Shown here one piece after another: positions 1-41,325 of a DNA stretch of 41,325 nt. The first letter of the stretch is position 1. Each line of letters opens with the position of its first letter. Position numbers and translations under genes: made by a program. The DNA is from an uncultured Sulfurimonas sp. (lineage in GTDB: Bacteria > Campylobacterota > Campylobacteria > Campylobacterales > Sulfurimonadaceae): assembly GCA_937900945.1 (NCBI GenBank), contig CALCGG010000207.1, forward strand, positions 1 through 41,325, read 5' to 3'. The notes below the pieces were generated by a model. That model saw nothing but the letters and a program-made list of their open reading frames with translations, had not been told where the DNA came from and made no database searches.

Positions 1-56
1 TATAAAATTCTTTAATTTTTTTCCTTCATTTAACTATCCTTTCAATTTTCATATAG

Positions 57-62
57 TATAAT
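57..62 (+). promoter_or_regulatory. Putative -10 box for the ATP synthase operon
   Basis: A perfect TATAAT lies 22 bases before the first ATP synthase start codon, in an AT-rich, T-rich stretch as usual for Campylobacterota sigma-70 promoters. No good -35 box is visible. In this group parA/parB often lie just upstream, so some transcription may also read in from outside the window. Confidence 0.45.
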
Positions 63-84
63 CACGCAACTTTTAGGAGGTGCT

Positions 85-507
85 ATGTTAGATATTAATC
101 CAATATTACTTTTAGCGACATTTGTTGTATTTCTTTCTCTTATCGCCATTTTAAACAGTTGGCTTTATAACCCATTATTTTCTTATATGAATAAACGTGA
201 TGAAGACATCAAAAAAGACCTGCAAAAAGTAGGTAACAATGATGAAGAAATCCATGAATTACATTCAAAAGCAGAATCTATAATTATGAACGCCAAACTT
301 GAAGTAATGGCCCTAAGAGAAAAAGTTATTGCAGATGCTAAGGAATTAGCTGATAGTAAATTAGAAACAAAGCGAGCTGAATTAGCCAATGAATATAGAG
401 AATTTGAAAAATCTCTCTCAGATTCTAGAGAACAATTAACTAAAGACTTAATGTCTCAGGTTCCATTGTTTAAAGAAGCTGTAAATGCTAAATTTAGTCA
501 AATATAA
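85..507 (+). CDS. atpF': F0F1 ATP synthase subunit b' (peripheral stalk)
   Basis: 140 aa. One N-terminal membrane segment (about residues 7-28) is followed by a long, charged, helical stalk running to the C-terminus, the layout of F0 b-type subunits. It is inferred to be one of two different b subunits that dimerise and link F1 to the membrane sector, because a second b-like gene follows immediately. A strong AGGAGG lies four bases before the ATG and fixes the start. It is the first gene of a run of seven ATP synthase genes. b' subunits are normal in Campylobacterota, cyanobacteria and alphaproteobacteria. Confidence 0.93.
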   Translation: MLDINPILLLATFVVFLSLIAILNSWLYNPLFSYMNKRDEDIKKDLQKVGNNDEEIHELHSKAESIIMNAKLEVMALREKVIADAKELADSKLETKRAELANEYREFEKSLSDSREQLTKDLMSQVPLFKEAVNAKFSQI

Positions 508-516
508 GGATGTTAT

Positions 517-1035
517 ATGAGTAGAGTTTTATTATTAGTGCTAATGATATCAACTTATGCATTAGCATCTAGTGGTTCTGCAGAACATGCAGATACGGAT
601 ATTATACAAAGAACCGTTAACTTTGTACTATTTTCGGCTCTTATTTGGTATCTTGTTGCTGAACCTGTAAAAAATTATTTTGCAGGAAGAAGTCAAGGTA
701 TTGCGAACGAGTTGCAAAAAGTTCAAGACAAATTGAATGAGTCTATTGTTAATAAAAAAGAAGCATTAGCGAAAATATCTGAAGCTGAAAAGTTTGCAGA
801 ATCGTTAAAGATTTCTTCAAAGAAAGAGAATAAAATTATCAATAGTAAGATTATGCTTCAATGTGATGCAGATTTAGAGATTTTATCAAAACATCAAATT
901 TCATTAAAGAACTTTGAGCAAAGAAAAATGGTACGTCATGTTGTAGAAGATGTGCTTGATAAAGTTTTAGCTCAAAGCAATGAAAGTTTTGATAAAGAAT
1001 CTATGGCTAATGTTATCTTAAAGAAGGTGGCATAG
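517..1035 (+). CDS. atpF: F0F1 ATP synthase subunit b
   Basis: 172 aa. A hydrophobic, signal-peptide-like N-terminus (residues 1-18) precedes a second hydrophobic helix (about residues 30-50, with the FVLFSALIWYLVAEPVKNYF core), then a long coiled-coil stalk. The extra N-terminal hydrophobic stretch is seen in other epsilonproteobacterial b subunits and is probably cleaved; that is inference. AAGGA precedes the ATG. The stop codon directly abuts the atpH start, which implies translational coupling. It pairs with the b' subunit upstream in the peripheral stalk. Confidence 0.92.
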   Translation: MSRVLLLVLMISTYALASSGSAEHADTDIIQRTVNFVLFSALIWYLVAEPVKNYFAGRSQGIANELQKVQDKLNESIVNKKEALAKISEAEKFAESLKISSKKENKIINSKIMLQCDADLEILSKHQISLKNFEQRKMVRHVVEDVLDKVLAQSNESFDKESMANVILKKVA

Positions 1036-1569
1036 ATGGAAGAATTGATTGCAAAAAGATATATAAAAGCTATCAAAGGTAGTTCAGACGCTACGTCAAT
1101 GGAAAATATGCTAACTATTTTTTCTACTTTGGCTCAGTCATTTAAAGATGATAAATTTGTTCAAATAATTGACAGTCCAAATGTAAGTAAAGACAAAAAA
1201 TTGGAGATATTGCTAGAAGCAGTAAAATCTGCAAATTCTAAGCAAATTAATAATTTGATTAAATTATTGGTTGAAAAGAATCGTATCGGTATTATCCCTG
1301 CATTGGCAGAAGGTATTAGAAAAGATTTAACTGCATCAACTAAAACTTACAAAGGTCTTGTATATAGTGATAGCAATATTGATGAAAAAGTTATGCAAGA
1401 TTTGAGTAGTGGTTTAAGTAAAAAATTTGATTCAAAAATTTCATTAGACTTCATTAAAAATGATTTCAATGGAATTAAAGTCGATGTAGAAGACTTGGGA
1501 ATAGAGATAGATTTTTCTAAATCAAGAATTAATAGTCAAATCATAGAACATATAGTAAAAGCAATTTAA
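1036..1569 (+). CDS. atpH: F0F1 ATP synthase subunit delta
   Basis: 177 aa, the usual length for the delta (OSCP) subunit. It starts on the base after the atpF stop. The N-terminal helical half ([12 protein letters not shown], typical of delta N-termini) binds the top of F1, and the C-terminal half contacts the b stalk. The C-terminal segment with [13 protein letters not shown] resembles the conserved delta region that normally reads as G-I-x-V-x-x-D. Its place between b and alpha agrees with the call. No oddities were seen. Confidence 0.92.
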
Positions 1570-1592
1570 CTTTCAACGAGAGGAGATATATA

Positions 1593-3110
1593 GTGGTAGC
1601 AAAAATACAAGCTGATGAAATCAGCTCAATAATTAAAGAGCGTATTAATAACTTTGAATTAAGTGTTAATATTAATGAAACAGGTAAAATTGTTTCTTAT
1701 GCTGATGGTGTTGCACAAGTTTACGGACTTAACAATGTTATGGCTGGAGAAATGGTAGAGTTCGAGGAAGGAACCAGAGGTTTGGTTATGAACCTTGAAG
1801 AAGGCAAAGTTGGTGCTGTTATACTTGGAGGCGGTTTTGAGCTTCGTGAAGGTATGTCAGTTAAAAGACTGGGTAAGCTTCTTAAAGTTCCTGTTGGTGA
1901 TGCACTTTTAGGGCGTGTTGTAAATGCCCTTGGTGAACCAATTGACGGTAAAGGTCCGATTGAAACAAGCGAAACTCGTTTTGTTGAAGAAAAAGCACCT
2001 GGAATTATGGATAGAAAATCTGTTCATGAGCCATTGGCAACTGGTATTAAGGCTATTGATGCACTTGTTCCAATTGGTCGTGGACAAAGAGAACTTATTA
2101 TTGGTGATAGACAAACTGGTAAAACAACAGTTGCACTTGATGCTATTATCAATCAAAAAGGTAATGGTGTTGTTTGTGTTTATGTAGCAATCGGTCAAAA
2201 AGCATCTACTGTTGCTCAGGTAATTCGTCGTTTAGAAGAGCATGGAGCTATGGAATATACGATTATCGTTTCTTCTACTGCTGCAGAAGCTGCTGCACTT
2301 CAGTTTTTAGCTCCATATACTGGTGTTGCTATGGCTGAATATTTCCGTGACAACGCTAGACATGGTCTAATTGTATATGATGATTTATCAAAGCATGCAG
2401 TTGCATACCGTGAGATGTCACTTATTCTTCGTCGTCCTCCAGGTCGTGAAGCTTACCCAGGGGATGTTTTTTACATTCACTCTCGTCTTCTTGAAAGAGC
2501 TGCAAAGCTTTGTGATGAGAGAGGCGCTGGTTCATTAACTGCACTTCCTATTATTGAAACACAAGCTGGGGATGTTGCGGCATATATCCCAACAAATGTT
2601 ATCTCTATTACTGATGGTCAAATATTCCTAGAGACTGATTTATTCAACTCAGGTATTCGCCCAGCGATTAATGTTGGTCTTTCTGTGTCTCGTGTTGGTG
2701 GTGCTGCTCAGATTAAAGCTACTAAGCAAGTTGCCGGTACTTTACGTCTTGATCTTGCTCAATACCGTGAACTTCAAGCGTTTGCACAATTTGCATCTGA
2801 TTTAGATGAAGTTTCCCGTAACCAACTTGAGCGTGGACAAAGAATGGTTGAAGTTCTTAAGCAACCTCCATTTTCTCCACTTTCTGTAGAGAAGCAAGTT
2901 GTCATTATCTTCGCAGGTAATGAAGGTTTCTTAGATGATATGGACCCATCAAATGTTGTTCGTTTTGAAGCTGAGTTATATCCATTTATTGAAGCATCTT
3001 ATCCTCAAGTTTTTGAGAATGTAAGAAGTACTTCAAAAGTGGATGATGACACAAAAGCTCTGATGTTGAAAGCACTTGAAGAGTTCAAAGCTAGTTTCGT
3101 AGCAGCGTAA
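1593..3110 (+). CDS. atpA: F0F1 ATP synthase subunit alpha
   Basis: 505 aa, full length. The start is GTG, supported by GAGAGGAGA about 7 bases upstream. The Walker A motif GDRQTGKT sits at residues 171-178, and the segment with [10 protein letters not shown] carries the alpha arginine that reaches into the catalytic site. Alpha subunits bind nucleotide without catalysis and alternate with beta in the F1 hexamer. Codon choice here is less AT-rich than in the b and delta genes, as expected for a highly expressed conserved gene. Confidence 0.98.
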
Positions 3111-3120
3111 GGATAACTTT

Positions 3121-5420
<2,300 letters not shown>

Positions 5421-5437
5421 TTCATAAAAGGACTGAA

Positions 5438-5830
5438 ATGGATAAGTTAAAACTTGAAATTCTAACTCCTAATGGCGAAATCTTCAATGGTGAAGTTGTT
5501 AGTGTAGTTCTCCCCGGGGAAGAGGGAGAATTCGGTGTTCTTGCACATCATGCTTCTTTAACAACTTTGTTGGAAGCGGGTGTTATAGATATCGAAAAAG
5601 AAGATAAATCAGTCGAATCAATTTTAATCAACTGGGGTGTTGTCCATGTTGATGAAGAAAAAGTTATTGTACTTGTAGAAGGTGCAGTTGCAATTCGTGG
5701 AGATAGTGAAAGTAGTGTTGCTAATGCTCTAGAAGAAGCTAAGCAACTCATTAGTGATATAGCTGATTCAAATCCTGCAATTGCAGCGGTTTCTGCAAAA
5801 ATTGAATCTGCTGCTAGGCGATTACTATAA
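5438..5830 (+). CDS. atpC: F0F1 ATP synthase subunit epsilon
   Basis: 130 aa, standard length. The N-terminal beta-sandwich (LKLEILTPNGEIFNGEV, then LPGEEGEFGVLAHHA) is diagnostic and binds gamma and the c-ring. The C-terminal helical part, which can inhibit ATP hydrolysis in other bacteria, is present. AAAGGA lies a few bases before the ATG. It ends the ATP synthase set, but the next gene begins only 3 bases later, so the Tol genes are probably co-transcribed. Confidence 0.95.
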   Translation: MDKLKLEILTPNGEIFNGEVVSVVLPGEEGEFGVLAHHASLTTLLEAGVIDIEKEDKSVESILINWGVVHVDEEKVIVLVEGAVAIRGDSESSVANALEEAKQLISDIADSNPAIAAVSAKIESAARRLL

Positions 5831-5833
5831 AAC

Positions 5834-6403
5834 ATGATAAACGACTTAATTGATTTTTATCTAAAAAGTCACCCAGTTACATTGGGTGTACTGGCTCTTT
5901 TATCGGTATACTTTATTATAATGAATTGGGTTTTTATATATCGCTACTTTTCACTTAGTAGTTGGCTTTCTAAAGAAAATAGTTCTTTAGAAGCTTTACT
6001 GATGGGTGCTACAACAGTTAATGAACAATCTTTCTTAAGTAATTTCCTCAAAGCTAGTTCGAATATTTCTAAATCTATATTGGATTTAGGCATGTTAGCT
6101 GCTACAAAAGAGGCTACAAAAGGTCTTTCTGTTTTATCTGTATTTGCTTCTACATCCCCTTTTATTGGGTTATTTGGAACAGTTGTGTCAATTTTAGATA
6201 CTTTTGCACATATTGGGCAAACAAGTGGAACGATGTCAGTGATAGCAACCGGGGTATCAGATGCTTTGATTGCAACAGCTTCTGGAATCTTTGTAGCAAT
6301 TTTTGCATATACGTATCATCAGATTCTAAAACGACAATCATTTGAATTGATTAGTTTTATTCAAATGCAAAGTGACGCAATATTAGCTCGTAAAGAAAAA
6401 TAA
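5834..6403 (+). CDS. tolQ: TolQ/ExbB-family proton channel subunit
   Basis: 189 aa with three membrane segments (about residues 15-38, 90-118 and 135-160) and the MotA/TolQ/ExbB core, including SPFIGLFGTVVSILDTF. With TolR it forms the inner-membrane motor that turns proton flow into movement of a TolA/TonB-like arm. It is named TolQ rather than ExbB because tolB, pal and cpoB lie downstream; the family alone cannot separate the two. It begins 3 bases after atpC, and its stop overlaps the next ATG (TAATG). Confidence 0.88.
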   Translation: MINDLIDFYLKSHPVTLGVLALLSVYFIIMNWVFIYRYFSLSSWLSKENSSLEALLMGATTVNEQSFLSNFLKASSNISKSILDLGMLAATKEATKGLSVLSVFASTSPFIGLFGTVVSILDTFAHIGQTSGTMSVIATGVSDALIATASGIFVAIFAYTYHQILKRQSFELISFIQMQSDAILARKEK

Positions 6404-6795
6404 TGATTTATGACTGGGACGAAAAGCCAGAGTTAAATATAACTCCTTTGGTTGATATTATGTTGGTTCTATTAGCTATTTTGATGGTTATAGCACCAAA
6501 TATAATCTATGAAGAAAACATAAGATTGCCTCAAGGCTCAGTAACACAGCAACTTTCAAAAATTCCGCCTGTTCATATCACAATTGACAAAGAATTAAAG
6601 CTTACGGTGAATAAAGAAAATTTTGATCTCAATGCATTTGCAGATAATTTTTACACATATTCACGAAAATTGGATATTAAGGCAGCGGTGCTTATCAGTG
6701 CTGATAAAACACTTGATTACGGTATTGTTATGTCAGTTTTGGCTGCTGTTAAACAAGCTGGTTTTACTGAGGTTTCTTTAGCAACAAATGGCTGA
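6403..6795 (+). CDS. tolR: TolR/ExbD-family protein
   Basis: 130 aa. A short cytoplasmic N-terminus, one membrane helix (about residues 13-32) containing the conserved proton-path aspartate Asp18 in NITPLVDIMLVLLAILMV, and a periplasmic domain ending in ADKTLDYGIVMSVLAAVKQAGF, all typical of ExbD/TolR. It overlaps tolQ by one base and the next gene by 8 bases, so the three are translationally linked. Partner of TolQ in the energising complex. Confidence 0.9.
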   Translation: MIYDWDEKPELNITPLVDIMLVLLAILMVIAPNIIYEENIRLPQGSVTQQLSKIPPVHITIDKELKLTVNKENFDLNAFADNFYTYSRKLDIKAAVLISADKTLDYGIVMSVLAAVKQAGFTEVSLATNG

Positions 6796-7555
6796 AAACA
6801 AATCTTTATTTTACATAAGCGGATTTATTTCCGTATCTCTATTTGTACTTCTCTTATCCCTTTTCTTCTATATGCTGTTTTCTTCGAATAAAATAAAAGA
6901 ATTTGCCTTGACGAAGGATAACTATATCTCTGTATCTATGGATACTGCTCAATTTGAGGTTAAAAGTGCTAAAAAACGTGTAACAACCCCAGTTGAAAAA
7001 GAGATAAAAAAAGACCAACCTGTAATTGACCCTGTTGTTACAGAGATTGCTCAGCCAACCAAAACTCCTACAGTTGATGTCAGCAATTTATTTAATAATG
7101 TCTGGACACAAAAAATTAAAAAACAAAAAACGAAAGAAAAAGTAACAGATAATAAAAGAATTCAAGAGATTCAAAAAAAAATAGAGATGGTCAAAAGTAG
7201 TGAAGGCAGTGATATTGCTAAAAAAGACAGCACCAAAGATGATAAGCAAAGCAATGAACAAGAAAGTCATAAATCTTCTGGAAATGAAGTTAATGAATAT
7301 TTAGCTAAAATTCAGGCTTTAGTTTATACCCATTTTAATCCACCGGAAAACTCACAGGGCAATAGTGTAAAGGCTGTAATTAATCTGAGTAGCATTGGTA
7401 AAGTTTTAGATTTCAGGATTTTAAATTATTCTGCTAACAGTAGTTTGAATGCTGAGTGTGACAAGATCAAAGATAGGTTGATGAGTGTTGTTTTTCCTGT
7501 AAACCCACAAAATAAATCTGGTAACTATATTATTATATTAACGTCAAAGGAATAA
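6788..7555 (+). CDS. tolA: TolA/TonB-like energy-transducing protein
   Basis: 255 aa. One N-terminal membrane helix (about residues 9-33) is followed by a long Lys/Glu-rich periplasmic linker (about residues 55-165) and a small C-terminal domain (about residues 170-255) of TonB/TolA type, with KAVINLSSIGKVLDF. This is the arm that the TolQR motor moves to contact TolB/Pal at the outer membrane. Sequence alone does not separate TolA from TonB; the tolB-pal-cpoB genes that follow favour TolA. It overlaps tolR by 8 bases and ends 2 bases before tolB. Confidence 0.8.
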   Translation: MAENKSLFYISGFISVSLFVLLLSLFFYMLFSSNKIKEFALTKDNYISVSMDTAQFEVKSAKKRVTTPVEKEIKKDQPVIDPVVTEIAQPTKTPTVDVSNLFNNVWTQKIKKQKTKEKVTDNKRIQEIQKKIEMVKSSEGSDIAKKDSTKDDKQSNEQESHKSSGNEVNEYLAKIQALVYTHFNPPENSQGNSVKAVINLSSIGKVLDFRILNYSANSSLNAECDKIKDRLMSVVFPVNPQNKSGNYIIILTSKE

Positions 7556-7557
7556 GT

Positions 7558-8805
7558 TTGAAAGTATTTTTTTCATTATTGTTATTTATATCTATTTTGT
7601 TTGCAAATGATGCAACAATTGAAGTAATTAAAAAAGTTGAGTCCCTTCCAAGTATAGCATTAGAGGACGCTTCCCTCAGCTATGATAGTACTTTTAAATT
7701 GACATTTTTTAAAACCTTAGCAGCAGATTTAAATGTTCTGTCTTTATTTAATGTGGACAGGCATTATAATCAGACAGATTTTGATGACAGGGTAGTTGTT
7801 GCCAATAAAGATATGAATTATGTGTTGAGATATAAACTCTCCGAGGGCGACAATAATGCTTTAAATGTTGAAATCAAACTTATTAATAATGAAAAGAATG
7901 TTTTGTTAAAAAAATATAAAATAAACAGTAAAAATATATATGTATTTGTTGCACATACTATTGCTTACGATATAAATGAGTTTATGGGTGCTCCTTCTGT
8001 TGAATGGATGAAAAAAAGAGTTCTTTTCTCAAGAGTTGTTAAATCAAAAAAAAGTGAAATAGTTATTGCTGATTATACATTGGCATATCAACATGTGATT
8101 TTAAAAGGCGGATTAAATTTATTTCCAAAATGGGCAAATAAAAATCAGACTGCATTTTATTATACTTCTTTAAGTGGAAAGAAACCACTTTTAAAGTATC
8201 TCGATACCAGTACCGGAAAAAGTAAATCTATCTTATCTTCAGATGGAATGATGGTATGTTCGGATGTAAGTGCTGATGATAAAATGCTCCTTTTAACAAT
8301 GGCTCCGGAAGGTCAGCCGGATGTGTATCTATACAATGTTGCTACAAAGCAATATAAAAGAGTTACAACTTATGGCGGTATTGATGTCAATGGACAATTT
8401 ATTGATAACAATACAATAGCATTTATTTCTAACCGATTGGGTTATCCAAATGTTTTTTCACAAAAAATAGGAAGCAGCAGTGTTGAGCAAATGGTTTATT
8501 ATGGAAAAAGTAATTCAGCATGTAGTGCTCGCGGTGAATATATAGTTTACAAATCAAGAGAAAGCTCAAATGCTTTTTCAGACAATACATTTAATTTACA
8601 TCTTATTTCAACTAAAACAGATTTTATAAGAAGACTGACTGCAACTGGAGTAAATGAATTTCCAAGATTTTCAAAAGACGGAGATGCAATCCTTTTTGTT
8701 AAGAATTATCAATCACAAAGTTCTTTAGGAATCATTAGATTAAATCATAATAAAAATTACCTTTTTCCATTAAAAATTGGAAAAATTCAATCCATAGATT
8801 GGTAA
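7558..8805 (+). CDS. tolB: Tol-Pal system protein TolB
   Basis: 415 aa. The start is TTG, two bases after the tolA stop, with AAAGGA about 7 bases upstream. Residues 1-17 form a signal peptide (cleavage probably after LFA). An N-terminal TolB domain (about residues 20-135) is followed by a six-bladed beta-propeller with repeated strands such as ADDKMLLLTMAPEGQPDVYLY. TolB is periplasmic and shuttles between Pal and TolA to control outer-membrane constriction at division. Repeat signatures are weaker than in E. coli, but order and architecture agree. Confidence 0.9.
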   Translation: MKVFFSLLLFISILFANDATIEVIKKVESLPSIALEDASLSYDSTFKLTFFKTLAADLNVLSLFNVDRHYNQTDFDDRVVVANKDMNYVLRYKLSEGDNNALNVEIKLINNEKNVLLKKYKINSKNIYVFVAHTIAYDINEFMGAPSVEWMKKRVLFSRVVKSKKSEIVIADYTLAYQHVILKGGLNLFPKWANKNQTAFYYTSLSGKKPLLKYLDTSTGKSKSILSSDGMMVCSDVSADDKMLLLTMAPEGQPDVYLYNVATKQYKRVTTYGGIDVNGQFIDNNTIAFISNRLGYPNVFSQKIGSSSVEQMVYYGKSNSACSARGEYIVYKSRESSNAFSDNTFNLHLISTKTDFIRRLTATGVNEFPRFSKDGDAILFVKNYQSQSSLGIIRLNHNKNYLFPLKIGKIQSIDW

Positions 8806-8830
8806 TGTAATTTTATTGTATATTTTCTGC

Positions 8831-8836
8831 TACAAT
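8831..8836 (+). promoter_or_regulatory. Putative -10 box for pal
   Basis: TACAAT about 30 bases before the pal ATG, in a 60-base AT-rich gap that is the first sizeable gap since the start of the ATP synthase operon. It suggests a separate promoter giving extra Pal. No convincing -35 box. Confidence 0.35.
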
Positions 8837-8865
8837 TTCACAACTTTATTATCAAGGTGTAACAA

Positions 8866-9414
8866 ATGAAAAGTATTTTCCTTTCTGGTGCTGTAATAGC
8901 ACTTTTAGTTTTTAGTGGATGCTCAAAAGAGCCAATTGTAGATGAGTCAGCTTCTCAACCTCAGGGTGTGACACAACCAGCAGTAGATACAGAAACTGTA
9001 TCTTCAGACATTGCAACTATGAGCGATGAAAATGCGATGGGTTCAGATACTAATGAGATGAAGATGGCAAAGTTAGAAAAAGAGATGGCAACTATATACT
9101 TTGATTTTGATAAATTTGTTATACGTGCGGACATGCAAGACAAAGTGTCATCTGATGCAAAATTAGCAAATGGTGCAGCTTCTGATTTTACTATAAAATT
9201 AGAAGGTAACTGTGATGAATGGGGTAGTGATGAATATAACTTTGCTTTGGGTCTAAAAAGAGCAAATACTACTAAAGAGGCATTAGTTGCTGAAGGTGTA
9301 CCTGTAAATCGTATATCAATGGTAAGTTATGGCGAAACAAATCCTACATGTACTGATAAAACACAGGCTTGTTGGTCTCAGAATCGTCGTGTAGATTTTA
9401 AACTTCTTCCATAG
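8866..9414 (+). CDS. pal: Peptidoglycan-associated lipoprotein Pal
   Basis: 182 aa. The lipoprotein signal ends in LVFSGC, so Cys19 is the predicted lipidated residue. After an acidic low-complexity linker (about residues 20-70) comes an OmpA-type peptidoglycan-binding domain with IYFDFDKFVIRADM, EGNCDEWGSDEYNFALGLKR and a C-terminal NRRVDFKL, all hallmarks of Pal. It anchors the outer membrane to peptidoglycan and binds TolB. AAGGTG precedes the ATG, and cpoB follows after 4 bases. Confidence 0.95.
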   Translation: MKSIFLSGAVIALLVFSGCSKEPIVDESASQPQGVTQPAVDTETVSSDIATMSDENAMGSDTNEMKMAKLEKEMATIYFDFDKFVIRADMQDKVSSDAKLANGAASDFTIKLEGNCDEWGSDEYNFALGLKRANTTKEALVAEGVPVNRISMVSYGETNPTCTDKTQACWSQNRRVDFKLLP

Positions 9415-9418
9415 TTAG

Positions 9419-10339
9419 ATGATGCGTATTATTTTAGTTGCAATAATTGCAACTATTATTCCGTTAACTTTATCCGGCAGCGAACCATCAGCGTTCGGTG
9501 CGGGTAACCTTAATAATCCAAAGCCTTATGGTTTGACTTCAACAGAAGAAGTTATCCTAGAAAATAAACAAAATCTTCGTAAAGTAGTCGTTGATACTAA
9601 TAATCAAGCTAATAAAGTTGATTCTATCAGAGACAGGATTGATGGTTTACAAGGTGTAATAGAAGGTTTAGCAAAAAAATCACAAGAGAATAAAATTGCC
9701 CTGCAGCTCTTAAGTGAAAAAAACCTAGAAGCGTTAAAAAGTTCTGATGAGTATGAAAAACGACTGAGTGAAATGAGTCAGAACAACTCAAAAAGTATAG
9801 AAGAGATAAAAATATTAATATCTGAATTGTCATCATTACTAGAGACAATAAATAAGACTTATGTTAGTAAAAATGAGTTTAATAGCTTAGTTGAAGATGT
9901 AAATAAATTTAAAGAGCTTGTCTCTAAAGAATTAAAAAGTAGTTCAAAATCTTCTGGATCAAGTTTAGACAAGTTAAATAGAGGCGATGTAGCTACAGAT
10001 GCACGTTCTTTTTACGATAAAAAGCTTTATGACAAAGCTATTGAATATTATACTTATCTCATAGATAAAAACTATAAACCTGCTTATGCGCATTATATGA
10101 TTGCAGAGATGCAATATTATAGAAAAAATTATGCTGAGGCAATTGCGTATTTTAAGAAAAGTGCATCTTTATATGATAAGGCTTCATATATGCCTATTCT
10201 AATGTTGCATACTGCTGTTGCTATGGAAAAAACAGGTGATAAAAGTAATGCGAAAGCTTTTTACAATGGAATAATTTCTAAGTTTCCAGATAGTGAATAT
10301 GCCGGCAAAGCAAAAAAATATCTTAGCTTAATGAAGTAA
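9419..10339 (+). CDS. cpoB: Cell division coordinator CpoB (YbgF-like TPR protein)
   Basis: 306 aa. Signal peptide (residues 1-20), a coiled-coil region (about residues 55-150) and C-terminal tetratricopeptide repeats (about residues 195-300; for example YDKAIEYYTYLIDKNYKPAYAH without the final residues). Two adjacent ATG codons (9419, 9422) are possible starts and differ by one residue. CpoB is periplasmic and couples Tol-Pal activity to septal peptidoglycan synthesis in E. coli; a role here is inferred from position directly after pal and from domain order. Confidence 0.87.
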   Translation: MMRIILVAIIATIIPLTLSGSEPSAFGAGNLNNPKPYGLTSTEEVILENKQNLRKVVVDTNNQANKVDSIRDRIDGLQGVIEGLAKKSQENKIALQLLSEKNLEALKSSDEYEKRLSEMSQNNSKSIEEIKILISELSSLLETINKTYVSKNEFNSLVEDVNKFKELVSKELKSSSKSSGSSLDKLNRGDVATDARSFYDKKLYDKAIEYYTYLIDKNYKPAYAHYMIAEMQYYRKNYAEAIAYFKKSASLYDKASYMPILMLHTAVAMEKTGDKSNAKAFYNGIISKFPDSEYAGKAKKYLSLMK

Positions 10340-10350
10340 TAAGTTGTTGT

Positions 10351-10379
10351 TTTTCAGGCTAGTTATAGAAAAATATGAT
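10351..10379 (+). promoter_or_regulatory. Putative promoter for the slyD-fabD run
   Basis: TTTTCA (10351-10356), 17 bases, TATGAT (10374-10379), located 34 bases before the slyD ATG in the 74-base gap after cpoB. The match to sigma-70 consensus is moderate. Confidence 0.35.
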
Positions 10380-10413
10380 AAAATCCAAAAAAATTAAATA
10401 AAGGTAAATTAAA

Positions 10414-10935
10414 ATGGCAATAGAAACAAATCAAATTGTATCAATAGAATATGAAGTTCGTGATGGAGAAAGTGTAGTAGATAGTAATATTGGTGGTGCA
10501 CCGTTAGTATTTATGTTCGGTAAAGGTCAAATTATTCCTGGTTTAGAAAATGGAATTATTAACATGGGTATCGGCGAAAAAGCTGATATTCTTGTTAAGC
10601 CGGTAGATGCTTATGGTGAGCATAATCCTGAAGCAATGCAGGAAGTTCCAAAAGATCAATTTGCTGGAATTGATTTAGAAAAAGGGATGTCTCTTTATGG
10701 ACAAGGCGAAGATGGCGGAACTGTTCAGGTAATTGTTCAAGAGATTGGTGAAGAAACTGTAACAATAGATTTTAATCATCCTTTAGCTGGAAAAGATTTG
10801 ATGTTTAGCGTTACTATAAATAATGTTAGAGATGCTTCTGCAGAAGAAGCAATGACTGGTGTACCAGCTGAAAATATGCAAGACGATGATGGATGTTGTA
10901 GTACTGACACTGGCAGCAGCTGTGGTTGCCACTAG
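10414..10935 (+). CDS. slyD: FKBP-type peptidyl-prolyl isomerase, SlyD-like
   Basis: 173 aa. The SlyD core is present: an N-terminal FKBP half with FMFGKGQIIPGLENGI, a flap insertion (about residues 70-125), and VTIDFNHPLAGKDLMFSVTI returning to the FKBP fold. The last 15 residues contain CC, C and CGCH, a Cys/His tail like the metal-binding (nickel) tail of SlyD. The role would be folding assistance and possibly nickel delivery to hydrogenase or urease-type enzymes; the metal role is inferred. The end of the gene overlaps the start of the next reading frame. Confidence 0.92.
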   Translation: MAIETNQIVSIEYEVRDGESVVDSNIGGAPLVFMFGKGQIIPGLENGIINMGIGEKADILVKPVDAYGEHNPEAMQEVPKDQFAGIDLEKGMSLYGQGEDGGTVQVIVQEIGEETVTIDFNHPLAGKDLMFSVTINNVRDASAEEAMTGVPAENMQDDDGCCSTDTGSSCGCH

Positions 10936-11674
10936 TTTTATAACTGCTTGCGATGCTTCAAAAGAGGCATTTAAAACAGCTACTCTTTTAAAAACACTGA
11001 GTGTCAATGCTCTTATTACAGGAGAGCTTGGTGTTGGTAAAAAAAGTTTAGCTTCTTATATACTCCCGGATGCTCCAGTTTTGGATGCATCTAAGTTTGA
11101 TGAATTATTGGTCGCATTAGAATCTTCAAGTGAGATAATAATCACAAATTTAGAAAAATCACCAAATATAAAAAGAATTTTTGATATTATCAACACAAAT
11201 GATATTAGAGTTGTTGCAACAGCAAAAGGCTCATTTTATAACAAAGATATAGATGAATTTTTTAGTGTTAAATTTAATATTCCACCACTTCAAGATAGAC
11301 CTGAAGATATAAGATTATTAGTAGAGAGATTTATATCTGAAGCATCTTTGCTATTTGGCGGTGGTGAAAAATTTAATATTAAAAACTTCATACCTGATTT
11401 AAGTGAAAATTCAAACTCTTTAAGACGACAAGTGATGATAGATTTTCTTTTACAAGATATAAAAGATACTGAACTTATGAATATAATGGAAAACTATATG
11501 CTTGAAAAATTGGGTTCAAACAGTGACTATAAGAACTTGTTGTATTTATATGAAGTTCCACTTATTAAAGCTGGAATTTCCAAATTTAAGTCTCAACTTA
11601 AACTCTCAGATAAATTGGGTCTCAATAGAAATACACTTAGAAAAAAAATAGCTGATAATAAACAATATTTATAA
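10922..11674 (+). CDS. Degenerate sigma-54-activator-like AAA+ protein with Fis-type HTH
   Basis: 250 aa from a GTG at 10922. ATG codons at 10859, 10886 and 10889 would add 11-21 residues encoded inside slyD; the AAA+ fold begins only a few residues after 10922, so the short start is preferred without certainty. Walker A-like GELGVGKK is at residues 34-41, and PPLQDRPEDIRLL (from residue 121) matches the conserved sensor region of NtrC-type activators. The C-terminus ends in a Fis-like helix-turn-helix (KLGLNRNTLRKKIAD after LSD). The GAFTGA loop that contacts sigma-54 is absent and Walker B is weak (IIITNLEK). It may be a DNA-binding relative that does not activate sigma-54. It sits between slyD and fabD. 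Confidence 0.7.
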   Translation: MVATSFITACDASKEAFKTATLLKTLSVNALITGELGVGKKSLASYILPDAPVLDASKFDELLVALESSSEIIITNLEKSPNIKRIFDIINTNDIRVVATAKGSFYNKDIDEFFSVKFNIPPLQDRPEDIRLLVERFISEASLLFGGGEKFNIKNFIPDLSENSNSLRRQVMIDFLLQDIKDTELMNIMENYMLEKLGSNSDYKNLLYLYEVPLIKAGISKFKSQLKLSDKLGLNRNTLRKKIADNKQYL

Positions 11675-11683
11675 GGAATAAAA

Positions 11684-12625
11684 ATGTCAAAAAAAATAGC
11701 AATGATTTTTTCAGGACAAGGTTCGCAGGCAGTAGGAATGGGTAAGGATTTTTATGAGAATTCTGATATAGCAAGAGATATGTTTGCTAAAGCTGGAGAG
11801 AGAATAGGGGTTGATTTTAAAGAGTTGATATTTACCGAAAATGATAAATTAGGTCAAACTGCTTTCACTCAACCGGCTATTTTACTTGTACAGATGATTG
11901 CGTATCGTCTTTTTAAAAATGCTTGTCCAGATATTAAAGCTGAGCTCTTTTTAGGACATTCACTTGGTGAATTTTCTGCTTTATGTGCCAGCGGTGCTAT
12001 TGATTATGTGGACGCAGTGGAACTTGTTCATAAGCGTGGGTCATTTATGCAGTCAGCATGTGACACTATAGAAGCCGGAATGATGGCTATTGTCGGGCTT
12101 GATGATGATGGTGTAGAAAAAGTTTGTCAAGATGCACAACAAGAAGGTAAGAAAGTTTGGCCGGCAAATTATAACCAAGATGGACAGCTGGTTGTTGCCG
12201 GTCTGAGGGCTGATTTAGTTTCTTTGGAGCAAACTTTTAAAGATGCCGGTGCAAAAAGAGCACTGCTTTTAAATATGTCAGTTGCAAGTCATTGTGAATT
12301 GTTGGCATCTGCTCAACAACCTTTATCTGATTTGATGTCTAGTATGGTTAAAGATGAATTTGAAGCTCCTATAGTTTCAAATGTTACAACAAAAAGATAC
12401 AGCACAAAAGAAGAAGCCGTTTCATTACTTACAGAGCAATTAGTAAAACCTGTTAAATATAAGCAATCTATCTTGGCTATTGCAGATGATGTTGATTTAG
12501 CCATAGAATTTGGACATGGTGTAGTTTTAAAAGGTCTTAATAAAAGAATCGCAAAAGATTTAAATACGTTAAATATTTCAGACATGGCAAGCTTAGCAAA
12601 AGTTGTAGAAGAAGTTTGCAACTAA
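11684..12625 (+). CDS. fabD: Malonyl-CoA:ACP transacylase FabD
   Basis: 313 aa, normal length. GQGSQAVGMG near the N-terminus and GHSLGE with nucleophile Ser93 are the family signatures; the catalytic His is expected in the ASHCELL segment (near residue 205). It transfers malonyl from CoA to acyl carrier protein to start fatty-acid elongation. TAAGGAA precedes the ATG. The nitrilase-family gene follows after one base, suggesting one operon from slyD onward. Confidence 0.95.
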   Translation: MSKKIAMIFSGQGSQAVGMGKDFYENSDIARDMFAKAGERIGVDFKELIFTENDKLGQTAFTQPAILLVQMIAYRLFKNACPDIKAELFLGHSLGEFSALCASGAIDYVDAVELVHKRGSFMQSACDTIEAGMMAIVGLDDDGVEKVCQDAQQEGKKVWPANYNQDGQLVVAGLRADLVSLEQTFKDAGAKRALLLNMSVASHCELLASAQQPLSDLMSSMVKDEFEAPIVSNVTTKRYSTKEEAVSLLTEQLVKPVKYKQSILAIADDVDLAIEFGHGVVLKGLNKRIAKDLNTLNISDMASLAKVVEEVCN

Positions 12626-12626
12626 A

Positions 12627-13343
12627 ATGAGAGTAACCTTAGCTCAAACTTCTCCAAAACTAAACCGTTCTAACTTGCAAGATATTCTTGAAATTGTCAA
12701 AGAATTTCAAGAAGAAAGTGATTTGATAGTTTTTCCAGAACTATCTTTAAATGGCTATCTTTTGCAGGATAAACTTTTTGAAGATGCTTGGGATATAGAT
12801 GACTTAGATGAGCTTAAAGAGTTGAGCAGGCATGTTGATATTGTAGTTGGTGCTGCAATAAGAGATATTCAAACATTTAAAAATAGAGCTCTTTATTTTT
12901 CAAATGGTAAACTTTTAAGTCAGCATACAAAGGTTCATTTACCAAACTACGGAATGTTTGAAGAAGCAAGATATTTCACTGCCGGCAATAAATTTGAGAG
13001 TTTTATGAGCTCTTTTGGTAGAATCTCTATGCTTGTGTGTGAAGACTTATGGCACAAAGAAGTTCACAATGAACTTATAAAAGAAAACCCTGATTATATT
13101 ATTGCATTAGTCGCTTCGCCAGCTCGCGGATTTAGCGACAATGGCTTAGAGATAGAAGATAGGTGGTACTCTATAATAAAAACAGTTGCAGGTGAGTGCA
13201 GGGCAAAATTGATTTTCGTAAATCGCGTCGGTTTTGAAGATGGACTTGGTTTTTGGGGTGGGAGTTGTATCGTTGATGAAAATTCAAATATATTAGACAA
13301 GTTACCAAGGTATGAAACATTAATAAAAACATTTGAAATGTAA
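12627..13343 (+). CDS. Carbon-nitrogen hydrolase (nitrilase superfamily)
   Basis: 238 aa. The full Glu-Lys-Cys triad of the superfamily is visible: Glu38 in VFPELSLNGY, Lys102 in HTKVHLPNYGMF and Cys138 in LVCEDLWH. These motifs most resemble amidohydrolases and the glutaminase domain of NAD synthetases (the HLPNYGMFEEARYF segment). At 238 aa it lacks a synthetase domain, so it is a stand-alone amidase of unknown substrate. It starts two bases after fabD and is followed by mtn after 8 bases; the neighbours do not identify the substrate. Confidence 0.85.
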   Translation: MRVTLAQTSPKLNRSNLQDILEIVKEFQEESDLIVFPELSLNGYLLQDKLFEDAWDIDDLDELKELSRHVDIVVGAAIRDIQTFKNRALYFSNGKLLSQHTKVHLPNYGMFEEARYFTAGNKFESFMSSFGRISMLVCEDLWHKEVHNELIKENPDYIIALVASPARGFSDNGLEIEDRWYSIIKTVAGECRAKLIFVNRVGFEDGLGFWGGSCIVDENSNILDKLPRYETLIKTFEM

Positions 13344-13351
13344 GGTATAGT

Positions 13352-14044
13352 ATGAAAATAGCAATAATGGGCGCAATGCCAGAAGAGATAGCACCGATTT
13401 TACAAAAACTTGGTGAGTATAAAACAACTGAATATGCAAAAAATAAATATTATGAGGCATCATATAAAGGTGTAGAACTAGTAATAGCATATTCAAAAAT
13501 TGGTAAGGTTTTCTCAACTCTTACTGCTACGACTATGATAGAGCATTTTGGTGCACAAAAATTACTTTTTAGCGGAGTAGCCGGTGCTATATCTGAGACT
13601 TTGAAAGTAGGTGATTTGATTGTTGCCACAAAACTGTCTCAACATGATTTGGATATTACAGCCTTTGGACATCCGTTTGGGTATGTTCCTGAGGGTGGTG
13701 TATTTGTTGAAGCAGACAAAGCCATGATAGAGATGAGTAAAGAAGTAGCACGTGATATGGGTAAAACTGTTCAAGAAGGGATTATTGCAACCGGAGATCA
13801 GTTTGTTGCAAATGAAGAGCGCAAAAACTGGATTGGCAGTACTTTTAATGCAGATGCTCTAGAGATGGAAGGAGCAAGTGTTGCAGTCGTCTGTGATGCG
13901 CTTAATGTGCCTTTCTTTATCCTTCGTGCCATAAGTGATGCAGCTGATATGGATGCAAGTTTCAGCTTTGATGAATTTTTAGAAACAAGTGCAGTTGAGA
14001 GTGCAGAGTTTGTTATGAAAATGGTTGATAAAATACTTGAATAA
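13352..14044 (+). CDS. mtnN: 5'-methylthioadenosine/S-adenosylhomocysteine nucleosidase
   Basis: 230 aa, the family length. The N-terminal MKIAIMGAMPEEIAPIL places the conserved Glu near residue 12; GDQFV, ALEMEGASVAVVC (Glu173) and RAISDAAD (with the catalytic Asp) complete the active site. It removes adenine from MTA or SAH, recycling the products of methylation and, in many bacteria, feeding autoinducer-2 and methionine salvage. In Campylobacter and Helicobacter the homologue also acts on 6-amino-6-deoxyfutalosine in menaquinone synthesis; that role is plausible here but not shown by the sequence. Confidence 0.94.
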   Translation: MKIAIMGAMPEEIAPILQKLGEYKTTEYAKNKYYEASYKGVELVIAYSKIGKVFSTLTATTMIEHFGAQKLLFSGVAGAISETLKVGDLIVATKLSQHDLDITAFGHPFGYVPEGGVFVEADKAMIEMSKEVARDMGKTVQEGIIATGDQFVANEERKNWIGSTFNADALEMEGASVAVVCDALNVPFFILRAISDAADMDASFSFDEFLETSAVESAEFVMKMVDKILE

Positions 14045-14046
14045 CT

Positions 14047-14796
14047 ATGTCAATTAAGCTTTCTAAAAAAATAATGACTAAACTAGGTCGTACAAATGCC
14101 GAGTTTAATCTTATTGAAGAGGGAGATAAGATTCTTGTTGGATTGAGCGGTGGTAAAGATTCACTTACTATGGTTCATGCCATGAAAGAGCAACAGCGCC
14201 GAGCTCCTTTTAAATTTGAGTTTCTTGCCGTAACTGTCAGTTATGGCATGGAAGAAAATTTTGATGCATTGATAGCTCATTGCAAAGAGCATGAAATCCC
14301 ACATGTAGTACATGACACAAAGATATATGACTTAGCAGAAGAAAAAATCAGAAAAAACTCCTCTTACTGTAGCTTTTTTTCTAGAATGAGAAGAGGTTCT
14401 CTTTATGGTGCAGCTGAGAAACATGGGTGTAATAAAGTAGCACTTGGTCATCATATGGACGATGCGGCAGAGAGCTTTTTTATGAACTTTATTTACAATG
14501 GACAGATGAGAAGCCTGGCTCCAAAATACACTGCTGGCAATGGTTTGGTAGTTATCAGGCCTCTTATACAAATGAGAGAAAGACAACTAACAGCCTTTGC
14601 ACTTGATAATAACATCCAGACAATAGGCGATGAAGCTTGTCCATCCATGAGATTTGATGTAAAAATGCCACATGCCAGAGCAAAAACTAAAGAAATGCTA
14701 AGAAAGATGGAAAAAGAGTTTCCATCACTCTTTACTAGTTTAAATGCCGCATTTAAAAATATTTCGGTGGATAGTTTTTTTATGGTTGAGGATTAG
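14047..14796 (+). CDS. ttcA: TtcA-like PP-loop ATPase (tRNA 2-thiocytidine family)
   Basis: 249 aa. The PP-loop SGGKDS is at residues 34-39, and KVALGHHMDDAAESFFMN is the second conserved block of TtcA. RMRRGSLYGAA follows the cysteine site. In E. coli TtcA that site reads C-S-L-C; here it is C108-S-F-F111, so the second iron-sulfur ligand is a phenylalanine. A later cysteine, Cys198 in EACPSM, is in about the right place for the third ligand. The fold is certain, but 2-thiolation of cytidine 32 is doubtful. It starts 2 bases after mtnN. Confidence 0.82.
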   Translation: MSIKLSKKIMTKLGRTNAEFNLIEEGDKILVGLSGGKDSLTMVHAMKEQQRRAPFKFEFLAVTVSYGMEENFDALIAHCKEHEIPHVVHDTKIYDLAEEKIRKNSSYCSFFSRMRRGSLYGAAEKHGCNKVALGHHMDDAAESFFMNFIYNGQMRSLAPKYTAGNGLVVIRPLIQMRERQLTAFALDNNIQTIGDEACPSMRFDVKMPHARAKTKEMLRKMEKEFPSLFTSLNAAFKNISVDSFFMVED

Positions 14797-14862
14797 CATA
14801 TATTAGTTTCTTAATTCATCTTAATTCTAATTATTGTTAAACATTATAAATATTTAATTTGT

Positions 14863-14868
14863 TATAAT
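14863..14868 (+). promoter_or_regulatory. Putative -10 box for dsbD
   Basis: TATAAT inside a very AT-rich 100-base gap between the ttcA-like gene and dsbD, 28 bases before the dsbD ATG. No recognisable -35 box, as is common in this phylum. Nothing else was recognised in the gap. Confidence 0.45.
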
Positions 14869-14896
14869 AATCTACATTTTTTCTAGGACGATATTT

Positions 14897-16642
14897 ATGA
14901 AGCAATTTTTAGTGTTTATATTTTTAGTATCAGCTCTGTTTGGTGCTATGCCGAAGTTTTTAATGCCTGATCAAGCATTTATTCCACATGCTAAACTCAA
15001 TGATGCTATGCAGATTGAAGCTAGTATCGAACTAGCCAAGGGTATATATGTTTATGAAGATAAAGTAAATTTTGAACTAAAAAATACAACTAGCTTATCT
15101 ATCGTTGATATTAAAAAACCTCTGGCTGTTAAGCATGATGATTATAATGTTTATTTAGAATCACCGACTTTCATCCTTTCTTTGGAAGATAATGGCTCTA
15201 AAGATGTAAAAGATGTAGAACTTGTTGTATCTTATCAAGGATGCTCAGATCAAGGTTTATGCTATGAGCCACTTGAAAAAAGCTTCACATTGAGTGTGGA
15301 CGCATCAAAAATATCCTCTAAAAATATTGCACCTTTAAAAACAGATAAGCCAAAAACAAATGAACTCTCAGAAACAGACAGTATCGCAAATACGATAAGC
15401 TCTGGTAATATTTTTGTCATACTCTTCACATTTTTAGGCTTCGGTTTATTGCTGGCTCTGACTCCATGTGTGTTTCCTATGATACCTATAATCTCTGGAC
15501 TTATCATCTCTCAGGGTGAAGGTTTGAGTACAAAAAGAGCATTTTTCCTCTCAGTAGTCTATGTTCTAGCTATGGCTGTTGCCTATACTATAGCCGGAGT
15601 ATTGGCCGGTTTATTTGGTTCAAACTTACAAGCGGCACTTCAAGATCCTTATGTTATCTATACTTTTAGTGCTGTTTTTGTGGCTCTTGCTCTTAGCATG
15701 TTTGGTTTTTATGAACTTAAACTTCCGGATTTTATCGTAAATAAAGTGAGTTCTAAGCACTCAAAAGGCGGTGTGGCGGGTGTGGCAATTATGGGCTTTT
15801 TATCTGCACTTATTGTTGGTCCATGTGTTGCGGCTCCGCTTGCCGGTGCGCTTGTATACATAGGTCAAACGGGTGATGCAGTGCTTGGCGGAATGGCATT
15901 GTTTTCCATGAGTATAGGGATGGGTTTACCGCTTATCGCAGTGGGTGTCAGTGCAGGTAAGTTTATGCCTCGCCCTGGCGCATGGATGACTATGGTTACT
16001 GCCATTTTCGGCATCATTATGTTGGGTGTAGCTGTATGGATGCTGGAAAAAGTTGTCGCACCGGATGTTACCATGTTGCTCTATGCTCTTTTAGGTATCG
16101 GCAGTGCTATCTATTTTGGAGTTTTTGATAACAATGTACATGTGTTTAAAAAGAGTGTCGCAGTAATTCTGTTTATATACTCACTTTCTCTTTTTATAAG
16201 TTTTTTAGCCGGTTCTGCAAATATGATCAGACCTTTGGAATTTTTAAAACCGCAAAGTGTTTCTACATCATCCCAAAAAATATCCAGACATGTGGAATTT
16301 GTGAAAGTAACATCAATACAAGAACTTGATGCACTTTTGATTAAGCACAAGGGCAAAAAAATAATGCTTGATTTTTATGCTGATTGGTGTACTGCATGTA
16401 AAGAACTTGAAGAAGTTACTTTTTCAAATGAAAGTGTTCAAAATAAGATGGCTGAGTTTATTTTAATTCAAGCAGATGTGACTAAAAATACTCAGGAAGA
16501 AAAAGATTTAAGTAAAAAGTACGGAGTGTTTGGTCCTCCGGCTATTATCTTCTTTGACGAAGAAAGCAATGTTCTGAGCGCAAAAACAATCGTAGGTTTC
16601 ATGAAACCGGAAGAGTTTTTGACTCATTTAAATACTCTATAA
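14897..16642 (+). CDS. dsbD: Thiol:disulfide interchange protein DsbD
   Basis: 581 aa with all three DsbD parts. A signal peptide (residues 1-17) leads into a periplasmic N-terminal domain with the CSDQGLC pair. The membrane domain (about residues 170-455) carries Cys191 in ALTPCVFPMIPI and Cys310 in VGPCVAAPLAGAL. The C-terminal periplasmic thioredoxin domain has the active site DWCTACKE (Cys498, Cys501). It carries electrons from cytoplasmic thioredoxin to the periplasm for reduction of misplaced disulfides and cytochrome c cysteines. It stands alone, with its own putative promoter. Confidence 0.95.
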   Translation: MKQFLVFIFLVSALFGAMPKFLMPDQAFIPHAKLNDAMQIEASIELAKGIYVYEDKVNFELKNTTSLSIVDIKKPLAVKHDDYNVYLESPTFILSLEDNGSKDVKDVELVVSYQGCSDQGLCYEPLEKSFTLSVDASKISSKNIAPLKTDKPKTNELSETDSIANTISSGNIFVILFTFLGFGLLLALTPCVFPMIPIISGLIISQGEGLSTKRAFFLSVVYVLAMAVAYTIAGVLAGLFGSNLQAALQDPYVIYTFSAVFVALALSMFGFYELKLPDFIVNKVSSKHSKGGVAGVAIMGFLSALIVGPCVAAPLAGALVYIGQTGDAVLGGMALFSMSIGMGLPLIAVGVSAGKFMPRPGAWMTMVTAIFGIIMLGVAVWMLEKVVAPDVTMLLYALLGIGSAIYFGVFDNNVHVFKKSVAVILFIYSLSLFISFLAGSANMIRPLEFLKPQSVSTSSQKISRHVEFVKVTSIQELDALLIKHKGKKIMLDFYADWCTACKELEEVTFSNESVQNKMAEFILIQADVTKNTQEEKDLSKKYGVFGPPAIIFFDEESNVLSAKTIVGFMKPEEFLTHLNTL

Positions 16643-16661
16643 ACGAATAGTGTTTATTTTT
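16639..16661 (+). terminator. Possible rho-independent terminator of dsbD
   Basis: ATAAAC (16639-16644), a 7-base loop, GTTTAT (16652-16657), running into five T. The stem overlaps the dsbD stop codon and the end of the convergent lpxB gene. The stem is only six pairs and AT-rich, so this is weak. Confidence 0.35.
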
Positions 16662-17697
16662 CTATAAGTGCTGCTACATTTTTTGAGCTGCCGTGTTTTA
16701 GGTAAGCTCTTAATGCTTTTGAATCATCCAAGAAGGTACTTCTATCCAGCTCTCTATATGCCTTTATCAGATTATCCGCTGTTACATCCTGCTGGATAAA
16801 CTCAGGATGCAAATCCCTATCGTTAAACTTTGTAAACATGATATTGCTGAGTCCTATATGGTTTAATTTAACGAGCCTGCTGGCTATGAAATAATCAAGC
16901 GGTTTGGCGATGTAGCTCAGGACAAAAGGGATTCCAATAAGTGCTGCTTCAAGTGTTGCCGTACCGCTGCAAATAAATGCAAAGTCTGATTCATAAAGTG
17001 TTTTATAGGTGTCATGCGTAATTTTAAAACCTTGTAAATCACCGTAAAGTTCTTCTATATCTTCTTTTGTAAAATGTGTGGGGATGATAATAATTCCCTC
17101 AATGCCTAATTTTTCTCTTACCTCTTTAAACACAGGCATAAGTTTTTTTATCTCACCTTTTCGGCTTCCAGGCATAAACACAATACTTTCCACTTTTTCG
17201 TTCAGTTCTTCTTTAAAGTTATGTATGATATCAAGAAGTGGATGACCGACATAAGTGATAGGAGCATTTTTTGAGTAAAAATCTTTTTCAAAAGGAAGTA
17301 TTGAAGCCAAATGGTCTATGGTTCGCTCTAAAACAGGAATACGCTTTTTTTTCCATGCCCAAGCCTGAGGTAAAATATAGTAAATTATCTCTTTATCCGG
17401 ATATTTTTTTTTGATTTTTTTAGCAAGAGGCAGGTTAAATCCGGAGGAATCAATAAGTAAAACTTTATCCACTTCACTTGCCAGTTCAACCATCTGCGCA
17501 TTTAGCTTGAAAAAATAGCGTAATTTTTTTATGACATCTACAAACCCCATAATGGCAAGCGAGCGTAAATCTACGATAGAATCACCTAAATCACTATCAA
17601 AGATACCAACAAACTCCACCTCAGCACCTAGCTCTTTTTTTAGAGATTTAAGATGTATATTTGCCGAGTGTTCTAAGGCGCTGACTAGTATTTTCAT
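16654..17697 (-). CDS. lpxB: Lipid-A-disaccharide synthase
   Basis: 347 aa, minus strand. Family segments present: MKILVSALEHSANIHLKSL at the N-terminus, LIDSSGFNLPLAKKIKKK, YYILPQAWAWKKKRI, LPFEKDFY with THVGHPL-like YVGHPLLDII, and CSGTATLEAALIGIPFVLSY. It joins UDP-2,3-diacylglucosamine to lipid X to form the lipid A disaccharide at the inner membrane. Slightly shorter than the E. coli enzyme (about 380 aa) but complete. GGAG lies about 12 bases before the ATG, rather far; no better start was seen. Confidence 0.93.
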   Translation of the reverse strand: MKILVSALEHSANIHLKSLKKELGAEVEFVGIFDSDLGDSIVDLRSLAIMGFVDVIKKLRYFFKLNAQMVELASEVDKVLLIDSSGFNLPLAKKIKKKYPDKEIIYYILPQAWAWKKKRIPVLERTIDHLASILPFEKDFYSKNAPITYVGHPLLDIIHNFKEELNEKVESIVFMPGSRKGEIKKLMPVFKEVREKLGIEGIIIIPTHFTKEDIEELYGDLQGFKITHDTYKTLYESDFAFICSGTATLEAALIGIPFVLSYIAKPLDYFIASRLVKLNHIGLSNIMFTKFNDRDLHPEFIQQDVTADNLIKAYRELDRSTFLDDSKALRAYLKHGSSKNVAALIEK

Positions 17698-17723
17698 AAA
17701 GAGGTATCTCCAATGGTTTTTGG

Positions 17724-17729
17724 TATAAT
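17724..17729 (+). promoter_or_regulatory. Putative -10 box for the pyrC-like gene
   Basis: TATAAT preceded by TGG (extended -10 like), between divergent lpxB and the pyrC-like gene, 28 bases before the ATG at 17758. Its position argues against an upstream in-frame ATG at 17713 being used. Confidence 0.5.
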
Positions 17730-17757
17730 TTTGCCATTATATCTAAGGTGGTCTAAA

Positions 17758-18978
17758 ATGGTTATTTCTAATGCAGTAGTTTGTGATGTAAATGGCGAAA
17801 AGAAAGCTGATGTTCGGATTGAAAACGGGATTATCACAGAGATAGGAACCGAGTTAAAAGATGCAGAGATTATACACGCAAACGGTGCCTATTTTATGCC
17901 TCTTTTGGTAGACGCAAACGTACGGCTTCAAGACTCCACACTTAACTCAAAAAACATTAAGGCTATTTCAAAAGAGGCGCTTCGCGGCGGGATAGGGCAC
18001 ATTATTTTAAATGCTGACTCAACTCCTGCCATAGACAGCGAAGTTGTTTTAGAGTACGCTCAAAATAACCTGGATAAACTTAAAGGTGCAAAAGTCGATT
18101 TGATGTTAAACACGCTCAAAGAGGATGCAACACTCAGCAATATAGCTATTCTTTTGAAAAAAGGAGCAGTTGCACCTTACATGAGCACAATCGCAAAAAA
18201 TAATTTGACCATAAAAATAGCTGAGTATGTAAAGATGTACGGAGTGACACTTTTTTGTAAGGCAGAAGACAACTCTCTCATAAACAATGGTGTTATGCTT
18301 GAGGGCGATGTGAGTTCAAAACTTGGATTAGCCGGCATTCCTGACTTGAGTGAAGTGCTCCATGTCTCCCGTATGATAGAAATAGCAAGACATTTTGGAA
18401 TCAAAATACTTTTTAAATCCATAGCCTCACCCCGTTCTATTTACCTCATAGACAAAGCGAAAAAAGAGGGAGTAGATGTTCGATGTGAAGTCTCAATCCA
18501 TCATCTTTTACACGCAGATGAAGCTTGTGAGAATTTCAACACAACAGCAAAACTAGATCCGCCTTTGGCATGTAGAAGTGATGTGCTACTGCTACAAGAA
18601 GCACTGAAAAACAATCAGATAGATTCTCTGACAGTCTTGCATCAGCCAAACTCACCTGTTAATAAAGAAGTTGCTTTTTATGATGCGCATTATGGTTGTG
18701 AAGCACTGAGCGATGCATTGCCGCTCTACTATACTAAGCTTGTGCAAACGCAGATGCTTGACATGACTGAACTGCTTAAACTTACAGTAAAAAATCCTGC
18801 AAAAAACATAGGTCTTGAAGCAGGTGTTATCGAAGTGGGGCAAAAAGTAAATGCACTGTTGTTTAATCCACATGTAAAGGTAATGGTGGATAATAAACAG
18901 TCACTTTATGACGGTGAAGAGTTAAGCGGAAAAGTTGTCATGAGTTTTGATGGCGCAAAAACCAGTAAATTCCTATAA
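17758..18978 (+). CDS. Dihydroorotase-like protein lacking catalytic residues (PyrC')
   Basis: 406 aa from the ATG at 17758, chosen because AAGGTGG lies 7 bases ahead and a promoter-like TATAAT lies just upstream; an ATG at 17713 would include that promoter. The amidohydrolase fold of class I dihydroorotase is recognisable throughout (EVSIHHLLHADE, LDPPLACRSDVLLLQEAL, EALSDALPLYYTKL). The metal-binding D-x-H-x-H of the active family is D52-A-N54-V-R56 here, and the catalytic T-D-H-A-P-H is T-V-L-H-Q-P-N (residues 292-298). It is therefore probably inactive. Inactive PyrC' proteins serve as structural partners of aspartate transcarbamoylase (PyrB) in some bacteria; that role here is inference, as no pyrB is nearby. 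Confidence 0.85.
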   Translation: MVISNAVVCDVNGEKKADVRIENGIITEIGTELKDAEIIHANGAYFMPLLVDANVRLQDSTLNSKNIKAISKEALRGGIGHIILNADSTPAIDSEVVLEYAQNNLDKLKGAKVDLMLNTLKEDATLSNIAILLKKGAVAPYMSTIAKNNLTIKIAEYVKMYGVTLFCKAEDNSLINNGVMLEGDVSSKLGLAGIPDLSEVLHVSRMIEIARHFGIKILFKSIASPRSIYLIDKAKKEGVDVRCEVSIHHLLHADEACENFNTTAKLDPPLACRSDVLLLQEALKNNQIDSLTVLHQPNSPVNKEVAFYDAHYGCEALSDALPLYYTKLVQTQMLDMTELLKLTVKNPAKNIGLEAGVIEVGQKVNALLFNPHVKVMVDNKQSLYDGEELSGKVVMSFDGAKTSKFL

Positions 18979-18992
18979 ACATGTATAGAATT

Positions 18993-20156
<1,164 letters not shown>

Positions 20157-20181
20157 TCATATGAACAAAGTTGAGATAAGT

Positions 20182-21075
20182 TTAAATAATTACAATTTGA
20201 TTTCGGCCTTTTGCTTTTGCTTCATAAAGAGCTTTATCAGATAAAGATACCAACTCCAGCATAGATAATGCATCTCTGTCTTGTACTACACCAAAAGAAC
20301 AAGTTATTTGTATTGTATGGTTATTGATTTGTAATATTTTAGATTCTAGTATTTTTTTAATTCTATTGAATATTATAAGTGTTTCTTTTGCACTTGAATA
20401 TATAAAGAAAATAAACTCTTCTCCGCCATATCTTGCAACAATATCGTATGCTCTAATATGCTCAACAAAAAGCCTGCTGACTTCTATTAGCACTTCATCA
20501 CCTACTTGATGACCATATTCATCATTTATTTTTTTAAAGTAGTCAATATCAGCCATAACAACTGTAAAATCACTTCTAGTACGTCTTGCCTTTGAAAAGT
20601 CATAATTAACTTTTTCAAAAAAATATTTTCTATTAAATATATTTGTTAAACCATCAAAATTTTTCTCATAATTTTCACTTTCAATTACTAGAGTAGTTAA
20701 CTTTTGTATAAACTGAAACTCTACGACAGCAAAATCTTCATATGTTTTTTCATTTACTATCCCTGTTGTTTTGTACTCTGTAAATAAATTGTCTATCAAG
20801 TTGTGCAATCGTTCATGTAGATTTTCAAAATCTAAAATCTTATCTTTTTTATCGTCTATATTTTTTATTCTAGAGTTTAAAATTGCATTTAGCATATGTG
20901 TGATTTCACAGTTTGAATATGAATTACGTTCAAGCATTTTGTCCAAATCATTTATTTCATGCTTACACACAATTATTTTAAATAATTCTATAATTTTTTT
21001 GAGATGTATATCTAAATTTGATTTTAAATTACCAGACAAATCCTTGTGGATGTCTATTCTGTCAATATTAGTCAT
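20182..21075 (-). CDS. GGDEF-domain diguanylate cyclase
   Basis: 297 aa, minus strand. The C-terminal half is a GGDEF domain with VNYDFSKARRTRSDFTVVMADIDYF-type strands (cited in part), DEYGHQVGDEVL and the active site GGEEF at residues 217-221. Five residues ahead lies RAYD (208-211), which fits the RxxD inhibitory site, so product feedback is likely. The N-terminal 140 residues are mostly helical with no recognised sensor domain and no membrane segment; the protein appears cytoplasmic. It makes cyclic di-GMP. An AAGGTG site precedes the ATG. The input signal is unknown. Confidence 0.9.
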   Translation of the reverse strand: MTNIDRIDIHKDLSGNLKSNLDIHLKKIIELFKIIVCKHEINDLDKMLERNSYSNCEITHMLNAILNSRIKNIDDKKDKILDFENLHERLHNLIDNLFTEYKTTGIVNEKTYEDFAVVEFQFIQKLTTLVIESENYEKNFDGLTNIFNRKYFFEKVNYDFSKARRTRSDFTVVMADIDYFKKINDEYGHQVGDEVLIEVSRLFVEHIRAYDIVARYGGEEFIFFIYSSAKETLIIFNRIKKILESKILQINNHTIQITCSFGVVQDRDALSMLELVSLSDKALYEAKAKGRNQIVII

Positions 21076-21281
21076 GACTCACCTTTTTACTCTCTATATT
21101 TAAAATTATATCCTAAATATGGAGTTTGGAAATAATATGTTAAATATACCATTTGATGATTTCAAAAAGAGATAGCTAAAAAGTAGATAATTCTTTATTA
21201 TATGAAAAAAGGTACTTATATTATTGGTTTTAAGACCTTTTAGTGTAAAATTTCAAAATTATTTTTTAAAAAGGTGTGTTT

Positions 21282-21848
21282 ATGGCAACTATCGGCATGA
21301 GCGATATTAAGAAAAATGTTCGTTTGATTATAGGGGAAGTACCATATAAAGTAGTGGAGTTCCAACATGTTAAACCAGGTAAAGGTGCAGCCTTTGTTCG
21401 TATGAAAGTGAAAAGCTTTTTAAATGGCAAAGTGGTTGACAAAACTGTTCATGCCGGTGATAAATTTGAAGTTCCTGAAATCACTTATACAACTATGCAG
21501 TATCTTTACGACGATGGCGAGCAGTATCAGTTTATGGATAACGAGACTTATGAGCAACTTGGTCTTTCTTATGAGCAGTGTGATGATGCTTCAAAATGGT
21601 TCAAAGACGGTATCAATGTAGATATTATCTTTTACAAAGGCAATGCTATCTCTGTAAGTGCTCCAGAGACTATGGAACTTGTTATCACTGAAACGCCTCC
21701 AAACTTCAAAGGTGATACGTCAAGCGGAAGTAAAAAACCTGCGACTCTTGAGACTGGTGCAGTTATCCAAGTACCTTACCATGTTCTTGAAGGTGATACT
21801 GTCAAAGTAAACACTGTTGATTGTGAGTATTTAGAAAAAGTTAAATAA
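21282..21848 (+). CDS. efp: Translation elongation factor P
   Basis: 188 aa from the ATG at 21282; a GTG two codons earlier is inside the AAAAAGGTG ribosome binding site and is rejected. Three beta-barrel domains are evident: KVVEFQHVKPGKGAAFVR with the tip lysine in KPGKG, the YLYDDGEQYQFMDNETYEQ middle domain, and the C-terminal TSSGSKKPATLETGAVIQVP signature. EF-P relieves ribosome stalling at polyproline. The 200-base gap upstream is AT-rich, with a possible TAAAAT -10 at 21246, and nothing else is recognised there. Confidence 0.97.
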   Translation: MATIGMSDIKKNVRLIIGEVPYKVVEFQHVKPGKGAAFVRMKVKSFLNGKVVDKTVHAGDKFEVPEITYTTMQYLYDDGEQYQFMDNETYEQLGLSYEQCDDASKWFKDGINVDIIFYKGNAISVSAPETMELVITETPPNFKGDTSSGSKKPATLETGAVIQVPYHVLEGDTVKVNTVDCEYLEKVK

Positions 21849-21857
21849 TCTTTTTGA

Positions 21858-21883
21858 TTTCTACATGTAAGTACATGTAGGAA
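21858..21883. terminator. Strong inverted repeat between convergent efp and MATE genes
   Basis: CTACATGTA, AG, TACATGTAG forms a near-perfect hairpin (21861-21880), and flanking TTT/GAA extend the stem. It lies in the 35-base gap between convergent genes, where a two-way terminator is expected, but there is no good T-run on either side, so its termination function is inference. Confidence 0.4.
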
Positions 21884-23194
21884 TTATCTCTCTAAAATCT
21901 TCAACTGCTTTTGTGCATACCACCATAAAAAGATGGCTGATGAGAAAATAATCATATCAAGTCCTATCCACATACTCAATATCCCAAACCCAAGCATTGA
22001 TAAAATTGTAAATACTATAGCAGGTGCTATCACTTGTCTGTATACACTTATGGGGAAAATAACAGCCGGTTTTGCAATCCCCTGAAGCATGGCAATAGAG
22101 ATAAATATCACCACAAAGCCATAAGAAGCAAGTCCACAAACACGCAGATAAAGTGCTGTCTGTTCTATGACTTCGGCATCCGATGTTAAAAGTGAAGCAA
22201 AATAATCTGCAAAAATAAAAAATGAACTCACTCCAATCGTGCTCATAACCCACCCGTAGCGGATAGCTGCATGTAGAGTAGGGGAGATACGCTCATAAGC
22301 TTTTGCGCCGTTGTTTTGGGAGACGATTGCCAGCGTTGCAATATTTAATCCTATAACCGGCATAAGAAATACCTGCTCGATACGCATCCCAATGCCGAAT
22401 GCTGCAACCGCCTCTTTGCCAAAAGGCGCTACAAAATAGGTGATGACATACATGCCAAATGCCATCATAAACATGTTGATACTTGGAGGAAACCCCTGCT
22501 TAAGTAACTCACTAATGACTTTCTTGTCGTATTTAAAGCTGCTAAATCCAACCCATAGTTTTGTTTTTCTAACTTTGTAAAACAGGTAAAACATAGTAAT
22601 GGCTTCCGCTATGACAGTTGCCAATGCTATACCGCTGACACCCAGTTTAAAATAATTTATAAACAGATAGTCTAAAACGATGTTTAAAAAAGCGGTAAAT
22701 ATAAGCACATTTCTAAAGGATTTTGTATCTCCAATGGAATTGAGAAGTGCATTCAAAAAGAAAGCTCCCACAAAAAACAGAGCACCATATAAAATGAGGT
22801 TAATGTACTGAAGTGTTTCTGCAACATAGGAAGGGTCGCTCAACGCTTCCACCAAAAATGGAACACTCAGCACACCAAGTACACTTAAAAGTATAGATAA
22901 ACCCACTGCAAAAGCGACGGAGTTGAGCGTGATGTGTTGTGCTCTGTGTATATCTTTCTCTCCTAAGGCATTTCCCACCAAAGAAGTGACAGCCTCACTC
23001 ATTCCGATACCTATAGCCAAAATCATAAAAAAAACAGAAGCCGATAAGGAGAGTGCCGCGAGTGCCTGCGTGGAAATCATCCCAGCAAAAAATGTATCGG
23101 TGATATTGAACATTGTATGAAAAAAATACCCCACAACAGCAGGCACTGCAAGTTTTACAATATGCTGTTTTATGACACCCTGAGTTAAATCCAT
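21884..23194 (-). CDS. MATE-family multidrug exporter
   Basis: 436 aa, minus strand, with about twelve membrane helices in two homologous halves. The N-terminal segment VIKQHIVKLAVPAVVGYFFH and the NITDTFFAGMIS helix are typical of NorM/DinF-like MATE proteins, as are VSQNNGAKAYER in the second half and the matching SLVGNALGEKD in the first. Such pumps export cationic drugs or metabolites using sodium or proton gradients; the substrate is not predictable. It starts 5 bases after the esterase stop and probably forms the end of the metal-efflux transcription unit. Confidence 0.9.
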   Translation of the reverse strand: MDLTQGVIKQHIVKLAVPAVVGYFFHTMFNITDTFFAGMISTQALAALSLSASVFFMILAIGIGMSEAVTSLVGNALGEKDIHRAQHITLNSVAFAVGLSILLSVLGVLSVPFLVEALSDPSYVAETLQYINLILYGALFFVGAFFLNALLNSIGDTKSFRNVLIFTAFLNIVLDYLFINYFKLGVSGIALATVIAEAITMFYLFYKVRKTKLWVGFSSFKYDKKVISELLKQGFPPSINMFMMAFGMYVITYFVAPFGKEAVAAFGIGMRIEQVFLMPVIGLNIATLAIVSQNNGAKAYERISPTLHAAIRYGWVMSTIGVSSFFIFADYFASLLTSDAEVIEQTALYLRVCGLASYGFVVIFISIAMLQGIAKPAVIFPISVYRQVIAPAIVFTILSMLGFGILSMWIGLDMIIFSSAIFLWWYAQKQLKILER

Positions 23195-23199
23195 AGAGT

Positions 23200-23826
23200 T
23201 TATTCCCTGATTGTGTGGTTGTGGATAATCTTCATAAAGGTATCTGCCATCATTTCATACCCTTTTTCATTAGGGTGTACATAATCACTTTTGAGTGTTT
23301 GGCGTGTTTCTATGTAAGTCAATATTTCATCTTCATAAATCACACCACTCTCTTTTGCAATATCGCTATAGAGAGGAAGTGTTTTAAATCCAACGAGATT
23401 AAAATCAGGAACACCCACAAACAGCACAATAGCACCGCTTTCTTTAATGAGTTTAATCATTGATAAAAGATTGTTTTTGAGCTCCACCTGTGAGCGTTGA
23501 CGCAAGATGTCATTACCGCCGTGACAAAGAATGACAAGGTCAGGTTTTTGCTTTAAAAGCTCAGGAAGACGCTCTAAGCCCTCGGATGATTCTTCTCCGT
23601 TGATGCCTGCATTTATTACATGTAAGCCGCTCTTTTTTCCTAATAGGGCAGGATAGCTAAAAGCAGGGGAAGCCCCAAAACCGTAAGTAAGGCTATCTCC
23701 GAATGCTAGAATCAAAGGATTGCTTTTCAAAGTATTCTCAGATAGATCATTTTTATTCTCATTTATATATATAAGAAGCGTAAGAACAACAACTGCTAAA
23801 ATAGCACTAATTGTAGTTTTACTCAT
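23200..23826 (-). CDS. SGNH/GDSL esterase, TesA-like
   Basis: 208 aa, minus strand. One N-terminal hydrophobic helix (about residues 5-21) acts as membrane anchor or signal. The SGNH blocks are complete: block I FGDSLTYG with nucleophile Ser45, block II Gly in NAGINGEESSEGL, block III CHGGND with the Asn, and block V DYVHPNEKGYEMMAD with the Asp/His pair. It resembles periplasmic arylesterase/lysophospholipase TesA. It lies 21 bases after the RND pump gene and 5 bases before the MATE gene, so it is likely co-transcribed. The substrate is unknown. Confidence 0.9.
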   Translation of the reverse strand: MSKTTISAILAVVVLTLLIYINENKNDLSENTLKSNPLILAFGDSLTYGFGASPAFSYPALLGKKSGLHVINAGINGEESSEGLERLPELLKQKPDLVILCHGGNDILRQRSQVELKNNLLSMIKLIKESGAIVLFVGVPDFNLVGFKTLPLYSDIAKESGVIYEDEILTYIETRQTLKSDYVHPNEKGYEMMADTFMKIIHNHTIRE

Positions 23827-23847
23827 CTATTACTTCCTTTGTAAACC

Positions 23848-26800
23848 CTATTTCAAGGCACTTTTTTTTCTATTAGCATTAACTACATCTACTTCTGTTA
23901 TATGTTCTTTATTATAAAACAACAGATAAGTTGATGGTAAAATAAGTAAAGTCAACAGTGTTGAACTAATTATACCACCGGTAATAACAACTGAGAGTGG
24001 ATACTGTATCTCACTTCCTACACCAGTCGCGTAAAGTAGTGGCAAGATTCCAAAGAGCGTTGTAAATGCTGTCATAAGAACTGGACGAAGTCTTAAAAGA
24101 GTCGCATCTTTAAGTAGAATCTTAAGTTCTACATGTGGAAACTTTGCTCTTAGTTCATCAATAAAACTCACAAGAACAATACCATTTAAAATTGCTATGG
24201 CAAAGATAGCTAAAAAGCCTATGACAGCTGATACAGAGAGATAAATCCCTGCATACAACAGTGCAATAATTCCGCCGATAAAGCCAAAAGGAACATTTAT
24301 CAAGATAAGCATAGCTTTTGAGATGGAATTAAAGGCAGTGTATAGAAGCAAGATAACCAAAAGTATTGTGATTGGAATAATTATCATTAACTTCTGCGTT
24401 GCTTCTTGCATATTTTTAAAGTCGCCAGCCCAAGCAATGTAGTATCCATTAGGAATACTCACTTGCTCTTTTATGATTTGGTTAGCTTCGTGCACAAAAG
24501 ATGCAACATCTCTGTCTTCTACTTCCATTGAGAGAACCATATAACGGCTAAGGTTTTCACGTTTGATGAAAGATGAACCATGACTGACTGTTATATCGCA
24601 GATTTGGTCTAAACTTACCAAGGCACCATTTTGTGAACGCATAGTGACTGCTTTAACGGACTCTATGTCTTTTTTCGCATCTTTTATTTTTGCAACTATA
24701 CCAAAACGGCGAATACCTTCAATCTTCTCAGATACTGCCTCTTCTCCAATTCCGTTACGAATAACGCTCATAACTTCATCAACGCTTATTCCGTAACGGG
24801 CAAGAGCTAAATAGTTTGGTTGGATTTTGATTTGAGCTTGACCAAGTTGGGTTTCAACCTCCATCTCTTGTAAACCGTCTACCTCTTTTAATTTAGCTTG
24901 AATTGATTTAGCAATGGAGTCTAAAACTTTTTGATCATCTCCATATATTTTTACTGCAAGTTCAGCTTTTACACCCTCTAGCAACTCTTCAATGCGCATA
25001 GCAATAGGCTGAGTCGGGATAAACTGTACATACTCAAAACTGTGTTTTAAATCCTCATTCATCCTATGCGTTAAACCTTCAAGGTCTTTTATGTCATCTT
25101 TTAAAGTTAAAAGAACTTCCATATAGTTTGCCTGAGCTGTTTCGCCTTTTTCACTTCGTCCTATCATTGAAAGAACAGATGTTACTTCATTCGGGTAGTT
25201 TTTTAAGATATGCTTTTCTATCTCACTTGCGGTATGCGTTGATTGTTCCAGTCCTGTTCCGGGAATTGATATAACACGGTACATAATCGACTCTTCATTT
25301 AACTCAGGCATAAACTCACGCCCTTGCTGAGCTAAGATAAACGCTAAAACTAAAAATATTGCCGATACTCCAAGCAGCAGCATTTTTGCACGCTCAAGAG
25401 CAAATATCAATAAAGGAGTATAGACTTTTTTGATGTTTTTCATGACCAGATTCTCTTTAGAATTGGATGGTTTGAGCAGTAAGAAGGTTAATACAGGAAC
25501 CAGAACCAGAGCAACAAGCAAAGAACCAAGCATTACAAATACAATGTTTAATGCCATTGGACTGTAAAGTTTTCCGGCTAATCCATCAAGAGAGAGCAGG
25601 GGTATAAAAACGGCTGCAATAATCAAGACTGCAAAAGTAACAGGAGTTGCCACTTCTTTGGCCGAATCCGCTATAACTTGCAGCCTTGGCGCATTTGGTT
25701 CATCATGAAGTTTTCTAAAAGAGTTTTCTACAACAACAATAGTTCCATCGACAATCATACCAACGGCAATAGCAAGACCGCTGAGACTCATAAGGTTTGC
25801 ACTTATGTTGTAGTAATCCATAAGTAAAAATGCAATCAGCAAAGAGATTGGTAAAGATACGATGACTATAAAAGCTGAACGAAGTTCAAATAAAAACAAA
25901 AATAAAACAATAGCAACCAGAACAACACCAGACAAGAGGGCAGTTGTCATTGTATTTACAGCTTTATGAGTTATCTCGGTTCTGTCATAAACAGTTTCAA
26001 TTGTAACACCTTTTGGCAGTGCAGCATTTACAGTATCGATTTTTTCTTTGATTAACTCTACAACTTGCGCGGCATTGGTAGCTGTTCTTTGCAGAACCAT
26101 TCCCATAACAGCTTCATTTCCATCAATACTAACAGCTCCAAACCTAGGAGCTGAACCAGTCTCTACAGTAGCAACGTCTCTGATAGTTACAGATTGTCCC
26201 GATGCAGCTTTTACAACTGTATTTCGAATGTCATCTAAGCTGTTGTAAAGTCCTGCTCCGCGAATAAGATATTGCTCACGGTTAAACTCCAAATACTGCC
26301 CGCCGGCTGCTTGATTGCTCTTTTGTAAGGCAGTCACAACATCGCCGTAAGTCACTCCGATATCTTGAAGTTTTTTGGTGTCAATCAAAACATTATACTG
26401 CTTCTCATCTCCGCCCCAACCGATAACTTCCTCTACACCGCTTACGCTTTTAAATAATGGAGTTACAATGTAGTCCTGCATCTCTCTTATTTCACGGAGT
26501 GAGTATTTGCCAGTTGTATCTTTTACTTCATACCAAAACACTTGCCCAAGACCTGTTGTGTTTGGTCCTAAAACCGGTTTCCCCCAGCCATTTGGAATAT
26601 CAACACCAGTTAGTCGTTCGCTGACAAGTTGGCGTAAAAAATAGATATCCATATCATCTTCAAAAAACACAGATACATAAGACAATCCAAAAATAGAATT
26701 CGACATAATCATCTTAACACCAGCCATGCCGGAGAGAGCTGATTCTATCGGGTATGTAAGTAGCTTTTCTATGTCTTCAGCAGAATTTCCGGGACTTTCA

Positions 26801-26955
26801 GTATAGACCACAACTTGTTTTGGCGTAATATCGGGAAAAGCATCTATTGGAATATCTCGATATGCTTTAAAACCAAAAGCAGTGATTGCAATAAAAAATA
26901 CTAAAACTAAAAGTTTGTATTTTAGTGATAAATCAATAAGTTTATTTAACATCAT
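23848..26955 (-). CDS. cusA: Heavy-metal RND efflux pump (CusA/CzcA family)
   Basis: 1035 aa, minus strand, complete. Twelve membrane helices with two large periplasmic loops; the N-terminal FRDIPIDAFPDITPKQV-like start and the GLGQVFWYEVKDTTGKYSL segment are typical of heavy-metal RND pumps. In TM4 the motif is AVGMIVDGTIVVVEN, with a single Asp and a following Glu. CzcA-type Zn/Co/Cd pumps usually have an additional Asp earlier in this helix, so ion specificity (Cu/Ag versus divalent) cannot be set from here. It pairs with the adaptor and outer-membrane genes just upstream. The name cusA is by family only. Confidence 0.92.
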   Translation of the reverse strand: MMLNKLIDLSLKYKLLVLVFFIAITAFGFKAYRDIPIDAFPDITPKQVVVYTESPGNSAEDIEKLLTYPIESALSGMAGVKMIMSNSIFGLSYVSVFFEDDMDIYFLRQLVSERLTGVDIPNGWGKPVLGPNTTGLGQVFWYEVKDTTGKYSLREIREMQDYIVTPLFKSVSGVEEVIGWGGDEKQYNVLIDTKKLQDIGVTYGDVVTALQKSNQAAGGQYLEFNREQYLIRGAGLYNSLDDIRNTVVKAASGQSVTIRDVATVETGSAPRFGAVSIDGNEAVMGMVLQRTATNAAQVVELIKEKIDTVNAALPKGVTIETVYDRTEITHKAVNTMTTALLSGVVLVAIVLFLFLFELRSAFIVIVSLPISLLIAFLLMDYYNISANLMSLSGLAIAVGMIVDGTIVVVENSFRKLHDEPNAPRLQVIADSAKEVATPVTFAVLIIAAVFIPLLSLDGLAGKLYSPMALNIVFVMLGSLLVALVLVPVLTFLLLKPSNSKENLVMKNIKKVYTPLLIFALERAKMLLLGVSAIFLVLAFILAQQGREFMPELNEESIMYRVISIPGTGLEQSTHTASEIEKHILKNYPNEVTSVLSMIGRSEKGETAQANYMEVLLTLKDDIKDLEGLTHRMNEDLKHSFEYVQFIPTQPIAMRIEELLEGVKAELAVKIYGDDQKVLDSIAKSIQAKLKEVDGLQEMEVETQLGQAQIKIQPNYLALARYGISVDEVMSVIRNGIGEEAVSEKIEGIRRFGIVAKIKDAKKDIESVKAVTMRSQNGALVSLDQICDITVSHGSSFIKRENLSRYMVLSMEVEDRDVASFVHEANQIIKEQVSIPNGYYIAWAGDFKNMQEATQKLMIIIPITILLVILLLYTAFNSISKAMLILINVPFGFIGGIIALLYAGIYLSVSAVIGFLAIFAIAILNGIVLVSFIDELRAKFPHVELKILLKDATLLRLRPVLMTAFTTLFGILPLLYATGVGSEIQYPLSVVITGGIISSTLLTLLILPSTYLLFYNKEHITEVDVVNANRKKSALK

Positions 26956-26962
26956 ATATCAC

Positions 26963-28060
26963 CTAGTGCCCATGCTCGCCAAGAGATGATTTTAAAATCA
27001 TAGACTTGGCATAATAGCTCTTATCACTCACATACTCTTCGCCAGATTCTATTCCACTAACTGCGACATAATCATCATCTTGTGTAATAATCTCAATAAC
27101 ACGGGCTTCATATTGTATAGCATCTTCTTCATGTTCATCGTGCTTGATTTTGGTATTTTTTTCATCTGCATGTTCTTCTTTGTGCATAAAAATCACCCAC
27201 TCATTATTGAAAAATGAAAGCGCTGATTTTTTTACAGATACATACTGTTTATTTGGCTCAAAATAGAGAGTAGATGATACAAAACTGTTTATAAAGAGAT
27301 TATCCGCTTTTTCATCAACACTTGATAAAACAACTATTCTCTGTGTCTTAACATCCAACTCCGGCAATATCTGTGTTACATGAGTTGTAATAGTTCTGCC
27401 GTTATAATCCACGCTAAGCTTCTGTCCGACTTTAACAACATCTCCATACTCCAGTGGCAAATATGATTGAATATAAAAAGCCTGATCTTTAATGATGGAT
27501 ATTAGAGCTTCATCTTCTCTTATGACCGTATGCAAGGGCTGAAGAAGAGTTGACACTCGTCCTGAACTATGAGCATAAAGAGTGAAGTTTCCCGTTGCTT
27601 CTTTGAGATTTTCTGTTTTAATCCCAAGTGTGTTTAACTGTGACTTTAGAGCAGAAACATTAGAGTTAATTGTATCTAATTCAATATTTAGATTATTTAG
27701 CTCCTGCATAGAAAGCATTCCTTTATCATAAAGTTTTTTATTTGCTTCATAATTTTTGTTTAAAGAGATAAACTGCTTTTGTAGAGAAATGTAGTCTGCT
27801 GTCATCTTTGACACTAATATTGACTCAATTAAAGCAATTTTTTGTCCTTCCTTTACGCTTTGTCCAGGCTCAACAAAATACTTTTCTAAATGACCGCTAA
27901 CAAGTGATGTAACGAGTTGTTGAGCATTTGAGAGTTGAATAACCTTAGAATTGAGTTTAACTGATTTTCCAAATGAGCGAAGCTCAGCATTTGCCGTTGG
28001 TATATCAACACCAAATAGAGATGTGCCCAATAGTAATAGTAGTAAATATATTTTATTCAT
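26963..28060 (-). CDS. cusB: RND efflux periplasmic adaptor (CusB/CzcB-like)
   Basis: 365 aa from the ATG at 28060, chosen because AAGGAAG lies about 7 bases ahead and the protein then begins directly with a signal peptide (residues 1-17). An upstream ATG at 28096 would add 12 charged residues. HlyD-type layout: barrel-sandwich segment (LEKYFVEPGQSVKEGQKIALIES, cited in part), a helical hairpin, then beta-barrel domains. A His/Glu/Asp-rich stretch (about residues 275-305) and a C-terminal EHGH may bind metal. It overlaps the outer-membrane gene by 8 bases and lies 7 bases ahead of the pump gene. Confidence 0.88.
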   Translation of the reverse strand: MNKIYLLLLLLGTSLFGVDIPTANAELRSFGKSVKLNSKVIQLSNAQQLVTSLVSGHLEKYFVEPGQSVKEGQKIALIESILVSKMTADYISLQKQFISLNKNYEANKKLYDKGMLSMQELNNLNIELDTINSNVSALKSQLNTLGIKTENLKEATGNFTLYAHSSGRVSTLLQPLHTVIREDEALISIIKDQAFYIQSYLPLEYGDVVKVGQKLSVDYNGRTITTHVTQILPELDVKTQRIVVLSSVDEKADNLFINSFVSSTLYFEPNKQYVSVKKSALSFFNNEWVIFMHKEEHADEKNTKIKHDEHEEDAIQYEARVIEIITQDDDYVAVSGIESGEEYVSDKSYYAKSMILKSSLGEHGH

Positions 28061-29222
28061 TATAGCTTCCTTGTGTATAGTTCGTATATATAGCATTTTG
28101 ATTTAATGCCGTATGTATTTGAATAAGAGTTCTTTTGGTTTCAATAACCCTGTTTTTAATGTCTTGGAGTTGGAGTAGATTTATATTTGAAATCTCGTAT
28201 CCATCTTCATACATCTTTAAAAGCTCAAGTTGTGTGCTTAGTATTTTTTCACTGTTTTCACTTAGTCTAAATAAAGATTGTCGCTCTTTTTGAAGTTTTT
28301 TAAGCTCAATATTTAAACGGCTATTTTCATTTTTTATTAAAAGTTCAGTTCTGCTTACTTGAAGAGTTGCAACCCTCTTTTCTTGGGACTTGTCATTGAA
28401 AATAGCCAGTGGAAAATTCAATCCAACTCTAACTATATCTTGTTCAGGTTCATTCTCCAGTTCTGTGAATAAGTTAATCCACTCAACACTGTTAGAGTTT
28501 AGTTTAGCCTCACGAAATGCCTGGTTTTGTTGTGCTTTAAAAACTTCAAGCTCAGGGTTGTTTATATTTTGCACATCAGCACTTATGGTAAAATCATAGA
28601 CAGAGTCAAGTTCTATCTCTTCATTAACACCTGCAAATTTAAGTAGTGAATAATAAGACTGCATACTGTTTAAAGATAAAAAATCTTTTGAATTTTCACT
28701 CATCTCAAAATCTACTTGTGCTTGAAGTTTTACACCTTTTGAGATTGTACCGCTTTGTAATCGTGCAACAGAAATATCATATATTTTTTTTGCAATTTGG
28801 AGTTCTTCATCTCCAAGACCAAGAAGCATTTTGGCTTGGGAGTATAGAGTATAGGAGATTGACATGTCACGAATAAATATGGCTCTTTTTTGAGCCAAAG
28901 AAGCATTCGCACTTTTTATATTTGAGCTTGCAACTGCTCTTTTATCATCTGCTACATTCCATAAACGAATAGGCTGTGAGTAATTAACTCGGTATCCTTC
29001 ATCACTGCTTCCAATATCGGGCTTAAATGAAGAGTATTCCAGCTCTAAAGTAGGATTTTCATATCTTGTGAGGATATCGCCTTCTTCTTTTGTCTGTTGA
29101 ACAGCTAATGCTGAAGACTCCAAGTAGGGACTGTTTTGTATAGCCTTTTGTAAAAAAATATCAAAACTCTCAGCACCTAAAAATGTGCATATAAATCCAG
29201 ATATAAGTATGTATTTGAACAT
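28053..29222 (-). CDS. TolC-family outer-membrane efflux protein (CusC/CzcC-like)
   Basis: 389 aa, minus strand. A signal peptide (residues 1-16, ending near FLGAES) is followed by two repeats of the outer-membrane factor fold: ILTRYENPTLELEYSSFKP in the first, and a second half with VRVGLNFPLAIFNDKSQEKR and long helices. At 389 aa it is on the short side, as in CzcC-like members. It forms the outer-membrane duct of the RND system. AAAGGA six bases before the ATG supports the start. Confidence 0.88.
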   Translation of the reverse strand: MFKYILISGFICTFLGAESFDIFLQKAIQNSPYLESSALAVQQTKEEGDILTRYENPTLELEYSSFKPDIGSSDEGYRVNYSQPIRLWNVADDKRAVASSNIKSANASLAQKRAIFIRDMSISYTLYSQAKMLLGLGDEELQIAKKIYDISVARLQSGTISKGVKLQAQVDFEMSENSKDFLSLNSMQSYYSLLKFAGVNEEIELDSVYDFTISADVQNINNPELEVFKAQQNQAFREAKLNSNSVEWINLFTELENEPEQDIVRVGLNFPLAIFNDKSQEKRVATLQVSRTELLIKNENSRLNIELKKLQKERQSLFRLSENSEKILSTQLELLKMYEDGYEISNINLLQLQDIKNRVIETKRTLIQIHTALNQNAIYTNYTQGSYNE

Positions 29223-29276
29223 AACTATCCTTTGTAAAAATAAAAATTTGGTATAGGTGTAGGTTGTAGTAAGGTG

Positions 29277-29582
29277 TTATGCGATAGGTGGTTTGAAAAA
29301 TTTCAAATTAGTTTGAAAGATGTAAGATTCTTTTTTTTGAGATAGCAAAGAGTTGGTCGAATTCATTTGGGCTAAAATGCTATACTGAGGAAGTAAATAA
29401 GCATGGTGATATTCATAATGGATATCACAAATATCACCATGATCTGATGGAACTTCAAGTTCGCTTATATATTCAGAGACAGAACAGTGATTGTTATCAT
29501 AAGAAGCAAATACATATTCGTGAACTAGAGAGAAGCTCATTACAAACAACAGTATTAAAGGTAGCATACTCTTTATTTTCAT
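29277..29582 (-). CDS. Small secreted Cys/His-containing protein at the head of the metal-efflux operon
   Basis: 101 aa, minus strand. A clear signal sequence (residues 1-26) precedes a short mature part with two cysteines and several His/Asp/Glu (DHGDICDIHYEYHH) and a C-terminal FKPPIA. I do not recognise the family with certainty. Its place 54 bases before the TolC-type gene, and its Cys/His content, resemble the small periplasmic proteins (such as CzcI) found at the head of heavy-metal RND operons, so a metal-binding accessory or sensor is suggested by inference. No strong ribosome binding site was found; the promoter-like box is very close to the ATG. Confidence 0.6.
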   Translation of the reverse strand: MKIKSMLPLILLFVMSFSLVHEYVFASYDNNHCSVSEYISELEVPSDHGDICDIHYEYHHAYLLPQYSILAQMNSTNSLLSQKKESYIFQTNLKFFKPPIA

Positions 29583-29588
29583 TCTTGA

Positions 29589-29617
29589 ATTGTATCATAT
29601 TTTATGGTTTATCTTAA
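29589..29617 (-). promoter_or_regulatory. Putative promoter of the metal-efflux cluster
   Basis: On the minus strand: TTAAGA, 17 bases, TACAAT (29594-29589). The -10 box ends only 6 bases from the ATG at 29582, so the transcript would have almost no leader; translation could then be leaderless. It overlaps the last bases of modC. Confidence 0.35.
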
Positions 29618-30471
29618 GAAATTGAAGAGATAGTCGGTGAAAATGCTTTGGTGCTGACCGCTACGCTTTGACCGACTGTGAAAGATTTTGCCTCGCTGGA
29701 ATCCAGCACAACCTCTACTATCTGTTGTCCGATTGCTACTATGGCTACATGTATGACATCCGCCTTTATGATGTCCAAAAGCTCCCCTTGGAGTGTGAAC
29801 TTTTGACTTCCTTTTGTTTGCAGAAACACATCTTTTGGCGTTGAATCTTTCGTGATGACACCTTGTTTGAGTACAATAACTCTCTGTGCCAAACGATAGA
29901 TCTCACTTGGGTCATGACTCACCATGATTGTTGTCATCTCAAACTCTTTATGCATGGTTAAAATATCGTTTTGAAGCTTTGTTCTCATAAGAGGGTCAAG
30001 TGCTGAGAGCGGCTCATCCATGAGTAGAACTTTTGGGCGGTTCATAAGCGCGCGGCACAAGGCAACACGTTGTTTCTGACCACCGCTTAGAGTATCGGGA
30101 TAACGGTTTTTAAGCTCAGTAAGTTCCGTTAACTCAAGTAAATGTTTAGCCAACTCTTTGTCTTTTTTTACAAAAAGCAGGTTTTTCTCAACGCTCATAT
30201 TTGGAAAGAGGGCATAGTCTTGAAACACAAAACCGATTTCTCTCTCTTGCGGAGCTTTGTTTATCTTCGTATCAAGCCATGTTTTTCCAAAAACATCTAT
30301 CTTGCCCTCAGCTTTTTCAAGCCCCGCCAAGATTCTTAAAAGTGTTGTTTTACCACTTCCGCTTTCTCCTGCAACCGCTATAAACTCACCTTTTTTTATG
30401 TTTACATGTATGTCTAGAGTCATCTCTGCTTGAGTTCCATGTAGCTGTTTTTTGATTGCAATCTCAATCAT
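29614..30471 (-). CDS. modC: Molybdate ABC transporter ATP-binding protein
   Basis: 285 aa, minus strand. Walker A GESGSGKT (residues 35-42), Q-loop FQDYALFPNMSV, ABC signature LSGGQKQRVALCRAL, and Walker B VLLMDEPLSALDP, followed by the switch His in MVSHDPSE. The last 70 residues form a C-terminal TOBE/Mop-like regulatory domain, shorter than in E. coli ModC (352 aa). It powers uptake of molybdate (or tungstate). It overlaps modB by 4 bases. Confidence 0.9.
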   Translation of the reverse strand: MIEIAIKKQLHGTQAEMTLDIHVNIKKGEFIAVAGESGSGKTTLLRILAGLEKAEGKIDVFGKTWLDTKINKAPQEREIGFVFQDYALFPNMSVEKNLLFVKKDKELAKHLLELTELTELKNRYPDTLSGGQKQRVALCRALMNRPKVLLMDEPLSALDPLMRTKLQNDILTMHKEFEMTTIMVSHDPSEIYRLAQRVIVLKQGVITKDSTPKDVFLQTKGSQKFTLQGELLDIIKADVIHVAIVAIGQQIVEVVLDSSEAKSFTVGQSVAVSTKAFSPTISSIS

Positions 30472-31154
30472 ACTATTATCCCCGCTTTACGGGTATAGTG
30501 ATGGTTAAAAAGATAAACGCCAAGTAGGACTGAAAAGCTGATAAGAAGCATAATGGCACTGTAGATGTGGGCATTGGCGTAGTCCATCACTTCAACTGCT
30601 TCATAAATAGCGACAGAAGCCACTTTTGTCTCTCCGGGGATTGAACCGCCGACCATTAAAACAACACCGAACTCTCCGACCGTATGTGCAAAGGTGATGA
30701 TAGTCGCAGTCAAAAGTGCCGGTTTTATGTTTGGAAGCGCCACATGTAAGAGTGTGGTAAGTTTACTTTTACCTGCAATGTAAGCCGCTTCAAGCATGTT
30801 TTTATTTAAAGATTCAAAACCGCCTTGAAGCGGTTGAACCATAAAAGGAAAAGAGTAAAAACAGCTCGCAATAACAAGCCCTGTAAAATTAAAAACCATT
30901 TTTATCCCAAAAGTCTCTTCAAAAAAAGCACCGATAGGTGAGTTCTGAGAGAGTGCAAAGAGTATGTAAAAACCTATGACCGAAGGCGGTAAAACTATCG
31001 GAAGTGATACAACAGCTTCTATAAATGGCTTAAAACGGCTCTTTGTCTGACTCAGCCACCAACTCAGAGGAAGAGCTATGAAAAAGAGTATAAAAGTTGT
31101 AATGCCGGCGAGTTTAAAAGAGAGGTAAAATGGTTCTAAATCAAGTCCGTTCAT
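30468..31154 (-). CDS. modB: Molybdate ABC transporter permease
   Basis: 228 aa, minus strand, with five or six membrane helices. The binding-protein-dependent permease motif is present as EAAYIAGKSKLTTLLHVALPN, which is the E-A-A-x3-G loop that docks on ModC, and TFAHTVGEFGVVLMVGGSIPGET is characteristic of ModB. It overlaps the Mop-domain gene by 4 bases and modC by 4 bases, so all three are one operon. Confidence 0.93.
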   Translation of the reverse strand: MNGLDLEPFYLSFKLAGITTFILFFIALPLSWWLSQTKSRFKPFIEAVVSLPIVLPPSVIGFYILFALSQNSPIGAFFEETFGIKMVFNFTGLVIASCFYSFPFMVQPLQGGFESLNKNMLEAAYIAGKSKLTTLLHVALPNIKPALLTATIITFAHTVGEFGVVLMVGGSIPGETKVASVAIYEAVEVMDYANAHIYSAIMLLISFSVLLGVYLFNHHYTRKAGIIV

Positions 31155-31558
31155 CCGTTTTCTCCTACTATTTGCGCTACCGAAATGTCAGTTGCTTTTA
31201 TGAGTGCGATGATTTTATCGCCAACTTTTATATCCATTTTTGAAGCAGAATTTTGTGTGATTATACTCTCTAAAATTGTATCTTTTATCTTGATTTTCAC
31301 ACTGCAAAGAATCACTCCATTGTCAATTTCATAAACTTCACCATGAAGCTGGTTAGAGATACTTATCTGATGTTCTATTTCTTTTGCCAAAGAGATATTT
31401 GTAGCCTTAGCTTTTATCGTTACATGTGTACCGACCTGCAGTTTTTCATTTAACTCCAACGCGACCATACTCATATGAAACCCAAGAGCATCAAAGCTCA
31501 AAGCTGAGATGTTTTGGTGTTTTTTGATATTTGTAATGGTGGCTTTGATTTGGTTCAT
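31151..31558 (-). CDS. Tandem Mop (TOBE) domain molybdate-binding protein
   Basis: 135 aa from the ATG at 31558, which has AAAGGA about 9 bases ahead; an in-frame ATG at 31672 would translate through the promoter and is rejected. The protein consists of two Mop repeats (about residues 2-62 and 68-132), each with the pattern G/T-x-I-T, V-G-x-x-V-x-x-x-I-K-A-T-x-I-S. Mop domains bind oxyanions such as molybdate, serving storage or sensing. It has no DNA-binding helix-turn-helix, so it is not ModE itself. It is first in the mop-modB-modC operon. Confidence 0.85.
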   Translation of the reverse strand: MNQIKATITNIKKHQNISALSFDALGFHMSMVALELNEKLQVGTHVTIKAKATNISLAKEIEHQISISNQLHGEVYEIDNGVILCSVKIKIKDTILESIITQNSASKMDIKVGDKIIALIKATDISVAQIVGENG

Positions 31559-31579
31559 GTAACTCAATCCTTTATTAGT

Positions 31580-31614
31580 ATCGTAGTATATTATTTTATA
31601 TATCGAAGTGTCAA
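31580..31614 (-). promoter_or_regulatory. mop-modBC promoter overlapped by a ModE-like operator
   Basis: On the minus strand, TTGACA (31614-31609), 18 bases, TATACT (31590-31585) forms a good sigma-70 promoter 22-26 bases ahead of the ATG at 31558. Over it lies an imperfect inverted repeat on the plus strand: ATCGTAGTATA (31580-31590), 6-base spacer, TATATATCGAA (31597-31607). The E. coli ModE box is two ATCG-x3-TATA type half-sites about 6-7 bases apart, and both half-sites here keep the CG and TATA parts. Repression by molybdate-bound ModE would block this promoter. The operator call is inference from pattern; no ModE gene is in the window. Confidence 0.6.
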
Positions 31615-31672
31615 GGTACTTATTTTTTGTAATAAAATTAAGATAAAATACTTTCTTCAAGGAGACTCTCAA

Positions 31673-32455
31673 ATGCTCAGAATAGTTTTATTTTTACTTC
31701 TACTTACTTACACTTCACTTTTTGCAAAAGATTATAAATTAGAGTTAGGTCTCGGCGTGGGTTCATTGTATTATCCAAATTATATCGGCTCTAAAACAAC
31801 ACAAATCATAACAGTTCCATTGCCATATATACGATACAGAGGAGATTATTTTCGTATTGATGAGAATGGATTAAGCGGAAAGCTTTTTGGCGTAGACGGA
31901 TTAAGGCTTGATTTGAGTGTCAGCGGTTCTCTTCCGGCAAACAGTGAACAAAACGGAACCAGAGAAGGGATGCCAGACTTAGACTTGACAGGTGAAGTCG
32001 GTTTGCAGCTCATATATAAGATTTTTCAAAAGGGTGTCAGTACGCTCGAGTTTGAGTTTCCTATCCGTGCTGTTTTATCTACCGATTTTACCAACCTTAA
32101 ATATCGAGGGTTAGTCTCAAATCCTCAGCTAAAGTACTCACTGGATTATAGTGAGTTTTCTTTTTCATTTAGAAGCGGCGTTATGATAGCCGATGAAAAT
32201 TACAATAGTTATTATTATGAAGTAGAAGAAAAATATGCAACTCCGAGTAGACCGGCATACAAGGCAAAGGGAGGCTTTAGCGGTATCAGAAACAGAATAG
32301 GGATGACCTACCGAAAAAACAACTGGTGGGCCGGAGCATTTATCTCTCACTTTAGTATAAACAATGCCGTATTTAAAGATTCGCCACTCGTTCAAACACA
32401 TGACGCCACATATGCCGGCGCATCGGTTGCCTATATATTTTATACTCAGGATTAG
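31673..32455 (+). CDS. MipA/OmpV family outer-membrane protein
   Basis: 260 aa from the ATG at 31673, supported by AAGGAG nine bases ahead and by a signal peptide (residues 1-18) starting there; a longer frame from 31514 would run backward through the promoter region. The mature part is a beta-barrel of alternating strands beginning KLELGLGVGSLYYPNYIGSK and ending in YAGASVAYIFYTQD, as in MipA/OmpV. Such proteins act as scaffolds for murein synthesis or as outer-membrane channels. It is divergent from the molybdate operon, and the ModE-like box lies 66 bases upstream, so molybdate control is possible. The 119-base gap after it holds no recognised element. Confidence 0.85.
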   Translation: MLRIVLFLLLLTYTSLFAKDYKLELGLGVGSLYYPNYIGSKTTQIITVPLPYIRYRGDYFRIDENGLSGKLFGVDGLRLDLSVSGSLPANSEQNGTREGMPDLDLTGEVGLQLIYKIFQKGVSTLEFEFPIRAVLSTDFTNLKYRGLVSNPQLKYSLDYSEFSFSFRSGVMIADENYNSYYYEVEEKYATPSRPAYKAKGGFSGIRNRIGMTYRKNNWWAGAFISHFSINNAVFKDSPLVQTHDATYAGASVAYIFYTQD

Positions 32456-32574
32456 ATTTTTTACTTTAAATGTAATATTATTGCTTAAGTTAGTGCCATT
32501 CTTTACAAAGGGTGTAGTTTTGTATATTTAAGCACAATATGAGTAGTATTTCTCTACTTACAAAATAGGAAAAT

Positions 32575-33732
32575 ATGATGTTCAATAAGATATGGGAAGT
32601 ATTTTGGAGATTTTTAGGATTGGGCTTTATTAGTTTCGGTGGACCTGCTGCACACATCGGATATTTCCAAAAAACTTTTGTACAAAAGCTTCAATGGATA
32701 GATTCTCAAGCATATGCAAGACTAATATCCATGAGTCAATTTTTACCAGGTCCGGGATCAAGCCAAATTGGATTTGCCATTGGAGTTCGTCGTGCAGGTA
32801 TTTTTGGAGGGATAGCCGCATTTGTAGGTTTTACATTACCATCATTCCTCTTACTCTATTTTCTTGCCACCACCAATAGTGAGCAGTATTCCAGCGTATT
32901 CGCAGGTATTGTTCATGGATTAAAACTGCTGGCTGTCGTTGTTGTTGCTGATGCTGTACTCAGCATGTTTAAATCATTTTGCAAAGAAAGAATCTCGATT
33001 GCAATCGCTGTGTTTACCTCTGCTGCTTTACTGTTTATGCCAAGCTTATGGACTCAGATGAGCGTTTTAGTGATGGCAGCTATTGTAGGCATCCTATATA
33101 CTAAACCAAATCTCCATAATAATCTAGCCAAAATACGATTTAAGAAACTGCCTCTTATAGTGTTCTTTATCTTTTTTTTCGGTTTGCCTTTTCTAGCAGC
33201 TATGTCACCATGGCTAGAACTGTTCTCTGATTTTTATCAATCTGGAAGTCTGGTCTTTGGCGGTGGTCATGTTGTTTTACCCCTTTTGCAACAAACATTA
33301 GGAGATTCCATCTCTACTGATCGCTTTTTATTAGGGTATGCCAGTGCCCAAGCTGTGCCGGGACCAATGTTTTCAGTAGCTGCTTTTTTGGGAGCGGATT
33401 TATCGCCGGACAATCAGCTTTTAGGTTCCGTATTGGCAACGGTAGCTATATTTTTACCAGGCTTTTTACTTCTTCTAGGTTTACAAGGAACATGGGAATC
33501 ACTTGTAGCAAAACCAAAAATAGCGGGTGCAGTCTGGGGTATTAATGCAGCTGTGGTTGGTCTATTACTCTCTGCCCTGTACAACCCTATATTTACCAGT
33601 GCCGTTTCCACGCCTGTAGAAATGTCCTTAGTAATCATAGGCTTCTTTTTATTAAGGACGGTTAGAATACCAATAGTAATATTAGTATTTGCATTTGGTG
33701 CAATTGGAGTGCTCCTAATTACATCCATGTGA
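32575..33732 (+). CDS. chrA: Chromate transporter ChrA
   Basis: 385 aa, two homologous halves of the CHR superfamily: the first with FLGLGFISFGGPAAHIGYF and LPGPGSSQIGFAIG, the second with SGSLVFGGGHVVLPLLQQ and GYASAQAVPGPMFSVAAFLG. About ten membrane helices. Long-chain ChrA exports chromate using the membrane potential or, in some bacteria, exchanges it for sulfate. No chrB or other chromate gene is adjacent. Two adjacent ATGs (32575, 32578) are equally possible. An AT-rich leader precedes it. Confidence 0.93.
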   Translation: MMFNKIWEVFWRFLGLGFISFGGPAAHIGYFQKTFVQKLQWIDSQAYARLISMSQFLPGPGSSQIGFAIGVRRAGIFGGIAAFVGFTLPSFLLLYFLATTNSEQYSSVFAGIVHGLKLLAVVVVADAVLSMFKSFCKERISIAIAVFTSAALLFMPSLWTQMSVLVMAAIVGILYTKPNLHNNLAKIRFKKLPLIVFFIFFFGLPFLAAMSPWLELFSDFYQSGSLVFGGGHVVLPLLQQTLGDSISTDRFLLGYASAQAVPGPMFSVAAFLGADLSPDNQLLGSVLATVAIFLPGFLLLLGLQGTWESLVAKPKIAGAVWGINAAVVGLLLSALYNPIFTSAVSTPVEMSLVIIGFFLLRTVRIPIVILVFAFGAIGVLLITSM

Positions 33733-33771
33733 ATGAATCTCTATGTTTAAGAAGTTTTAAGGGAAGTGAAA

Positions 33772-34914
33772 ATGTATGATTTTTTAATAATTGGAGCTGG
33801 AAGTGCAGGGTGCAGCATAGCTCATTTTTTACAACAAAATGGTAAAAAAGTGGCTGTTATGGATAGAGAAGGCATAGCCGCAGGAGCTAGTGGAGCGGCA
33901 GGAGCATTCCTGTCACCTCTTCCTGGTAAGCAAAATCCTTACAATACTTTTGTCAATGACGCTCTCGACTTTTCAATGGATTTTTATCAAAAATTACTCC
34001 CTGAGGCACTTGACAAAAAAGGTGTTCTTCGAGTTGCAGCTGATAACTTCAAGCAAGAAAAACTAAAAAACAACGCTGTAGCGTATGATTATTTTGATGC
34101 CGATAAACTGCAAAATATATCAAAAAATTTTAGAGAGATAGATGGCTATTTTTATGAGAATGCAGCTGTCTTAGATCCTTTGAAAATTTGTAATAAATTA
34201 CTCGAAGGATGTGATTTTTACACTCGAGATGTAAGAGAGTTGACTTTTGAAAATGGATTTTACATACTAGAAGATATAAAAGCAAAAAACATCATTTTAG
34301 CCCAAGGAGTAAGCAACTCCTTAGTAGAGATTCCTTATATGCAAATATCTCCAATTTTTGGACTTAGAGTTGATGTAAAAACAACAACGAATATCCCTTG
34401 TAATATCCATAAATCCATCTCTGTCTCAACAAATAAACAAGATGGTACGGTATCCATCGGAGCAACGCAGGAAAGACATGATAGTTCAAAAATGGAGTGT
34501 TTAACGACATGTGACAAGTGTGCTTTTTATGTAAATAGCGAAGAAGTACAGATAAAAACTCTTTTAAATCAGGCAGATGAGTTGATTGAGCTGGAAAATT
34601 TAGAAGTAGTAAAAGTATATAAAGGTGCCAGAGCGTCTATCAAAAGCTACTTTCCTGTTATCGGCAAGATTGTAGACTATGAAAAATCTTTACAAATATA
34701 TCCATCCATAAAGAATGGTACAAAAATCCCAATAAACTCTCTTCTTTATTATCCAAACCTCTATGTCATAAACGCACTTGGTTCAAGAGGTTTTGTATTT
34801 GGTCCTTATCTGGCAAAAATTTTAAGTGAAAATATAATCAATGACACTCAAATACCTAAAGAACTCTCAACACAAAAACTTTTTTATAAAATGGCCAGAT
34901 CAAAATCACATTAA
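33772..34914 (+). CDS. Stand-alone MnmC-type FAD-dependent oxidoreductase
   Basis: 380 aa from the ATG at 33772 (GGGAAG upstream; a GTG two codons earlier is also possible). The N-terminal FAD-binding motif is IIGAGSAGCSIAHF, and SGAAGAFLSPLPGKQNPYN with the C-terminal NALGSRGFVFGPYLAKIL aligns well with the oxidase domain of MnmC, more closely than with glycine oxidase. MnmC's oxidase removes carboxymethyl from cmnm5 at tRNA wobble uridine. The methyltransferase domain present in E. coli MnmC is absent. A zinc-knuckle-like C-x2-C (residues 245-248) is seen. An alternative is another D-amino-acid-oxidase-family enzyme. Confidence 0.75.
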   Translation: MYDFLIIGAGSAGCSIAHFLQQNGKKVAVMDREGIAAGASGAAGAFLSPLPGKQNPYNTFVNDALDFSMDFYQKLLPEALDKKGVLRVAADNFKQEKLKNNAVAYDYFDADKLQNISKNFREIDGYFYENAAVLDPLKICNKLLEGCDFYTRDVRELTFENGFYILEDIKAKNIILAQGVSNSLVEIPYMQISPIFGLRVDVKTTTNIPCNIHKSISVSTNKQDGTVSIGATQERHDSSKMECLTTCDKCAFYVNSEEVQIKTLLNQADELIELENLEVVKVYKGARASIKSYFPVIGKIVDYEKSLQIYPSIKNGTKIPINSLLYYPNLYVINALGSRGFVFGPYLAKILSENIINDTQIPKELSTQKLFYKMARSKSH

Positions 34915-34923
34915 AAAAATTAC

Positions 34924-34950
34924 TTCACATTAAGCCGTTTTTACTATAAT
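34924..34950 (+). promoter_or_regulatory. Putative promoter for dnaE
   Basis: TTCACA (34924-34929), 15 bases, TATAAT (34945-34950), 37 bases before the dnaE ATG. The spacing is short but the -10 box is perfect. Confidence 0.4.
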
Positions 34951-34987
34951 ATTATCCTTACAAACCAAACTTCTAAAGGTATTACCC

Positions 34988-37900
34988 ATGAGCGTACAAC
35001 CCTTCACACATTTACATCTTCATACAGAATACTCACTGTTAGATGGTGCAAATAAATTAACAAATTTAGTAAGCCGTGTGAAAGAGCTTGGTATGACCTC
35101 TGTTGCCATGACGGATCATGGGAATATGTTTGGTGCTATTGACTTTTATAAACAGATGAAAGAAGCAGGACTCAAGCCTATTATCGGGATGGAAGGGTAT
35201 ATCCATAATGGCGCTACGCTGGATGATAAAACTACAAGACAGAGGTTTCATGTTTGTCTGTATGCAAAAAATAAAAAAGGCTATGAGAACCTCATGTACC
35301 TTTCTTCCAAGGCTTTTATAGACGGATTTTACTACTTTCCCCGCATCAACAAACAAGAGCTTCGTGAGCATTCTGAAGGGATTATCTGCTCTTCTGCATG
35401 TTTGCAGGGTGAAGTGAACTGGCATCTTAACCTTAGTGAGAGAAATCTTAAAAACGGTGCACTTGGGTATGAAGCGGCAAAACAAGTCGCTCTTGAATAT
35501 AAAGAGATATTCGGTGATGATTTTTACCTTGAACTTATGCGTCATGGGATTGGTGACCAGCTCAACATCGATGAACAGATTTTAAAAATCGCCAAAGAAA
35601 CAGAGATAAAAGTCGTAGCGACAAATGACACGCACTACACTTACCCCGGCGATGCTCAATACCATGAAGCGTTTATGTGTATAGGGATGAATAAACTCTA
35701 TGATGACCCAAATCGTATGCGCCATTCAGTGCATGAGTTTTACATTAAAAGCCCAGCGCAGATGGCTCGGCTTTTTGCTGATATTCCTGAAGCTATAACG
35801 CACACTCAGGAGATTGTAGATAAATGTGAAGATTACAGTCCTATCGTTAAAACCCCAACACCACCTAACTTCAAATTTACAAAAGAGTATGCAACAGCTG
35901 AAGGTTTAAATATCAACTATGCCGATGATACGCCTATATCTAAAGATGCCAGTGAAGATGAGAAAAAGAAATGGTTCAGTGCGGCTGATAAAAATGATGC
36001 AGAATATTTCATCGTAAAGTGCCGTGAAGGTTTAGAGAACAGACTCAAGATAGTTCCACCGGAGCGTCATCAGGAGTACAGAGACAGACTTGAGTTTGAG
36101 ATGGATGTTATAAACTCCATGAAATTTCCGGGTTACATGATGATAGTCTGGGATTTTGTGAAAGAGGCAAAAAGAATCGGTGTGGCTGTTGGTCCAGGGC
36201 GTGGTTCGGCAGCGGGGAGTTTGGTTGCTTTTTCTCTCGACATCACCGACATTGACCCTATGAAGTATGATTTGCTTTTTGAGCGTTTTTTAAATCCTGA
36301 ACGTGTAAGTATGCCCGATATCGATATGGACTTCATGCAGGCACGACGCGGCGAAGTTATAGACTATGTTGTGCAAAAATACGGACGAAATCAGGTAGCG
36401 CAAATAGTCACTTTTGGTTCACTTCTTGCAAAAGGGGTTATCCGTGACGTTGCCAGAGTTTTGGACATGCCTCTGAGTCAGGCAGACAAAATGGCAAAAC
36501 TTGTTCCCGATGAGCTTGGCATCACACTCAACGGTAAAACAAAAAATGGGGAGTTTAAAGAGGGTGCTTTTCAAAAAGAGCCGAAACTTCAAGAGCTCAT
36601 AGCGAGTGATCCGAATTCTGCAAGAGTTTGGGAGTTTGCTAAAAAGCTTGAAGGACTCAAGAGAAACTCAGGGATGCATGCAGCCGGCGTTGTTATCTCA
36701 AACGAGGAACTTTGGAAAAAAACTCCTATCTATAAACCATCAGGTGAGACAACTTTTATAACACAGTATTCACTGAACTTCCTCGAAGATGTCGATCTCA
36801 TAAAGTTTGACTTCTTGGGACTGAAAACTCTCGATGTAATTGACAATGCTATAAAGCTGATAAAAAGAAGATATGACAAAGATATCGACTGGCATCTCAT
36901 AGATGAAAATGACAAAAAAGTTTATGATGTGGTTCAAACAGGCGAGACTGTTGGCATGTTCCAGATAGAGTCCTCCGGTATGCAGGATTTAAACAAACGC
37001 TTAAAACCTTCAAACTTCGAGGATCTTATCGCGGTCTTGGCACTTTATCGTCCGGGTCCAATGGAGTCGGGGATGCTTGATGACTTCATCGAGCGTAAAC
37101 ATGGTCGTCAGGCGATTACATATGTATTTCCCGCACTTGAAGAGATACTTAAGCCGACGTATGGGGTTATCGTTTATCAAGAACAGGTAATGCAGATTGT
37201 TCAAACCATAGGCGGTTTTAGCCTTGGCGGTGCGGATATCGTTCGTCGCGCCATGGGTAAGAAAAAAGTTGAAGAGATGCTAAAGTACAACAAAGAGTTT
37301 TCTCTTGGTGCACAAAAACAGGGACTTGATTACGACAAAGCTTCAAAACTTTTTGACCTTATTGAAAAGTTTGCCGGATACGGTTTTAACAAATCACACT
37401 CGGCAGCGTACGCGATGGTTACATTCCAGACTGCATGGCTCAAAGCGTACTATCCAAACGAGTTCATGGCGGCACTTTTAACCTCAGACAAAGACAACAT
37501 GGATAAAGTTGTCCGTTATATCGATGAGGTAAGACGGATGGGAATCGAGCTTTTACCTCCTGATGTTAACGACTCATACTTGGAATTTTCAGCGATAACC
37601 AAAGATGAGAGAGAGATTGTTTTATTTGGTCTTGGAGCTATTAAAGGGGTTGGAAAATCTGCTGTTTTATCCATCATTGAGACGAGAGAAAAGAGCGGAG
37701 ATTTTACCTCCATCCAAGATTTCGTAAATAGAATCGACCCTTCAAAAGTAAACAAACGCTTTGTAGAATCTGTCATAAAAGCAGGCGGATTTGACAGGTT
37801 TGGATTCTCAAGAAAAGCACTTTTAGACCAGATAGAACTCATCGTTGAGACTGCAAAAAAAGCGAGTGATGCCAAGAAAAATGCGATGGGAAGTCTTTTT

Positions 37901-38599
37901 GGTGATGATGACGAGATTACAACCGTGAAGTTGGAACTTACAAACTCAGATGAGTACACGCTTAAAGAGATTTTGGAGTTTGAAAAAGACACTTTAGGAT
38001 TTTATGTCTCAGGGCATCCAATGGATGAGTACAGAGAGCAGATGGAAGATTTAAGTTATACGCTGTCCTCCGAAATAGAGAGTGTAAAAGACGGTTCTTA
38101 TGCTATTTTCATCGGTAAAGTCGAAGAGATACAAAAGAAGACATCCAAAAAAGGAAACCAGTTTGGGATTGTGAGTCTCATGGACTTCCATGGCAACGTT
38201 GAGATTATGCTTTTTTCCGATAAGCTTGATGAACTCAATGAGATGGACTTAAATGAACCGGTAGCATTTAAAGCAAAAATCACCCACACAGAGATGTTCA
38301 CAAGAATCGGTGTGACAAAAATCATGACACTCAAAGAGGCAAAAAAAGAGACGAAGAAAGTGAAAAAAGAGGTGCAGGAAATTGCGCCGGAACCTATAAA
38401 CCTTGCAGTAAGACTTGACAATGATAGCAAAATTCTAGATGAGCTATACTTACTGATAAGACAACACCCAGGCAACCGCCCGCTCAAAATAACACTTTTA
38501 GCAAAGCTTCAAAATGTCGTGATTGACTCCGCAATAAGGGTAAGCAGCAACATAATAACAGCTTTGGAAAATAATGAACATGTGGATATTATTTCTTAG
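34988..38599 (+). CDS. dnaE: DNA polymerase III subunit alpha
   Basis: 1203 aa, full length for DnaE1. The N-terminal PHP domain begins FTHLHLHTEYSLLDGANKL; the catalytic aspartates are in PDIDMDF (residues 443-449) of the palm; LYRPGPMESGMLDDFIERK belongs to the fingers; FNKSHSAAYAMVTFQTAWLKAYY precedes the helix-hairpin-helix region, and an OB fold starts near SYAIFIGKVEEIQKK. This is the replicative polymerase. It is the last core gene before the defence region. Confidence 0.98.
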   Translation: MSVQPFTHLHLHTEYSLLDGANKLTNLVSRVKELGMTSVAMTDHGNMFGAIDFYKQMKEAGLKPIIGMEGYIHNGATLDDKTTRQRFHVCLYAKNKKGYENLMYLSSKAFIDGFYYFPRINKQELREHSEGIICSSACLQGEVNWHLNLSERNLKNGALGYEAAKQVALEYKEIFGDDFYLELMRHGIGDQLNIDEQILKIAKETEIKVVATNDTHYTYPGDAQYHEAFMCIGMNKLYDDPNRMRHSVHEFYIKSPAQMARLFADIPEAITHTQEIVDKCEDYSPIVKTPTPPNFKFTKEYATAEGLNINYADDTPISKDASEDEKKKWFSAADKNDAEYFIVKCREGLENRLKIVPPERHQEYRDRLEFEMDVINSMKFPGYMMIVWDFVKEAKRIGVAVGPGRGSAAGSLVAFSLDITDIDPMKYDLLFERFLNPERVSMPDIDMDFMQARRGEVIDYVVQKYGRNQVAQIVTFGSLLAKGVIRDVARVLDMPLSQADKMAKLVPDELGITLNGKTKNGEFKEGAFQKEPKLQELIASDPNSARVWEFAKKLEGLKRNSGMHAAGVVISNEELWKKTPIYKPSGETTFITQYSLNFLEDVDLIKFDFLGLKTLDVIDNAIKLIKRRYDKDIDWHLIDENDKKVYDVVQTGETVGMFQIESSGMQDLNKRLKPSNFEDLIAVLALYRPGPMESGMLDDFIERKHGRQAITYVFPALEEILKPTYGVIVYQEQVMQIVQTIGGFSLGGADIVRRAMGKKKVEEMLKYNKEFSLGAQKQGLDYDKASKLFDLIEKFAGYGFNKSHSAAYAMVTFQTAWLKAYYPNEFMAALLTSDKDNMDKVVRYIDEVRRMGIELLPPDVNDSYLEFSAITKDEREIVLFGLGAIKGVGKSAVLSIIETREKSGDFTSIQDFVNRIDPSKVNKRFVESVIKAGGFDRFGFSRKALLDQIELIVETAKKASDAKKNAMGSLFGDDDEITTVKLELTNSDEYTLKEILEFEKDTLGFYVSGHPMDEYREQMEDLSYTLSSEIESVKDGSYAIFIGKVEEIQKKTSKKGNQFGIVSLMDFHGNVEIMLFSDKLDELNEMDLNEPVAFKAKITHTEMFTRIGVTKIMTLKEAKKETKKVKKEVQEIAPEPINLAVRLDNDSKILDELYLLIRQHPGNRPLKITLLAKLQNVVIDSAIRVSSNIITALENNEHVDIIS

Positions 38600-38606
38600 C
38601 TTTGAG

Positions 38607-38612
38607 TATAAT
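38607..38612 (+). promoter_or_regulatory. Putative -10 box for the HEPN/MNT pair
   Basis: TATAAT, 30 bases before the hepT-like ATG and directly after the dnaE stop. No terminator for dnaE was found before it. Confidence 0.45.
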
Positions 38613-38642
38613 AACTGAAAATAATTTCAACAGGATTATGTA

Positions 38643-39074
38643 ATGAAAACAGATATACGATGGCACCAACGATTTTCAAATTACAAAAAAGCGTTAATTC
38701 AATTGCAGGATGCCGTACAATTATCCCAGCAAAGAGAACTTACACCGCTTGAAAAGCAGGGGTTAATCCAATCGTTTGAATATACGCATGAGCTTGCATG
38801 GAAAACACTCAAAGATTTTTTGCAATACCGCGGCAGTACAGAAGAGATTTACGGCTCGAAAGATGTCTCAAGACAAGCTTTTGCAAATGGGATTATCTCC
38901 GATGGTGAAACTTGGATGAGCATGGTAAAAAGCAGAAACTTAACATCTCATACCTACGATGAAGAGACTGTAGAAAAAATAGTAGATGTGATTTTAGGAA
39001 GCTATATTTTTGAGTTTGAAAAACTCGAAGAAAAACTTGATAGTTTAAAACAAGAAGAGTTTGGTAACATATGA
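38643..39074 (+). CDS. hepT: HepT-like HEPN toxin (HI0074 family)
   Basis: 143 aa, all-helical. It belongs to the nucleotidyltransferase substrate-binding (HI0074) family, and the HEPN active motif R-x4-H-x-Y is intact: Arg98, His103, Tyr105 in MVKSRNLTSHTYDEE. In characterised HepT/MntA pairs, HepT is an RNase toxin cutting tRNA and the motif tyrosine is adenylylated by MntA to silence it. Here AGGATT precedes the ATG, and the gene overlaps its partner by 4 bases (ATGA). Toxin status is inferred from motif and pairing. Confidence 0.87.
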   Translation: MKTDIRWHQRFSNYKKALIQLQDAVQLSQQRELTPLEKQGLIQSFEYTHELAWKTLKDFLQYRGSTEEIYGSKDVSRQAFANGIISDGETWMSMVKSRNLTSHTYDEETVEKIVDVILGSYIFEFEKLEEKLDSLKQEEFGNI

Positions 39075-39364
39075 AATATGGACTAAGCGAAGATGTTGTT
39101 GCTAAAATAAAATCTGTATTTGCTAAGTATCCTCAAATAAAAAAAGTCGTACTTTATGGCTCAAGGGCAAAAGGGAATTTTAGGGATGGCTCAGATATAG
39201 ATTTGTCTTTGGGTGGAGATGATATACAGTTTTCACTTTTGCAAAAGATAGAGCTGGAACTTGATGATTTACTACTCCCATATACTTTTGATTTATCTGC
39301 TTATAGTGAGTTAAAAAGTGATGAGCTTAAAGAGCATATTGATAGAGTTGGCATTTTGCTTTAG
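39071..39364 (+). CDS. mntA: MntA-like minimal nucleotidyltransferase antitoxin
   Basis: 97 aa, a minimal nucleotidyltransferase. The G-S-x10-D-x-D motif is complete: Gly30, Ser31, Asp42, Asp44 in YGSRAKGNFRDGSDIDLSL. A third acidic residue lies in YTFDLSAY. In this family the enzyme transfers AMP to the tyrosine of the HepT toxin. It overlaps the hepT-like gene by 4 bases, so the two are made together. The 72-base gap that follows has no strong terminator. Confidence 0.88.
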   Translation: MKYGLSEDVVAKIKSVFAKYPQIKKVVLYGSRAKGNFRDGSDIDLSLGGDDIQFSLLQKIELELDDLLLPYTFDLSAYSELKSDELKEHIDRVGILL

Positions 39365-39377
39365 TAGAATATTTATT

Positions 39378-39440
39378 ATGAAAAGGATTTGGCGTAATGG
39401 AAAATATTTCATTTCAGAGCTGCATGTAGAACTATCATGA
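39378..39440 (+). other. Short reading frame overlapping the jetD start
   Basis: A 20-codon frame (MKRIWRNGKYFISELHVELS) fills most of the gap between mntA and the jetD-like gene and ends in an ATGA overlap with the jetD ATG at 39437. It lacks a good ribosome binding site. It could couple translation into jetD, be a gene remnant, or be chance. Confidence 0.15.
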
Positions 39441-40216
39441 ATAAAACAATCCTCAAACAAGCTTTTTTATTTAAAGATGAAAATCCTGTTTTTAGCAAGG
39501 TAAAAGAGTTGAGTCAATTGGCTTTAAAGTATCAAAGTGAAAATGAAATTTATTTTTTACATGCAAAGCGAGGGGAAAAAGCAGTTGTTAAAAATCAAGA
39601 GCTTTTTTTTAGATTTTTGTTCCAAACACAGCAGGTGAGTATAAATAATTTTGAAGATATAAGCAATATTTTAAACGCTGAAACTAGAAGTGATAATATT
39701 AAGTTCAGCGGAGATTCTAAATCAAATTTTATTAGAGTTTTTGATAATGTGGTTGTTGTTAAAAAAAAAGGCGAAATAGCAAAACTGTATCAAAGTTATG
39801 ATTTGAATGAACTGGAGATAATAGAAAATTTTTTAGCTATAGAAAATGGGGAAACTTTTTTAAATATTGAAAAATTTTCAGAGTATTTTAATGAAGATTA
39901 TTTTATATATTTGGCTGGATATGCAAACACACTTACGAGAACCTTTTTAAAAACAAAAAAAGTAACTTTCTTTGTAGATTTCGACATTGAGGGGCTGAAT
40001 ATTTATGAGAGTTTTGAATGTGAGAGTAAAAAGTTGCATATTCCAAAAAATATAGAAAAATATTTTTTAAATGAAAAATATAATAATGTTGAATTGTATA
40101 AGAAACAAAGAGCAAGAATGAAAAGTAACTATTCACAAGATGTTATGCCAATAATTGAACTTATAAAAGAATACAATACAGTAGTCGAACAAGAGATAGT
40201 TTATGAAACACATTGA
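39437..40216 (+). CDS. jetD: JetD-like Toprim nuclease subunit of a Wadjet-type system
   Basis: 259 aa. The C-terminal half has a Toprim-like core as in JetD (DUF2220) and topoisomerase VI: a glutamate in IENGETFLNIEKF (Glu136) and an acidic D-x-D in FVDFDIEGLNIYES (Asp181, Asp183). The N-terminal half (about residues 1-110) is unrecognised and would correspond to the arm or hinge part. In Wadjet systems JetD cleaves circular DNA that has been extruded by the JetABC SMC complex. The following gene is kleisin-like and overlaps by 14 bases, which supports the call. The DNA is very AT-rich. The ribosome binding site is weak. Confidence 0.72.
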   Translation: MNKTILKQAFLFKDENPVFSKVKELSQLALKYQSENEIYFLHAKRGEKAVVKNQELFFRFLFQTQQVSINNFEDISNILNAETRSDNIKFSGDSKSNFIRVFDNVVVVKKKGEIAKLYQSYDLNELEIIENFLAIENGETFLNIEKFSEYFNEDYFIYLAGYANTLTRTFLKTKKVTFFVDFDIEGLNIYESFECESKKLHIPKNIEKYFLNEKYNNVELYKKQRARMKSNYSQDVMPIIELIKEYNTVVEQEIVYETH

Positions 40217-41297
40217 ACTCCTAAAATTGCTCCATGACAACAGAGAATCCATAGATAAAGCTTATCGACAGGATTACGTCCAAAATGTGTCGCATGAGTT
40301 GCTTGATTCAACGCTGTTTGTGAAGATAAATGAGAGATATAAACTCAATAAAAACTACTTGAATTTTGTAGATTCTGTTTTGCAGAGAATCGATTACAGC
40401 ATTATCTTTGGTGATTACGAAAAAGAGTACAAAGAGCTGGTTAAAAACAAAAAAAGGTACCAAGAAAGCTCAAGCGAGTTTCATAAATCTGCCATACTCA
40501 AGCTCATAGAAGATTTATACCAAAAGTTTACCAATCGTGATAGAGAGATACAGATACTTCTGCTTCGTCTTGAAAACGACACCTCTTTAGACATAGATAT
40601 TTTGCTGGAAAATGCAGGAGATATTTTAGAAAAAATTGATGAATTAATAAGCGCTAATGAGAAGATAGGCTCTTTTTTTAGAGAAGGTTTGAGAGGTGTT
40701 GATGATGCGGTTGACACACTTCTGCAAAGTATTAGCGTAGATATATTAAAGTACATACAAAACATTGATACCTACATAAAACAAATAAATCAGTTTATTA
40801 TTCAAACTAAAAAAAGACGCTTTGTAAATAAACAGATAATTAAACTTTCAAATATGATTTTAGATGAGGATGTAAATATTTTAGAAGAGCATTTAACGCT
40901 TCACTATAAAACCCTCTATCATACAGTAGAGAAAAGCCAAAAAAATAGAATTTATGCCTTTGTAGATGATGAAGATATTGTTAAAATAAAAAAAGAGTTA
41001 AAGGCTATGTTCTCTCATCTTGAAATCTCAAAGCCAGTGAAAAACAGCTCTATTAAACCGCAAACAAAAGAAAAGTTAGAAATAATTGATATAGATAAAT
41101 TACTAAGAGAGTTGGAAACTGAGAAAAGTGATGATATATTTTTGTTTATAAAAGCTCACTCTGAGTTATCAAAATACAAAGACAGCGAACTTATCAATGA
41201 ATCTTTTAAACTTTACCTGCAAATAATTACAGATGAAAGAGTATTATTTAACAAAAATTTTAATGAATTTGGCATAAAGGTGGCAAAATGGCAGTAG
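40203..41297 (+). CDS. jetA: JetA-like kleisin (MukF-type) subunit of a Wadjet-type system
   Basis: 364 aa, almost entirely helical with no enzymatic motif. A probable winged-helix N-terminus (residues 1-80) leads into a long helical region (about residues 80-265) with a middle segment resembling MukF-like bundles, then a charged linker (about 270-295) and a C-terminal winged-helix-like domain (about residues 300-364). This layout fits JetA, the kleisin that bridges the SMC heads. Family recognition from sequence alone is moderate; the JetD-like gene before it and the start of a further overlapping gene after it strengthen it. It overlaps the next gene by 10 bases. Confidence 0.62.
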   Translation: MKHIELLKLLHDNRESIDKAYRQDYVQNVSHELLDSTLFVKINERYKLNKNYLNFVDSVLQRIDYSIIFGDYEKEYKELVKNKKRYQESSSEFHKSAILKLIEDLYQKFTNRDREIQILLLRLENDTSLDIDILLENAGDILEKIDELISANEKIGSFFREGLRGVDDAVDTLLQSISVDILKYIQNIDTYIKQINQFIIQTKKRRFVNKQIIKLSNMILDEDVNILEEHLTLHYKTLYHTVEKSQKNRIYAFVDDEDIVKIKKELKAMFSHLEISKPVKNSSIKPQTKEKLEIIDIDKLLRELETEKSDDIFLFIKAHSELSKYKDSELINESFKLYLQIITDERVLFNKNFNEFGIKVAKWQ

Positions 41298-41325
41298 GTT
41301 TGGATGAAGTGTTTAAAGTTTTGAG
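41288..41325 (+). CDS. Start of a third gene, probable JetB (MukE-like); cut by window end
   Basis: Only about 12 codons are visible, reading MAVGLDEVFKVL and then leaving the window. The ATG lies inside the end of the jetA-like gene (10-base overlap), so it is translationally coupled. Its position after the kleisin-like gene predicts a JetB (MukE-like) subunit; the sequence itself is too short to support a family. Confidence 0.45.
   Translation, partial: MAVGLDEVFKVL

Follow-up and report, generated by a model that had tools for sequence, protein, structure and literature searches.

In the reviewed model of JetABCD (Wadjet) systems, ATP-driven loop extrusion makes the motor collide with itself on small circles, and this activates a Toprim dimer that cuts DNA (PMC10586767). 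MksBEFG of C. glutamicum, a type I Wadjet, is built from an SMC protein, a kleisin, a KITE protein and a Toprim nuclease, encoded in the order mksF-E-B-G with the nuclease gene last (PMC10123090). In the nuclease MksG, E236 and D279 are the metal residues, and E349 and E351 are proposed alternative nucleophiles (PMC10123090). The type I JetABCD systems of E. coli GF4-3 and P. aeruginosa PA14, as well as locus L121 of Campylobacterota, contain the same parts.

Here we describe a locus that shares these parts but begins with the nuclease. It lies at the right end of a 41,325-nucleotide stretch of DNA (the window) from an uncultured Sulfurimonas sp., a marine sulfur bacterium whose draft genome of 2.35 Mb comprises 244 contigs. 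Its close relatives in named collections are mostly Sulfurimonas. The window is a whole contig (G000:C207, here C207) and its right edge is where that contig stops. The gene order in this lineage is D-A-B-C, letters that correspond to MksG-F-E-B. By its parts and fold, the system is a diverged, compact member of the MksBEFG/Wadjet group that falls outside types I-III as modelled in PADLOC. We regard it as likely that the locus is an unclassified, nuclease-first variant of this group, predicted to cut circular plasmids. The relevant features of the window are as follows.

34988 to 38599, forward strand: dnaE, the left border of the insertion site holding the system and outside the mechanism.
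39437 to 40216, forward strand: D, a compact JetD/MksG-like Toprim nuclease of 259 aa, assigned from Pfam, an AlphaFold2 model and motif conservation.
40203 to 41297, forward strand: A, a putative MukF/JetA-like kleisin of 364 aa, assigned from an AlphaFold2 model, Foldseek and hhalign.
41288 to 41325, forward strand: B, the first 13 codons of an MksE/KITE-like gene whose remainder lies past the contig end, assigned from the B genes of relatives in the equivalent position.

One probable operon on two contigs

Among the window reading frames, D and A overlap by 14 nt and A and B by 10 nt, the latter gene starting at the ATG at 41288. An earlier note on this DNA had given these frames, both overlaps and the residues Glu136, Asp181 and Asp183 of D, and all were confirmed at their coordinates. 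Relatives without an inserted gene have comparable junctions, with overlaps of 4-23 nt between D and A and of 8-13 nt between A and B. Such overlapping genes suggest translational coupling on a single mRNA. Upstream of D, a 10-codon reading frame (39398-39430; MENISFQSCM) follows an AAGGA-like sequence and stops 6 nt before the D start. It is possibly a leader of D, and no counterpart was found in the relatives examined. The region between dnaE and D also holds a HEPN/MNT-type pair (38643-39364), consisting of an NTase_sub_bind protein (1.3e-47) and a Pol-beta nucleotidyltransferase; in locus L058, two reading frames of equal sizes occupy the corresponding place.

The 13 visible codons of B (MAVGLDEVFKVLS) find their match in the MksE-like gene that relatives carry. 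The earlier note had read the locus as the left end of a Wadjet-like SMC system and proposed a search for an SMC ATPase and a JetB-like gene, and the former, with part of the latter, was found in the same genome. Searching that genome with an orthologous SMC gave one location, on contig C106 (C106:92-3664, locus L061). The encoded protein has 1190 aa, is 69% identical to the query over that length and carries a Walker A motif (GDNGSGKT, 28), a signature motif (SSTGGS, 1098) and a Walker B motif (FLIVDE, 1127). Directly before it, at the start of the contig, stand the last 28 residues of B (150-177). All four genes of the proposed system are thus at least partly present.

On the 3′ side of the SMC gene, C106 encodes an M18 aminopeptidase followed by a reading frame sized like the histidine kinase of relatives, and these two genes are the neighbours of several complete operons in relatives. 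Because the downstream neighbours are those of complete operons, C207 and C106 are most likely two halves of one locus; their unbroken join is inferred from synteny. Between them, about 136 codons of B, or about 0.4 kb, are missing. That both contigs end within B, together with the frequency of insertions in the operons of relatives, would suit a decaying remnant in which B is interrupted at the contig break and the locus is non-functional in this genome. We find this improbable: D, A, C and the B tail are all open and conserved, and the missing sequence looks more like an assembly gap because an insertion would leave both halves of B complete.

The family assignment of B and C draws on the orthologous operon L039, in which Pfam places B in PF21980 (MksE, 5.9e-14) and C in DUF3584, a MukB-like family (2.4e-19). 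The KITE assignment comes from this orthologue, the window genome itself showing B codons 1-13 and residues 150-177. The features of the Wadjet/MksBEFG group, namely an SMC ATPase, a KITE protein, a MukF/JetA-type kleisin and a Toprim nuclease, are present.

A compact Toprim nuclease and a putative kleisin

In Pfam, D matches PF23947 (DUF7281) above the cut-off (E=1.7e-8) and PF09983 (JetD_C) with 22.0 bits, exactly at the cut-off of 22. Its AlphaFold2 model (pLDDT 89, pTM 0.60) has its best structural match in MksG of C. glutamicum (8b7f; Z 13.5, rmsd 2.9, residues 104-259); topoisomerase VI A scores a Z of 11 (10-11 for topoisomerase VI A and Spo11) and P. aeruginosa JetD (7til) a Z of 9.4. 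The active-site candidates E136, D181, D183, E251 and E253 stand in the same order as E236, D279, E349 and E351 of MksG, an E / D / ExE layout of the same kind. E136, D181/D183 and E251/E253 likewise align with the IEN, GDxD (GDID) and EQE motifs of type I JetD. All of 16 homologues keep E136, D181, E251 and E253, and nearly all keep D183; the catalytic motifs are retained, with few exceptions, in relatives with D first and in those with D last. A chance Toprim match was considered and is ruled out by the MksG score, the conserved motifs and synteny. Topoisomerase VI A and Spo11 have the same Toprim fold; D instead stands with an SMC operon, and no gene for a topoisomerase VI B partner was seen among its neighbours.

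At the level of sequence, D has no significant match to MksG. A profile-profile comparison, thin in covering just two type I JetDs, gave a probability of 1.6% and an E-value of 0.03, with IEN and DxD correctly aligned. The protein is more than 100 residues shorter than known JetD/MksG proteins (259 aa versus 368 residues in the solved chain of MksG), with about 100 residues ahead of the Toprim part. None of the PADLOC JetA-D models for types I-III matched the window's D and A or the B and C of L039; the positive control L121, from the same phylum, was recognized with E=0 for JetC1 and 3e-112 for JetD1. NCBIfam made no assignment, and searching PDB with profiles of all four subunits returned nothing meaningful, with no sequence-level match to solved Wadjet proteins. 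B of the type I systems and of this lineage alike matches Pfam MksE; in the type I locus L121, JetA is a DUF3375 protein of 481 aa and JetB a DUF4194 protein, unlike the window system.

The kleisin is less surely assigned than the fold of D. A matches no Pfam or PADLOC family, and its AlphaFold2 model (pLDDT 72, pTM 0.40) shows winged-helix-like N- and C-terminal ends with a long helical middle. Foldseek ranks MukF 7nyw first (E 8e-4), then JetA 8q72 of E. coli JetABCD and MukF 3euh, and ranks 1-5 are all MukF or JetA. A second structure comparison, which scored syntaxin and CorA helical bundles equal to MukF, does not discriminate, since it gives similar scores to many sorts of helical bundle. 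The kleisins of D-first and D-last operons are homologous across nearly their full length (hhalign E 1e-9). We assign A with modest confidence as a kleisin of the MukF/JetA type. Structure prediction has thus borne out the Toprim fold that the earlier note expected in the first protein and, at this lower confidence, the kleisin fold in the second, and the JetA-D profile searches it proposed found no match. Its suggestion of a less studied type or a divergent lineage holds for the divergent lineage in Campylobacterota; a known type, as far as the PADLOC models for types I-III represent one, was not recovered.

Gene order among relatives and the insertion site

In a sample of 200 genomes of the family, A was found in 19 and D in 18; among the good genomes, 14 of 137 have D, a patchy distribution with the system in about 10%. 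The order D-A-B-C, with the JetD-like gene leading as the earlier note had read it, extends to about 20 Campylobacterota genomes from Sulfurimonas and other families, including genomes in which a contig break or an insert separates D from A. MksBEFG-like operons with D last (L057, L103-L109, L114; Campylobacterota and Bacteroidota) have a homologous SMC, KITE, D and kleisin and are, as for the window system, matched weakly or missed by the PADLOC models. They differ in their order A-B-C-D, with a D of 246-297 aa and a kleisin of 349-413 aa, and form separate branches of the SMC and D trees.

The SMC-head tree joins the D-first clade and two D-less rows in one group (95/85), whose sister is the Campylobacterota pair L102/L103, with D last. 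D is also last in the outer Campylobacterota and Bacteroidota rows. In the D tree, a single branch (94/91; present in 96% of bootstrap trees) sets the D-first nucleases apart from the rest. Because the D-first SMCs nest among D-last relatives, the nuclease-first order is most simply read as a single derived relocation of D inside Campylobacterota, the direction of which depends on outgroups with long branches. Gene order alone is no new principle, and a known Wadjet type, II or III, may also have D first.

A third order, C-B-(A)-D, is found on a Vibrio plasmid (L116:5986-12428), where a D of the same Pfam domain (DUF7281, 3e-26) accompanies a distantly related SMC and a neighbour resembling MksE (26.1 bits, cut-off 27), A being assigned by position only. 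DUF7281, named as unknown in Pfam, appears to be a relative of JetD. Locus L117 is a Tn7-like element on an IncC plasmid and has an SMC operon in the order C-B-A. The plasmid search returned distant relatives only, and no relatives were found among IMG/VR viral contigs.

Operons of the form A-B-C without D occur within the D-first clade (L049, L054) and in Bacteroidota (L115, L120). For the former, the simplest account would be at least two losses of D after the relocation. In L049 (10635-11286), a PIN-like toxin gene, assigned from sequence, and a small upstream partner stand where D was, and the toxin gene overlaps A. These D-less operons recall MukBEF and P. aeruginosa MksBEF, which are nuclease-free and act on the chromosome (PMC10586767, PMC7617805), and could mean that the SMC core serves chromosome organisation as a housekeeping MksBEF condensin, with D an accessory or optional nuclease rather than the reason for the locus. 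However, in most D-first genomes D is present, overlaps A and has intact motifs, and the system is confined to about a tenth of the family genomes at a variable insertion site, all of which makes a housekeeping role unlikely.

The site itself is bounded by dnaE and the gene for the M18 aminopeptidase. The two genes stand 9-17 nt apart in 8 genomes of the genus (empty sites) and about 0.5-0.8 kb apart in 4 further genomes; in the window genome the distance is at least 5 kb (window 38599 to C106 4370). In other genomes the gap is occupied, or M18 is flanked, by genes for restriction-modification, D-last Wadjet-like systems or other functions. The dnaE/M18 junction of Sulfurimonas is a hotspot for insertions (loci L129-L131, L135-L137, L141, L145 and L153-L158), and it holds the operon of the window. 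The patchy distribution of the system fits a mobile defence cassette.

Defence genes are also nested within the operons of relatives. Locus L041 (7455-16829) has the order D, PLD/SNF2 helicase, Eco57I-type methyltransferase, A, B, C; 4-nt ATGA start-stop overlaps join D to the helicase gene and the methyltransferase gene to A. The same kind of helicase/methyltransferase module separates D from A in L040 (8168-18308); the two modules are 42-43% identical, and the A proteins of these two genomes are 61% and 76% identical to that of the window. Other inserts are McrBC between C and D (L102:10423-13423), a Fic gene separating D from A (L056:1197-2138) and, at the A/B junction, a YhcG nuclease (L042:9687-10697) or an antisense Xre-RES toxin pair (L050:8119-9263). 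In the type I Wadjet L121 (657-9838), genes for a DNA methyltransferase and a restriction enzyme separate jetB from jetC. Nested genes may reflect insertion into a permissive place, or something beyond that. As a speculative extension, which we hold improbable, the SMC core would work with exchangeable effectors, D being first, last or lost, and motor and restriction system would form a composite defence in which, for example, methylation shields self DNA from motor-triggered cutting.

Predicted action against small circular DNA

From the four genes, the fold of D and, less surely, of A, the catalytic motifs and the D-first clade, homology with JetABCD allows us to propose how the system would work. 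SMC (C), kleisin (A) and KITE (B) would load on DNA and extrude loops with ATP. When the DNA is a small circle, completion of the loop would bring both motors of the dimeric complex together. Their collision would relieve the D dimer of its autoinhibition, and its Toprim sites would then cut both strands. Small plasmids would thus be destroyed, and the chromosome and linear DNA spared. Through the coupled mRNA, D would be produced together with the motor subunits and not after them. The earlier note's idea that a leading nuclease gene might set its dose relative to the SMC motor is a conjecture on which none of these results bears.

The restriction, McrBC and toxin genes that surround the system at the defence hotspot might instead point to phage, or some other circular replicating DNA, as the main target in place of plasmids. 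No feature of this anatomy indicates a different trigger, and the JetD/MksG systems studied so far target small circular DNA (PMC10586767, PMC10123090, PMC12287153), which counts against a phage target and leaves it very unlikely.

The predicted plasmid-cutting variant bears on how such systems are counted and studied. A large published survey of this group kept only systems whose kleisin measured 400-1200 aa (PMC7617805). Such systems have probably been under-counted, because this size filter would drop a kleisin of 364 aa. Type I Wadjet has been the subject of most work so far (PMC10586767); this lineage offers a smaller nuclease and kleisin in a rearranged operon. D is a small nuclease for studying what activates JetD, and the natural operons with and without D are a setting in which to follow how the conversion between a defence complex and a chromosome condensin happens.
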